Under the pieces are notes generated by a model. It made no database searches and had not been told where the DNA came from. It saw nothing but the letters and a program-made list of their open reading frames with translations. Below are positions 1 through 64,000 of a DNA stretch of 64,000 nt, piece after piece (the first letter of the stretch is position 1; every line of letters begins with the position of its first letter). The translations under genes and the position numbers were made by a program. Location: assembly GCA_030710605.1 (NCBI GenBank), contig CP092870.1:56381532-56445531 (forward strand), read 5' to 3'. The stretch is from Cordylochernes scorpioides. Taxonomy: Eukaryota > Arthropoda > Arachnida > Pseudoscorpiones > Chernetidae.

Positions 1-159
1 ATCTGGCTTAGGGAAATTCATGTGTGTTACTGCTCGGTGTTGAATCAGGATGGTCAAATAAGCATTCAGGATCGGTGAGGATATCTGTTCGATTATTTTT
101 AAATTTACTTTCGTGTATTATTTCTGATCATTTGTTGGTTGGAAGTGTATTCAGAGAAA

Positions 160-882
160 AACACAGCCACATCAACCTATAGTTTAACTCCTGACTTTTC
201 AGTGACTTCCTGTCATTCTCTTCAGCGGAATGTTTACTTTGAATCCTAGTTCAACTTATATACATACACCATTTTCTGAAATACAGCGTCACTTATCTGT
301 ATGTATAATTTTTTGTATATATGCAGATAAGTGACGCTGTATTTCAGAAAATGGTGTATGTATGTTATAAAAAAAATATTTTCTGCTGATTTTGGAATAT
401 TTTGAAATATACAGAATTATTAGCTGTTGCTTGATTTTGGTATCCATGAGTATATTTCGATATTGTTTTGCAGTTGTGGGAATAATCTCTTGAAAGTATA
501 ATAATAAAATTGGTTTTAATCAGTTATTGCTTTAATTGAGCTAAAGGAACATATAAAAAAACAATTTGATAAAAGTAATGCCAAGCTTAAGGCGTAAGAA
601 TATAAAAAATGGAAAATTTATTTACATAATGTACAAAAGGTTTGAGCCGGCCATCCGGAAACACAACAATCGGTTTTATATAGGGAAAGTCTCGACATCT
701 GGCGGTAGATTTAAACAGAATATTTGAATCTATGAAATATATATATTTTTAAATAAAATATTTTTATATAACATGTATATAAGTAGAACTAGGATTCAAA
801 GTAAACATTCCCCTGAAGAGAATGACAGATGTCATTGAAATGTCGGGAGTTGAAATAAACCATTAGTTCGTGTGGCTGTGTT
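160..882. mobile_element. MITE-like element with about 105-bp inverted ends
   Basis: The segment 160-262 is repeated in reverse complement at 776-882 (shared words include GTGGCTGTGTT and GAATGTTTACTTTGAATCC), with small differences between the arms. The roughly 515-bp interior has no coding potential. The structure is that of a non-autonomous DNA transposon or foldback element. The superfamily cannot be assigned because no clear target-site duplication or known terminus is visible. Confidence 0.6.
262..361. repeat. Perfect 38-bp palindrome nested in the MITE
   Basis: Bases 262-299 are an exact reverse complement of 324-361, with a 24-nt spacer. The palindrome lies just inside the left arm of the larger inverted-repeat element, so it is either a second MITE inserted there or an internal hairpin. 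Confidence 0.85.
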
Positions 883-1084
883 AATTGTTTATTATGGAGA
901 AAAAGATTCTCTACATTGATGGAGTGGATTCAATGTCCATTCCTTTGGATTGAATTGATCATCTTAATATTAAACCTATTCATTTACCATGTCCAAAATT
1001 GTATTCATCATTTCCTTTTAAAAACTTTAAAGAACTGGTTAAAGACACACCAAATTATTTTCACAAATATATGATTTCACTATA

Positions 1085-1261
1085 CAGTTAAACCTGTCTA
1101 TAGCGCCCCCTCTTGGGACTCACCAAAATAGGATGCTATATAGAGAGGGTGCTATAGACAGGCCACTTTTAATGTAAATCGCATCGTACTACGTATTTAA
1201 AATCGGGTGCTATAGAGAAGACGGCGTTATTTAGAGAGGGCGCTATAGACAGGTTTAACTG
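1085..1261. mobile_element. pogo/Tigger-type MITE, 177 bp
   Basis: The ends are CAGTTAAACCTGTCTATAG and its reverse complement, which begin with CAGT, end with ACTG and are flanked by TA on both sides. These are hallmarks of Tc1/mariner-pogo (Tigger) elements. The interior is related to the copy at 45808-45984, which is also 177 bp. It is too short to encode a transposase. Confidence 0.85.
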
Positions 1262-1454
1262 TATAATTTACGTTTCGATAAATTATCTAAGTTTGCATAT
1301 TAACACTAAAAACACACATACACAATTATCGAATAGTCTATTGTACAAGTACACGGTATTTGTAGTATTCGAAATTAGATTTGAGAATACTCAATGCCAA
1401 TATATCAGAAGGGGTTAGGAGAATAGCTACATACCTTTGAAAACTGAATAGCAG

Positions 1455-4400
1455 ATTCTTGAATGTCAATTTCTTGTATCAAGAACCGTTCATCTATGTT
1501 GAACGTATTATACTTGAATGTCAATTTATTGGATCAAGACCAGTTCATCTATGTTGTAGGTATTATACTTGAATGTCAATTTCTTGGATCAAGAACAGTT
1601 CATCTATGTTGCACGTATTATACTCGAATATCAATTTCTTGGATCAAAAACAGTTCATCTATGTTGCACGTATTATACTTGAATGTCAATTTCTTGGATC
1701 AAGAACAGTTCATCTATGTTGCACGTATTACACTTGAATGTCAATTTCTTGGATCAAGAACAGTTCATCTATGTTGCACGTATTATACTTGAATGTCAAT
1801 TTCTTGGATCAAGAACAGTTCATCTATGTTGAACGTATTATACTTGAATGTCAATTTATTGAATCAAGACCAGTTCATCTATGTTGTAGGTATTATACTT
1901 GAATGTCAATTTCTTGGATCAAGAACAGTTCATCTATGTTGCACGTATTATACTCGAATGTCAATTTCTTGGATCAAGAACAGTTCATCTATGTTGCAGG
2001 TATTATACTTGAATGTCAATTTCTTGTATCAAGAACAGTTCATCTATGTTGCACGTATTATACGTGAATGTCAATTTCTTGGATCAAGAACAGTTCATCT
2101 ATGTTGCACGTATTATACTTGAATGTCAATTTCTTGGATCAAGAACAGTTCATCAATGTTGCACGTATTATACTTGAATGTCAATTTCTTGGATCAATAA
2201 CAGTTCATCTATGTTGAACGTATTATACTTGAATGTCAATTTATTGGATCAAGACCAGTTCATCTATGTTGTAGGTATTATACTTGAATGTCAATTTCTT
2301 GGATCAAGAACAGTTCATCTATGTTGCACGTATTATACTCGAATTTCAATTTCTTGGATCAAGAACAGATCATCTATGTTGCAGGTATTATACTTGAATG
2401 TCAATTTCTTGTATCAAGAACAGTTCATCTATGTTGCACGTATTATACTTGAATGTCAATTTCTTGGATCAAGAACAGTTCATCTATGTTGCACGTATTA
2501 TACTTGAATGTCAATTTCTTGGATCAAGAACAGTTAATCAATGTTGCACGTATTATACTTGAATGTCAATTTCTTGGATCAAGAACAGTTCATCTATGTT
2601 GAACGTATTACACTTGAATGTCAATTTCTTGGATCAAGAACAGTTCATCTATGTTGCACGTATTATACTTGAATGTCAATTTCTTGGATCAAGAACAGTT
2701 CATCTATGTTGCACATATTATACTTGAATGTCAATTTCTTGGATCAAGAACAGTTCATCTATGTTAAACGTATTATACTTGAATGCCAATTTCTTGGATC
2801 AAGAACAGTTCATCTATGTTGCACGTATTATACTTGAATGTCAATTTCTTGTATCTAGAACCGTTCATCTATGTTGAACGTATTATACTTGAATGTCAAT
2901 TTCTTGGATCAAGAACAGTTCATCTATGTTGAACGTATTATACTTGAATGTCAATTCCTTGGATCAAGAACAGTTCATCTATGTTGCAGGTATTATACTT
3001 GACTGTAAATTTCTTGGATCAAGAACAGTCCATCTATGTTGCACGTATTATACTTGACTGTAAATTTCTTGGATCAAGAACAGTTCATCTATGTTGGACG
3101 TATTATACTTGAATGTCAATTTCTTGGATCAAGTCGAGTTCATCTATGTTTCACGTATTATACTTGAATGTCAATTTCTTGGATCAAGAACAGTCTATCT
3201 ATGTTACACGTATTATACTTGAATGTCAATTTCTTGGATCAAGAACAGTTCATCTATGTTGCACGTATTATACTTGAATGTCAATTTCTTGGATCAAGAA
3301 CAGTCTATCTATGTTACACGTATTATACTTGAATGTTGATTTCTTGGATCAAGAACAGTTCATCTATGTTGCACGTATTATACTTGAATGTCAATTTCTT
3401 GGATCAAGAACAGTTCATCTATGTTGCACGTATTATACTTGACTGTCAATTTCTTGGATCAAGAACAATTCATCTATGTTGCACGTATTATACTTGACTG
3501 TAAATTTCTTGGATCAAGAACTGTTCATCTATGTTGCACGTATTATACTTGAATGTCAATTTCTTGGATCAAGAACAATTCATCTATGTTGCACGTATTT
3601 TACTTGAATGTCAATTTCTTGGATCAAGAACAATTCATCTATGTTGCACGTATTATACTTGACTGTAAATTTCTTGGATCAAGAACAGTCCATCTATGTT
3701 GAACGTATTATACTTGAATGTCAATTTCTTGGATCAAGAGCAGTCTATCTATGTTGCACGTATTATACTTGAATGTCAATTTCTTGGATCAAGAACAGTT
3801 CATCTATGTTGCACGTATTATACTTGAATGTCAATTTCTTGGATCAAGAACAGTTCATCTATGTTAAACGTATTATACTTGAATGCCAATTTCTTGGATC
3901 AAGAACAGTTCATTTTTGTTGGACGTATTATACTTGAATGTCAATTTCTTGGATCAAAAACAGTTCATCTATGTTGTACGTATTATACTTGAATGTCAAT
4001 TTCTTGGATCAAGAACGGTCCATCTATGTTGCACGTATTATACTTGAATGTAAATTTCTTGGATCAAGTCGAGTTCATCTATGTTTCACCTATTATACTT
4101 GAATGTCAATTTCTTGGATCAAGAACAGTCTATCTATGTTACACGTATTATACTTGAATGTCAATTTCTTGGATCTGAGCAGTCTATCTATGTTGAACGT
4201 ATTATACTTGAATGTCAATTTCTTGGATCAAGAACAGTTCATCTATGTTGAACGTATTATACTTTAATGTCAATTCCTTGGATCAAGAACAGTTAAACTA
4301 TGTTGGACGTATTATACTTGAATGCCAATTTCTTGGATCAAGAACAGTTCATTTATGTTGGACGTATTATACTTGAATGTCAATTTCTTGGATCAAAAAC

Positions 4401-4600
4401 AGTTCATCTATGTTACACGTATTATACTTGAATGTCAATTTCTTGGATCAAGAACAGTTCATCTATGTTGCACGTATTATACTTGAATGTCAATTTCTTG
4501 GATCTAGAACAGTTCATCTATGTTACACGTATTATACTTGAATGTTAATTTCTTGGATCAAGAACAGTTCATCTATTTTTCATAGGTATTCTTGAATGTT
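1455..4600 (+). repeat. 55-bp satellite array, about 57 units
   Basis: A 55-bp unit (containing TTCTTGGATCAAGAACAGTT, itself a partial palindrome TTCTTGGATCAAGAA) is repeated head to tail with point variation. Apparent 109-residue reading frames in the array arise because three 55-bp units make 165 bp, a multiple of three; they are not genes. Variant bases recur at intervals, so blocks of several units were probably duplicated together. Confidence 0.95.
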
Positions 4601-5767
4601 AACCTTTTAAAATCGATTCCTAAATGTTTTAATTTCGTTTGCTCAAAATTAAATCGAACATGTTGTAGAATATTTGTATTTTAGGTTTCTTTAACTAAGA
4701 ACCATGATAAACTTTGATATGATTAACTTTTGGGATAATATTTCAAATTCATATATGAAACATATATTCAATATATTTGTTCGAAATTCAAATCAAATTG
4801 TTCCATTAGTTTTAACTGCTTGATCTCCCAGGTAACGTTTGTATTGTTTAATCTATTTATCTTTTCAGCAAGTGTTCTTGATGAATGTGTTGAGAAATGC
4901 TATAGAAATAAGCTTTTGGGATTGTAGAAATGAAACACAAAGTACCAATTGGTGTGTAACAAACATTTTTTCTTGGAAACCTTCTATTTTTCTTGAAAAA
5001 GAATCACTCATCTGGGGGGGGGGGGGGGGTGTACTAGACATTTCAACTCTGTTCGAATTCTTGTCTCAATAAATTTTTAGTTATTTTAATTGTAGGGTTT
5101 TCTTGAAAGTTATATTCTATGTTGGAAAAACTAATTTGTATGTTTCTTGGATAATTCTTGAGCATTTGATTCTTGCTTTGTAAAAACTAATTTCAAAATC
5201 GTTGGGAAAATTATTTTGAAAGATAGATTCTTGATATGTAAAAAAAAAACAATCATAAGGTATAAGGAGAATTTTTTATTTAAAAATAATATTTTGTTGT
5301 GTACGAAAATTTCTTCAAAGTTAGATTCTTGCTTTAAAAATAGGTTCTAAGTTGTAAAGAGAATTATTTTTAGCCACATATTCTTGATTTGAAAAAATTC
5401 AATTTCTATATTGTGCAAGAAAATTCTTAAACGTTAGAGTCCTGCTTCGAAAAACTAATTTCTAAGTTATAGGGAATTTTCTTGAGTGTTAGAATCTTGG
5501 TTTCAATAAACCACATTTCGATATTATAGACAATTTTCTTAAGAAATTTGATAAATTGAGAATAATATATCATAGACATGTGGCTGTATATATTTGCGTT
5601 TTTGTAGTTATATTCTTAAAAAGTAAACTTCTTGAACCAAGAACAATTCTTATATCGTGTCGAATAGTTTGTTTAAAAATATCTGCACATTATTATTGCT
5701 TTAGTAACCATTATTATAAAATATTTATATATAATTCTATCCTGAAGGCTTAATGTCCATAGTTTTC
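4600..5767. other. AT-rich flank with decayed TTCTTG-type repeats and a G16 run
   Basis: After the array, words resembling TTCTTG, GTTAGATTCTTG and AAAAACTAATTTC recur irregularly to about 5560, suggesting an older and strongly diverged array. A run of sixteen G lies at 5014-5029. Short open frames here have no recognisable protein features. Confidence 0.5.
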
Positions 5768-6050
5768 TTAAATACACTCATAGACAAAACTTAAGCTAAT
5801 GGAAAGTCTTTCATTGATTTCACCGGTCATCTGTTTTTTTTTTTTGAGACGGAGACAATTTTTGTTCACACTTGATCATCTTGTATGTCTTCAATAAAGG
5901 TCACTGTAATATCTTTCAGAGTTATTATCTGAATCCCGATATACATGCTAAAAGGTACAACTTCCTTAAGTTTTGAAAGGTACAACTTCATTAAGTTTTG
6001 TCCATAAGTGTATCTTTCAGAGTTATTTTCTGATCCTGATATACATGCTA
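5768..6050 (+). repeat. Dispersed CACTCAT(A/G)GACAAAACTTAAG element fragment
   Basis: It begins with CACTCATAGACAAAACTTAA and continues with the repeat words ATCTTTCAGAGTTATT, CCCGATATACATGCTAAAAGG and TACAACTTCCTTAAGTTTTG seen again at 6590-6965, 21655-21830 and 22835-23215. The edge words appear in both orientations, as expected for terminal inverted repeats of a DNA transposon, but no transposase is present. Confidence 0.6.
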
Positions 6051-6149
6051 AAAGGTATAACTTCCATTGTTCAATGAGTGGATTACATAACCAAAATTGT
6101 AACCTTCAGTGTCGCATATACATATATAGGCAAAATCGTATATGTGAAA

Positions 6150-6345
6150 AGTCGTCTGGTAGATTAAATTGGCAAAAAGGTATGAAATGTTAACCACTGA
6201 TGAACAAAGCCCTCTTAATATTTTTTCATCACAGTATGAAAACAGTAGAAATTTTGTTTTAAAAAACGAAAAATTCGTGTTTAGTAGTTTGATTTCTTGA
6301 ATTATCATAGTTCTTATGTACGTAGCATTCAAATGAGAGGATTTA
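6150..6345 (-). repeat. Dispersed 290-bp family G (TGATGAGCC...GCGGTTTCGCC), partial
   Basis: On the minus strand this shares the order of words of a family seen at 15675, 26735, 51380, 61085 and 63105: CTTACTGCAATGGAAA, GGGAGGGC, CTCATCAGTGGT, GCCAGTTTAATCTACCA. This copy is diverged. The class is unknown; several copies occur as inverted pairs. Confidence 0.55.
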
Positions 6346-6589
6346 AAGTAAACATTTCTGACCTTTCTGTAGGACAGGGTCGTTCCTTGACATCGGAGGG
6401 AAGTTTCCGCTCGTGTGGCATTGTCCAGTACCTAACAATGACACCAATCTATTAAAACAATGCTGCAGGGGGACACGATACGGATCAGGGCGTTTGTTCA
6501 GAGAATCAATCTGAGCCGAATCTCTTTGTCTTCTTCTTCAAATGTCTCACGCAGCTTCTTCCATCCGTGTACATTCATCGTTCACACAT

Positions 6590-6965
6590 ATACACAGAGG
6601 TCCATGAGTGTATCTTTCAGAGTTATTGTCTCAATCCCGATATACATGCTAAAAGGTACAACTTTCTTAAGTTTTGTCCATGAGTGTATCTTTCAGTGTT
6701 ATTTTATGAATCCCGATATACATGCAAAAAGGTACAACTCCCTTAGGTTTTGTCCATGAGTGTATCTTTCAGAGTTATTGTCTGAATCCCAATATACATG
6801 ATAAAAGGTACAACTTCCTTAAGTTTTGTCCATGAGTGTATCTTCCAGAGTTATTGTCTGAATCCCGATATACATGCTAAAAGGTACAACTTCCTTAAGT
6901 TTTGTCCATGAGTGTATCTTTCAGAGTTATTGTCTCAATCCCGATATACATGCTAAAAGGTACAA
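6590..6965 (+). repeat. 76-bp tandem repeat, about 5 units
   Basis: The word GAGTGTATCTTTCAG recurs at 6606, 6682, 6758, 6834 and 6910, a period of 76 bp. The unit is the same sequence as the dispersed element at 5768-6050, so a transposon end has been expanded in tandem. Confidence 0.85.
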
Positions 6966-7734
6966 CACATCGAATGTCTCACACAAGCCGCTGTGAACAC
7001 CCCAACTCCAACGCCCACTGTCATTGACCAACCCAGGTGGGTGGACACGCTCAAGGTCTTTAGTTGCGTCAATTCTTGTCATTTTTTAGTAAGGTGATAT
7101 TTCTCTCCCAATAAAATTTTCTTCTCGACTTGCCAAACGAACCGAAGGTCATTATTTTGTTTTGGAAGTCTTGCGGGGGAGTTACATGCCTTCATAATAT
7201 TTCAAATTCCTCATGACGTTGTATATTACCCTATATATTTCTTCGTTGAAAAGAGCAGCTATAGATCTGAATCAAGATAAAATTGTTCTTCAAATGTTTT
7301 AAGGTAAAAACTAACAATTTACAAATCTGTAGAAATTCAAAATAATATACACCCATGGACAAAACGTAAGAAAGTTTCATAATTTGCTGCCGCCAGTCGT
7401 CTGTTTTTTTTTTTTTTTTTTGTTTTTTTGTTTTTGTTTGCCGTCCCCTGAGCTAGTTGTTGAAGTGAGTTAATTTGAATTCTTTTTATTCACGTGCTGC
7501 GTGTGTAAAATCATGATGTTATGTACTGACGTGCTGCTCAAGCTTTCTTTTTAATAGAATTGGTGTTCGAAAATTTTAACCACTGATAAGCCAAGCTCTC
7601 TCATTCAATAACTTTTATCATTGCATTAAGGTTTGTAGAGATAATATTTGATGATATATGTGAAAATAAATTGCACTAAAATTCTGAAATTGCCAAAAAT
7701 TAACAACAACAAAATTATTCTATAAATACAAAGG
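6966..7734. other. No gene seen; decayed repeat sequence
   Basis: It contains a T-rich run near 7406-7440, another CCCATGGACAAAACGTAAG transposon end near 7352 and a weak family G fragment near 7570-7650. No open frame or RNA gene is supported. Confidence 0.5.
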
Positions 7735-7945
7735 GCTCCCGTCAAAATAGACGTCAAAACTAGACGCCATCTATTGACCGTCGCCGCAAACTAGCGGCCT
7801 CAGGTCGGTGACAAAGCCACAACACCATCTTTGGCAAAATGAGAAGCGTCCATCTGGAGACCATGGTTTCTGGCTAATGGCTCTCGTCAAAATAGATGCC
7901 ATCTAGTTTTGACGTCTATTTTGTCGGGAGAGGCGAACTTTATAA
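7735..7945 (-). mobile_element. Decayed retrozyme-family copy
   Basis: It carries the family words TCAAAATAGACGTCAAAACT, GCCATCTATTGACCGTCGCC and GACAAAGCCACAACACCA in the orientation opposite to the array at 35.7-36.8 kb, and has inverted ends. On the minus strand the hammerhead region reads ...GACGAG, AGCCATTAGCC, AGAAACCATGGTC. The GAAA and CCATGGTC parts survive, but the CUGANGA box and stem II are damaged, so self-cleavage is not expected. Confidence 0.7.
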
Positions 7946-8484
7946 ATGAATATCCTTCCGGCAAAATTTTCATCTAAAAATTATTATTACATATTTTATC
8001 GATAGATCGCAATTGTAAATTTATAAATCTAATATTCTTATTTTGAAAATATATTGGAAATTTCCGGAAAATTACTAGACAGATCTTACATATGGATGTT
8101 TATACGGGTAACTGGAAATTATTCCAAGAAAATATTGATTTATAAAAATAAAGGTCGCACCTTTCCCCCCCTCATCAAAACTAAAAATACAAAAACAAAA
8201 TCTCATCTATTGACAGTCAGCCAAAAACTAAAGGACTTGTAGGGTTAAATAATTCCAATTGCCACACCTAGATGGCGCTGTGCTAAACTCTGTGTGTTAT
8301 AAAAGTTACATTTTGTAAATGTAAATATTTAATTATTCTTTATTAAATTATTTTATATTTTATTGTAAACAATATGTTATATTTCTTTTTTGATAGAGTA
8401 CCATTTGACTAAAATTGTATGCCTAAATAAGTCGAAAGACTTTTTGAAATAAAAACCAAGTTTAGTGGCTAACCATGTCTGTGG
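7946..8484. other. No gene seen; retrozyme-family debris
   Basis: AT-rich sequence with a segment near 8142-8240 (TCATCAAAACTAAAAATAC, CATCTATTGACAGTCAGCC) that recurs at 8775-8830 and is a diverged relative of the same hammerhead element. No coding signal. Confidence 0.5.
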
Positions 8485-9062
8485 TGATTTAATGATCCTA
8501 CAGACTCAGGTCGTTGACAAAGCCACAACACCAGCTTCGGGAAACTGAGAAGTGTCCACCTAGAGATCATGGTTTCTGGTTAATGGCCTTCGTTAGTTCA
8601 GAGAAGGCTTTAATGAGATTCACAAAGAGATCAAATGAATCTACAGAATTGGCCAAAAAGACATGTTTAGCTGGGTAGATGGTTAGGGACAAATCTATGA
8701 CTAAAATATAGATGGAAATTTTGGGGAGGATATTGAGATCTATAAAACTAAAGTCGGCCTCTCTGTCTCTCTCGTCAAAACTAAAAATACAAAACTAAAT
8801 GTCATCTATTGACAGTCAGCCAAAAACGAGCAGATTCTGGTCGTTGACAAAGCCACAACACCATCTTTGGCAAATTAAGAAGCACCTACCTGAAGATAAT
8901 GTTTTCGGGCTAATGGCCCTCGTTATTTCAAATAAGGCTTTGATTTTATGAAGAATCAAATGAAATCTAAAGAATTGTCCAAAGAGATGCTTAGATGGTT
9001 AGGGCCAAATCTATGACTAAAATATAGATGGAAATTTTGGGGAGGATACTGTTCTATAAAAA
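8485..9062 (-). mobile_element. Decayed tandem retrozyme-family copies
   Basis: Two successive minus-strand units are recognisable (GACAAAGCCACAACACCA at about 8516 and 8847). The hammerhead cores at about 8553-8600 and 8884-8935 still read GAAACCATGATC and CCCGAAAACATTATC, but the first box reads CTAACGA or ATAACGA instead of CTGANGA. The conserved G5 is lost, so these are dead ribozymes. The tandem layout with a similar unit length matches the intact array. Confidence 0.7.
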
Positions 9063-9084
9063 TCAATCAGACGTGAGGAATAGA

Positions 9085-9410
9085 ATCGTCTGGTCTGGTA
9101 ACCAACGATGTTCACCGTTCTATATGTCTACTTCAGAAATCCTGGATCTTTCCAGTTGATCTCGAGGACCACGTCATCTACTTAGCGGCGAAGCACGCGA
9201 TCTACGTATTCTTCGTAGATCACGAAATACGTGGTGTCGCTGGAGACCTGTTGGTGATTCTCTACCAAACTCTGCTACGGTGGAAGAAGCGCCATATTCA
9301 TTGTGTACATAGTATCATTCATATAAATGTAATTATATCTTTAAAATAATGCAAACTATGCACATTTTCATGTATTGACAAGATTTCAATAAAATTATTA
9401 TAATTGTCAA
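9085..9410 (+). repeat. 3' tail of a Tx1/L1-like non-LTR retrotransposon
   Basis: GC-rich sequence (GATCTTTCCAGTTGATCTCG, CGCGATCTACGTATTCTTCG) ending in TTTCAATAAAATTATTATAATTG with a polyadenylation signal. The same tail occurs on the minus strand at 50385-50760. The GC shift against the AT-rich surroundings and the AATAAA end indicate a 5'-truncated retrotransposon insertion. Confidence 0.6.
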
Positions 9411-9574
9411 TTGTCTATCTCAGTGAGTAGTAGGTTTGAAGTAGTGGTCCTATACCGTCATGTGAGGGAGGTACTCTCCAAGACACTCTCGACAGAAAAC
9501 AATATCATTCTGTGTGATTATGTTCAATTTCCATGTTGGGGACAAAAACTCATTTATAACCAAAGGTCTATCCA

Positions 9575-11365
9575 AATACCGGCTCGCCGCTGGCCGTCAT
9601 TTCCACCGACCTCGAATCTGCCTTCGACACCCTAGACCGCGGCTTCTTTGTGTCCCTGATGGTCTCGCTGCGGCTGCCACAGGTCTTCATCGGGTGGTTT
9701 CTCCTCCTCTATGCCGGAGCGGACGCGACAGTCCGAGCCGGAGGCCTCCACACCAAACCCTTCCAGCTTCTGAACGGTGTGAGACAGGGCTGCGTCATCA
9801 GAGCCGCAATGTTCAGCCTCGCCACAAGCCCTCTCCTACGTCGCCTTGAGCAAGCGCTCGGTCCCGGTAATGTCCTCGCCTACGACGACGACATCGTCCT
9901 GCTCATCCGCATTGAGGAACAGTTCGGTGTGGTGACCTCCATCTTCGAGAACTTCCGGCGCGCCTCCGGCATAATGGGAAATTTCACCAAGAGCAAAGGT
10001 CTATGGTGCGGCGCCTGACATGCCCGCAACGACCCTCCACTCGGCATCTCCTGGTCGTCGGTCGAACTGAAGGTGTTGGGCTGCAATGTGACGCCAGGAA
10101 ATCAAAACTCAGCCCAAGAAAGACATATCTTGGTCCTGCTCGAAGCTGCTATAACGAGGTGGTCCCCCTACACCCGCGGCCTCTCTCTCGTCGGCCGGGC
10201 CAGAGCGGCCAACTCCTTGGTTCTCTCCTCGGTGGTCCATCACATCCACGGCTACCTGCCTACCGACCGTACTATCCACAAGATCCAGGCACGTCTTGCG
10301 CGGTTCATCTGGGGGCCGGAGCGCATCGCCTGGTTTCCTGGTAGCGTCCTGGCGAGACCTGTTTCTCTTGGAGGATTCGGCCTCATCGACATCGAGACCC
10401 AGCTGCGGTTGTCGTATTTCAAGGGCGTGCAGGCCGCACTGCGTGGAAGCCGTAATGCCTACTCTTGGCTGGTCGAGAGCGATGCGTAGCTATATCCACC
10501 TCCATCCGGGTCCTGGCTCTCGCCACGGCGTCTCCGGCTTCTTAAGATCTGGGAGGCGGTCGCTGACATCCTCACGCTGGACCACTGTGTGCTTACACCA
10601 CATCAACTCCTGAACCTCCCCATCATAGGTGGCTACCTCCGGCCACCCGACCTTCTCGCTCCTACCCGGTGGGCCAGTGCCTGCATTGGGGACTTCGCTG
10701 GCCCTGCCCCTCCCCTCACTCGGCCTACGCGCTGCGCCCTGGCTGACTTCGCGTCGCTGACCAGCTTCTGCCGTCGTCTTATCGACGAAAATCTACGCGG
10801 GACCTACCGAGTAAACACCATCCGCCAGGCCGTAGTGCTGCGCGGGACGACTACGCCGTTCTTGCGAGTCATCACCCGAACTGCCCGTCGCATCTTAGAG
10901 CGTCCACGCCTGACTGCCCTGCCCATCGTCCAGTTCGCTAGAAGGTGTGAGGAACATATAAACCTACCCATCAACATCGGCTGGTCGTCGCTCTGGCGCT
11001 GCGCCTTCTCCGGGCACAACGCGGACGTGGCAGTGAGGCTAGCTCTGCACGCCCCGCCCCATCCAGCCCATCCAGCATCGGAACAACAGTCTTGCATCGC
11101 CTGCGCGTCCGGCGACCTGTCGCTGGTTCACCGGTACTGGTCCAGCCGCTACATCAGGCCTCTCATCCGGGAGGCATTTACCATAATCGGGCGGGCCCCT
11201 GACCTGCAGGGCTGGGTCTTCGGGCATGGCCTGGACGATGACGTCCTGGCCATCCTGGCGTCTGCCAAGACCCATATCTATAAGTACTTCCTCGGTGTGG
11301 AACTGAGGAGTGAAGACCTTGTCTGGAGAAGGACTCTCTCAAGGTGGGGAAACTTTCCTTGCTGA
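9575..11365 (+). pseudogene. Tx1/L1-like reverse transcriptase ORF2, 5'-truncated and frameshifted
   Basis: This is the remains of a non-LTR retrotransposon ORF2. Reading in shifting frames, one sees RT motif A (STDLESAFDTLDRGFF, from about 9602), motif B (NGVRQGCVIRAAMFSLATSP, about 9772), motif C as AYDDDIVLL (about 9877; the usual form is YADD) and then IWGPERIAWF and LGGFGLIDIE in the C-terminal half, typical of the L1/Tx1 group. The last open stretch, 10589-11365 (258 residues), ends with a cysteine/histidine-rich region (CIACASGDLSLVHRYW). At least two frame changes (about 10018-10073 and 10489-10589) and loss of the endonuclease domain make it non-functional. It is markedly more GC-rich than its surroundings. 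Confidence 0.85.
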
Positions 11366-11512
11366 AGACATTTATACATATACACAACTATATATATTCC
11401 CCTACATTTTATCTACTCTTTATTTACTATTTTATTATATATTTTTCCACCTTTGTAACAATTGATTAGATGAATCAATAAAATTGCTTAAAATGTCAAT
11501 TGTCTAAATTCA
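11366..11512 (+). other. 3' UTR of the Tx1/L1-like pseudogene
   Basis: AT-rich trailer after the ORF2 stop, ending in GAATCAATAAAATTGC, then TGTCAATTGTCTA. The tail at 9385-9415 ends with the same AATTGTCAATTGTCTA pattern, so the two are related 3' ends. Confidence 0.6.
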
Positions 11513-11784
11513 GGGTGGCTTGTAATCCTTGATTTAAACTTGACGTCACTTCGGAGAAGGCTTCGAGTTTGATGTAAACATATGACTATCCCAGTGGGAG
11601 CAGCCGACTGTTAGCTATCCTAGTCACCGACTTGAGGACTTCCATTTATGGCACCGTCTCACCCCCGACCAGTAGATAGACAGACAGACGCTATAAAAAG
11701 CCCTTCTGTTTGTCTAACCCTGACCTCGTAACCCCCCGGTTATCCGCAGGCCACTGCCCTCCCGCCGTACTTTCCCTCTGGTGG
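11513..11784 (+). promoter_or_regulatory. TATA-box promoter-like segment (possible LTR fragment)
   Basis: GC-balanced sequence with CTATAAAAAG at 11691-11700, preceded by an AGACAGACAGACG run and followed by a pyrimidine-rich stretch. It resembles the promoter part of an LTR, but no partner copy or termini are visible in the window. Confidence 0.3.
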
Positions 11785-12445
11785 GGTTGTCGTGTTCAAT
11801 GAAGAGCCTCAGATGTCTCCATACATCTCTATCACAGCAGTCGCTATCTTCTTGGGTGTGTAAATCTGCTGTTCTGGGTCAATTTTCTGCTGTTGTCGTG
11901 TCCAATGAAGAGCCTCAGATGTTTCCATACATCTCTATCACAGCAGTCGCAATGTTCTTGGGTGTGTAAAGCTGCTGTTCTGGGTCAATTTTCTGTTGTT
12001 GTCGTGTCCAATGAAGAGCCTCAGATGTCTCCATACATCTCTATCACAGCAGTCGCAATGTTCTTGGGTGTGTAAAGCTGCTGTTCTGGGTCAATTTTCT
12101 GTTGTTGTCGTTTCCAATGAAGAACCTCAGATGTCTCCGTACATCTCTATCACAGCAGTCGTAATGTTCTTGGGTGTGTAAAGCTGCTGTTCCGGGTCAA
12201 TTTTCTGCTGTTGTTGTGCCCAATGAAGAACCTCAGATGTCTCCGTACATCTCTATCACAGCAGTCCCAATGTTCTTTGGTGTGTAAAGCTACTGTTCTG
12301 GGTCAATTTTCTGTTGTTGTCGTGTCCAATGAAGAGCCTCAGATGCCCCATACATCTCTATCACAGCAGTCGCAATGTCCTCTATCTCGGGTGTGTAAAG
12401 CTGCTGTTCTGGGGCCATGTCAATTTTCTGCAAGGCTGCAGCCAT
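11785..12445 (-). repeat. 106-bp minisatellite from a Jockey-like 3' end, about 6 units
   Basis: GAAGAGCCTCAGATG recurs at 11801, 11907, 12013, 12119, 12225 and 12331, a constant 106-bp period. Read on the minus strand, the outermost unit (about 12330-12445) encodes the C-terminus AMAAALQKIDMAPEQQLYTP followed by DIATAVIEMYG, the same as the retrotransposon ORF end at 17810-18043. The array is therefore an expansion of the stop-codon region and 3' UTR of a non-LTR retrotransposon. Confidence 0.85.
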
Positions 12446-13164
12446 TGCTCTTCATTATAAAATGGGTGCCGTTGCCACGTTAGTCACCTTGGACCAGAAT
12501 TTGGTCAAATTTTCCAAGGGTACAGGGAGGACTGGTGTGGTCGGACTTCTCCCCCCAGAAATATGTTGATAACATGTACCCATAAACAGTCTGTAAGGGA
12601 AAAAAAAAAAACAATATAATGCTTTTTTTTTGGAATATTCGTTTTAATTTTTCAAAGTTATTTTTAGATTTTTATTATTATTTTTTAATATATATTTTTT
12701 ATTTGACATATAGAACGCCATATCCCAGCTTGGGATATTTGCGCATTAATACATTTTATCAGCTTATATACAATCCAATAACAGGACTAAAAACAGAATT
12801 AAAACTGAATGTGGTTGGTTTTCTCAAACAGAAAATCTAAATTGAATTTACAAAAATTATTGAATTTTACATAGATATCTTTGATATATGAAAATTCGCA
12901 CATTGTTTCGATGGGATAAAATTATTATATAAGTTATTTTTAGATTATCATCAATATAGAATAATCTCCGAGAAAAAAATATAGCGATAAAATTGTTTAA
13001 CTTTCATAAAGCGTTAGAGAACAAGGTAATCTCTAAGAACTAAAATTACAGAAATATTCTTCCATAGTTAATTTGTATAGTTATGTTGAATACTTTGATT
13101 TCCTTTTCATTTTCCCTCCTCTCGTTTGTTTATGTTTATTTTTTCCTTTTCTTCATGAAAATGA
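12446..13164. other. Array flank and AT-rich sequence, no gene
   Basis: The first about 40 bases (GTTGCCACGTTAGTCACCTT) also follow the sister array at 20115, so they belong to the same retrotransposon on the minus strand. The rest is AT-rich with no supported feature. Confidence 0.5.
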
Positions 13165-13240
13165 TGTATGGCGAGTCCTTACAGGACGGAAATGTCCTAA
13201 TAAAGTTGTTGTTGTATATTTGTTGTTGTTGTGTTGATCA
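13165..13240 (+). repeat. Non-LTR retrotransposon 3' tail
   Basis: ACAGGACGGAAATGTCCTAATAAAG followed by GTTGTTGTTG simple repeats: a small hairpin, a polyadenylation signal and a TTG-rich tail. The same arrangement is seen at 15960-16378 and 53880-54040. Confidence 0.55.
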
Positions 13241-13319
13241 TCATCAATATATAGTTTCTCATATGGATATCAGATGCTAAGAATGAAAGTGAGTGAAATT
13301 ATCAGGCTTCCAGGGAAAA

Positions 13320-13560
13320 ATAACTTTTTTTTTACCTATCCCTAGTACACGTAGTACAGGCCATGATAATCATGTTGGGTAGAAGTCGGCAACTGCTTTT
13401 ACTGTAAGTACACCACATGTCTACAAATGTGAAAATCAGTTCGACTTTGCACTTACAAATATGCCAGAAACTCGTTTGGTTACTTGCACCGCTGGTGGGG
13501 TTGGACTTTTACAAGAATCGGGGGCCATTGGAGCATTTTTTTAGGGAAAATATACTTTGT
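13320..13560 (-). mobile_element. SINE family A copy
   Basis: Reverse complement of the SINE body at 28745-28975 (shared words TAGTACACGTAGTAC, CATGATAATCATG, CACATGTCTACA, TTTGCACTTACAAATATG). The tRNA-like head is missing. Confidence 0.75.
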
Positions 13561-13569
13561 CCATGAGTG

Positions 13570-14040
13570 TGTCAAATTATTTTGACAAACATTTTCAGCG
13601 TTTTTCTGATCAGTTTTTAGCGGGAAGAATGTTGTCTTCGTTTGTTAGTGAACCAATCTCTCACGCCTTGTCATTGGACGAATGTGGACATGTCTGTATA
13701 TAAGAGGGGACTAAGGGAATGCTACGGTGTCCAGAGCGAGGATAATTGGTGTGGAGGGGCTTAAAGTGTTTTTCTACGTGATTTTTCCATGTCTGGGGAT
13801 CTCTTCGCATCCCCGTGTAACCCCGGTCCGCTCCTTATCAACCCTGCAAATAAAAGATAAGTACTGTTTTTATTTTATTTAACAAATTGTGAATTTTTTA
13901 TTTATCTCCTTTTTGTTGTTGGTGTTGTACTCTTGAGTGTACGGTTGTTTTTTTTTTTGTGTGTGTGTATTAAGTTAGTCTCACGGTAGGCCCTAGATTA
14001 TTGATTTTTGTGTGATAACCCGTAAAAGTAACTTTTGTCA
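13570..14040 (+). mobile_element. Solo LTR, 471 bp, with AGTG target-site duplication
   Basis: It starts TGTCAAATTATTTTGACA and ends ACTTTTGTCA (TG...CA), flanked by AGTG at 13566-13569 and 14041-14044. It contains a TATA box (TATATAAGAG, about 13697), a polyadenylation signal (AATAAAAG, about 13848) and the block AACCCCGGTCCGCTCC shared with the related solo LTR at 29648-30087. The likely origin is an LTR retrotransposon that recombined out, leaving one LTR. It sits inside a GTCCATGAGTGTA transposon end. Confidence 0.85.
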
Positions 14041-14044
14041 AGTG

Positions 14045-14379
14045 TATATATGTGGATACCATGAAGGCGACATCAATTCTCTCCTATCTAGAGATAAAAT
14101 GGTGTAAGACCACACAGCAAAGAAGAACAGAGATTCAACGAAGTCTAAAGAAGTTATTGTCACAAACGTAACACAAACTGTTGACGGATTCAAAATTAGG
14201 AATGTGAAGACAAAGATTTTCTGGTTACGAACATGGACTCGTTCTGACATGACATTCCTCGTTCTGTAGAAAACATGATAATCATTAGGGAGTTCGACAG
14301 TTGGCTTTGATTGACACTAATTGGCTGCCATTACCAGGCCTGTGGAGCCACTTTTTGTAAGTCCACAAGCCGTGTCGGA
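14045..14379. other. No gene seen
   Basis: Mixed-composition sequence between the solo LTR and the next array. It contains ACATGATAATCATTAG, a word of SINE family A, near 14273. No convincing reading frame. Confidence 0.4.
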
Positions 14380-15650
14380 TCAACCCATGTGAAAACTGCA
14401 GAGTTTTGTAGAATCTAGATTGGTAATATGTGTGTTGAATGTTTTACATACAATACTGATTGTGGGTACATAGGTTGTTGTCATGGTATTGGTCATTTTT
14501 TTCACCTTTTTGTAGACGCTAGATTTGTAGTTTTCTTGTTTTATAGCCAATACTTCTTGTAGGTTCTTGGGCATTCTTTCGCCTATTTATAGACGTTATA
14601 TTATTTTGTTGTTTTCATGTTTTACTACAATATTCTTCTTGTAGATACATAGGTTGTTTGTCATGATCAGTATTTCATCCTTTGGTAGACGCTGGATTTG
14701 TTGTTTTCATGTTTTATATCCAATACTTCTTGTAGGTTCTTGGGCATTCTTTCACCCTTTTGTAGACGCTGGATTTGTAGTTATCATGCTTTACTTCCAA
14801 TACTTCTGGTAGGTCATAGGTTGTTTGGATCTTGAAGCCGTAACCTTCGTTTAGGGATCTACACATGGTGAATATTGTTTTGTAGACCCGCCGTGGCTTT
14901 GGTATCAACACTTGATCTAAGGGAAGAGACTGGATTTGTAATATCCATTCTTTTATACAGCGCTTTTTGTAGATCTAGGGGCCGTGTAATATTCGTCTAG
15001 GGATCTACATATGGTGACTATTGTTTTGTAGACCCACCGTGACGGTGGCTTTGGTATCTACATTCAGTCTGTATTAGAGAAGAGATTGGATTTGTAATAT
15101 CTATTATTTTTTGCAGCGATTTTTGTAGATATGGGAGCTGTAACCTTCGTCTAGGGATCTACACATGGTGAATATTGTTTTGTAGACCCACCGTGGCTTT
15201 GATATCTACATTTGGTCAGTATTAGGGAAGAGAATGGATTTGTAATATCCATTCTTACAGAACCTTTTGTAGATCTGGGAGCCGTAACATTCGTTTAGGG
15301 ATCTACACATGGTTAATATTGTTTTGTAGACCCACCGTGGCTTTGGTATCTACACTTTGTCTAAGGGAAGACTCTGGATTTGTAATATCCATTCTTCTCT
15401 CACAGCGATTTTTGTAGATCTGGAAGCTGTAACCTTCCGTCTAGGGATCTACACATGGTGAATATTGTTTTATAGACTCACTGTGGTTTTGGTATCTACA
15501 CTTTGTTTAAGGGAAGAGACTGGATTTGTAATGTCTATTCTTTTTCTTACAGCGCTTTTTGTAGATCTGGAAGCTATAACATTGGTCTAGGGATCAACAC
15601 ATGGTGAATATTGCTTTGTAGACCCACGGTATCGACACTTGTAAAGATCA
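14380..15650 (+). repeat. Degenerate tandem array, about 145-bp period
   Basis: GGGATCTACACATGGTG recurs near 14853, 15000, 15155, 15298, 15444 and 15588 (spacings 143-155). Each unit also contains TTGTTTTGTAGACCCACCGT and GATTTGTAATATCCATTC. Upstream (14380-14850) a shorter related motif (TTTGTAGACGCTGGATTTG) repeats at 80-180-bp intervals, so the array has older and younger parts. Confidence 0.85.
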
Positions 15651-15674
15651 TGCATTCAAGGCATCAGTTTTTTA

Positions 15675-15870
15675 ATGCACGAGCAGCAAAGTCCTTTTTT
15701 CAGATTGACAAACTTTTTCTACTGTTCTTACTGTAATGAAATATTATTGGGAGGGCTTAGCTCATTCAACTCTACCAGCGAATTCGCCAATTTAATCGAC
15801 CAGACCACACTCTTTTTACAGAGCTCTAATACTGTAATGGACGATTCTGCTTTTATATGCTGAATGGTGG
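15675..15870 (+). repeat. Family G copy, diverged
   Basis: It carries CTACTGTTCTTACTGTAATG, TTGGGAGGGCTTAGCTCA and TTCGCCAATTTAATCGACCAG in the family order. No coding capacity. Confidence 0.6.
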
Positions 15871-15959
15871 AATCTTAAGTAAAATCCTCTAATTTACCCA
15901 GACTATTCTTATTTATTAGCTTGATTGTCATTCTTAATTTTTCCTGTATACGAGTATAA

Positions 15960-16378
15960 ATATCATATTACCATTAAGGCACTATTACTGTTATTCCTGC
16001 ATGTACCCTACATTTCTACTTGGGGAATCTGTATAAGACCAAAAGGTCTTAATAAAGCTTTTTGTTGTTGTTGATTACTGCAACTATTACTGCTATTCCT
16101 GTATGTACCCTACATTTCTGTGCTTGGAAAATCTGTATAAGACTAAAAGGTCTTAATGAGCTTTTTGTTGTTGTTGATTACTGGTACTATTACTGTTATT
16201 TCTGTATATACACTAAATTTCTGTGCTTGAAGAATTTGTATAAGACTGAAAGGTCTTAATGAGCTTTTTGTTGTTGCTGATTACAGGTACTATTACTGTT
16301 ATTCCTGTATGTACCCTACATTTCTGCTTGGAGAATCTGTATAAGACTAAAAAGGCCTTAATAAAGATAGTTGTTGTT
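15960..16378 (+). repeat. Tandem repeats of a non-LTR retrotransposon 3' end, about 103 bp x 4
   Basis: Each unit contains TATTACTGTTATTCCTGTATG, TTGGAGAATCTGTATAAGAC, AAAAGGTCTTAATAAAG and a GTTGTTGTT run. The terminal unit at 53880-54040 follows an endonuclease-like coding fragment, showing that this is a retrotransposon 3' UTR. Confidence 0.8.
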
Positions 16379-17029
16379 ATTTAAGAAAAATAAACTATGG
16401 ACATAAGATTTTTATCTATGTATAGACATGCGTGCGTTTAAAAATGTAGCATCCCTTTATATATATAAAAGTCAGTGTATGTATGTATGTGTGTTTGTTC
16501 CTATGTCGGCTATACACATCCACAATACGTAACTAATCTGACTGAAATTCTAACAGTATATAGAGTTAACTATTGAAAAACTTATAGCGAATATTTAAAA
16601 GTCTCTATATAGAATATTTTTCGAGTTATTTGCAAATTTGCCCTTTAGCTCGAAAGTAGTGCCTCTAGCGGGGAAAATGCGAAGTAATGGTCCGATGACC
16701 TAAGTCGTGGCGCCATCTCTCTATGTACGATATATATAACTATTCTTTAAATTCAATATATTTATATATCCCTTTTTTAAATTTACATTTTGTTTAAAAA
16801 ATATTATATTTAGTTATTCATTCAACTTTTTTATTTTAATATAGAATTTTTTATAACTTATATGCGGAGTATTCTTCTTTTGCAGAAATTTTACATATTT
16901 TTTTAAGACTACCATTTTCATGCTTAACCTTTTCCTTTTCTGAAGCTCTTATCTCAATTTCTAGGCAACATATATATAATTCAGATTGTGTTGTATCATT
17001 GCTTTACAGTTTTTTTTTCAGAAAGCTGA

Positions 17030-17470
17030 ATGCCTCCTAAAAAACGCAAGGCTTTTGGCCACTGCAAAGCAGAGGCTAAAAAAAGGAAACAACAACGTGC
17101 TAACGAAACGCCTATAGAAAGAGAGAGTAGACTTGCTAATCTGCGGGAGAGATTCAGTGTTTTGCATGCTTCAGAGACAGAACAGCAGCGTGAGGCCCGG
17201 CTAAAGGCTACGCGAGAGAGAGCTACAACCTCCAGGGCTTCAGAGACAGAACAGCAGCGTGAGGCCCGGCTAAAGGCTGAGCGAGAGAGAGCTACAACCT
17301 CCAGGGCTTCAGAGACTCCAGAGCAGCGGGAGGACAGGCTGAGTGGTTTGCGCGACAGAGCTACAACCTCCAGGGTTTCAGATCATCTCTTTATAAAAAT
17401 ATCGCTTCTCAGACACAAAGTTTGGAGCGGGACGTTTCACAAGAATGACATCCACGGCGCCAATTTATAA
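17030..17470 (+). pseudogene. N-terminal remnant of Helitron Rep/helicase protein
   Basis: 146 codons. It begins with a lysine-rich stretch (PPKKRKAFGHCKAEAKKRK), a plausible nuclear-localisation signal, followed by three imperfect repeats of about 24 residues built on ASET-x-EQRE-x-RL and RERATTSR (residues about 47-118). Such charged repeats are common at the N-terminus of arthropod Helitron helicases; that identification is from memory of the family. The last about 30 residues after VSDHLFIKI differ in character and probably lie beyond an internal deletion. The Rep HUH motif and helicase motifs are absent. The ATG follows a T-rich, acceptor-like stretch. Confidence 0.7.
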
Positions 17471-17513
17471 TTGTAACGAATAGTTTTTGAATAAAAGCAT
17501 TTAATCTGGTAAA

Positions 17514-17543
17514 ACCCGAGCATTGCCCGGGTCATTCGGCTAG
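17514..17543 (+). other. Helitron 3' terminal hairpin and CTAG end
   Basis: ACCCGAGCATTGCCCGGGT (17514-17532) folds as a hairpin with one mismatch; seven bases follow and then CTAG. This is the subterminal hairpin thought to mark the transposition end of Helitrons. Confidence 0.85.
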
Positions 17544-17809
17544 TTCTCTATAAATGTCTTTAAAAAAAACGAATGAATCGATTATCCCTAGTAAGCTAAA
17601 AACCATGATACCATGTCACAAGTCCATTATTTGAGATAAATCCAAGTGAAAAAACAGCTGATATATACACACAGGGTAGCCCATAAGCCCCGAATATTTT
17701 TATTTTTAAATTAAAAATTAAGAGGAAAACTAGAATATAAACTATAATTATTTTATTTTATGTAATAGATTAAACTTTAATATATTAAAATAATAATAAA
17801 AGAACTGTA
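17544..17809. other. AT-rich flank, no gene
   Basis: No feature supported. It lies between the Helitron and the retrotransposon fragment. Confidence 0.5.
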
Positions 17810-18043
17810 ACAAGACTCAGAACGAAACACTATAAAGGAATGACAATACATCCAGATGGCACAAGAACCTATAGGACATGTAACAACTGTCCTGGTGTGG
17901 AACTAACACCTACCCACATATTCTCATGCCCAGCAATGGCCGCAGCCTTGAAGAAAATTGACATGGGCCCAGAAGAGCAGCTTTACACACCCAAGAAAGA
18001 GGACATTGCGACTGCTGTGATAGAGATGTATGGAGACATCTGA
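17810..18043 (+). pseudogene. C-terminus of Jockey-like non-LTR retrotransposon ORF2
   Basis: Open from TRLRTKHYKG through the stop at 18041-18043 (78 codons). It contains CNNCPGVELTPTHIFSCP, a C-x2-C...H-x4-C zinc-knuckle pattern that often closes ORF2 proteins of Jockey/I-type elements with an RNase H region. The upstream part of ORF2 is missing. The final codons (QLYTP...DIATAVIEMYGDI, stop) are the sequence that has been multiplied in the 106-bp arrays. Confidence 0.8.
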
Positions 18044-18385
18044 GGCTCTTCATTGGACACGACAACAACAGAAATTTGACCCAGAACAGCAGCTTTACAC
18101 ACCTAAGAACATAGCGACTGCTGTGATAGAGATGTACGGAGAAACCTGAGGCTCTTCATTAGACACGACAACAACAGAAAATTGACCCAGAACAGCAGCT
18201 TCACACGCCCAAGAACATTGCGACTGCTGTGATAGAGATGTATGGAGACATCTGAAGCTCTTCATTATACACAACAACAACAGAAAATTGACCCAGAACA
18301 GCAGCATTACACACCTAAGAACATAGCGACTGCTGTGATAGAGATGTACGGAGACATCTGAGGCTCTTCATTGGACACGACAACA
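18010..18385 (+). repeat. 106-bp minisatellite from the ORF2 stop region, about 3.5 units
   Basis: The TGAGGCTCTTCATTGGACAC motif starts at about 18041 and recurs at 18147, 18253 and 18359, again 106 bp apart. It is directly continuous with the parent ORF2 end, which shows how the minisatellite arose. Confidence 0.9.
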
Positions 18386-18719
18386 ACATTAATAAAAGAA
18401 GCTGATGCATTCATCCACAAAGGTCTTTCAGATTTAAGAATCTCTGAAATAGGGAATTTCAGGTCACAAAACCGGCTTTGTAAGTCCAAGGTAAATTTGT
18501 GACCTGAATCCACACAGCCCATCACGGCTAAGGTCAAAGGCAAGAGTTTAAAAATATTTGAATGGCGAAGGTGTCTGTATAATTAGTATTAAATTGCTTT
18601 ACCATAGAGATCCAATTAAGCTCAATTAGCGTTAATTGGGGGAATTGCCATCATAGCATTAGCATATGTACAAACACGTCATCTTGTAGGTCAAATAGAG
18701 CTAGCAAATAAAACTTCCG
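18386..18719. other. No gene recognised
   Basis: It contains GGTCACAAAACCGGC and the near-reverse word GGTAAATTTGTGACCTGAAT, giving a weak inverted repeat around 18470. A short in-frame stretch exists but has no recognisable domain. Confidence 0.35.
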
Positions 18720-19090
18720 TATAAAGTTTCAAATGAAATATTTGACCCTATTAAAAACAAAATTGGTATATCCTGACTGCTTACATGAGCATTTTAGATG
18801 GCAGAGCGCCATCTAGTGGAACAAAAATCAACTGAACGTTGATTTAGCTTGTTTTAAAAATATTTAGCCAACCCTTTTTCTTGATAAATCAAAAAAAGTA
18901 CTGTGTACCTAGTACGGTGGGGACTTTGTGAGCCCCGAGCCGCTACGGTAACCGTGAAGACCTTACAGGGAACTCTGAAATGTGGTTGACTAACGGGGCA
19001 ATAGCACCGCCCCTTTCCAAGGAGCAACAAAATCAGAAATTAATATTGAACAAGACACCACCACCACCATCAAAAAAAAAAAAAAGTCAA

Positions 19091-19133
19091 GCACGTACCA
19101 GTTTCAGGCTGTTGTCCCACATCAGCATGGTGC
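19091..19133 (-). ncRNA. Degenerate hammerhead ribozyme
   Basis: On the minus strand: CTGATGT, stem II GGG/CCT around ACAACAG, GAAA, short stem III ACTGGT, and a stem I still partly paired with CACCATG. The first box ends in T instead of A, so the core is broken. Confidence 0.5.
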
Positions 19134-19419
19134 AGACTATACCTCTACGACCAAAAATTTGGTCCAAAAGGTTTCCTGTAAAATCAAGAATAGGGTATTT
19201 AAGGACAAATTTGCGTAAATATGCTTTTCATGTGAAAAAAAAAAGAGAAAAAATGTCAGGTTTTGATATTCAAAACAAAATTGGCATTTACTGACCGCTT
19301 AAATGAACATTTTAATGGCAGAGCGCTATCTAGTGGGACAAAAATCAACTAAACGTTGTTTTAGCTTGTTTCAAAGATATTTGGCCAACCCAATTTCTTG
19401 ATAAATCAAGAAAAGTCAA

Positions 19420-19462
19420 CCATGTACACGTTTCAGACTGTTGTTCTTGGTCAGCGTGGAGC
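19420..19462 (-). ncRNA. Degenerate hammerhead ribozyme
   Basis: On the minus strand: CCACG, CTGACCA, AGA-ACAACAG-TCT, GAAA, CGTGTAC, ATGG. Stems I, II and the two-pair stem III remain formable, but the box reads CTGACCA, losing the conserved G8. Cleavage is not expected. Confidence 0.5.
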
Positions 19463-19589
19463 AGACTGTACCACTACGACCAACTATTTGAACCCAGAGG
19501 ACTCCTGAAAAATCAAGAAATGGGTATTTAAGGCCAAATTTGTGTAAATACACTTTTCATTTGAAAAATGAGAAAAATGGTCAGGTTGT

Positions 19590-20110
19590 CGTTGTCGTGT
19601 CCAATGAAGAGCCTCAGATGTCTCCACACATCTCTATCACAGCAGTCATAATGTTCTTGGGTGTGTAAAGCCGCTGTTCAGAGTCAATTTTCTGTTGTTG
19701 TCGTGTCCAATGAAGAGCCTCAGATGTGTCCATACATCTCTATCACAGCAGTCGTAATGTTCTTGGGTGTGTAAAGCCGCTGTTCCGAGTCAATTTTCTG
19801 TTGTTGTTGTGTCCAATGAAGAGCCTCAGATGTATCCATATATCTCTATCACAGTAGTCGCTATATTCTTGGGTGTGTAGAGCTGCTGTTCTGGGTCAAT
19901 TTTCTGTTTTTATCGTGTCCAATGAAAAGCCTCAGATGTCTCCATACATCTCTATCACAGCAGTCGCAATATTCTCTATCTTGTGTGTGTAAAGCCGCTT
20001 TTCTGGGTCAATTTTCTGTTGTTGTCGTGTCCAATGAAGAGCCTCAGATGTCTCCGTACATCTCTATCACAGGAGTCGCAATATCCACTATCTTAGGTTG
20101 TTCTTCATTG
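19590..20110 (-). repeat. 106-bp minisatellite, third copy of the array
   Basis: Same unit and orientation as 11785-12445. It ends in the same flank (GTTGCCACGTTAGTCACCTT at about 20124). One unit (about 19975-20000) carries a small insertion with TCTATCTTG, as does the outer unit of the first array. Confidence 0.85.
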
Positions 20111-20316
20111 GAAAATGAGTGCCGTTGCCACGTTAGTCACCTTGGACCATAAAATGTGTAAAACTTCTTGATATTTTTATTAAAGTTCTCTGGACAGTGG
20201 CGACAGTAGGGCAGTCTTCCATTCAGAGATGTATTAGACATGATGCAACAATATCGAATCAATTATTTGTTTATTGTGTTATTATTTTTTCTTATTTTGT
20301 ATCTTGTACAGATGTT

Positions 20317-21410
20317 TGTGTTGTGACCTCTTGTACGAGACCCCTCTATGTTTTGACCTCTTGTACGAGACCCCTCTGTGTTGTGACCTCTTGTACGAGA
20401 CCCCTCTGTGTTGTGATCTCTTGTACGAGACCCCTCTATGTTTTGACCTCTTGTACGAGACCTCTCTGTGTTGTGACCTCTTGTACGAGACCCCTCTATG
20501 TTGTGATCTTTTGTACGAGACCCCTCTATGTTTTGACCTCTTGTACGAGACCTCTCTGTGTTGTGACCTCTTGTACGAGACCCCTCTATGTTGTAATCTC
20601 TTGTACGAGACCCCTCTATGTATTGACCTTTTGTACGAGACCTCTCTGTGTTGTGACCTCTTGTACGAGACCCCTCTGTGTTGTGATCTCTTGTACGAGA
20701 CCCCTCTGTGTTGTGATCTCTTGTACGAGACCCCTCTGTGTTGTGACCTCTTGTACGAGACCCCTCTGTGTTGTGATTTCTTATACGAGACCCCTCTGTG
20801 TTGTGATCTCTTGTACGAGACCCCTCTGTGTTGTGACCTCTTGTACGAGACCCCTCTGTGTTGTGATCTCTTGTACGAGACCCCCTGTGTTGTGACCTCT
20901 TGTACGAGACCCCTCTGTGTTGTGACCTCTTGTACGAGACCCCTCTGTGTTGTGACCTCTTGTACGAGACCCCTCTGTGTTGTGATCTCTTGTACGAGAC
21001 CCCCTGTGTTGTGACCTCTTGTACGAGACCCCTCTGTGTTGTGACCTCTTGTACGAGACCCCTCTGTGTTGTGACCCCTTGTACGAGACCCCTCTGTGTT
21101 GTGACTTCTTGTACGAGACCCCTCTGTGTTGTGACCTCTTGTACGAGACCCCTCTGTGTTGTGACCACTTGTACGAGACCCCTCTGTGTTGTGACCCCTT
21201 GTACGAGACCCGTCTGTGTTGTGACCCCTTGTACGAGACCCCTCTGTGTTGTGATCTCTTGTACGAGACCCCTCTGTGTTGTGATCTCTTGTACGAGACC
21301 CCTCTGTGTTGTGACCTCTTGTACGAGACCCCTCTGTGTTGTGACCTCTTGTACGAGACCCCTCTGTGTTGTGACCTCTTGTACGAGACCCGTCTGTGTT
21401 GTGACCTATG
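20317..21410 (+). repeat. 30-bp minisatellite, about 36 units
   Basis: The unit is GTTGTGACCTCTTGTACGAG plus ACCCCTCTGT. Because 30 is a multiple of three and the unit lacks stops in several frames, long open frames run through it on both strands (up to 301 codons on the minus strand). Two 29-bp units (near 20881 and 21000) shift the frame. There is no sign of selection for one frame, so I call it a satellite. Confidence 0.95.
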
Positions 21411-21654
21411 TTACCACTGCCATTCCCAGAAAGGTGTGTGGACTGAACTCTTAGGTTATCAGATTGTAGATCCTCACGTTCCCTACCAAGGTCAGGTCAA
21501 CCTCCCACACAGGTCACTCAACGCTAAAACAATTTGTGAATACTATTCTTATTATCAACTTGTTACTAAAATGCGAATCTTGATCTCCTTGAAGTATTCA
21601 CTAATAGGTTTTCATTATACCTTCATGAAGAAAACTTGAAGTAGTTGTTCCTTT
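21411..21654. other. Array flank, no gene
   Basis: Unique-looking sequence (TTCCCTACCAAGGTCAGGTC) with no recognised protein or RNA. Confidence 0.4.
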
Positions 21655-21830
21655 TAGCATGTATATCGGGATTCATACAATAACTCTGAAAGATATTACA
21701 GTGAGCCTTTATTGAATACACACGAGATAACCAAGTGTGTATACATTCATGGACAAAACTTAAGGATGTTGTACCTTTTAGCACGTATATCGGGATTCAT
21801 ACAATAACTCTGAAATATTTTTTTATTATG
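21655..21830 (-). repeat. Dispersed 76-bp family, minus orientation
   Basis: Two units with TAGCATGTATATCGGGATTC and ATGGACAAAACTTAAGGA, the reverse complement of the family at 6590-6965. Confidence 0.75.
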
Positions 21831-21834
21831 TATT

Positions 21835-22378
21835 CGCCGTAATAATATTATTCTCCAAGTAATAAGGAAAACAACGTTTTAAGAAAACACGAACTTTTGG
21901 GACAACCTTATAAAACGAATGAGTGAGCTTTCCATTTTTCAATTTAAAGATTTCTTTAAGAAGGAAAAAATCCTAAAACGTTCTCGTTATATAAATAAAA
22001 TATCAGATTAAAGTGTTAAATATACATTTTTATGAGGTTGTTCCAAAAGTTCGTGTTTTTCTTAAAACGTAGTTTTCCTTATAACTTGGCGAATAAAATT
22101 ATTACGGCGAATACATAATAATACATAATACAATTACTTTATACATAATACAGAAACATTATGCATAACGGCGAATACATTTTTTAATACAAAATACAAT
22201 TACTTTATATATAATACAAGGACATTATACATAACGGTAAAAAATATTATTACGGCGAATACTTAATACAATTACTTTATACATAATACAAAGACATTAT
22301 ACATAACAGCGAATAATATTGGTATTTCAAATATTTCGCAAGTGTTTACGAACTTTGGGAACAACCTTGTAGCAAAAT
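21835..22378. mobile_element. mariner-like MITE(s) with CGAACTTTTGGGACAACCTT ends
   Basis: The termini CACGAACTTTTGGGACAACC (21888) and GGTTGTTCCAAAAGTTCGTG (about 22038) face each other, and another end lies at 22340-22374. The interior consists of repeated ATTCGCCGTTATGTATAATG-type words. The termini match those of the copy at 25684-26070, and such ends are typical of mariner-derived MITEs. No transposase. Confidence 0.65.
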
Positions 22379-22556
22379 AAAGCGTTAAATGATCTTTTTT
22401 TTTTTTTTTGTGATCAAAAATAAGGAATTCTCATATTGAATTCAATCAACGTTCTTCTGCTTTGTAATACGGTAGTAGACAGCTTTCCCTCTGTGATTGA
22501 TCGTCTGCAATAGCTTTCTAGCGTGAAGTAGTTACTGGCGACTTTCGCCCGACGAC

Positions 22557-22811
22557 ATGCATGGTCACAAGTCAGCAGGTTTAACGGCAAGGCCGGAACC
22601 AAAGTCAAGGAAGTTTTTGAATCATCGTCTTGTCATTTGTCCGGCTGGACTCACGTTTTTCCTGGTGGCCGTTTTTGTCGATAGATTCCTTTCTTCAGGA
22701 ATATTGCACACGGCTGGTGTCGATGACCGTCGTCTCTTCGCTCAATTATTTCCTTGCAGAGGCTGCGATATCATTCTGAGGATATTCTCAATTTTTTTTT
22801 ATGCCTTCTAA
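22557..22811 (+). CDS. Unidentified coding-like segment with a hydrophobic helix
   Basis: 84 codons in sequence that is more GC-balanced than its flanks and not obviously repeated in the window. It encodes a basic N-terminal part, then a hydrophobic stretch (GLTFFLVAVFVDRF) that could span a membrane, followed by DDRRLFAQLFPCRGC. I do not recognise the family. It could be an exon of a host gene, a fragment of an element, or chance; there is no supporting splice or homology evidence. Confidence 0.2.
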   Translation: MHGHKSAGLTARPEPKSRKFLNHRLVICPAGLTFFLVAVFVDRFLSSGILHTAGVDDRRLFAQLFPCRGCDIILRIFSIFFYAF

Positions 22812-22834
22812 TATAGATATATATTCTGACAAAA

Positions 22835-23215
22835 CTTAAGGAAGTGAAATGTTTTTGATATTACCGTTTTTTTTTTTTAATGAGGCAGGGGCAATTTTGT
22901 TCATACTTGGTTATCTCGTGTCTTCAATAAAGGTCACTTTAATATATTTTAAAGTTTTTGTCTGAATCTCGCTATACATGCTAAAAGGTACAACTTCCTT
23001 AAGTTTTGTCCATGAGTGTATCTTTCAGTTATTGTCTGAATCCTGATATATATGCTAATAGGTACAACTTCCTTGATTTTTGTCCATGAGTGTATACACA
23101 CTTGGTTATCTCGTGTCTTCAATAAATGTCAACTGTAATATCTCTCAGAAATACTGTGTGAATCCCGATATACATGCTAAAAGGTAAAACTTCATTGAGT
23201 TTGTCCATGAGTGTA
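22835..23215 (+). repeat. Dispersed 76-bp family, several diverged units
   Basis: It contains TCTGACAAAACTTAAGGAAG and repeated ATACATGCTAAAAGGTACAAC and TTTGTCCATGAGTGTA words. It has the same GTGTCTTCAATAAAGGTCAC interior as 5880-5910, so this may be an internally deleted but nearly complete element. Confidence 0.7.
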
Positions 23216-23457
23216 TAATATGTAAGTAAAAGGTCTAACTGTGAAGACATGTATTGTGTTTAAATGTATTCACAGTTTTAAAATACCTAAAACCTGCAAC
23301 TATGAGGCAAGTTTGAGATTTTTCTCTACTTTGAATATATAATGGTCTCTTTGTGATATTTAGAGCATCAAAAACCACCGATTTTTTTTTTACAATTAAT
23401 ATTTTCAACAATTATCTAGTTTCCGCGGTGATACTGGACTTCGCAGATTTGTTTCCC
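23216..23457. other. AT-rich flank, no gene
   Basis: No feature supported. Confidence 0.4.
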
Positions 23458-25300
23458 GAGGTCAAGGCCCTGCAATAATCACTCTATTTCCTCACCTTCC
23501 TTGGTCCCAAGGCTCTGCAGTAGACGCTCTATGGCCTTTCTTGGTCCCAAGGCCCTGCAGTAGTCGCTCTATGGCCTTTCTTGGTCCCAAGGCCCTGCAG
23601 TAGTCGCTCTATAGCCTTTCTTGGTCTCAGGACTCTTCAGTAGTCGCTCTATGGCCTTTCTTGGTCCGAAAGCCCTGCAGTAGTCGCTCTATAACCTTCT
23701 TTTGTGTCCAGGCCCTGCAGTAGTGATTCTATAGCCTTCTTTTGTGTCAAGGCCCTGCAGTAGTCGCTCTATGGACTTCCTTGGTCTCAGGGCCCTGCAG
23801 TAGTCACTCTATGGCCTTTCTTGGTCCCAAAGCCCTGCAGTAGTCGCTCTATAACCTTCTTTTGTGTCAAGGCCCTGCAGTAGTGATTCTATAGCCTTAT
23901 TTTGTGTCAAGGCCCTGCAGTAGTGGTTCTATAGCCTTCCTTTGTGTCAGGGCCCTGCAGTAGTGGTTTTATAGCCTTCCTTTGTGTCAAGGCCCTGCAG
24001 TAGTGGTTCTATAGCCTTCCTTTGTGTCAGGGCCCTGCAGTAGTGGTTCTATAGCCTTCCTTTGTGTCAAGGCCCTGCAGTAGTGGTTCTATAGACTTCC
24101 TTTGTGTCAGGGCCCTGCAGTAGTGGTTCTATAGCCTTCCTTTGTGTCAGGGCCCTGCAGTAGTCGCTCTATAGCCTTCCTTTGTGTCAAGGCCCTGCAG
24201 TAGTGATTCTATAGCCTTCTTTTGTGTCAAGGCCCTGCAGTAGTCGCTCTATAGCCTTCCTTGGTCTCAGGGCTCTGCAGTAGTCGCTCTATAGCCTTCC
24301 TTTGTGTCAAGGCCCTGCAGTAGTCACGCTATAGCCTTCCTTTGTGTCAGGGCCCAGCAGTAGTCACTCTATAGCCTTCCTTGGTCTCAGGGCTCTGCAG
24401 TAGTCGCTCTATAGCCTTCCTTTGTGTCAGGGCCCAGCAGTAGTCGCTCTATAGCCTTCCTTGGTCTCAGGGCCCTGCAGTAGTCACGCTATAGCCTTCC
24501 TTTGTGTCAAGGCCCTGCAGTAGTCACGCTATAGCCTTCCTTTGTGTCAAGGCCCTGCAATAGTCACGCTATAGCCTTCCTTTGTGTCAAGGCCCTGCAG
24601 TAGTCACGCTATAGCCTTCCTTTGTGTCAGGGCCCAGCAGTAGTCGCTCTATAGCCTTCCTTGGTCTCAGGGCCCTGCAATAGTCACGCTATAACCTTCC
24701 TTTGTGTCAGGGCCCTGCAATAGTCACGCTATAACCTTCCTTTGTGTCAGGGCCCTGCAGTAGTCACGCTATAGCCTTCCTTTGTGTCAAGGCCCTGCAG
24801 TAGTCACGCTATAGCCTTCCTTTGTGTCAGGGCCCAGCAGTAGTCGCTCTATAGCCTTCCTTGGTCTCAGGGCCCTGCAATAGTCACGCTATAACCTTCC
24901 TTTGTGTCAGGGCCCTGCAATAGTCACGCTATAACCTTCCTTTGTGTCAGGGCCCTGCAGTAGTCACGCTATAGCCTTCCTTTGTGTCAGGGCCCTGCAA
25001 TAGTCACGCTATAACCTTCCTTTGTGTCAGGGACCTGCAGTAGTCACGCTATAGCCTTCCTTTGTGTCAGGGCCCTGCAGTAGTCACGCTATAGCCTTCC
25101 TTTGTGTCAGGGCCCTGCAATAGTCACGCTATAACCTTCCTTTGTGTCAGGGCCCTGCAGTAGTCACGCTATAGCCTTCCTTTGTGTCAAGGCCCTGCAA
25201 TAGTCACGCTATAACCTTCCTTTGTGTCAGGGCCCAGCAGTAGTCGCTCTATAGCCATCCTTGGTCTCAGGCTCCTGCAGTAGTCGCTCTATGGCCTTCC
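23458..25300 (+). repeat. 40-bp minisatellite, about 46 units
   Basis: The consensus unit contains GGCCCTGCAGTAGTCACGCT, then ATAGCCTTCCTTTGTGTCAA. Variants TTGGTCTCAG, TTGGTCCCAA and TTTGTGTCA(A/G) alternate, and longer blocks recur (for example 24641-24840 resembles 24821-25020), indicating block duplication. No open frame is maintained because 40 is not a multiple of three. Confidence 0.95.
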
Positions 25301-25683
25301 ATATAAGCGCATATTTTTCCTAAATATTTGTAAAATATCAAAATAATTCAGATGAAATGTGTCAAGGTAAGTTTTCTTTTGTGCATTAGAGGCGCATATG
25401 TTTATAATATCAATCTGGTTTAATGAAAATTGTATTCATAATATATTATATTGCTTTCTCCATACGAGCAGGCATACCACATTCAAACCACATTATTCTT
25501 TTCCAAATCAAACGCTATTTCTGTACTCATTGTAATGTGAAAATACCCGTGGCTTTGCCAATTTAATCGACCAAACTGCTATAATCCTACATGCCTGTAT
25601 GCATTCAATAATGTATTAGGCCATTCGGCTCTTATACCAGTATTTGAAAGGAATCCTTTAAAGATTTGAAACAAAAGGAATTA
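25301..25683. other. Array flank with family G fragment
   Basis: AT-rich sequence. 25550-25680 carries GTGGCTTTGCCAATTTAATCGACC and CATTCAATAATGTATTAGG, part of family G. No gene seen. Confidence 0.45.
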
Positions 25684-26070
25684 CAAGGTTGTCCCAAAAG
25701 TTCGTAAACACTTGTGCAAAATTGAAATACCAATATTATTCACCATAATATTATTCGCCGCTATGTATAATGTCTTTGTATTATGTATAAAGTAATTGTA
25801 TTATGTATTCGCTGTAATAATATTATTCGCCGTTATGTATAATGTCTTTGTATTATATATAAAGTAATTGTATTATGTATTATTATGTATTTGCTGTAAT
25901 AATATTATTCGCCGTTATGTATAATGTATTTGTATTATGTATAAGTAATTGTATTATGTATTATTATGTATTCGCTGTAATAATATTATTCGCCAAGTAA
26001 TAAAAAAAAACAACGTTTTGCATAAATTTGGAATTTTTGAAGGTGTTTACGAACTTTTGGTATAACTTTA
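25684..26070. mobile_element. mariner-like MITE with internal tandem repeats
   Basis: Bounded by CAAGGTTGTCCCAAAAGTTC on the left and GAACTTTTGGTATAAC on the right, with TA at each side. The interior is a repeated TTCGCCGTTATGTATAATG and GTATTATGTATAAAGTAATT motif of about 70-100 bp. It is related to 21835-22378. Confidence 0.7.
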
Positions 26071-26094
26071 TAAGACCAAATCTCCAAAAAATAG

Positions 26095-26135
26095 AAATAG
26101 TTCGTGACGTTTTGGTTATAAAGCTGTTACCGAAA
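26095..26135 (+). ncRNA. Truncated hammerhead relic
   Basis: It reads TGGTTATAAAGCTGTTACC, GAAACGTC, close to the stem II-GAAA-CGTC part of the hammerheads at 46.1 kb, but the CTGATGA box is replaced by GTGACGTTT. The result is a GACGTTTTGGT/ACCGAAACGTC palindrome, as if the centre of an inverted ribozyme pair had been deleted. Confidence 0.45.
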
Positions 26136-26144
26136 CGTCGCAAA

Positions 26145-26734
26145 AATAAATTATATATTTGTTCTTATTACCTTGTGCTTTTAATGTTCAGTCCAAAATC
26201 TTTTAAAGGATTGGTCAAATCGCTTGAAGGTTTCACCACTGATAAGTCAGGCCCTCCAAAATTTTTGCCAATGAAGAGAGAGAGAGAGTAATAACAAATA
26301 GAAAACGTTCAATTTTAAAAAGAAAACTATCGTTAAATATGAATGGTCAATTTCTTTTTTGTGTAATTTTAATAGGAAGAAGGTCGGTATATTAATGGTT
26401 TGAACAATTGATTTCCCACAGTCATGATCCTGTGTCGAATCGAGCATTATATAGACGCCTCTTTAATGACTGAAATTATTAAGTTTTGGAGAGTAACTTC
26501 ACACATCAGCTGTTGCCAAGCAGCGCCCCCTTGCTATCAGACATCACGTGACCTGGCGCCACATCGACTGTACCTGTAGTTTAAGTTTTGGTTTCTGCTA
26601 CTACTCTTGCCTTTTTGTCTCTTTTGTTCTTTGTCATCTTAATCTAATGTTATTGTTAATAAAACAATAATTTCTGAGATCCTGCTTCTGATTCTCTTAC
26701 CTTAAGACGCGAATGTTTCTTTTAACAAATAAAT
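26145..26734. other. No gene seen
   Basis: It includes an (AG)n run at 26274-26288 and an AATAAAACAATAA polyadenylation-like word near 26657 after a pyrimidine-rich stretch, possibly part of an LTR. No coding signal. Confidence 0.4.
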
Positions 26735-26935
26735 TAAACTTCTACTGTCCTTACTGCGATGAAAAAATATTAGGAGAGCTTGGCTCATCAGTGGTAAACC
26801 CTTCCAGCAGTTTCACCAATTTATTCTACCAGACCTCTTCTTTTGAACTTTAATACTGTATTGGTTCATTCTGCTGAAGGATGGTATCTTAGAAATGGTA
26901 TTTAAGAAAAATATGGACATAAGCTTTTAGGACAG
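26735..26935 (+). repeat. Family G copy
   Basis: It carries CTACTGTCCTTACTGCGATG, GGCTCATCAGTGGTAAACCC and TTTCACCAATTTATTCTACCAG in the family order and ends with ATGGACATAAGCTTTTAGG. Confidence 0.75.
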
Positions 26936-26997
26936 TAGAATTATATTTAAATACCACTTACTACTTACTTTTAAATTATTTTTACTGAATAATAAAA

Positions 26998-27200
26998 TTG
27001 CTCAAATGTCCCCCGATTCTTGCAAAAAAGTCCAACCCTACCAGTGTATTCAAGTTAACCAAATGAAACTGTGTTATACTTGTAAGTGAAAAAGTCGAAC
27101 TGCTTTTTACATGTATAGACATGTGGTATAGACATGTGGTATAGACAGTCGCCAACTACTACCCACCATGATAATCATGGTTTATACTACATTTACTAGG
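26998..27200 (+). mobile_element. SINE family A copy
   Basis: Body words TTGCTCAAATGTCCCCCGATT, AAAAGTCCAACCCTACCAG and CACCATGATAATCATGG match 28760-28975. A small duplication of GACATGTGGTATA occurs at 27118-27142. The head is missing. Confidence 0.75.
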
Positions 27201-27741
27201 AATAATAGAAAGCATAAGAAGATAATTATATGAGTTTTGAAAATAGAGCAATCCATAAATAAATCTTAAAATAATTGATATTTTGAATCAATATTTGCCT
27301 TTTTAATTAAATATTTCGGAAGGTGTCCAAGGTTTATTCAAGATATACGCATCGGTTTACTGCGACAAGTTAAACTTTCTTCAATGGTTCCAGGAACGTT
27401 TTAACTGAATGTGTTTTTATAAAGAGTCTTTCCTTCTTTTACATTTTGACCAAAATCAACAAGGGCTAGGTTTCTTATTTCTTTTATTTCTCGAACTTTC
27501 GGTCTAACATGCCCTTTAACACGGAGATCAATAAGTACTACTTCTTGTTGAAGGGCATGTTTGACCGAAAGCTCAAGAAATGAAAGAAAGAGGAAAAGGG
27601 ACCAAGCTCTAGATTCTTTGTTGGTTATGTCAAAATGTAAAAGCAAAGAAAATTCTTTATTATAACACATTCAGTTAAAACGTTCCTCGAACCATTAAAG
27701 AAAGTTAAACTTTATATAATAAATACGAAACGAAAAATATA

Positions 27742-27813
27742 TCCAGGGTAGCCTAGTAGACATGGCATCTGCCCGGTAAGCGGAACACTGTGGGTTCGAT
27801 TCCCATCCCTGGA
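27742..27813 (+). tRNA. tRNA-Thr(GGU)-like sequence heading SINE family B
   Basis: Seven-pair acceptor TCCAGGG/CCCTGGA, D arm with GCC/GGC, anticodon stem TCTGC/GCGGA with the seven-base loop CCGGTAA (anticodon GGU), and a T arm GTGGG-TTCGATT-CCCAT with a good B box. A T-rich Pol III stop follows at 27817. Position 33 is C instead of U and the D stem has only three pairs. Since the downstream body recurs at 53.1-53.3 kb, this is more likely a SINE head than a working tRNA gene. Confidence 0.65.
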
Positions 27814-27972
27814 CACTTTTATTTTTCCGTTTATCATTTCTCTTCACAATTCATCCTTTCATACTTCATCCCTAAGGTTAGAAATAATCGTTATTTCTCC
27901 CCTTGAAATAAAGTTAGAATTTTCGTTCAAAAGAAACATTTGCGGTATAATTATCAAGCTTCGTTCTACAAA
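27742..27972 (+). mobile_element. SINE family B
   Basis: The tRNA-like head is followed by a body with CACAATTCATCCTTTCATAC, TTCATCCCTAAGG, AATCGTTATTTCTCC and AAAAGAAACATTTGCGGTA. The same body occurs as an inverted pair at 53028-53342. Confidence 0.75.
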
Positions 27973-28046
27973 AGATAAACTTGTCGCAGTAAACCGATGC
28001 GTATATTTAAAAAAAAACCTTGAACATTCATATAATTATATTCTTA

Positions 28047-28406
28047 CTAGACGTGTGACCCGGGCTTCGCCCCGGGATTGACCCGTGTGCATATCTACCC
28101 GAGTGATATATATTTAGATAATTTTTTTTTTATAATTGTTTGTTATTAGCATTATCTATTTGTTTGCATCAGCATAATTTTAACTAATCTTTGATAGAGG
28201 GCGCTGTTCGTGAGCTAAGTAGAATAATTTGAAGATATAGTTTTAATAATTGATTTATATATATTTTTTTCAAATAGCCTATCGTCTTCCCCGTATTTTT
28301 TTACCTATGTATGGAAATTTTGGTTTGAATTAGTGAACTACTGCGAATTTGTATACCGGACATACAAACAAACAAACATACAAACATTGATTTTTATATA
28401 TATAGA
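28047..28406 (-). mobile_element. Small non-autonomous Helitron, 360 bp
   Basis: Read on the minus strand it starts TCTATATATATAAAAATC and ends with the hairpin CCCGGGGCGAAGCCCGGG, then a spacer and CTAG. The plus-strand flanks are A (28046) and T (28407), the expected A^T site. No ORF. Confidence 0.85.
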
Positions 28407-28424
28407 TATGCTTTTTACCAATCC

Positions 28425-28570
28425 TAGTACACGTAGTACAAGCCATGATAATCATGGTGGGTAGTTGACGACTGTTTTTACTGTAAGTACACCACATGTC
28501 TATACATGTAGAAGGCAGTTCTATTTTTACACTTACAAATATGACAAATTTTAATTAGGTTACTTGAATA
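28425..28570 (-). mobile_element. SINE family A fragment
   Basis: CCTAGTACACGTAGTACAAG, CCATGATAATCATGGTGGG and CACCACATGTCTATACATG in reverse order to the full copy 110 bp downstream. The two copies face each other around a short AT-rich spacer. Confidence 0.75.
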
Positions 28571-28679
28571 CTAATCGATAAATAAAAGACATGCGAAAAT
28601 AAACCAAATACTAGATTCCTTATTTTTTTTGGAAAAAAAAAACAATATGTTATACAAATTATGATCGCGTGGAAGGGAG

Positions 28680-28975
28680 TCGGTAGAAGGATGGTCTAAA
28701 CCGTTGGTTTTCGACCTCTATGACCCGAGTTCGATTCCCGCATTGGGCACTTTTTTTCTGATTAAAAGAAATGCTCCAATGTCCCTCGATTCTTTCAAAA
28801 GTCCAACTCCACCAGTGAGTGAAAGTAGCCAAACAGGGCTCTGACACATTTGTAAGTGCAAAGTCGAACTGCTTTTCACATGTGTAGACATGTAGTGCAC
28901 TTACAGTAAAAGAAATCGCCTTCTTCTACCCAACATGATTATCATGGCCTGTACCACGTGTACTAGGAATAAGAA
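28680..28975 (+). mobile_element. SINE family A, copy with tRNA-like head
   Basis: 28689-28750 is tRNA-like: an A-box-like GGTCTAAACCGTTGG, TTTTCGAC and a good B box GAGTTCGATTCCCGC, followed by a T run. The body 28751-28975 contains TGCTCCAATGTCCCTCGATT, AAGTCCAACTCCACCAG, TTTGTAAGTGCAAAGTCGAAC and CATGATTATCATGG. Body copies at 13.3, 27.0, 28.4, 34.7 and 60.0 kb define the family. Transcription by Pol III from the internal boxes is expected for such elements. Confidence 0.8.
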
Positions 28976-29535
28976 GAAAAAAGAAATGATTGCATTTCCC
29001 AACAGAATATCTACCAGAACGGTTTACTTGCTTCAAGTCCCGGATATGGTCTACCACAAGCTATGATAACGATTAAAAAACATTGAAAGAAGAACCATAA
29101 CTTTTTTTATACGCTACTTATCAACTTATAAAACCTATTGCGTAATTATTCTCTTAACAATCTCATCAAATTCTCATCTAGAATTCCATATCGTTAAACT
29201 GAATTACGGCCATATCTGGATAAAGATGTGTATTTTATTGCCGTAAAAAAGGAGTGCCAGACATTTCGTCTGTTCTTTAGTGTTCTTAAACCACTTCTTA
29301 ATGTTCTTTATTGGGTTTGTTGAGTTTGTGATGGCTTGGACGTGCTCTGTCATGGAGATATACCTGATATGGCTGTACCACTGAGAACGCTTTTGGGACA
29401 ACCTTATATTATATTTATTTATTAAAATTGAGATGTTTGTTGCAAAGACATCGTTTATATTCATAAACAAAAAGTAAATCTATTTTCTGACGTTATGTGG
29501 CGCTGAGTTTGTTGTTGACATACATTAATATTATG
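28976..29535. other. No gene recognised; one minus-strand open frame
   Basis: An 88-codon minus-strand frame (29204-29470) reads protein-like at its end (NIKKWFKNTKEQTKCLALLF) but matches no family I know. A mariner-type word TTTTGGGACAACCTTAT lies at 29391. Treat as unassigned. Confidence 0.3.
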
Positions 29536-29647
29536 AAAAAGGCATCTCCTTATCGTGCAACTGAAAGTTGCTGATGGCTTGCGCCATCTATCGAAATAAA
29601 TATCAACTATTCTTGTTGATTTCTAATTATTCCAGAATTGGCCAAAT

Positions 29648-30087
29648 TGTCAAATTATTTGACAAACATAACAGTTTTAATCTCAGTTATGCGGAAAGTA
29701 TATTGTTTATTTGTTAAGTGAACTGATCTCCCACGCCTTCCCATTGGACGAATGTGGCCATGTTTGTACATAAAAGAGGGTTGAAACGGAATGCGAGGAG
29801 TCGTGGAGTGGTGTTCTAGTTGAGACGCTTAAAGCGTTCTCTGTGTGCTTGTCTAGTGTTTCTCCTCGCATACCTGTGAAACCCCGGTCCGCTCCCTGCC
29901 AACGCTACAATAAAGCTAAGTACTGTTTTATTTTATTTAACAAATCGTGAGTTGTTTTTATCGCCCTTTTGTTGTTAGTGTTGTACTCTTGAGTGTACGC
30001 TTTTATGTGTATTAAGGTACATTTAATTTAGGCCCTATCTTATTCCTTTTTTGTGTACGTAACCCGCAAAAGTATTAACTTTTGTCA
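29648..30087 (+). mobile_element. Solo LTR, 440 bp, with AAAT target-site duplication
   Basis: TGTCAAATTATTTGACAAAC ... AACTTTTGTCA, flanked by AAAT at 29644-29647 and 30088-30091. It contains a TATA-like ACATAAAAGAGG (about 29768), the conserved AACCCCGGTCCGCTCC block and AATAAAGC (about 29912). It is the same family as 13570-14040. Both insertions give four-base duplications. Confidence 0.88.
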
Positions 30088-30120
30088 AAATAACCATTCT
30101 TGATTAATCGAGAAAAGCTA

Positions 30121-30162
30121 ACCACGGACGCGTTTCGGGCTGTTGGCCCTCATCAGCGTGGT
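30121..30162 (-). ncRNA. Type I hammerhead ribozyme, intact core
   Basis: Minus-strand order: stem I strand ACCACG; box CTGATGA (30156-30150); stem II GGGC/GCCC with loop CAACA; GAAA (30136-30133); two-pair stem III AC/GT with loop GC; cleavage base C at 30127; stem I strand CGTGGT. Stem I has six perfect pairs. Every invariant core position is present. Predicted cleavage is between 30127 and 30126 on the minus strand. The very short stem III is typical of retroelement hammerheads, which often act as dimers. Confidence 0.85.
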
Positions 30163-30262
30163 GCGGTTGTGTAGCGGTCTTACGCAATTCTGGCCTTACC
30201 CGTTTCATGATTTTTAAGGATGCCTGAATGGCCAATTTTTTGGTCGTTGAGGTACAGATTGC

Positions 30263-30304
30263 ACCACGCTGATGAGGGCCAACAGCCCGAAACGCGTCCA
30301 TAGT
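30263..30304 (+). ncRNA. Type I hammerhead ribozyme, intact core, weakened stem I
   Basis: CTGATGA (30269-30275), GGGC-CAACA-GCCC, GAAA (30289-30292), stem III ACGCGT, cleavage base C (30298). The stem I strands ACCACG and CATAGT keep four of six pairs; both mismatches are C-A and look like G-to-A changes from the CGTGGT seen in the minus-strand copy. It points away from the copy at 30121-30162. Confidence 0.75.
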
Positions 30305-30392
30305 TAGCTTTTCTTGATTAATCAATAATGGGTATTTGGCCAATTCTGGAATAATCAAATATAAACGAGAATAATTGATATTTATTCCGATA

Positions 30393-31266
30393 CTAGCGGA
30401 CGTACCCGGCTTCGCCCGAGGTTTTACCCGAGTAAAGGTTTGTCTAACGAACATTTGTTAAAACAATTCTCTATAAACTTATAAAAAAAAAGATATATTT
30501 TGATAATTTGAAACTCGTAAATTTGAATCTCTCGATAAAGTGAACATTTTTTCCCGGTCCCTGTGTGCCGTGTCATCCTGAATTTTGTCTTTCATAATTT
30601 TCTACATTACAAAATCATCGTTTTATCTAGTGAACATATTTTCCCGGTCCCTTGAAAAATACTCGATAATTTGAATAAAATCATGGTCGTGAATCTCTCG
30701 ATAAAGTGATTATTTTTTCCCGGTCCCTGTGTGCCGTGTCATCCTGAATTTTGTCTTTCCTAATTTTCTACATTACAAAATCATCGTTTTATCTAGTGAA
30801 CATATTTTCCCGGTCCCTTGAAAAATACTCGATAAATTGAATAAAATCATGGTCGTTTATGGAAGATGGACGTAGTTCCCGGAGGTCACCCGCCCCCCGC
30901 GCGCCAGGACCTCTTGATCCCTCTGATTGGCCGGCGGCCGGACGGGGGAGGGGGGCTCTTGATCCCTCTGATTGGTCGGTGGGAACTTGGACTGACCGGC
31001 CGGACAGGGGGGGGGGGGGGGGGGGGGCAGACCTAAGCCTATCTCCGTCGCAAGGTGGCGCTGCTTGCGAGTTAAAGCTACAAATCTGTAAATAACTCTA
31101 AGGATATTAAAGATATTCAAGAAATTATTTTTCGTAAACCTTTCCGGGGATATACCTAATAATATCCCAGATTTTAACGGCGATTGGATGTATGGTTTTT
31201 GAATCTATAGAGGACACACACACAGACACACACAGACAGACAGACATTCAATTATATATATATAGA
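30393..31266 (-). mobile_element. Non-autonomous Helitron, 874 bp
   Basis: The plus strand begins CTAGCGGACGTACCCGGCTT (reverse of a ...CTAG end with hairpin) after A at 30392 and ends ...TATATATATAGA, i.e. a minus-strand 5' TC. It is immediately followed by the next Helitron with no base between. Internal TCTCTCGATAAAGTGAAC and TTTTCCCGGTCCC words occur twice through a 165-170-bp duplication. A GC-rich segment (about 30870-31030) with a long G run precedes the 5' end. Confidence 0.85.
30519..30856 (-). repeat. Internal tandem duplication of about 168 bp in the Helitron
   Basis: The segment starting GAATCTCTCGATAAAGTGA and containing CTGTGTGCCGTGTCATCC is present twice in this Helitron and once in the next (31267-31971), accounting for the length difference of 169 bp. 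Confidence 0.8.
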
Positions 31267-31971
31267 CTAGCGGACGTACCCGGCTTCGCCCGAGGTTTTA
31301 CCCGAGTAAAGGTTTGTCTAACGAACATTTGTTAAAACAATTCTCTATAAACTTATAAAAAAAAGATATATTTTGATAATTTGAAACTCGTATATTTGAA
31401 TCTCTCGATAAAGTGAACATTTTTTCCCGGTCCCTGTGTGCCGTGTCATCCTGAATTTTGTCTTTCATAATTTTCTACATTACAAAATCATCGTTTTATC
31501 TAGTGAACATTTTTTCCCGGTCCCTTGAAAAATACTCGATAAGGTTGAATAAATTCATGGTCGTTTTTGGAAGATGGACGAAGTTCCCGGAGGTCATCTT
31601 GGGCAAGCTCCCGCGAGGCTTTCCCGCACAGCTGTGTCACCAACTCTGCTCTGATTGGTCGGTGGGTACTTGGAATGTCGGCCGGCGGCCGGGCGAATCC
31701 ATTCTCTAACGGGGTGGGGCAGAACTAAGCCTATCTCCGTTGCAAGGTGGCGCTGCTTGCGAGTTAAAGCTACAATTCTGCAAATAACTCTAAGGATATT
31801 ATAGATATTCAAGATATTATTTTTCGTAAACCTTTCCGGGGATATGCCTAATAATATGCCAAAATTTCACGGCGATTGGATGTACGGTTTTTGAATCTAT
31901 AGAGTACACACAGACCACAGACAAACAGACAAACAGACAGACAGACAGACATTCAATTTTATATATATAGA
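31267..31971 (-). mobile_element. Non-autonomous Helitron, 705 bp, in tandem with the previous one
   Basis: Same termini as the 874-bp copy: CTAGCGGACGTACCCGGCTT at 31267 and ...ATATATATAGA ending at 31971, then T. The pair is therefore A-[Helitron][Helitron]-T, head to tail with one shared target. Confidence 0.85.
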
Positions 31972-32029
31972 TATGGCGCAAGCCATCAGCAACTTTCAGT
32001 TGCACGATAAGGAGATGCCTTTTTTCATA

Positions 32030-32929
32030 ATTTATGCACCTTATCCCAGTATAATATCACATTTGTACTATTTTTTCACACATTAATATGTTATAATACC
32101 TTGTTAAAGGTTGGCGTTCAGCCAACTGAAATATGGATGAAATAAATGATATTTTGATCCAATATATGCCTTTTTAATTAAAGATCAATTTTCTATTAAG
32201 TGTTTCTATATGTTCTATTATATCACTATAACAAAATTGTTTTAATTTACACTATTATAAAAAGAGGTAATTCTTCCAATATTAAAGATTCTATGCGTTT
32301 AAAACTAATATTTGAAGAAAAAACGAATCGTACACGGTGATGTCCGAATAATTATTTAAATATTTTATAAATAGTATTAGACATACAAAAATAATAATAT
32401 ACGTATAATAATAATAATAAACTTACATTGAAGACGACACGGTCAAATTATATTCTTCCAATAATTAGGATTCCATTGTTGTTGCTAGTTTCCATCAATT
32501 CGAATTCGACTTGTTCTGACCATAATGGACAAATGATCTTCAATTTGATTTAGTCCATATCATTTTATCAGCAGTGCTTGATGCAGAAGTGGTTTGCCAG
32601 TGCCTTCTTCCATCTATGCCATTGGCCCCAAAAAAAAAAGAAATTTGCTCTTCCGCCTTTTGGAGCGATATCTCCCCTAAGGTCAAGAGAGTGTTCTTCT
32701 TTATACGAATGAAATCGAAGGTTTATTGATTTTTTCATTCGATCCCTTTTTGTGTTAGCCATCCCATTAGGATGTTGCTCGTCCTCTACTGAAGAGCTTC
32801 CATTAGTCCAATAGAATTATTAAATTACTATTTCATGCTAAAGGCTTTGATATGAAGAAGAGATGATGTTTAGATTAAGATAAATCTCACGAGTGAGATA
32901 AAACAAAATAGTATTCTTAAATGGCAGAC
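32030..32929. other. AT-rich sequence, no gene
   Basis: Continues TTTATGCACCTTATCCCAGTA, also found after the palindrome at 60330, so the repeat extends past the hammerhead element to about 32090. The remainder, including a 64-codon minus-strand frame near 32600, has no recognisable feature. Confidence 0.45.
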
Positions 32930-35240
32930 GATAGTACCAGAATATTTCTTCCATCATCAATGATCCCACAATCCAAGAACTGAAGTAATCTTAATTGGGA
33001 GACGATTGTATCAAAAGATCAATCTTCCAACATCGATATTTCTACCATCTCAGAATAAAATAATTCAGGCATTAGGAAAGATGATATCAAGATTATTTTT
33101 CCGTTATATCGAGGATTTCAGAGTCCCAGAACCAAAGGATTCTAAAATAGGAGATTGTGGAATCAATACCATTCTTCAATCATCGATGATTCCACAGTCC
33201 CAGAACAAAATAATCATTTCATTGAAGAAGATAGTATCAATATCATTATGCTTTTTCATATCAATGATTCCACAGTCCCAGAACAAAGGGATTCAAATAT
33301 AGAGAGGAGATGATAATATCAAGATCATTCTTCAATCATCGATGATTCGGCAATCCCAGGCAAAATATCATTCTTAATGACAGACGACAGTACCAAAATG
33401 TCGATTTTCATCATCAATGGTCCTACATTTCCAGAACAAAGGAATTCTTACATGGGAGAAAATGGCATCAATATCATTCTTCCATTATCCATGATCCCAC
33501 AGTTCCAGAACAAAATGATTCTTACATTGGAGAAAATGACATCAATATCATTCTCCCATTATCCATGGTCTCACAGTTCCAGAAGAAAAGGATTCGTACA
33601 TGGGAGACAATGGTATCAATATCATTCTCCCATTATCCATGGTCCCACAGTTCCAGAACAAAAGGATTCTTACATTGGAAACAATGGTATCAATATCATT
33701 CTTCCATTATTCATGATCCCACAGTTCCAGAACAAAAGGATTCTTACATGGGAGAAAATGGCATCAATATCATTCTTCCATTATCCATGATCCCACAGTT
33801 CCAGAACAAAATGATTCTTACATTGGAGAAAATGACATCAATATCATTCTCCCATTATCCATGGTCTCACAGTTCCAGAAGAAAAGGATTCGTACATGGG
33901 AGACAATGGTATCAATATCATTCTCCCATTATCCATGGTCCCACAGTTCCAGAACAAAAGGATTCTTACATTGGAAACAATGGTATCAATATCATTCTTC
34001 CATTATCCATGATCCCACAGTTCCAGAATAAAAGGATTCGTACATGGAAGACAATGGCATCAATATCATTCTTCCATTAACGATGATTCCACAGTTCCAG
34101 AACAAAATGATTCGTACATGGGAGACAATGGCATCAATATCATTCTTCCATTATCGATGGTCCCACAGTTCCAGAACAAAGGGATTCGAACATGGAAGAC
34201 AATGGTATCAATATCATTCTTCCATTATCGATGATTCTACAGTTCGAGAAAAAATGATTCGTACATGGGAGACAATGGCATCAATATCATTATTCCATTA
34301 TCGATGGTCCCACAGTTCCAGAACAAAAGGATTCGTACATGGGAGTCAATGGCATCAATATCATTCTTCCATTATCGATGGTTCCACAGTTCCAGAACAA
34401 AAGGATTCGTACATGGGAGACAATGGTATCAATATCATTCTTCCATTATCGATGATTCCACAGTTCCAGAACAGAAGGATTCTTACATGGGAAACAATGG
34501 TATCAATATCATTCTTCCATTATCGATGATCACACAGATCCAGAACAAAAGGATTCTTACATAGAAGACAATGGCATCAATATCATATTTCTATCATCGA
34601 TGGTCCCACAGTTCCAGAGCAAAAGGATTCTTACATGGGAGACAATGGCATCGATATCATTCTTCCACTTTATCGATGATTCAACAGTCTCAGAATAGAA
34701 TGATAGTTTTTAATCTCTCATTATCTTATTACACGTAGTACAACCCACGATAAGAGACCTCTTTTACTGCAAATGCACCGCATCTCTACGCACATGTGGA
34801 ATGTAGTTCGACTTTTGAATTTTCAAGTGTGCCAGAGCCCTGGTAATAAAAGTATTCTTTTTTGGGAGATACTGGTATCAATGTCATTCTTCCATCATCG
34901 ATGATTGCATAGTTTCTGTTTAAAAGAATTTTCACATATGAAACGATGAAATCATAATAAATTTCTTCCATTATCCATAATTCCATAGTCTCAGATCAAA
35001 AGATTTCTTACATAAGAAACGTAAGCTTCAATATAATTCTTCCATTATCCATGATTCCATAGTCTCAGATCAAAAGATTTCTTACATAAGAAACTATGGC
35101 TTCAATATAATTATTCTATTATCCATGATTCCATAGTCTCAGGTCAAAAGATTTCTTACATAAGAAACTATGGCATCAATATAATTCTTCCATTATCGAT
35201 TATTCCATAGTCTCAGATAAAAAAAATTCTTAAACAAAAA
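32930..35240 (+). repeat. 74-bp satellite array with a 296-bp higher-order block
   Basis: The unit contains CACAGTTCCAGAACAAAAGG, TACATGGGAGACAATGGCAT and CAATATCATTCTTCCATTAT. The central part (33400-34700) is regular at 74 bp; the edges are diverged, and a SINE fragment interrupts the array at 34728. Blocks of four units (296 bp) are duplicated: the AGTTCCAGAACAAAATG variant at 33501 recurs at 33797 with its neighbours in the same order. Confidence 0.93.
34728..34850 (-). mobile_element. SINE family A fragment inside the 74-bp array
   Basis: TTACACGTAGTACAACCC, ATGCACCGCATCTCTACGC and ATGTAGTTCGACTTTTG match the minus strand of the SINE body. Array units continue on both sides. Confidence 0.65.
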
Positions 35241-35588
35241 AGTTAACTTAAATATCATCAACATATCATATAAATGGTTCTTTGATTCCCAGAACTATAC
35301 ATACGATCTTCATAAAATCTTTTTAAAACGTGAGGTTAAAGGAATTTCAGGTAAAAAAAATTCCTAAATGGGTTTATATTGGGTTTGTAGGTTACCATTG
35401 TTGTTTGGATATATGTTTCTAGATTATCTAAGATTCTTATTCATTGATTTTAAATAAATTATCAAGTTTACCAATCATTAAATCTACACTAATTTGTTTC
35501 TTTCAATAAGGGAAACTAGAAGCAAATCTGAAATGCGTCTATACTTTGATTAATCAATTAAAAAAGAAATCATTCTCAGAATATATTA
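35241..35588. other. AT-rich spacer, no gene
   Basis: No feature supported between the satellite and the (AT)n tract. Confidence 0.5.
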
Positions 35589-35646
35589 ACTTTTTTTTCA
35601 AGATTGTAATATATATATATATATATTAACTTTTTTTTCAAGATTG

Positions 35647-35679
<33 letters not shown>

Positions 35680-35680
35680 T
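35589..35680. repeat. (AT)n tract with duplicated 40-bp flank
   Basis: The word TTAACTTTTTTTTCAAGATT plus GTAATATATATAT occurs twice in succession and the second copy leads into a longer (AT)n run that abuts the retrozyme array at about 35679. Confidence 0.85.
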
Positions 35681-35907
35681 GGAAAATTTGCCGGGAGGAA
35701 ATTAATCCATGGAAGCAATGGTCGCCTCTCCCGTCAAAATAAACGTCAGAATCTGACGCCATCTATTGACCGTCGCCGCAACAACCGACCCGATGCCGCT
35801 AGTTGCGGCGACGGTCAATAGATGACGTCAGATTCTGACGTTTATTTTGACGGGAGAGGCGACCATTGCTTCCATGGATTAATTTCCTCCCGGCAAATTT
35901 TCCATCT
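35680..35907. repeat. Head-to-head inverted junction at the retrozyme 5' edge
   Basis: 35680-35783 is the reverse complement of about 35804-35907 with one clear mismatch (GACGCCATC versus GATGACGTC region), separated by a 20-nt loop. It shows that a second, truncated copy was joined in inverse orientation during insertion. Confidence 0.9.
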
Positions 35908-36013
35908 ATGTTTTGCATTGGCATAGATTTGGCCCAGCCACATTGCCAGCAAAACACCTCTTTGGTAGATTGTGAGGATTCCATTAGATCCCGTGTGGAT
36001 CTCATGGAATAAA

Positions 36014-36068
36014 GTCCGCCCTAGACTGACGAGGGCCATTAGCCCGAAACCATGGTCTCTAGGTGGAC
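36014..36068 (+). ncRNA. Type I hammerhead ribozyme, retrozyme unit 1
   Basis: Stem I: GTCC (36014-36017) and CCTAGA (36020-36025) pair with TCTAGG (36058-36063) and GGAC (36065-36068) across a small internal loop (GC/T). Core box CTGACGA (36026-36032). Stem II GGGC/GCCC with loop CATTA. GAAA at 36046-36049. Stem III ACC/GGT with loop AT. Cleavage base C at 36057, so the predicted cut is 36057/36058. All invariant residues are present and the three stems are fully paired. Confidence 0.9.
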
Positions 36069-36336
36069 GCTTATCAGTTTGCCAAAGTTGGTGTTGTGGC
36101 TTTGTCACCGACCCGATGCCGCTAGTTGCGGCGACGGTCAATAGATGACGTCAGATTCTGACGTTTATTTTGACGGGAGAGGCGACCATTGCTTCCATGG
36201 ATTAATTTCCTCCCGGCAAATTTTCCATCTATGTTTTGCATTGGCATAGATTTGGCCCAGCCACATTGCCAGCAAAACACCTCTTTGGTAGATTGTGAGG
36301 ATTCCATTAGATCCCGTGTGGATCTCATGGAATAAA

Positions 36337-36391
36337 GTCCGCCCTAGACTGACGAGGGCCATTAGCCCGAAACCATGGTCTCTAGGTGGAC
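36337..36391 (+). ncRNA. Type I hammerhead ribozyme, retrozyme unit 2
   Basis: Identical in sequence to the unit 1 ribozyme, exactly 323 bp downstream. Box CTGACGA at 36349-36355, predicted cut 36380/36381. Confidence 0.9.
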
Positions 36392-36655
36392 GCTTATCAG
36401 TTTGCCAAAGTTGGTGTTGTGGCTTTGTCACCGACCCGATGCCGCTAGTTGCGGCGACGGTCAATAGATGGCGTCAGATTCTGACGTTTATTTTGACGGG
36501 AGAGGCGACCATTGCTTCCATGGATTAATTTCCTCCCGGCAAATTTTCCATCTATGTTTTGCCAATAGATTTGGCCCAGCCACATTGCCAGCAAAACACC
36601 TCTTTGGTAGATTGTGAGGATTCAATTAGATCCCGTGTGGATCTCATGGAATAAA

Positions 36656-36710
36656 GTCCGCCCTAGACTGACGAGGGCCATTAGCCCGAAACCATGGTCT
36701 CTAGGTGGAC
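36656..36710 (+). ncRNA. Type I hammerhead ribozyme, retrozyme unit 3
   Basis: Identical ribozyme 319 bp after unit 2; predicted cut 36699/36700. The unit before it has TTTTGCCAATAGATT where the others have TTTTGCATTGGCATAGATT, which explains the four-base shorter spacing. Confidence 0.9.
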
Positions 36711-36837
36711 GCTTATCAGTTTGCCAAAGTTGGTGTTGTGGCTTTGTCACCGACCCGATGCCGCTAGTTGCGGCGACGGTCAATAGATGGCGTCAGATTC
36801 TGACGTTTATTTTGACGGGAGAGGCGACCATTGCTTC

Positions 36838-36838
36838 C

Positions 36839-36865
<27 letters not shown>
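36838..36865. repeat. (AT)n tract between retrozyme and Penelope-like element
   Basis: About 27 bp of alternating AT directly joins the truncated end of the last retrozyme unit (GCTTCCAT) to the pseudo-LTR of the Penelope-like element (TATAATAATAAATAG). Confidence 0.9.
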
Positions 36866-36872
<7 letters not shown>

Positions 36873-37265
36873 AATAAATAGTTATTTAATTTTATAGTCC
36901 AGTTTTGTATTAAGATTATCTTCACTATTATGATCATTTAAATTCAAATTATAAAATTTGTAAAATGTTATTAATTTGTAGATAGAGAGAGAAAAAAAAA
37001 TCCTTTACTTCTACTACATCCTCAAGTTAATTATATATTTATAATTAATAACAATAAAAATTAACAAAGTAACGTCTATTACATCGGCTTTTACACGTCA
37101 TTCAGACATACTCTAATCCTATATATAGAATAATCGAAGAGAGAATATATATAATAGTTAGAAAAAAGAGAGAAAGACAGAACCATGCACTTTTAATCAA
37201 ACTAATAATAAGGAAAAAAAAAAAAGAGTTTTATAAAGAAGGTAGATAAAATTGTTAGTATATAT
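36865..37265 (-). repeat. Pseudo-LTR A (3' end of the minus-strand PLE)
   Basis: TATAATAATAAATAGTTATT ... GTAGATAAAATTGTTAGTAT. It is directly repeated at 41131-41530 and inverted at 44335-44745, with only small differences such as homopolymer lengths. Confidence 0.85.
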
Positions 37266-37449
37266 ATATATATATTTTTTATTATTTTATATTTTATCCT
37301 TTTTTTTTTAAAGATTTTTAAAGGTTTTTTTATTTTATAATATGATTATAAATAGTTGTATTTAGTAATATATCTATAGTATGAATTAACATTTGTTATA
37401 AGTTTGGATATTATGTTTTGAAACCCTAATGGTAGACCAGACATACACA

Positions 37450-37570
37450 AAAGACTTTAAATTGAAATGAATTGGAAAAAGAGATCTGCTGGAACGGGGA
37501 TCTTCAGATAAAATTCCAACGACATTTCACCCCTTCTTTATTATGTCATAGATCTCTTTTAAACCGGATT
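37450..37570 (-). other. Structured 3' UTR element of the PLE (minus copy)
   Basis: In sense orientation two complementary arms (AAAAGAGATC ... GATCTCTTTT) enclose GTTGGAA ... TTCCAGC, GGGGTGAAATGTC and CTGAAGATCCCC. The plus copy at 44045-44135 has GCTGGAA instead of GTTGGAA, so a C-G pair became U-G and the hairpin is kept. GGGG and CCCC could pair as a pseudoknot. Function unknown. Confidence 0.5.
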
Positions 37571-38165
37571 TTATGTGTTAATATTAAGTTGTTTCAGTGA
37601 AATATTTAAATGAACATATATAACAGATACAAGTGTTAACAAATTCAAACTGTAAACCTACCTCGGCCGCTGCGTCCTCCATTGTGAATATCTATTTCTG
37701 GCTGGCACATGTCGCGGGAGGGGAATGTCCCCCCACATTTCAAATTTAGACCATTTATTCAGAATTTTTTTGAACAACAAGAAAATTAAAGAAGATAGGA
37801 AAAATAGTTAAAGGAAGAAAGCTAAATTTTATAATCTTTACAGCTAGTTATATCAAAATAACTGATTTAACACTTATTCATCTTTTAATATTCCTTTAAA
37901 AAGGCAAATTATAAGAGTTTAATAAAGCTATTAATTGTGCAAATTCATCTTTATTTAACTTCCATTTTCCTCCCCAGAAATTGGAGATTAAACAAAAATG
38001 AACTATATACTTTAACACTTTAAAAATCTTGTGAAAAAATCTTTTAATCAGTTATTTAATCAAAGTTTAATTAACTGTTAAAGATTATAAATTTGTATTA
38101 GTTAATATTAAGAGAAATTATAGAAAGTTGATTTCATAAATGGATATTTCCATTTATTTTTTTTT
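37571..38165 (-). other. PLE 3' UTR (minus copy)
   Basis: Sequence between the RT stop and the structured element. It includes a GC-rich island (CCTCGGCCGCTGCGTCCTCC, about 37670) that is conserved with changes in the plus copy (about 43925-43950). No ORF. Confidence 0.6.
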
Positions 38166-39704
38166 TTAATATTTTATAATTGATATACTGTTGAAATATT
38201 TTACTTGTTTGATACTAAATTTGTTTTTAATAAATTCCATGTTTAAATTTTTAACATCTTCTATGAAATTATCTAATATATTATTTATTCTATAAAATCT
38301 TAGAAACTGACCATAATATATACCTTTACAGCAATTTAATGATATATTAGAATTCATATTACAGTATTTTATAATATTGAAATTATAATTACTCTTTTTA
38401 TTATAAACTCTAACAGCACTATTTGTAAGGTCTATATTCAAGTCTAAAAAGTTAACTTTTTTGTTTCTATAAATTTTTTCATTGTTCTTAAGTTTCAAGT
38501 ATTTAGGATATATTTCAGGTATTAATTTTTTAAACAGTGGATTATTAAATATTATTATGTCATCTACATATCGGAATATTTGCCAATTAATATTATTTTG
38601 TAGAAAGTATTCTCTTTCGTACCAGAACAATATTAGATTTGCTAGTAACGGACTAGAAGATGTACCCATGGGAACGCCTTCTGATTGAATATATATTTTA
38701 TTTTTAAATTCTATATAGTTAAAATTTAAAAATGTTTCCAGTAGAGTTTTTGCTGTTTTAAGATCTAATTTAAATGTTTTATATCTGTTATGAATAATTT
38801 TAATGTAGAAAGTTTTGTCATTAATGAATTCATTAAATAAATTGGTTATTTTATTATTTAGATCTCTTAAATTTATTTTAGAATATAGGTCCTCAAAGTC
38901 AAATGTGTGTACTGTTTCAATGTTTGTCCAATTGTTCATTAAATAATTAATGATTTTTTTATTTGAGTCGATAAATTTATAATTATATTTATTAGTTAAT
39001 TTATTTATAATAAATTGTAGTGTTGAGGCTAATTGTATATCAATATTTTTTATGACTGAATTTATACCAGATGTGATTGTTCTGAAAGAAATAGGTTTTT
39101 TGTGTAGTTTAGGAATTATATAGAACTTTGGTATGTTTGGATTTTTGTGGTTATTATAAATTTTTAGTGAATTTTCAACATTTTTGATGTCTTTTTTGAT
39201 TTTTGTTCCTGTAGTTCTAGCAAAAGTGTATTTATGATTATTATCAATTTCCTTTTTTAGTATATCGTGGTATAGATTTTTACAAATTAAAGATAAATTA
39301 TTGGGACATTTATCTATAGGAGTGATAATATAGTCCTTCTGTAAATTAATTATATTTTCTTTAAAAGAAGGAATGTCTGAATTGGGTTTTGTGTATTTAA
39401 GTGTATTATTATAATAATTTATAATTTCCTTTTTAATATTATGTTTCCATTCCAGAAAAGTAAATTCTGGAATACTGTATTTTATACTAGTTTTATTTAT
39501 GAAAATATCTATATCTTTTAATATAGATTTAATTGTATTATTATAATTGTGTTTAATTTGAGGTATATATTTATACCCTTTATTTAAAATTTCTTGATAT
39601 TCTGGATTTAAAAAAGAAAAGTTGCTAGTTAATATATGACCTGAGTACTTATATTTATCAATATAGTTGTTGCAATTACATTTAATTTTTTTAAAATTTG
39701 CCAA
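38166..39704 (-). pseudogene. Penelope-like reverse transcriptase, minus copy (frameshifted from its endonuclease)
   Basis: 512 codons from the first usable start, but the frame is open further upstream into the endonuclease linker. Residues 197-210 carry PKLHKKPISFRTI (RT 1/2 region); 267-277 TFDFEDLYSKI, with the first catalytic Asp; 341-356 SEGVPMGTSSSPLLAN (motif B); 379-382 YVDD, the catalytic pair; and 417-424 VNFLDLNI. These are typical of Penelope RTs, which are related to telomerase RT. The last codons differ from the plus copy because one base changed in the A-run near 38165-38175, giving an early stop. A one-base loss near 39919 separates the RT from the endonuclease frame. The catalytic residues are intact. 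Confidence 0.93.
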
Positions 39705-39787
39705 ATTATTAATAAATTGGTTATAATTGCAAACTAAATTACCTATATTTTTATTGTATCTCCAGATTGTTTTAAAATTTAAATTTT

Positions 39788-40585
39788 TTATAGGGAAAAG
39801 ATTATTGATGATTTGGTTATTAAAAATATCATTAAATTTAATATGATTAAATAAATTGTTATTAAATTTAATGATAATATTAATGTTATTAGTAGTTTAT
39901 TTAATTTTTCTGTATTTAAAATGTCGTGTGTGATATCTATTAATCTGTTAGTCAGATTATGAATTTTAATATATTCTATGAGTTTGATAAATTTATTATT
40001 ATTTAGTTTAAATAATGTTTTAATAAATTTATCGACGAAGTTGTTAGTGTACATTTGTTTTGGGTCCAGTAATTCTTCAAATTCAATGTAACCTAATTTA
40101 TTTGTAGTTTTACCTCTAGTTTTATTAGGTTTAGTTTTAAATTCATTTTTTTTGTATTTGCAACTGATTTCATAGGTTGAAATTTCTTCTGTTTGTGGTT
40201 TGTATGTGTAGTTTAATTCGTCGTTAAGTCCATAAGGGAATAATGTGTTGTGTTTATAAATGTAGTTGTTTTCTAATAATAGTCGTTGTTTTTTGTTTTG
40301 ACATATGTCTAGTATTTCTATCTTAAAGTTGTTAAAAGTATGTAATAGATTGTGTTCTTTCATATATATATTACCAATTGATTTTTTAGCGTGGTTTCTA
40401 TGTAGGTTTATTCGTATATTTAATGGATTACAAGTTTGTCCTATATATGATAGTTGACAAATTTGGCATGTTAATTTATAAATAGTATTCACTAATTTAT
40501 AACTAGTTGTTTGAAAAGTGTCATGGTTCTTAAGAGAGGGACAAGTTTGACAATTTTTTCTTAGGCAATTCTTAGCGAGTTTAAA
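39788..40585 (-). pseudogene. GIY-YIG endonuclease domain of the PLE, N-terminal position
   Basis: From the ATG at 40492 the domain shows TIYKL (residues 3-7) and SYIGQT (15-20), the two strands of the GIY-YIG signature; R27 within NIRINLHR; E74 in LLLENNYIYK; and a closing TLFPYGLN. The frame is open upstream to about 40585 and there encodes a cysteine cluster (KNCLRKNCQTCPSL) likely to bind zinc; no in-frame ATG is seen there, so the true start may use another codon or lie in a lost segment. After about residue 190 the frame diverges from the plus copy (THDILNTEK versus THDIFKYRK) and stops at 39788. The domain nicks DNA to prime reverse transcription in PLEs. Confidence 0.9.
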
Positions 40586-41130
40586 TTAACATAAAAGAGG
40601 TGCTAACACTAATATGTTTGTAGTTTTTTTTAGTTTTTTTAGTTTGTTATTCTTATGAATTTTTAAATATATTTTACTTAATTGTTTTTGTGGTGATAAA
40701 ATTTGTAATAAATTGAATAATTAATCTATAAATATATAGATATTACTGTTTGTTATCTGTTATATTTTTAAGAATAACTAATAAAAAAAACATCTTTAAA
40801 CTAACTAAACAATGAAAAAAACAAAAGTTCTGAAATTATTTTTTCTAGAATTACTTTTATAATTTAATTTTTAATAATCAAACAATGAAAGATAATTAAA
40901 ATTTGTATGAAGATTTATTTATATTAGAATATCTAATATAATTTAATTTGTATATTATGTTATATATAAAAAATATATCATAGAGCAAGCTCATATGAAT
41001 TAATATAGTGTAGAAACTATATAACAAAATTATAACAGTGATTCTAATTTTAAAACTTAAGGAGCAAACTGATAATAATGATAACTTATATTAGTTAGAT
41101 TTGATTAGATTAGCAAGCTAAATCTAAATT
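40586..41130 (-). other. PLE 5' leader between pseudo-LTR B and the endonuclease
   Basis: AT-rich, non-coding, present only in the minus copy because the plus copy is 5'-truncated. No promoter motif can be assigned with confidence. Confidence 0.5.
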
Positions 41131-41530
41131 AATTATAATAATAAATAGTTATTTAATTTTATAGTCCAGTTTTGTATTAAGATTATCTTCACTATTATGA
41201 TCATTTAAATTCAAATTATAAAATTTGTAAAATGTTATTAATTTGTAGATAGAGAGAGAAAAAAAAAATCCTTTACTTCTACTACATCCTCAAGTTAATT
41301 ATATATTTATAATTAATAACAATAAAAATTAACAAAGTAACGTCTATTACATCGGCTTTTACACGTCATTCAGACATACTCTAATCCTATATATAGAATA
41401 ATCGAAGAGAGAATATATATAATAGTTAGAAAAAAGAGAGAAAGACAGAACCATGCACTTTTAATCAAACTAATAATAAGGAAAAAAAAAAGAGTTTTAT
41501 AAAGAAGGTAGATAAGATTGTTAGTATATA
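41131..41530 (-). repeat. Pseudo-LTR B (5' end of the minus-strand PLE)
   Basis: Direct repeat of 36865-37265 (shared TAGTCCAGTTTTGTATTAAG, CACGTCATTCAGACATAC, AACCATGCACTTTTAATC). Confidence 0.85.
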
Positions 41531-41584
41531 ATATATATTTATAATTAATAACAATAAAAATTAACAAAGTAACGTTTTAAACAT
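41530..41584. other. Templated junction between the two PLE copies
   Basis: About 43 bp (ATATTTATAATTAATAACAA through AACAAAGTAACG) duplicate an internal part of pseudo-LTR B (about 41300-41342) in the same orientation and are followed by the inverted, truncated copy. This is a patch expected from template switching during target-primed reverse transcription. Confidence 0.7.
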
Positions 41585-43499
41585 TAAAACATTATTTAAA
41601 CTAAATAATAATAAATTTATCAAACTCATAGAATATATTAAAATTCATAATCTGACTAACAGATTAATAGATATCACACACGACATCTTTAAATACAGAA
41701 AAATTAAACAAACTACTAATAACATTAATATTATCATTAAATTTAATAACAATTTATTTAATCATATTAAATTTAATGATATTTTTAATAACCAAATCAT
41801 CAATAATCTTTTCCCTATAAAAAATTTAAATTTTAAAACAATCTGGAGATACAATAAAAATATAGGTAATTTAGTTTGCAATTATAACCAATTTATTAAT
41901 AATTTGGCAAATTTTAAAAAAATTAAATGTAATTGCAACAACTATATTGATAAATATAAGTTCTCAGGTCATATATTAACTAGCAACTTTTCTTTTTTAA
42001 ATCCAGAATATCAAGAAATTTTAAATAAAGGGTATAAATATATACCTCAAATTAAACACAATTATAATAATACAATTAAATCTATATTAAAAGATATAGA
42101 TATTTTCATAAATAAAACTAGTATAAAATACAGTATTCCAGAATTTACTTTTCTGGAATGGAAACATAATATTAAAAAGGAAATTATAAATTATTATAAT
42201 AATACACTTAAATACACAAAACCCAATTCAGACATTCCTTCTTTTAAAGAAAATATAATTAATTTACAGAAGGACTATATTATCACTCCTATAGATAAAT
42301 GTCCCAATAATTTATCTTTAATTTGTAAAAATCTATACCACGATATACTAAAAAAGGAAATTGATAATAATCATAAATACACTTTTGCTAGAACTACAGG
42401 CACAAAAATCAAAAAAGACATCAAAAATGTTGAAAATTCACTAAAAATTTATAATAACCACAAAAATCCAAACATACCAAAGTTCTATATAATTCCTAAA
42501 CTACACAAAAAACCTATTTCTTTCAGAACAATCACATCTGGTATAAATTCAGTCATAAAAAATATTGATATACAATTAGCCTCAACACTACAATTTATTA
42601 TAAATAAATTAACTAATAAATATAATTATAAATTTATCGACTCAAATAAAAAAATCATTAATTATTTAATGAACAATTGGACAAACATTGAAACAGTACA
42701 CACATTTGACTTTGAGGACCTATATTCTAAAATAAATTTAAGAGATCTAAATAATAAAATAACCAATTTATTTAATGAATTCATTAATGACAAAACTTTC
42801 TACATTAAAATTATTCATAACAGATATAAAACATTTAAATTAGATCTTAAAACAGCAAAAACTCTACTGGAAACATTTTTAAATTTTAACTATATAGAAT
42901 TTAAAAATAAAATATATATTCAATCAGAAGGCGTTCCCATGGGTACTTCTTCTAGTCCGTTATTAGCAAATCTAATATTGTTCTGGTACGAAAGAGAATA
43001 CTTTCTACAAAATAATATTAATTGGCAAATATTCCGATATGTAGATGACATAATAATATTTAATAATCCACTGTTTAAAAAATTAATACCTGAAATATAT
43101 CCTAAATACTTGAAACTTAAGAACAATGAAAAAATTTATAGAAACAAAAAAGTTAACTTTTTAGACTTGAATATAGACCTTACAAATAGTGCTGTTAGAG
43201 TTTATAATAAAAAGAGTAATTATAATTTCAATATTATAAAATACTGTAATATGAATTCTAATATATCATTAAATTGCTGTAAAGGTATATATTATGGTCA
43301 GTTTCTAAGATTTTATAGAATAAATAATATATTAGATAATTTCATAGAAGATGTTAAAAATTTAAACATGGAATTTATTAAAAACAAATTTAGTATCAAA
43401 CAAGTAAAATATTTCAACAGTATATCAATTATAAAATATTTAAAAAAAAATAAATGGAAATATCCATTTATGAAATCAACTTTCTATAATTTCTCTTAA
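41585..43499 (+). CDS. Penelope-like reverse transcriptase, plus copy, 5'-truncated but open
   Basis: Continuous open frame from about 41585 to the TAA at 43497-43499. It enters in the linker after the endonuclease (IEYIKIHNLTNRLIDITHDI...), so the endonuclease is absent, and includes the whole RT domain with SFRTI, FDFEDLY, GVPMGTSSSPLLAN, YVDD and FLDL motifs identical to the minus copy. The C-terminus is 19 residues longer than in the minus copy (ending KWKYPFMKSTFYNFS), which is probably the ancestral form. Compared with the minus copy it also keeps the endonuclease-RT linker in frame, so the parental element is likely to have encoded one EN-RT protein. Confidence 0.9.
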
Positions 43500-44334
43500 T
43501 ATTAACTAATACAAATTTATAATCTTTAACAGTTAATTAAACTTTGATTAAATAACTGATTAAAAGATTTTTTCACAAGATTTTTAAAGTGTTAAAGTAT
43601 ATAGTTCATTTTTGTTTAATCTCCAATTTCTGGGGAGGAAAATGGAAGTTAAATAAAGGTGAATTTGCACAATTAATAGCTTTATTAAACTCTTATAATT
43701 TGCCTTTTTAAAGGAATATTAAAAGATGAATAAGTGTTAAATCAGTTATTTTGATATAACTAGCTGTAAAGATTATGAAATTTAGCTTTCTTCCTTTAAC
43801 TATTTTTCCTTTCTTCCTTAATTTTCTTGTTGTTCAAAAAAATTCTGAATAAATGGTCTAAATTTGAAATGTGGGGGGACATTCCCCTCCCGCGACATGT
43901 GTCAGCCAGAAATAGATATTCACAATGGAGTACGCCGCGGCCGAGGTAGGTTTACAGTTTGAATTTGTTAACACTTGTATCTGTTATATATGTTCATTTA
44001 AATATTTCACTGAAACAACTTAATATTAACACATAAAATCCGGTTTAAAAGAGATCTATGACATAATAAAGAAGGGGTGAAATGTCGCTGGAATTTTATC
44101 TGAAGATCCCCGTTCCAGCAGATCTCTTTTTCCAATTCATTTCAATTTAAAGTCTTTTGTGTATGTCTGGTCTACCATTAGGGTTTCAAAACATAATATC
44201 CAAACTTATAACAAATGTTAATTCATACTATAGATATATTACTAAATACAACTATTTATAATCATATTATAAAATAAAAAAACCTTTAAAAATCTTTAAA
44301 AAAAAAAGGATAAAATATAAAATTATAAAAAAAA
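43500..44334 (+). other. PLE 3' UTR (plus copy) with structured element
   Basis: Inverted equivalent of 37266-38165. The structured part lies at about 44045-44135 with arms AAAAGAGATC/GATCTCTTTT and GCTGGAA/TTCCAGC. The GC-rich island reads GGAGTACGCCGCGGCCGAGG. Confidence 0.7.
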
Positions 44335-44736
44335 TATATATATATATACTAACAATCTTATCTACCTTCTTTATAAAACTCTTTTTTTTTTTTTTTCCTT
44401 ATTATTAGTTTGATTAAAAGTGCATGGTTCTGTCTTTCTCTCTTTTTTCTAACTAATATATATATTCTCTCTTCGATTATTCTATATATAGGATTAGAGT
44501 ATGTCTGAATGACGTGTAAAAGCCGATGTAATAGACGTTACTTTGTTAATTTTTATTGTTATTAATTATAAATATATAATTAACTTGAGGATGTAGTAGA
44601 AGTAAAGGATTTTTTTTTCTCTCTCTATCTACAAATTAATAACATTTTACAAATTTTATAATTTGAATTTAAATGATCATAATAGTGAAGATAATCTTAA
44701 TACAAAACTGGACTATAAAATTAAATAACTATTTAT

Positions 44737-44745
<9 letters not shown>
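44335..44745 (+). repeat. Pseudo-LTR C (3' end of the plus-strand PLE)
   Basis: Reverse complement of pseudo-LTR A, ending TTAAATAACTATTTATTATT and running directly into (AT)n at 44741-44768. Confidence 0.85.
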
Positions 44746-44770
<25 letters not shown>

Positions 44771-44771
<1 letters not shown>

Positions 44772-45060
44772 GTTTTGACCAAGGACTTGGTGGTTGTTGT
44801 GTGATGTAATCAATATATACCGTGAGATATTCATGTTCTTAGTTCTTATGATAATTCTGTAATAATATTATACAAATATATATAACAGTAGCATACAATC
44901 TCTTTTAATGAAAAACTACACTACTTAAGATTATTTAATATTATGTAGAAGAGTACATAACAAAGATAAGCAACTAATTTATACCTATACGTAATATCAT
45001 AGCAATCTGTATATATAATTCATTATGAAGAGTTTATCTTGAAACATATCTTTCATTAAA
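44771..45060 (+). repeat. Dispersed repeat H beginning TGGTTTTGACCAAGGACTTGG
   Basis: The first about 200 bp (GTTGTGTGATGTAATCAATA, GTGAGATATTCATGTT, CTCTTTTAATGAAAAACTAC) recur at 59592-59790. In both places the 5' edge is a TA/AT run carrying another insertion. Class unknown. Confidence 0.75.
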
Positions 45061-45069
45061 ACCTATTAA

Positions 45070-45650
45070 AACCTGCCCAGAAGTCCTCCTCTACGTGGGG
45101 AGAAGCAGCACAAGTAAGGGACTGTCCTGTAGGACGAAGTACGGTGTCGTGAGCCCCGAGCCGCTACGGTAACCGTGAACAGGGAACTCTGAAATGTGGC
45201 TGACTAACGGGGCAATGGTACCCCCACTTTCCATGAATGGACAAGACACCACCAACATTCTACCTGATCCTGCCCAGAAGTCCTCCTCTACGTGGAGAGA
45301 AGCAGCACAAGTAAGGGACTGCCCTGTAGTACGAAGTACGGTGTCGTGAGCCGCTACGGTAACCGTGAACAGGGAACACTGAAATGTGGCTGACTAACGG
45401 GGCAATGGTACCCTCCCTTTCCATGGAGGACAAGACACCTCCACCATCCTACCTGATCCTGTCCAGAAGTTTTTCTCTACGTGGGGAGAAGTAGCACAAG
45501 TAAGGGACTGCCCTGTAGTACGAAGTACGGTGTCGTGAGCCGCTACGGTAACCGTGAACAGGGAACTCTGAAATGTGGCTGACTAACGGGGTAATGGTAC
45601 CTCTCTCTTCCCATGGAGCAACCATGGACAAGACACCACCCACATTAAAA
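45070..45650 (+). repeat. Tandem repeat of about 190 bp, 3 units, with a conserved GC-rich core
   Basis: Units start at about 45076, 45271 and 45458 (CCAGAAGTCCTCCTCTACGTG, AGCAGCACAAGTAAGGGACTG). Each has GTACGAAGTACGGTGTCGTG, GAGCCGCTACGGTAACCGTG and CTGACTAACGGGGCAATGG. A single related copy lies at about 18905-19020. ACGGT/ACCGT and GTAC/GTAC can form small hairpins. No hammerhead core is present. Possibly a tandemly repeated 5' UTR of a retrotransposon. Confidence 0.75.
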
Positions 45651-45807
45651 CCTCCGATATTTCGACGAGGCGCCGATCTCTCCTATCTTCTTCTAGGAAC
45701 AATTCTCTAGAAACTTCTATCCGAAATATTTTACTAAAATTTTTTGATTCAAAATAAGCTCCTCATATTTTATTTTATAACTATATAATTTGAGTTTTTT
45801 AGAATTA

Positions 45808-45984
45808 CAGTTAAACCTGTCTATAGCGCCCCCTCTAAATAGCGTCTCTCTCTCTATAGCGCCCGATTCTAAATACGTAGTACGATGCAATTTACATTAA
45901 AAGTGACCTGTCTATAGCACCCCCTCTCTATAGCACTTTATTTTGGTGATTCCCAAGAGAGGACGCTATAGACATGTTTAACTG
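45808..45984. mobile_element. pogo/Tigger-type MITE, 177 bp
   Basis: CAGTTAAACCTGTCTATAG ... ACTG with TA on both sides (45806-45807 and 45985-45986). Same length as 1085-1261 and related to it in opposite orientation. Confidence 0.85.
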
Positions 45985-46057
45985 TATTTTACCATGATAA
46001 AGCACAATTTGGATTATAGAAACAAGAAAATAAGACCTAATACAAATAAATTAATAG

Positions 46058-46099
46058 TGTGTGACGTTTCGGTAACAGCATTGTTACCATCATCAGACA
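46058..46099 (-). ncRNA. Type I hammerhead ribozyme, minimal stem III
   Basis: Minus strand: TTGT, CTGATGA (46096-46090), one unpaired T, stem II GGTAACA/TGTTACC (seven pairs, loop ATGC), GAAA (46070-46067), CG, TC with the cleavage base at 46063, then ACACAC. Stem I has three good pairs (TGT/ACA). Stem III is a single A-U pair, as reported for Penelope-type hammerheads that work as dimers. Confidence 0.75.
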
Positions 46100-46151
46100 A
46101 AGGAATAAAATTATTATAAAAGTTATGTATATATATAGAAATTTATTCTTT

Positions 46152-46192
46152 TGTCTGATGATGGTAACAATGCTGTTACTGAAACATCACAC
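46152..46192 (+). ncRNA. Type I hammerhead ribozyme, minimal stem III
   Basis: TGT, CTGATGA (46155-46161), T, GGTAACA/TGTTACT with one G-U pair next to the core, GAAA (46181-46184), CA, TC (cleavage base 46188), ACAC. Same family as the minus-strand partner, with C-to-T changes in the last stem II base and in CGTC to CATC. Confidence 0.7.
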
Positions 46193-46239
46193 ACTATTTA
46201 TATATTTGGATTAGATCTTATTTTCTTGCAATTATTTTA

Positions 46240-46559
46240 CCAATATTTCAAAAAGATAATCGTCTTTGGCATTGTACGGTGTGATTCATTGGTGCCTTGA
46301 GGTAAAATTGAGAGAGAAATATTAAAATAATAAAATATTTTTACTTATTCGAAATGCAAGCATTCAAACGAAAGTACCTCTTCAAAACCGGCTTTAATCA
46401 AGTATTCTTTTCTGAAGATGAATTTCTTTATCTTTATTAAACGTAATCTCAAGCTTTCAGGTATCTCTGCCCTTATACAGGAGTACGTGGAAACATATAA
46501 GTTCTATCTATGTGAGATGACCAATGGTTTGCATACGTCTTGAGACTGAGTTGGTATCA
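46240..46559. other. No gene seen; (CA)-rich end
   Basis: Unassigned sequence ending in ACACACACAACACACACAAA, which is the tail of the minus-strand retrotransposon that follows. Confidence 0.45.
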
Positions 46560-46687
46560 CACACACAACACACACAAAAGCCTTTATTAAGGACTTACCC
46601 CATACAGATTCTCCCAATTGGGTAAGGTAATACTCATCTTGTGTTATTTACATAGAAATTGAACTGGCTTTACTCTTCATCTCAAAG
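46560..46687 (-). other. 3' UTR and simple-repeat tail of the non-LTR fragment
   Basis: Minus strand: CCAATTGGGAGAATCTGTAT, then GGGGTAAGTCCTTAATAAAG and a GTGTGTTG-type tail, parallel to the AATAAAG-TTG tails at 16.0 and 54.0 kb. Confidence 0.7.
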
Positions 46688-46985
46688 TCATTCACTTGTT
46701 GACTGGTCCTTACATAATGATGATCTAAAAAAATTATAGTAAGCTATTGCATTAGATTTGTTTGCTAATATTTTTGAAAGCAATACATAGGGTGAAGTGT
46801 TGGTACATTTAATTTGTTTATATAGGATCTTCCTCTCTGCATCAAGGGCTGTACAATTAAGCAGGTAATGGGGGAGTTCTTCAGTAATTTCCTTGTCACA
46901 CAGTGTACATATTAAGTTTTTGGCCTCAAACGTCAGACTGTTTTTTTTTTTTTTTTGAAGACTGTGACTGATTTGGTATCATGAA
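46688..46985 (-). pseudogene. C-terminus of a non-LTR retrotransposon ORF2
   Basis: Minus-strand reading to the stop at 46690-46688. It contains CTLCDKEITEELPHYLLNC, a C-x2-C...H-x4-C knuckle, followed by TALDAERKILYKQIK, typical of the end of CR1/Jockey-type ORF2. An A-run at 46941-46956 breaks the frame with the upstream part (SGTDVHDTKSVTVF). 5'-truncated. Confidence 0.75.
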
Positions 46986-46999
46986 CATCAGTTCCAGAC

Positions 47000-47224
47000 C
47001 TTTGAGTGCAGTATGTCTAAAATTTATTCAGTGGTGAGTCCAAATTTAGTCAAACGCCGATTCTCGAAGAGTCCTCATCTGGAGAGATTCCCCACTACTA
47101 TGGATTTTCTAAAGCATCCCCCCCCCCCCCCCTATCCATTAGTTCATTATTCAATCAAGTATTTTGATTTAAGACTTTATAAAAGTGGTTTTCACTTGAA
47201 AACTTGCATTTCAAATACAAGGGC
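47000..47224. other. Flank of the 144-bp array
   Basis: Mixed sequence with a C-run at 47117-47131. It may continue the minus-strand retrotransposon but no motif is visible. Confidence 0.35.
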
Positions 47225-48985
47225 CGGTCAATAGAGAGAGATATTTGAATCCCAGGTTCCTGGAACACAGAACACCAACTACCCGGGGAGTCACCAGTAT
47301 GGACTAGTGTTGAGTACTTTTACTGGTGTTTTGATTGCTGAGTTGAACCAGTTGACCAGGAATGCTGAGGTTGTACAGCTAGAGAGAGAGATATTTATAA
47401 CCCAGGGAGCACAGAACGCCAACTACCCGGGGAGTCACCAGTATGGACTGGTGTTGAGTACTTTTACTCGTGTTTTGATTGCTGAGTTGAACCAGTTGAC
47501 CAGGAATGCTGAGGTTGTACAGCTAGAGAGAGAGATATTTATAACCCAGGGAGCACAGAACACCAACTACCCGGGGAGTCACCAGTATGGACTGGTGTTG
47601 AGTACTTTTACTCGTGTTTTGATTGCTGAGTTGAACCAGTTGACCAGGAATGCTGAGGTTGTACAGCTAGAGAGAGAGATATTTATAACCCAGGGAGCAC
47701 AGAACACCAACTACCCGGGGAGTCACCAGTATGGACTAGTGTTGAGTACTTTTACTCGTGTTTTGATTGCTGAGTTGAACCAGTTGACCAGGAAGTTCCA
47801 TGCTGAGGTTGTACAGCTAGAGAGAGAGATATTTATAACCCAGGGAGCACAGAACACCAACTACCCGGGGAGTCACCAGTATGGACTAGTGTTGAGTACT
47901 TTTACTCGTGTTTTGATTGCTGAGTTGAACCAGTTGACCAGGAAGTTCCATGCTGAGGTTGTACAGCTAGAGAGAGATATTTATAACCCAGGGAGCACAG
48001 AACGCCAACTACCCGGGGAGTCACCAGTATGGACTGGTGTTGAGTACTTTTACTTGTGTTTTGATTGCTGAGTTGAACCAGTTGACCAGGAATGCTGAGG
48101 TTGTACAGCTAGAGAGAGAGATATTTATAACCCAGGGAGCACAGAACGCCAACTACCCGGGGAGTCACCAGTATGGACTAGTGTTGAGTACTTTTACTCG
48201 TGTTTTGATGGCTGAGTTGAACCAGTTGACCAGGAATGCTGAGGTTGTACAGCTAGAGAGAGAGATATTTATAACCCAGGGAGCACAGAACACCAACTAC
48301 CCGGGGAGTCACCAGTATGGACTAGTGTTGAGTACTTTTACTCGTGTTTTGATTGCTGAGTTGAACCAGTTGACCAGGAAGTTCCATGCTGAGGTTGTAC
48401 CGCTAGAGAGAGAGATATTTATAACCCAGGGAGCACAGAACACCAACTACCCGGGGAGTCACCAGTATGGACTAGTGTTGAGTACTTTTACTCGTGTTTT
48501 GATTGCTGAGTTAAACCAGTTGACCAGGAAGTCCCATGCTGAGGTTGTACAGCTAGAGAGAGAGATATTTATAACCTAGGGAGCACAGAACACCAACTAC
48601 CCGGGGAGTCACCAGTATGGACTAGTGTTGAGTACTTTTACTCGTGTTTTGATTGCTGAGTTGAACCAGTTGACCAGGAATGCTGAGGTTGTACAGCTAG
48701 AGAGAGATATATTTATAACCCAGGGAGCACAGAACACCAACTACCCGGGGAGTCACCAGTATGGACTAGTGTTGAGTACTTTTACTCGTGTTTTGATTGC
48801 TGAGTTGAACCAGTTGACCAGGAAGTTCCATGCTGAGGTTGTACAGCTAGAGAGAGATATTTATAACCCAGGGAGCACAGAACACCAACTACCCGGGGAG
48901 TCACCAGTATGGACTGGTGTTGAGTACTTTTACACGTGTTTTGATTGCTGAGTTGAACCAGTTAACCAGGAAGTTCCATGCTGAA
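47225..48985 (+). repeat. 144/150-bp tandem array, 12 units
   Basis: GCTGAGTTGAACCAGTTGAC recurs at 47337, 47481 and on to 48948. Two unit lengths occur: 144 bp, and 150 bp with an extra six bases (AAGTTCCATGCT instead of AATGCT). Both are multiples of three, so one plus-strand frame encoding a 48/50-residue unit (LSTFTRVLIAELNQLT, VVQLEREIFITQGAQN) stays open for up to 254 codons. Two units have lost AG from the AGAGAGAG run, shifting the frame, and one has a stop (TAG, about 48577). The 5' part of each unit resembles CAGGTTCCTGGA sequence that also occurs singly at 49464. Confidence 0.92.
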
Positions 48986-49069
48986 GTTGAGTCTGAAATG
49001 CTAGCCATAGATCTAGGATTGAGGTGGGTTATGTTTTTAGAAGATAGCACTATTTTGTATAGTTATTAA
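48956..49069 (+). CDS. Unique coding-like end after the array
   Basis: The last array unit reads on in frame as NQLTRKFHAEVESEMLAIDL, then GLRWVMFLEDSTILYSY and a TAA stop at 49067-49069. Outside the repeated part it looks like real protein sequence, so the array may be an expansion of a short coding exon or of the end of a retroelement ORF. I cannot name the family. Confidence 0.35.
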   Translation, partial: NQLTRKFHAEVESEMLAIDLGLRWVMFLEDSTILYSY

Positions 49070-49084
49070 TTGTGCTTTTGTAAC

Positions 49085-49230
49085 ATATAAATACCTTTGT
49101 CAGTTTTAGAGCGACAGTCCAGTAAAACGTCAAGTCAGTTTTGTACCTTATCCTGTATTGGTAATAAAAGCCTTATTTGACCACGTAGTCGTGTAGATGA
49201 ATTGAGACACAACGACACATCAAATACAAT
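49085..49230 (+). promoter_or_regulatory. TATA-box and polyadenylation signals, LTR-like
   Basis: ACATATAAATACC at about 49084, a CAGT-type start region (ACAGTCCAGTAAAACGTCAAG) about 35 bases on, and GGTAATAAAAGCC at about 49160. The order TATA, start, AATAAA within 80 bp is that of the U3-R part of an LTR. No second copy in the window. Confidence 0.35.
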
Positions 49231-49727
49231 GGATCCATTAAACATCACCAGTAAGGAGAAGAAAAAAAAATCAAGACATTCCTTTTCCAAGGATAAAATC
49301 TTGATCTCTATCTTTCATGACCAATAAGTGATGATATTGTAGCGTAGAAATCAAGTCTTTGTATATCTGGAGATGTGAAAGTATTGATTGATGACGTCAC
49401 CACGACTAGTCGACAATTATTAACCAAACTATCTACAGCTATTTATTTAAGTAACCCAGGTTCCTGGAGCGTACAATCTACAGCTAGAGAATCTACAGCA
49501 AGCAAAGAAATATTTTAAATATGATTTTACAAATACAGAGTAATATATATTTTTATAATCTGTTGAATATTTTCATTGAATAATATTAAATTAAAAAATA
49601 AATTATTTCTTCGCCACAATGTTCATGGATACTTTTCAAATAAATTCTTCTATCAATAAGGAAAGGTATTGTAAATCATTAGAAAAATTAAAAAGAGTGA
49701 TTGAAAAAAAGTCACAACTTGAAAAAA
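49231..49727. other. No gene seen
   Basis: It includes AACCCAGGTTCCTGGAGCG (49457), related to the start of the 144-bp array, and an AT-rich stretch. Unassigned. Confidence 0.4.
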
Positions 49728-49885
49728 CAAATCAAATTTCATCAGGATAATGCTAGACCTCACACGACGCACCTGCCTTTGGCGAATGATTGCAGGTTAT
49801 GGGTGGATTTTGATGCCTCACCCTGCATACAGCCCTGATCTGGCACCCTTATTTCTACTTTTTTGAAAGATTAAAAAGCATTTTT
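49728..49885 (+). pseudogene. mariner transposase fragment
   Basis: The first frame reads FHQDNARPHTTHLPLAND, with the HQDNARPH block around the second catalytic Asp of mariner transposases. After a frameshift near 49800 it reads LMPHPAYSPDLAP, the block that carries the third Asp. The rest of the protein is missing. Confidence 0.88.
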
Positions 49886-49954
49886 ATGTGTTAAATCATT
49901 TTTAAATGATGCACTTCATGTGAAGTTTCATAATGCATAATTTTCATACAATTA

Positions 49955-50375
49955 TATTGTATTATAAATATCTATATATGTACATTATTTCATCTTCAAC
50001 GCCAATGTTTACATATATTTACATATAATTCCATCCTTTTTTTAAATTCAAAAATCCTTTTTACTAAGAAACAACATTGATGTCTCATTTTCGACTTTAT
50101 TTATATTACTGGTTATCAAACTTTTCAACTTTTGAAACTCTATCTTCAGCTAACATGTGAATGTTTCTTAACGCTTAATTTTCACATAGTTTTGAACGGG
50201 AAGTATATAACAATGATTTATTTATAATTTCATTTAAAAAGACAAAGGTCGCAACTCCTATCAAAATAAACGTCAAAATCAGACGTCATCTATTGACCGT
50301 CGCCCCAAACTAGCAGACTCAAGTAGGTAACAAAGTCACAACACCAACTTGGCAAACTGAGAAGCGTCCACCTAG
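49955..50375 (-). repeat. Left arm of a 420-bp inverted pair containing a retrozyme fragment
   Basis: Pairs in reverse complement with about 52520-53015 (shared TACATTATTTCATCTTCAACG, CTAAGAAACAACATTGATGTC, TTAACGCTTAATTTTC). Its inner end (50245-50375) is a decayed minus-strand retrozyme-family segment (CGTCATCTATTGACCGTCGC, AGAAGCGTCCACCTAGA). Confidence 0.75.
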
Positions 50376-50384
50376 ACTATTTTG

Positions 50385-50760
50385 ACAATTATAATTATTT
50401 TATTGACATCTTGTCAATACATGCAAAGTGCACAGTCTGCACTATTTAAAAAAGATAATATGGATTATATACACTATGTACAATGAATATGGTGCCTCTG
50501 CCAGCGCAACAGAGTTTGGTGGAGAATCACCAGCGGGTCTCCCGCGACACCACGTATTTCACGATCTACGAAGAAGACGTAGATCGCGTACTTCGTCGCT
50601 GAGGAGATGGTGATGGCGTGGTCCTCGAGACTAACTGGAAAGATCCAGGACTACAGGTCCAGCCGATGATGAAGAACATCTCGGATGAGAGGGCGGACGT
50701 CGCTGCAGGACCTGTAGCGGTGGGCCATCGATAGGTCGATAGAGCCGCAGGCTTCTGGCT
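50385..50760 (-). repeat. Tx1/L1-like 3' tail, minus strand
   Basis: Reverse complement of the tail type at 9085-9410 (GACAATTATAATTATTTTATTG, CACGTATTTCACGATCTACG, CGTGGTCCTCGAGACTAACTG). It adjoins the retrozyme fragment. Confidence 0.65.
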
Positions 50761-51045
50761 AATCATTTACCAAAGTACTTTTACAAGTTGGCAAATACGT
50801 TGGATCAAATATGTACAGAATGAAGGTGGCTATATTGAATGATTCTAATACATAGAGGACTGTTAGAAATTCCTATATACAGAGATTCAGTTTTCTATTT
50901 TGTCAATAAAAAAGTTATTACCGATTGTACTTTTTTCATTGAACGAATCTTGCATGTTTAAAAAAGTTGAAAACAAACACTTATAAACAGTAAGAAAAAT
51001 AGTACAAAAGTGAATTTGTACTTGAATCAGGAAGATAAATTAAGA
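50761..51045. other. No gene seen
   Basis: AT-rich, unassigned. Confidence 0.45.
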
Positions 51046-51049
51046 AAAA

Positions 51050-51235
51050 AGGCATTTCCTGATCGTGCAACTAAAATTTGCTGATGGCTTACGCCACCTA
51101 TCGGAATAAATAAAACGGTATTTGGCCAATTCTGGAATAATTAAAAAATCAACGATTAGTTGATATTTATTCCGATAGGTGGCGTAAGCCATCAGTAACT
51201 TTAGTTTCACGATCAGGAAATGCCTTTTTTCTTAA
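51050..51235. mobile_element. Palindromic MITE, short form of the 29.5-32.0 kb element
   Basis: AAAGGCATTTCCTGATCGTG ... CACGATCAGGAAATGCCTTT with GCTGATGGCTTACGCCACC in both arms. It lacks the hammerhead-bearing centre. It shows the continuous sequence TATTTATTCCGATAGGTGGC that was interrupted by Helitrons in the longer copy. Confidence 0.8.
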
Positions 51236-51379
51236 CATATTGCCACGTGGAAAATTAGGGAAGACCAACTTCGGGAAGAGTCAACAATTTATTTCAGGCA
51301 AGAACAAACTATGAGTGATAAACAAAAGAGGCAAAAGAGGGAAGTGTACAGAGTATAAGAAAATATTACGATTCACTAG

Positions 51380-51960
51380 CGCGCCATCTGTTATCAAATT
51401 ACGAAACTATTTTAGACACGTAATATTCTTTTTAAAATAAAACAATTTCTGCTGCCCTTACTGCAATGGAAAAATTAAAGGGAGGGCCTAGCTCATCAGT
51501 GGTGAACCCCCCCAGCGGTTTCGCCAGTTTAATCTACCATACCGCTGTTATATTGCATTTTTGGAACTTCGTAATTCGTGCATCGTAATATAATTGTTCG
51601 AATAAAAGACACAAATCGATATTTGCGGAAGAGCGATTGCTCGAAGCATATTATATATTTATAATTATATGTAATTCTGCTGTCCTAAAAGCTTATGTCC
51701 ATAGTTCATCTAAAATACCCATTCGAAGAGTCAAGCATCAGTATCACTATAAAAGGAAGGTCCAAAAATGCAATATAACAGCGGTATGGTAGATTAAACT
51801 GGCAAAATTGCTGGGAGGGTTCACCACTGATGAGCCAGGCCCTCCCTTTTAATTTTTCCATTGCAGTGAGGGTAGTAGGAATTGTTTTATTTTAAAAAGA
51901 ATCTTGCGCGTCTAAAATAGTTTCGTAATTTGATAGGAAAATATAAACATAAAAAATGAT
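51380..51960. repeat. Family G inverted pair
   Basis: Left copy 51380-51590 and right copy 51715-51960 face each other (CATCTGTTATCAAATTACG, GGGAGGGCCTAGCTCATCAG, GCCAGTTTAATCTACCATACC; right arm inverted). About 125 bp of unique centre. Resembles a foldback or long-TIR element. Confidence 0.75.
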
Positions 51961-52185
51961 ACTCTGTTATTAAAATAAAATAAAAAAATACTTCGATACA
52001 ATATAAACAGATTTTTTAAAAATATACTTTTGTAAAACATATTTTGGGATTCACCTGTAAAATTTGAGACGGTGTAGAGAGAAGCTATTTGAAGGAATAT
52101 CGGTAAAATACATCTTTTAACCTCATATAAGATTGTGTCTAGTTTTGAGGTTTATTTTGGCTGAATGGGTCACCTTTGTCTTTAA
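51961..52185. other. AT-rich, no gene
   Basis: No feature supported. Confidence 0.45.
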
Positions 52186-52189
52186 AGAT

Positions 52190-52519
52190 CAAATTGCTCC
52201 CTGCAAAATTTCCATCTATATTTTGGCCATAGATTTTGCCTAGTCACTTTGCCAGCTAAACACCTCTTTGGCAGATTGTGAGGATTCCATTAGATCCCGT
52301 GTGGATCTCATGGAATAAATTGATAAAAAAAAAAAAACGTGGGTGGACGAGTGAGTGGGTGGAGACCCTCGATTCCCGACAGTCATGAACCGGGATTGAA
52401 TCCCGCGTTAACATTTTGTTTAATATGTGAATAAACTTCATATATTATTAATTGTTGCAAATATCATAAACTAGGTTGTTCTTGTTGAGCGGTACCTAAT
52501 ATAGTGATTTTGGAACCGA
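52190..52519 (+). mobile_element. Retrozyme fragment with tRNA-like insertion
   Basis: 52190-52320 matches the retrozyme unit before its ribozyme (TTGCCAGCTAAACACCTCTT, GATCCCGTGTGGATCTCATG, GAATAAA). It is then interrupted by sequence with a tRNA-like B box (GGGATTGAATCCCGCG, about 52391) and resumes at about 52520 with GGAATAAATTGCGCC. The insertion (about 52325-52515) may be a SINE with a degraded head. Confidence 0.55.
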
Positions 52520-53015
52520 ACCGAATGGAATAAATTGCGCCTTGGGCAGAAGAATACCATTAGCCTGAAACCTTGGTCTCTAGGTGGACCCTTCTCAGTT
52601 TACCAAAGCTGGTGTTGTGGCTTTGTCACCGACCTGAGGCCGATACTTTGCGGCGACGGTCAATAGATGGCGTCTGATTTTGACGTTTATTTTGATAGGA
52701 GTGGCGACCTTTGCCTTTATAAATGCAATTCTAAATAAATTATTGTTATACTTCACCTCCAAAACTATGAGAAAATTAAGCGTTAAGAAACATTCACATG
52801 TTAGCTGAAGATAAGAGTTTCAAAAGTTGAAAAGTTTGATACCCAGTAATATAAATAAAGTCGAAAATGAAACCATTAGAGACATCAATGTTGTTTCTTA
52901 GTAAAAAGGATTTTTGAATTTTAAAAAAAGGGTGGAATTATGTATATATGTAAAAACATTGGCGTTGAAGATGAAATAATGTACATATATAGATATCTAT
53001 AATACAATATAATGT
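52520..53015 (+). repeat. Right arm of the inverted pair, with decayed hammerhead
   Basis: Inverted partner of 49955-50375. The hammerhead region (about 52550-52590) reads GCAGAAGAATACCATTAGCC, TGAAACCTTGGTC, TCTAGGTGG: GAAA, stem III and the stem I 3' strand survive but the CTGACGA box is gone. Confidence 0.7.
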
Positions 53016-53027
53016 GGCTTATGATTG

Positions 53028-53342
53028 TAGAACGACGTTTGATAATTTTACCGCAAATGTTTCTTTTGAACGAAAAATCTTAATTTATTTTAAAGAGAAA
53101 TAACGACTATTTCTATCCTTAGGGATGAAGTATGAAAGGATGAATTGTGAAGTGTAATGATAAACGGAAAAAAAAAGTGTCCAGGGGGGTTTATTTTTCC
53201 ATTCATCATTACTCTTCCTAATTCATCCTTTCATACTTCATCCCTAAGGATAGGAATAGTCGTTATTTCTCCTTTAAATAAATTACGATATTTCGTTCAA
53301 AAGAAACATTTGCGGTAAAATTGCCAAACGTCGTTCTACATA
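53028..53342. mobile_element. SINE family B, two copies head to head
   Basis: GTAGAACGACGTTTGATAAT ... TTGCCAAACGTCGTTCTAC with both arms containing AAGAAACATTTGCGGTA, the GAAATAACGACTATTCCTATCC-type word and TTCATACTTCATCCCTAAGG. The centre has GTGTCCAGGGGGG, the last bases of the tRNA-like head. Confidence 0.75.
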
Positions 53343-53576
53343 TATAGATATTGGCGTTGAGAATGGAATCATGTACATATGTAAACATATGGAGTTTTTT
53401 TGAAGATAGAATTATTGCACGTATGTAGATAGATTTTGGCGCGCGCGTTTTGAGGATGGATAAATATTGTACATATATAGATATTGACGTTAACAAAAAT
53501 AAACACATACTGGAAAATGTTGAAGCGAAAACTAAATGGATTTCGGTTATTTAAAATGAACCCAAACTAAGATTCA
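53343..53576. other. No gene seen
   Basis: Repeated ATTGGCGTTGA-type and ACATATATAGATA words indicate a small degenerate tandem repeat. No coding signal. Confidence 0.4.
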
Positions 53577-53849
53577 TTGCTGACTTGTATAACTTTTACG
53601 TATCTACCTCCTAACGAACTCCAGCTAGATAATATATATATTACGATCAAGATACACAATGGACTGGAGATAATTTTATATGGTGAACTGAACATTCGCA
53701 CCAACCACCTTGGAGACTTTCTTAACCTGCTGGATATTCCAACTTTATTGTCGCGTAATCTTTCCTCAAGAGATATAATAACATCTACCCATGATAATAC
53801 TCTAGTTCCCCAGCAACCCCTTCTCTCCCCCTTGACACATTGTAAATAA
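53577..53849 (+). pseudogene. Endonuclease (APE-like) fragment of a non-LTR retrotransposon
   Basis: 90 codons. YLPPNELQLDNIY and YGELNIRTNHLGDFLN resemble the APE-type endonuclease region in which a GD-N-A motif is followed by N-x-x-G. The rest of ORF2 is absent, and the fragment joins within a few bases to a 3' tail (53880-54040), so the copy is internally deleted. Confidence 0.5.
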
Positions 53850-53879
53850 CATTGCTGATTATTGTAACTATTGTATATA

Positions 53880-54040
53880 CCCTCTTCTACTTGGAGAAGT
53901 TGTATAAGACCAAAGGGTCATAACAGGGACTTTTGTTGTTGTTATTACTGTTATTCCTGTATGTACCCTACATTTCTGTGCTTGGAGAATCCGTATAAAA
54001 CAAAAATGTCTTAATAAAGCTTTTTGTTGTTGTTGTTGAT
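53880..54040 (+). repeat. Non-LTR 3' tail, two units
   Basis: Two successive copies of the tail seen at 15960-16378: TACTTGGAGAAGTTGTATAAG and TGCTTGGAGAATCCGTATAA, ending AATAAAGCTTTTTGTTG. Confidence 0.75.
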
Positions 54041-54134
54041 ATTGACGTTGATAAAGTAATTATAAACATATGGAATTCTAACATTAAAAGACAGTCGTAA
54101 ATATCCATCATGACTGTAATATATAATATGTATA

Positions 54135-54905
54135 TGTGATATCTTGGGACCTCTGGGACCAGTGTTACCTGATGCTAGACGAACCTCGATGTCAACTCTA
54201 CCGTGCAGTCGTGGTGGAAGGCGACACAGCTGGGCCAAAGGTGAAATAAACAAACAGAGATTCCACTAAAAGCGTCTGACGTCAAGAAGGAATGGGATGA
54301 GGAGAGAGAGATTTTAGAGCAAGTGTTACCGTTGGGATCCAAGCGAATACTGCCTATTCTAGGTTCTCGATTTAACACCACGACCTTGCTTCTTTCTAAT
54401 TGGCTGACCTACTTAGGTGATTCTTTCCTAATTGGTAGGACTACGTCACATGGCCGTTGGCTATTGGTTGACCTATTTAGGTGATTCTTCTCTAATTGGC
54501 CCTGCGGCTTCCTTTGATGGAAGATACGTCCGGTCTTGGCCAGGAAGTACGGGGCGTTACTCGACTTTTATAACTTCTGCGTTATCAGATACGCCCTGTC
54601 CTGTCAGGAAGTATTGACTTGTAAATTATTTATAGTTGGGCTGGTTTTAAGCCTCTTTTGCTAGGCCTTGCTTCGACTTCTGTCCTAAGCCTGATTAGTT
54701 TTAACCTTAATTTTCTCCTGTTAGACTCCATTCCTTCTATCTGTACAGTTGCGATACTTTATTAGATTCTTACGCGGTACAGATTGATGTTAGTTGAGGT
54801 TTTCTATGTGCAGTACATAAGAAGTTATATACAGTCATGGGGTGGAACATGTGGTAGTAGATATCTAGACTATTTACAACAATTCCATGGTCTTAAATCA
54901 TCACA
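54135..54905 (+). repeat. Left LTR
   Basis: Begins TGTGATATCTTGGGACC and ends TAAATCATCACA (TG...CA with TGTGAT/ATCACA inverted tips). It contains AATAAA words on both strands (plus about 54246, minus about 54757) and TATATAAC on the minus strand near 54828. Confidence 0.9.
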
Positions 54906-54930
54906 GATGGCCCCGGATGTGAGAGGGTTC
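54906..54930 (+). promoter_or_regulatory. Candidate primer-binding site
   Basis: TGGCCCCGGATGTGAGAGGG starts two bases after the LTR, where a tRNA primer-binding site would begin with TGG. The matching tRNA was not identified. Confidence 0.4.
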
Positions 54931-57900
54931 ATATGGAGGGATTTAAGAGAGCGGAATAGGAAGACTGTTATAAAGGAAGTAATTTTTAAAAAATTAATTG
55001 AAATGAGTTGGTATATAACATGGGGTTGATTTCTGTATATCCATAAGAGGTAATAAAGCATAAACAACTAATATTAAACATACAAGTAAAACAAAAATAG
55101 GAATAAAAGAATGAATAGAGAGCATATAATGACGATAGGTAAAAATAAAACGATTGGATGGGAAAATCATGATCTCTTCGTGATGGGCGTTAGAAAGGGT
55201 TGAGGGGTTAGTTATTACTTGGTTGAGGCAATGTCACTTTGACTCAAGTCCCAAACCATATAATGTGCACGGCGCGGAAAACCTAGGCCATGTTTCACAT
55301 GTAAATTTAAGGACCTAATAAAGTTACAGTACCACAATCGAAAAGTAAGATAAGGGGATTGTTATGGGTTTTAGTAATTAGTCGTTAAGACGTACGCATG
55401 CAGGATAAAGAGGGCGAAGATCAGTGACCAGAAATCAAAGTTTTAATTAGAGTCGTCAGGGGCTTAGCGAGAAAAAGAGTAAAATAAAAAAAAAAATGTG
55501 CCAGCGTGTGGCATGAGAGTGCCCTGGAATAAAAAAAAATACAATTTGCACGTATCCAAGCCAGAAGTAGGGATAGGTAAATCCGGGGGACGGTGTGACA
55601 AGATTGTTAATTACGAAATCAAAGTAGGTCAAGTCTAGCCTGCGAAGGAGTTAAAAGTTCCTGCGGAAAAGGGTTAGTATTTATTAAGAAGTAACCTTTA
55701 AAGTGGTTGTTTAAGCGGTTATTGAAGATTGCCCTGTTTTTAGATCGTGATTTTTAGTTTGATTATAAAAGAATATATCATTGAGATATGAAATTGCGAA
55801 ATTAAGGCTTTGCATATAGCGTTAAAGGATTTGAAAAATCGAAAATAGAATTGCGAAGTTAAATGCAAAGTAATCTTAAAAAAAAGTAAAAATAGTGATG
55901 ATATGATACAAAGATTAACACACTACAGCAGTATATAAGGGGTAATAGAAAGTGAAAATATTAAATGAAAAAAAAATAATGAGCAATAATTACTCGATAG
56001 CATTGACATGGTAGCGGAAGGTGAAACAATGTAAATAACATCTAATTTATAAAGTGAGAAAAAATATAAAATGATAAATGCAAATTAGTGATATAAACAT
56101 GAAATATAAACTTGAGATTATTAGATATGATATGAAAGATAAAATATAAAGTTGATTATCAAATAGAGTCATAAAGCAAAAGTAAATAAGTTTTGGTAAA
56201 GAAAAATAAAAAAGACAATAATCTAAACTAATTGGTTGACGTAAAAAAAAAACAATTATAAGAGCTATATAATGATTATATAAAGGATATTAAAATGAAA
56301 AATTTTAAAAAAATGTTCATCGAGAAAGAAGAGCAAGTAAGATTATATATAGAAATTATATATCGTGAAAGAATGGAAAGTTGTAGGCCAAACGTAATGT
56401 TCCTGTTTTTTTAGGATGGGTGGAGAGAACTTTAAATTGTCCTCGATTGATATCTTTGGTCTTGTTGGCCTAAGTTGTTCTAACTTATCGAATTTGTTTT
56501 AAGTTTGATGCGACTCGTGGATCACATTGTTTCCAACTGTGAAACTCACCGAGTCCTAATGTTGTCGTTTTTTTAAACTTATGTGGGTGTGTGTGATTTT
56601 TGTAAGTAAAATGTTGTCCTTGGATCTAAGTGTCGATGTTAAGTGGACAAGTTAATCGAGGGCGAGAGAATCTAGACCTGGTGACGGGCCGTAACAAGAT
56701 GTCGGCTGTTTGTTTGCTCGTGTCCAGCGGAAGAGGAGGGAGCGAAGCTATTTTTAATGCGATTCCGGATTTAGGTCAAGGGGGGGGAGCGAGGGGGCTT
56801 GCTTTCTTTCAACTTATTGGAAGTTAATTCGAACTACGTTCGGAGATATTATTTCTATAATTGTAAACGCAAAAGCGTTTTGATTTGTCACGTTTGGTGA
56901 CAAGCGTTATGGGATTGACATAAGGAGATACAGAGGTTGTAATGATCCTGTGTGTTCAAGCATTTGTTAGATTTGTGTTTGTATTTCGAAAATTCGGATA
57001 TTGTATCTGTTGATATTAAATCGACTGGTTGTTGTGTTTCGATATTTTGCGGACTTAGTAAAAATGTTATTCATGGATATCGGGTTAGAATTGAATGAAA
57101 TTGCGACTATCTACGTGGACAATGTGTGGTTAAATAAATGTGTCACAGGCGTGATGAAGGCGTCTTTGGCCTGAAAATTGAAAGAGTTTAGTGGTGTGGC
57201 GCTGTGACACGAAGCGAAAAAATTGTAAAGGAAAAGGTGTCACGTGAAGTCTTTGTTTTGTACAAAATCTAACCTGTTACACTAAGAATAACAAATTTAC
57301 TAAAGTCATGGGTGCTGGTTGTACGAACATATCGAGAATTTTTATATTATTAGTGGATATGACACGTTTAATGTGAGAGAAAAAAAAAAGATTGTGTGTG
57401 TTTAGTAGGGCGACGTGTTGCAGCTTGTGTAGCTCGAAATTGGATTTGGGTGTTAAGTCGCGCATTGAAAATTGTTGCCAATTAGAAAAAGTTATGTGAG
57501 AGGGTGTTGTATATTTTGTTGAGAGTGATTTGTCGATATTTAACTATGCGTGTAAAAGGAAGGTACGAGGGAGTGTAGTTATGTGGGAATTTAACGATTG
57601 GAATAGTTTTGGAAGGCTGTGATTTAAGTTACTTCTGTCCAAAGATATGAAAGAAAATGACATAGGGGCTTTGAAAATGGGATTAGGAACATTATAATGA
57701 GGTTAAATAAGAGTGTTGGAGTTCACCACGTGTGAGCAACCTGTTCCAGGAGGGAAAAATTTTGTAAATGGGACAGTTGTATTAACCTGTCCATGGGACA
57801 CGTGTTGCTTGCACGAGGTGAATTTGTACAAGGTAGTTGGTAGAGGTACATTATCTTGATACAGGAGTAGCTGAGAACAGTTTATAATTAGTAGAAATCG

Positions 57901-58293
57901 TTTTATGGAATTAAGGAATAAAATGACAAAAGGCAAGGGTGTATCGATGATATGGAATTTTAGATTCCGCGTTATGTTACTTATTTTTAAGATCAAAAAG
58001 ATATAATCTATGGTGAAAATATTGTTAGCTATGGCATTAATAGTTAAGTTAAATGGATGGACAGATATTTTTCTTTTACAAACTGATTTCTATTATTTTA
58101 AAAGTATTCTGCATAATTATAGCGATAGATGCTTCTGTATCAAGTAGTAGAGGTAGGTTTACATTATTGGACAGTTCAGCTCGAACGAGCAATTGTTCAA
58201 CAAAAATTATGTATGGAGGAACCTACTGTTGTGCTGTCTTGTATGTCGGTACAGTCCTGGTCTTGTGCCATGGTTGGAGGATTCTTGGGAAGG
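54931..58293. other. LTR-element interior without recognisable genes
   Basis: Purine-rich plus strand (for example 55380-56350) with only short frames. There is no gag zinc knuckle, protease, RT or integrase motif in any frame that I could see. Confidence 0.6.
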
Positions 58294-58734
58294 TCAGAGT
58301 TCATTGTTTGCGCTGGGCTCGTGGTTTAGAGATGGTCGGGGGAGCAGGTAACATACGCTCGCGTGTTGGTAACTCGGAGGGGTGCTGGCAGGAGGTTTGC
58401 TGGCTTTCTCATTCTTGTAGAGTATTGTAGTTGGGCCCGATCTGCTTGGGCGTCGTAGTTGGTGAAGAAGCTCTGCGCCTCGTACGAACCATCGTAGCGA
58501 TTCCACCTCTCGCGATAGTCCTGTCGCCGAGGAGAGCTGATATATCGTCCTGGCTAAACTCCCCAGGACATCTGACACCGGCGGCGGGGGTGTGACGTCT
58601 TCCTTGCCGGGGGCGATTTCCTCCGTTCTACCGAGAGTGTTTTCTTTCTTTGGAAAAGTGGTGCTTCCGCCACTTTCGGAGTCGGGATCGGACTCCATTG
58701 GTTCCTTTGGATTCTCCTCTCTTCCCTGTTCCAT
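58294..58734 (-). CDS. 146-residue minus-strand ORF next to the right LTR, unidentified
   Basis: Starts 82 bases inside the right LTR. It has an acidic N-terminal part (ESDPDSESGG), a PPPPVSDVLGSLARTIYQLS segment and SREVESLRWFVRGAELLHQL, followed by a basic tail. Length and composition would suit the start of a gag-like protein if the element ran on the minus strand. No zinc knuckle is visible and no pol follows. The plus-strand frame across the same DNA is also open (58592-58930), so this could be chance in a GC-rich segment. Confidence 0.35.
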   Translation of the reverse strand: MEQGREENPKEPMESDPDSESGGSTTFPKKENTLGRTEEIAPGKEDVTPPPPVSDVLGSLARTIYQLSSATGLSREVESLRWFVRGAELLHQLRRPSRSGPTTILYKNEKASKPPASTPPSYQHASVCYLLPRPSLNHEPSANNEL

Positions 58735-58804
58735 CTTTCTGTACAGACAGTGGTCTATTTGCTTACTTGTACCTTGGCGTCCACTATCCTGTCGACTCTT
58801 CGGT

Positions 58805-58815
58805 ACGGGGGAGTC
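58805..58815 (+). promoter_or_regulatory. Candidate polypurine tract
   Basis: ACGGGGGAGTC directly before the right LTR: a short purine run in the position of a plus-strand priming site. Confidence 0.35.
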
Positions 58816-59586
58816 TGTGATATCTTGGGACCTCTGGGACCAGTGTTACCTGATGCTAGACGAACCTCGATGTCAACTCTACCGTGCAGTCGTGGTGGAA
58901 GGCGACACAGCTGGGCCAAAGGTGAAATAAACAAACAGAGATTCCACTAAGAGCGTCTGACGTCAAGAAGGAATGGGATGAGGAGAGAGAGATTTTAGAG
59001 CAAGTGTTACCGTTGGGATCCAAGCGAATACTGCCTATTCTAGGTTCTCGATTTAACACCACGACCTTGCTTCTTTCTAATTGGCTGACCTACTTAGGTG
59101 ATTCTTTCCTAATTGGTAGGACTACGTCACATGGCCGTTGGCTATTGGTTGACCTATTTAGGTGATTCTTCTCTAATTGGCCCTGCGGCTTCCTTTGATG
59201 GAAGATACGTCCGGTCTTGGCCAGGAAGTACGGGGCGTTACTCGACTTTTATAACTTCTGCGTTATCAGATACGCCCTGTCCTGTCAGGAAGTATTGACT
59301 TGTAAATTATTTATAGTTGGGCTGGTTTTAAGCCTCTTTTGCTAGGCCTTGCTTCGACTTCTGTCCTAAGCCTGATTAGTTTTAACCTTAATTTTCTCCT
59401 GTTAGACTCCATTCCTTCTATCTGTACAGTTGCGATACTTTATTAGATTCTTACGCGGTACAGATTGATGTTAGTTGAGGTTTTCTATGTGCAGTACATA
59501 AGAAGTTATATACAGTCATGGGGTGGAACATGTGGTAGTAGATATCTAGACTATTTACAACAATTCCATGGTCTTAAATCATCACA
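58816..59586 (+). repeat. Right LTR
   Basis: Same sequence and length as the left LTR. It is followed by TATATATGGTTTTGACC, the 5' edge of repeat H. Confidence 0.9.
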
Positions 59587-59589
59587 TAT

Positions 59590-59790
59590 ATATGGTTTTG
59601 ACCAAGGACTTGGTTGTTGTTGTGTGATGTAATCAATATATAGCGTGAGATATTCATGTTTTTAGTTCTAATGATATTTCTGTAATAATAAAATATTATA
59701 CAAATATATAATTTTTCAGTAGCCTACAATCTCTTTTAATGAAAAACTACACTACCTATGATTATTGAATATTAGGTAGAAGGGTACATA
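59590..59790 (+). repeat. Dispersed repeat H, second copy
   Basis: GGTTTTGACCAAGGACTTGG and the following about 190 bp match 44771-44970 with scattered changes. Confidence 0.75.
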
Positions 59791-59994
59791 ACAATGAAAA
59801 TCTTTTTTTTTCGGTTTTAATATTCATTACCAGATGGCACGTTATTTATTTGCATATAATTATCATCAATATCGTCTGAACCATGTGATGTTGGGAGATG
59901 GGATAGGTAAGCTGTTTTAATATAATACCTCTTTTTCCCCTAAATTTATCTATAAGAATAATCATTGAAATATTACTTTAAAAATAGTTATTGG
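59791..59994. other. AT-rich, no gene
   Basis: No feature supported. Confidence 0.45.
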
Positions 59995-60130
59995 ACCAGT
60001 GATATAAATCGTTGGTTTTCGACCACTACGACTCAGGATCGTATCCCGCATTGGCAACTTTTTCTAATTTAAAAAATGCTTAAATGCCACTGAACCTTTC
60101 AAAAGTCTAACCCCACTAGTAATTGCACTT
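59995..60130 (+). mobile_element. SINE family A, head and start of body
   Basis: The tRNA-like head shares TCGTTGGTTTTCGACCACTA with 28706-28725 and has a degraded B box (GGATCGTATCCCGC), then TTTTTCTAATTTAAAAAATGC and AAAAGTCTAACCCCACTAG. The body is truncated. Confidence 0.7.
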
Positions 60131-60254
60131 GTTTCTGAAGCTAACAAGGCATTATACGTGATAATGACCAAAACTAACAGAGTTGGTCAATGGTCAAAAA
60201 TATTTCTATCGATTTTTCACTGAATTTCTGACAAACTTTTAAAACTCGACATAC

Positions 60255-60400
60255 AAATTATGCAAAAGACATCTCCTTATCGTGAAAATTTCAGTTGCAC
60301 GATAAGGAGATGCCTTTTTCATAATTTATGCAACTTATCGCAGTATAATATCACCTTTGTATTATTTATTTCTACATACAAAGTTGATGAGTCTTTTTTA
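60255..60400. repeat. Short palindrome related to the hammerhead-element ends
   Basis: GACATCTCCTTATCGTG and CACGATAAGGAGATGCC face each other at 60267-60316, followed by CATAATTTATGCAACTTATC as at 32018-32060. It consists of the two ends only. Confidence 0.7.
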
Positions 60401-60404
60401 TTTA

Positions 60405-60785
60405 CTTATTATTAATTCAGACGCGATTTCCCCACAAGGGATGCCTGCGTCAAGAAACAACACTAAACTAAGATACTATATTACATAAACAATTGAATAA
60501 TTATTTGGTTTTAGTATAGTTTAAAGAATAAAATAAAGGAAAGTAAACATGCTTGAATTTACAACCAACAAATGAAAACAAACACAAACAAATATACCTA
60601 GTTTGGCAATTACGGTTTTTTAACAAAGAGAGAAAATATATATATTTACAGAATTTTCTAAATTTAAAATATTAGTCCTTACTATTTATAAACATAAAAA
60701 TATCCTTTTATTTAATGTTTTCCCGATTTCTGTAGTTCTGGAAGATTGGACATTCAATAGGCAGGTGTTTAAAATAATACGTTAA
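60405..60785 (-). pseudogene. Non-LTR retrotransposon ORF2 end and 3' UTR
   Basis: The minus-strand frame 60785-60708 reads YYFKHLPIECPIFQNYRNR and then a stop, an H...C-P pattern typical of ORF2 C-termini of CR1/RTE/Jockey types. The downstream 3' UTR includes GACGCAGGCATCCCTTGTGG and ends AATTAATAATAAGTAAATAA near 60405. Confidence 0.55.
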
Positions 60786-60899
60786 ACGTATTATACAGAG
60801 AGTGATTACAAAGTGATTAATTACATATAGCTACGGAAAGATTCATATACCTAGAAATGCATATATCTCTTTAATTAAAGAGGCATTACTCCCTGTTTG

Positions 60900-61045
60900 T
60901 TATATTCGATCGATTTTATAGCCCCTCTCATAGAATGCTATGAAATCGAAGCCGTCCCTGTACTGATGAGGGCCATAGCCAGAAACCATGGTTATATAGG
61001 TTTGCTTTTGGTTTCAATTTGCCAAAACTGTTGATATGACTCATT
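60900..61045 (+). mobile_element. Retrozyme-family relic with partly preserved hammerhead
   Basis: CTGATGA (60963-60969), stem II with three pairs, GAAA (60982-60985) and stem III ACC/GGT around AT are present, with U as cleavage base (60993). However, ATATAGG no longer pairs well with the 5' strand of stem I. Downstream CAATTTGCCAAAACTG echoes the unit sequence. Confidence 0.55.
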
Positions 61046-61084
61046 CTTTATCATCACTAGTAAAGCTTTTTTATGATGCATTAG

Positions 61085-61505
61085 CGCACCATCTGTTATC
61101 AAAATTCGAAACTATTATAGACGCGTATGATTCTTTTTACAAATAAACAATTTATACTGCCCTTACTGCAATGGAAATATTAATGGGAGGGCCTGGCTCA
61201 TTAGTGGTGAAGCCTCCCAGTGGTTTCGTATATATTTATAATTGTATGTAATTCTACTGTCCTCAAAGCTTATATCCATAGTTCATCTAAAATACCCATT
61301 CCAAGAGTCTAGCATCAATATCACTATAAAAGGAAGATCGAAAAATGCAATATTACAGCGGTATGGTATATTAAACTGGCGAAACCGCTGGGGGGGTTCA
61401 CCACTGATGAGCCAGACACTCCTATTATTTTTTTTTCCATTGCAGTAAGGGCAGTATAAATTGTTAATTTGTAAAAAGAATCATACGCGTCTAAAAGTTT
61501 ATAAA
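61085..61505. repeat. Family G inverted pair
   Basis: Left copy to about 61225 and right copy 61245-61505 in opposite orientation (GCGGTATGGTATATTAAACTG, GGGGGGGTTCACCACTGATG). Very similar to 51380-51960. Confidence 0.75.
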
Positions 61506-62866
61506 ACATTTTTACTATGGTGATAAACATAATGCATGGTTCTGAAGTATAATTAAACTGTAAGTGATCTAGTAACATAAAGGTAAAAATCGAAAGATTA
61601 ATACGTGGGGATGAAGAGAAACCAGAACTATAACATAAAGGTAAGCCAGGCTCCTAGAACGAAAGTGATCTTTGTTTGGGTTTACGAATTTAAAAGCCGT
61701 TAACTCGGAAACTCCGCCTTTGCCGGTCCCAAGCCCGGATGAAAAAGGAGGAGGGGGAGCAGTAACAATCTCACTAAAAAACCTGGGTTCAGCTGGCCAT
61801 GCTGATAGTACCCTGCAAGGACTCCAGGGATACAGGATGAACAGCGTTTGTACTCTCATGTTAGGAGCGGCTGCACATGGCGTCTGTTCCTCATGTTAGA
61901 AGCGGCCATTTCTTTTGGAGCTAAGTCGGCCTGCCACTGAGTAGTGCTCCCAGTCTTAATAACAAAGGCAGAAGCATTCTACTTCACCAGTCATGATGGT
62001 TGTCAAACAGACACCATCAAGGGTCACAACTTGATATACTAATATGATTGAGTGGAGATAAGAAAGAAGAAGAAAGCCGTTAACATTTGTTCATTTTTGA
62101 CCAGCAATCATACCACGCTGTCTGACATCCCGTGGATAATCCAAAACTTTCTCAAACAATTTGCATATCTAGCTCACGTCCCATTGACCTGTTTAGCCAT
62201 CACCAGTGGAAGGGCTGGCAAGTTTCGTAAGCCAATACTCACAAGTTGTTTAAATACCTTCCACTAAAATAACTTACATAAAATAAAATTAACTCAACAA
62301 ATATATAGTTGAAGATTTATAATGTATGCATTTATTTAGCTAATATAGTTTTGCGCTTTCTTCACTCTGATGATAGGTTTACTTCAAAGCGAGATCGCCC
62401 TGCCATCTATCTTTCTTATTTTAAACTATTTTTGGAAATAAATATATTTTTTGCGAGAAATTTTTTGAATGAAATTTAAATATATAAAAATATTATTTTG
62501 AAATATATAAATCACTTATAATATTTTAATTTAAAATAAATAATATATTGATGTATAATTACGTTTTTAAAATAATAATTATTAATCCTAATATATATAT
62601 TAGAAGTTTGCTTGACAAAAATGTGCTGAATTACTTATATCTAACAGAAAATAATAATTTCCAAAATGTAAAGTAATTATTTTTTTTTGTGTGTGTGGCT
62701 AGTTTAATATTTTAAATAATAATTAAACCTAATTTTTTTATTAGATAAATTAACACAATACGTGTGTGTCAAGACGGCGGGCAGGGTTGAATAGATTTAT
62801 ATACTAATATACACTAAAAAATAAAAAAAAGACGACTTAACATTATTCCAATATTCAAATGATATA
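61506..62866. other. No gene recognised; possible retroelement debris then AT-rich DNA
   Basis: 61660-62080 is less AT-rich (CTGGGTTCAGCTGGCCATGC, GGACTCCAGGGATACAGG) and ends in an AAGAAAGAAGAAGAAA tail, reminiscent of a non-LTR 3' end. 62280-62860 is very AT-rich without signals. Confidence 0.35.
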
Positions 62867-63016
62867 CAGTCGAAATACCTCCCTGTAAAGGACAACACCT
62901 AATTGCAGAGCCAAAGAGAGTTGCTAAATTGTAAAAACGGTAATTTTGTAAATGAAAACTCTCCTTTGTAGAGAGGTGTCCTCTAGCGAGGTGCCCGCTA
63001 AAGGGAGGTTCTACTG
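62867..63016. mobile_element. pogo/Tigger-type MITE, 150 bp
   Basis: CAGTCGAAATACCTCCCTG at one end and GGGAGGTTCTACTG at the other, with TA on each side. A different family from the 177-bp MITEs. Confidence 0.8.
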
Positions 63017-63104
63017 TATATATATATATATAGCACTAGTTATAAATATAATAATGAAAATAATATTAAGAGATGTGGCAAAAGAAAATATTAAGACGCG
63101 AATG

Positions 63105-63345
63105 TTTCTTTCACACATAAATCCAAAACTTTCCTTACTGCGATGAAAAAATATTGGGAGGGCTTGGTTCATCAGTGGTGAATCTTCCCAGCGGTTTCAC
63201 CAATTTTTAATCTACCAGACCGCTTCTTTAGAACTCTAATACTGTATTGGATCATTCTGCTTTTATATGCTACACTGAAAGGTGGAATCTCAGAAATGGT
63301 ATTTGGGTAAACTATGGACATAAGCTTTTAGGACAATGCTTTTTA
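63105..63345 (+). repeat. Family G copy
   Basis: CCTTACTGCGATGAAAAAAT, GGGAGGGCTTGGTTCATCAG, GCGGTTTCACCAATTT, ending ATGGACATAAGCTTTTAGG. Confidence 0.75.
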
Positions 63346-63451
63346 TTAAGAGATGTGTTTATATTATTGTGTAGTATGGAATGATATTCCAGCGTGAACT
63401 CTCCCTCTCTCTCTCTTAATTATCCAAGTTCCGTTTTATAATGGTCTAGGT

Positions 63452-63651
63452 CAGGGTCGGCAAACTTTGAGTCGGAAGAATCAAAAATTGCAATTTGCAA
63501 AATTTGAAAGTTTTTAAAGAGCTACAACATATTTTCTTGCCAACAATAAATAGTACTCACATAAATAATATTTACGTATGGAACTATATAAAGAGCTTCA
63601 CATCCAAAGAGCTCATCATGTGGCTCGCGAACCGCAGTTTGACGATCCCTG
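63452..63651. mobile_element. hAT-type MITE, 200 bp
   Basis: Inverted tips CAGGGTCGGCAAAC and GTTTGACGATCCCTG, typical of hAT elements. The eight-base flanks GTCTAGGT and GTCTGGGG look like a diverged target-site duplication. No transposase. Confidence 0.75.
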
Positions 63652-63743
63652 GTCTGGGGGTATACCATACATTTCATTTGATAGAATAACTCCATTAGTA
63701 GTCATTCCTGGCATCCTGACAGCACAATGGTACGTAGATGACA

Positions 63744-63831
63744 CTAGCCGAATGACCCGGGTAACGCCCGTGTTTTACCCGATTGAATGTTTTTATGCAA
63801 ATACTATTTGTTACAATTATAAATTGGCGCC
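63744..63831 (-). mobile_element. Helitron 3' end, minus strand
   Basis: The reverse complement matches the last about 90 bp of the 16.5-17.5 kb Helitron (GGCGCCAATTTATAATTGTAA, hairpin ACGGGCGTTACCCGGGT with mismatches, CATTCGG, CTAG). Preceded by A on the plus strand. Homology stops at about 63831, so the rest is either truncated or a different internal sequence reaching the window edge. Confidence 0.8.
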
Positions 63832-63835
63832 TTAA

Positions 63836-63977
63836 ATAAATGCATATATTAGTTAATAACTATAGCCTATGTGCTTTATCTGTCTATGTACTGTTGGCTT
63901 CCGTAGGCGTCTCATACTGGGAAAAAGAAAGAGAGGATTCCATTTAGTTATTAACTAATATATGCATTTATTTAAGG
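63836..63977. repeat. Inverted repeat at the window end
   Basis: AAATAAATGCATATATTAG with TTAATAACTA (63834-63863) recurs inverted at 63946-63976. Its continuation lies outside the window. Confidence 0.6.
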
Positions 63978-64000
63978 AGCGACCCGCTCCAACACAATAG

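Follow-up and report, generated by a model that had tools for sequence, protein, structure and literature searches.

Penelope-like elements (PLEs) have been proposed as the movers of animal retrozymes on the basis of the co-occurrence of both, of the hammerheads that they share and of their tandem layout (PMC7229834 and PMC7761336, in the parts available). The insertions of PLEs themselves leave a characteristic footprint: copies lie head to head, one of the inverted pLTRs carries a 31-bp tail and the target-site duplication measures 8-10 bp (Arkhipova 2013, PMC3846280, accessible portion). Furthermore, as described in the available sections of PMC11167929, PLEs start reverse transcription (RT) from two adjacent internal sites, both strands of an AT-rich target being cut and extended, and Frangieh et al. 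observed no start-site difference there between the top and the bottom strands. As for retrozymes, no account of arms lying head to head, of tails or of start sites was found in a mostly open-access literature that included the available parts of PMC11722881 and PMC8490949. We class the locus presented here as a retrozyme, and the PLE-like anatomy of its insertion is newly described.

This locus lies in a stretch of DNA of 64 kb that was analysed as a whole (hereafter, the window), and the coordinates of its features are collected in Table 1. A sequence-only reading had taken it for an animal retrozyme array, an identification that is supported by the anatomy, the unit size of 319-323 bp, the type I hammerhead, the dispersed copies and the lack of a long ORF, all of them in line with the available description of such elements (PMC7229834). 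The head-to-tail units of 323 and 319 bp were borne out as well. Regarding the extent given for the array (35680-36838), the array is there, but the true element runs from 35675 to 36840 and includes an inverted left arm that the earlier reading lacked; the whole is a head-to-head insertion inside (TA)n DNA, and the outer (3′) end of its left arm is a long end, at unit position 126 (u126). The unit had been said to have no ORF, and its longest ATG-started frame comprises in fact 68 aa, with no long ORF in the unit, including those for the RT and the GIY-YIG endonuclease of a PLE. The suggested recent activity fits too, in that the left arm equals unit 3 over all 108 bp of the arm and, at another locus (L027), the units of both arms are identical. 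Altogether, we regard the locus as an animal-type non-LTR retrozyme, moved by a PLE in a head-to-head insertion from two start sites, with a probability of about 0.77.

Table 1. Positions in the window of the retrozyme, its predicted ribozymes and start-site hairpin, and the neighbouring PLE.
Feature	Position	Strand	Basis or remark
(AT)n flank, left	35649..35677	.	
Inverted left arm, reverse complement of unit 126-19	35675..35782	-	blastn 99% over 108 bp; inverted repeat 97%
Unit 1, 323 bp	35784..36106	+	
Proposed start-site hairpin, unit 1	35851..35892	+	GC stem 35851-35859 with 35886-35892; folds and end positions
Type I hammerhead ribozyme 1, predicted cut after 36057	36014..36068	+	structural scan
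Unit 2, 323 bp, identical to unit 1	36107..36429	+	
Type I hammerhead ribozyme 2, predicted cut after 36380	36337..36391	+	structural scan
Unit 3, 319 bp; two substitutions and one small indel relative to unit 1	36430..36748	+	
Type I hammerhead ribozyme 3, predicted cut after 36699	36656..36710	+	structural scan
Partial unit u1-92; outer (3′) end is a short end, u92	36749..36840	+	
(AT)n flank, right; common to the left end of the adjacent PLE	36839..36870	.	
Adjacent PLE, head-to-head pair	36870..44743	.	arms 99% identical; outer ends read by eye
RT ORF of the adjacent PLE	38169-39896	-	PF00078 2.3e-9
GIY-YIG ORF of the adjacent PLE	39791-40585	-	PF01541 2.5e-6
5′-truncated second copy of the adjacent PLE	41565-43499	+	no Pfam match

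The three ribozymes of the array had been described as intact and identical, and a 61-nt ribozyme stretch is the same in all three units; CTGACGA, GGGC/GCCC, GAAA and a two-part stem I were found in each full unit, and the three cut positions were reproduced by a structural scan, which places the predicted cleavage after unit position 274. The stems had also been said to be all fully paired, which goes too far for stem III, where ACC-AU-GGU would need a 2-nt loop. Read from the sequence, stem III alone could form 2 bp closed by a CAUG tetraloop, and its palindrome, ACCAUGGU, would permit an 8-bp stem between two ribozymes. By a strict scan, the window holds four hammerheads (the three of the array and one at 30156 on the - strand) against none in 200 dinucleotide shuffles, so the motif is not a product of chance. 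In its lowest-energy fold, the isolated 61-nt stretch retains stem II and the greater part of stem I, with the core GAC paired with GUC, and the predicted monomer (36058-36380) is strongly self-paired (z -6.3), as published for retrozymes. The check with Rfam models that the sequence-only reading had proposed returned no hammerhead at gathering score in the window, nor at E<=1 in 1.3 kb; the sole match to the array ribozyme was to the RAGATH-1 hammerhead (36021-36062; 12.5 bits and E 4.4 when 65 nt were searched), far below the gathering score. Formally, at the Rfam threshold, this is the outcome that the sequence-only reading had named as one that would speak against it. RF00163 gave no match in the genome of origin and 14 control genomes were equally silent, hence this genome test has no power.

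Across copies, the ribozyme is the less variable part of the unit, with 91/4422 deviations in the ribozyme vs 912/23961 elsewhere in the unit, and with variants common to at least three loci at 3/55 ribozyme sites vs 48/268 other sites (Fisher p 0.02). All 13 core bases are kept in 59 of 73 full copies, which are spread over 32 of 33 loci. The evidence of covariation within the ribozyme is thin: three pairs are changed on both sides (among 33 distinct rows), a number reached by 6/500 shuffles, while slid controls gave 0-4.

The window contains several further features. The hammerhead motif at 30156 belongs to the left arm of a second hammerhead-bearing element (30082-30343), an inverted pair with 75% identity, and is of the minimal kind (CTGATGA, stem III ACGCGT); the HH9 model aligns to this motif (30119-30162) with 20.8 bits, far below the gathering score, and a like motif at 30269, in the right arm, fails the strict scan. 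Sequence related to this element occurs in L041 and, as judged by eye, next to the L015 array (L086). Tandem repeats lie at 1458-4576 (55 bp), 20317-21407 (30 bp), 23495-25300 (40 bp), 33107-35232 (74 bp) and 47262-48972 (144 bp), several frames of the 30-bp array being open for >200 aa. Finally, there is a tRNA-Thr with anticodon GGT at 27742-27814, an anticodon that is unusual for a nuclear animal gene.

The unit had been expected to have genomic copies outside this locus, and these do exist, with at least 130 matching pieces across the 2.62-Gb assembly of 24 contigs that was searched (40 of 450 candidates scored, several pieces per locus). Besides the locus of the window, 36 others were read, giving 37. 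The host is likely an animal by the types of element that it carries, with a weak hint from one decayed copy of the mitochondrial COX1. The copies of the window previously considered decayed, at 7.8, 8.5, 8.8, 50.3, 52.5 and 60.9 kb, indeed have no intact hammerhead motif. One decayed copy (50243-50376, - strand) has a 5′ end that begins with TCTAGG, at the base after the predicted cleavage site. As regards longer arrangements, several retrozyme arrays lie within 19 kb at G000:C5:71468616-71487762, and L011 contains nine full and two partial units in the 3.5 kb read; L011 and the C5 cluster are candidates for a long array or a source locus. Breakpoints at 274-323 and 1-54 were considered as 5′ ends at the cleavage site and discarded, given that the copies read show continuous units there; they seemingly reflect an edge of ~50 bases of the search tool. 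Phage records gave no match.

It is in the outer ends of the copies where the insertion signature is found. Head-to-head arm pairs occur in at least 24 of the 33 non-duplicate loci, and the outer ends form two classes ~30 nt apart, a short one (class limits u86-99, seen 89-97) and a long one (u118-129, seen 122-126). Both outer ends could be read in 24 loci, independent as judged by their flanks, and 22 of them combine one short end with one long end. The exceptions are L009 (short/short) and L052 (long/other), with no long/long case, so that 22 of the 23 loci with both ends in a class have one of each (binomial p 3e-6). The remaining 13 of the 37 loci were left out, namely four duplicates dropped before the count (L013, L022, L023 and L057) and nine in which the two ends could not both be read or an inverted arm was lacking (L011, L015, L017, L020, L025, L055, L056, L058 and L063), among which no inverted arm was seen at L017 and L055. 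Automatic end calls were adjusted by eye in L018, L019, L024, L027, L049, L050, L051, L060, L062 and L064, and the ends of L014, L016, L021, L024, L049 and L061, missing from the automatic calls, were taken from further reads. This one-of-each rule is not predicted by the data of Frangieh et al., since no strand difference in the start site was seen in them (PMC11167929, available sections).

The targets and the inner ends complete this picture. A (TA)>=4 run lies within 14 nt of 25 of the 42 automatically classed ends, vs 61 of 9115 sampled window positions; such (TA)n is present on both sides of the element and absent at other targets, and is therefore not a 3′ tail of the element. Flanking duplications of ~9 bp were read by eye in five loci (L012, L019, L050, L053 and L064) and none was seen at L009, L018, L026 and L052, duplications being unreadable where the target is (TA)n itself. 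The inner ends are scattered, with 17/55 of them at u15-43, beside a GC-rich hairpin, and 5/55 within 3 nt of the predicted cut vs 1.2 expected (p 0.007), four of the latter at u272, three nt off.

How could such insertions come about? Judging by the motif and by published relatives, the retrozyme transcript would cut itself at its type I hammerheads into monomers of ~319-323 nt, which could then be closed into circles. As the mover, we infer the reverse transcriptase-endonuclease of a PLE. It would cut the two strands of an AT-rich target at positions ~9 bp from each other, and the 3′ ends so freed would prime the copying of the retrozyme RNA from two start sites within the unit, in and next to a hairpin. 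One strand would start from each site, either at unit ~92, in the loop, or at unit ~122-126, just 3′ of the hairpin; copying would span from part of a unit to several units, and the two cDNAs would be joined head to head. In unit 1, the short start site would fall after 35875, within the proposed hairpin, and the long one at 35905-35909. The stem of this hairpin is CGGGAGAGG...CCTCCCG, and all seven pairs are kept in 70 of 87 units, the seventh with either of two partners. Its fold energy (z -1.47) is equalled in 17 of 200 shuffles, hence not significant alone, and only 13 of 35 changed cells still pair.

PLEs co-exist with the retrozyme in the genome, and one of them adjoins it. The - copy of this adjacent PLE contains two ORFs in different frames, with the GIY-YIG ORF upstream of the RT ORF, an order which we take to be the layout of the Naiad/Chlamys clade. 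It has a (TA)n tract in common with the retrozyme, ends unlike it and shows no tail. When the end of this PLE was used as a query, no match was returned, including to the PLE itself. The combination of a tailed and a tail-less end is seen, as in the retrozyme, in two other PLE pairs of the genome, on C14 (L065, L066 and L073) and C1 (L071, L072 and L075), each with an RVT_1 match, flanking repeats read by eye and a tail of ~32 nt on one arm only, but not in a third, on C3, which has neither tail nor duplication. Both L066 and L072 carry in their 3′ region a minimal motif like a hammerhead, matched by a loose pattern that had no control for chance, and after it a hairpin, CTGGCCG...CGGCCAG. The loop of this hairpin contains the short start site, and the long start site lies 3′ of its stem; the fold of a third tailed PLE copy, L045, is not of that kind. 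The start region of the retrozyme has the same order of elements as L066 and L072, with a different stem sequence and a shorter loop, so this likeness is one of layout, not of sequence. Among the PLEs seen in the genome, none with an end or tail sequence like that of the retrozyme was found, and a comparison of the retrozyme with 20 PLE loci gave weak matches only, the best at the hammerhead of L041. All in all, the insertion footprint argues for a PLE as the mover of the retrozyme. A further PLE-like pair, L067 and L068 (C1:8984200-8994700), has arms 99.7% identical over 3.7 kb and is young; it has a GIY-YIG match in the genome search and a 750-aa frame without a Pfam match.

What RNA serves as the template can be approached through the likeness of units within loci. 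At 30 diagnostic sites, the differences amount to 330/2908 in the same arm and 98/1058 between opposite arms, vs 32984/127327 between loci, and the mean distance over all sites is 0.039 within loci and 0.059 between them. At L027, differences number 0/1028 and 0/1734, and L026 (14/50), L056 (22/78), L064 (4/15) and L060 (4/10) are heterogeneous. As a rule, then, one same or very similar RNA gives both arms of an insertion. Arms of several units are simply explained by a circle, and a linear multimeric template would explain them as well. Going further along the first line, animal retrozymes might be SINE-like parasites of PLEs, with an RNA that imitates the PLE hairpin and an enzyme pair that copies one circular species from both strands, one subunit from the loop site and the other from the site 3′ of the hairpin, which would give one short and one long end. 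We put this forward tentatively, at somewhat less than even odds, in view of a hairpin whose fold energy lacks significance and of the heterogeneity of some loci.

The other line, in which a PLE would move the retrozyme from a multimeric linear RNA and not from a circle, the hammerhead being dispensable for insertion, is possible and on balance doubtful. Hammerhead mutants of a PLE left in vitro insertion unaffected (Frangieh 2024, PMC11167929, in the part available), ribozymes stand uncut in arms that exceed one unit, and units of 323 and 319 bp occur together in the array of the window, some loci being heterogeneous. However, the identical units in both arms of L027 would be more easily derived from one monomer, and the excess of inner ends near the predicted cut also points away from a linear template, though the cluster at u15-43 is larger.

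With either template, the reading that we prefer retains a PLE as the mover, and a LINE in that role seems highly unlikely. Twin priming yields inverted 5′ parts, and in this reading the inverted arms of the retrozyme would come from ordinary twin priming by a LINE, LINE-like ORFs being seemingly present in the window (by eye). Nonetheless, only one outer end of a twin-primed product is a true 3′ end, whereas 22 of 24 loci have an outer end at each of the two start sites; furthermore, (TA)n flanks the element to the left and to the right and does not occur at other targets, and the end rule is common to the two PLE pairs of the genome. A very slim chance is left to satellite DNA spread by recombination and unequal exchange, with the hammerhead as a relic. 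It would account for the longer arrays of some loci, L011 for example, and for units 1 and 2 being identical and unit 3 different, as unequal exchange would give; against it, short copies dispersed on many contigs, with fixed ends and, in five loci, ~9-bp duplications, need insertion, and the ribozyme is less variable than the rest of the unit. Recombination or unequal exchange may act secondarily at some arrays, although fixed ends and duplications oppose it as the main route. Least probable is a short DNA-transposon or helitron-like element residing in microsatellites, as its (TA)n flanks could suggest, with a hammerhead-like sequence by chance, given that the motif appears in 0/200 shuffles and is less variable than the other parts of the unit, and that the retrozyme has head-to-head arms with variable inner junctions, which to our knowledge are not a trait of such elements.

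The insertion scars of the retrozyme are countable evidence on what moves animal retrozymes, and they name two start sites, with which the PLE-mover idea becomes testable in vitro by an assay already published for a PLE. In turn, the rule of one short and one long end would constrain how PLE enzymes couple both strands of one insertion.

Compared with the metazoan non-LTR retrozymes, in the available description of Cervera and de la Pena 2020 (PMC7229834), the element is likewise a non-coding, dispersed array of tandem units (~170-400 bp in the described ones) with a type I hammerhead, a GC content below 50% and PLEs in the same genome; its GC content, 48.9%, exceeds the <45% of the Figure 1 legend of that paper. 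Beyond what that description contains, it has arms in head-to-head orientation, two outer ends that are fixed, duplications of ~9 bp and a proposed hairpin at the start sites. It resembles the endonuclease-bearing PLEs (PMC3846280 and PMC11167929, accessible portions) in the head-to-head arms, the ~30-nt tail on one arm, the two internal RT starts, the AT-rich target, the duplications (8-10 bp in PLEs) and the hammerhead in the repeat. It differs from PLEs in the absence of a long ORF, in a far shorter unit, in a start-site sequence other than that of the PLEs of this genome and in its two-part stem I, the hammerhead of PLEs being minimal. The satellite retrozymes of newt and axolotl, as compared by description (PMC7229834, available part), likewise have a short palindromic stem III of the dimer type and a unit of ~330 bp, the possible stem III of 2 bp and a tetraloop being as described for axolotl Amex2.
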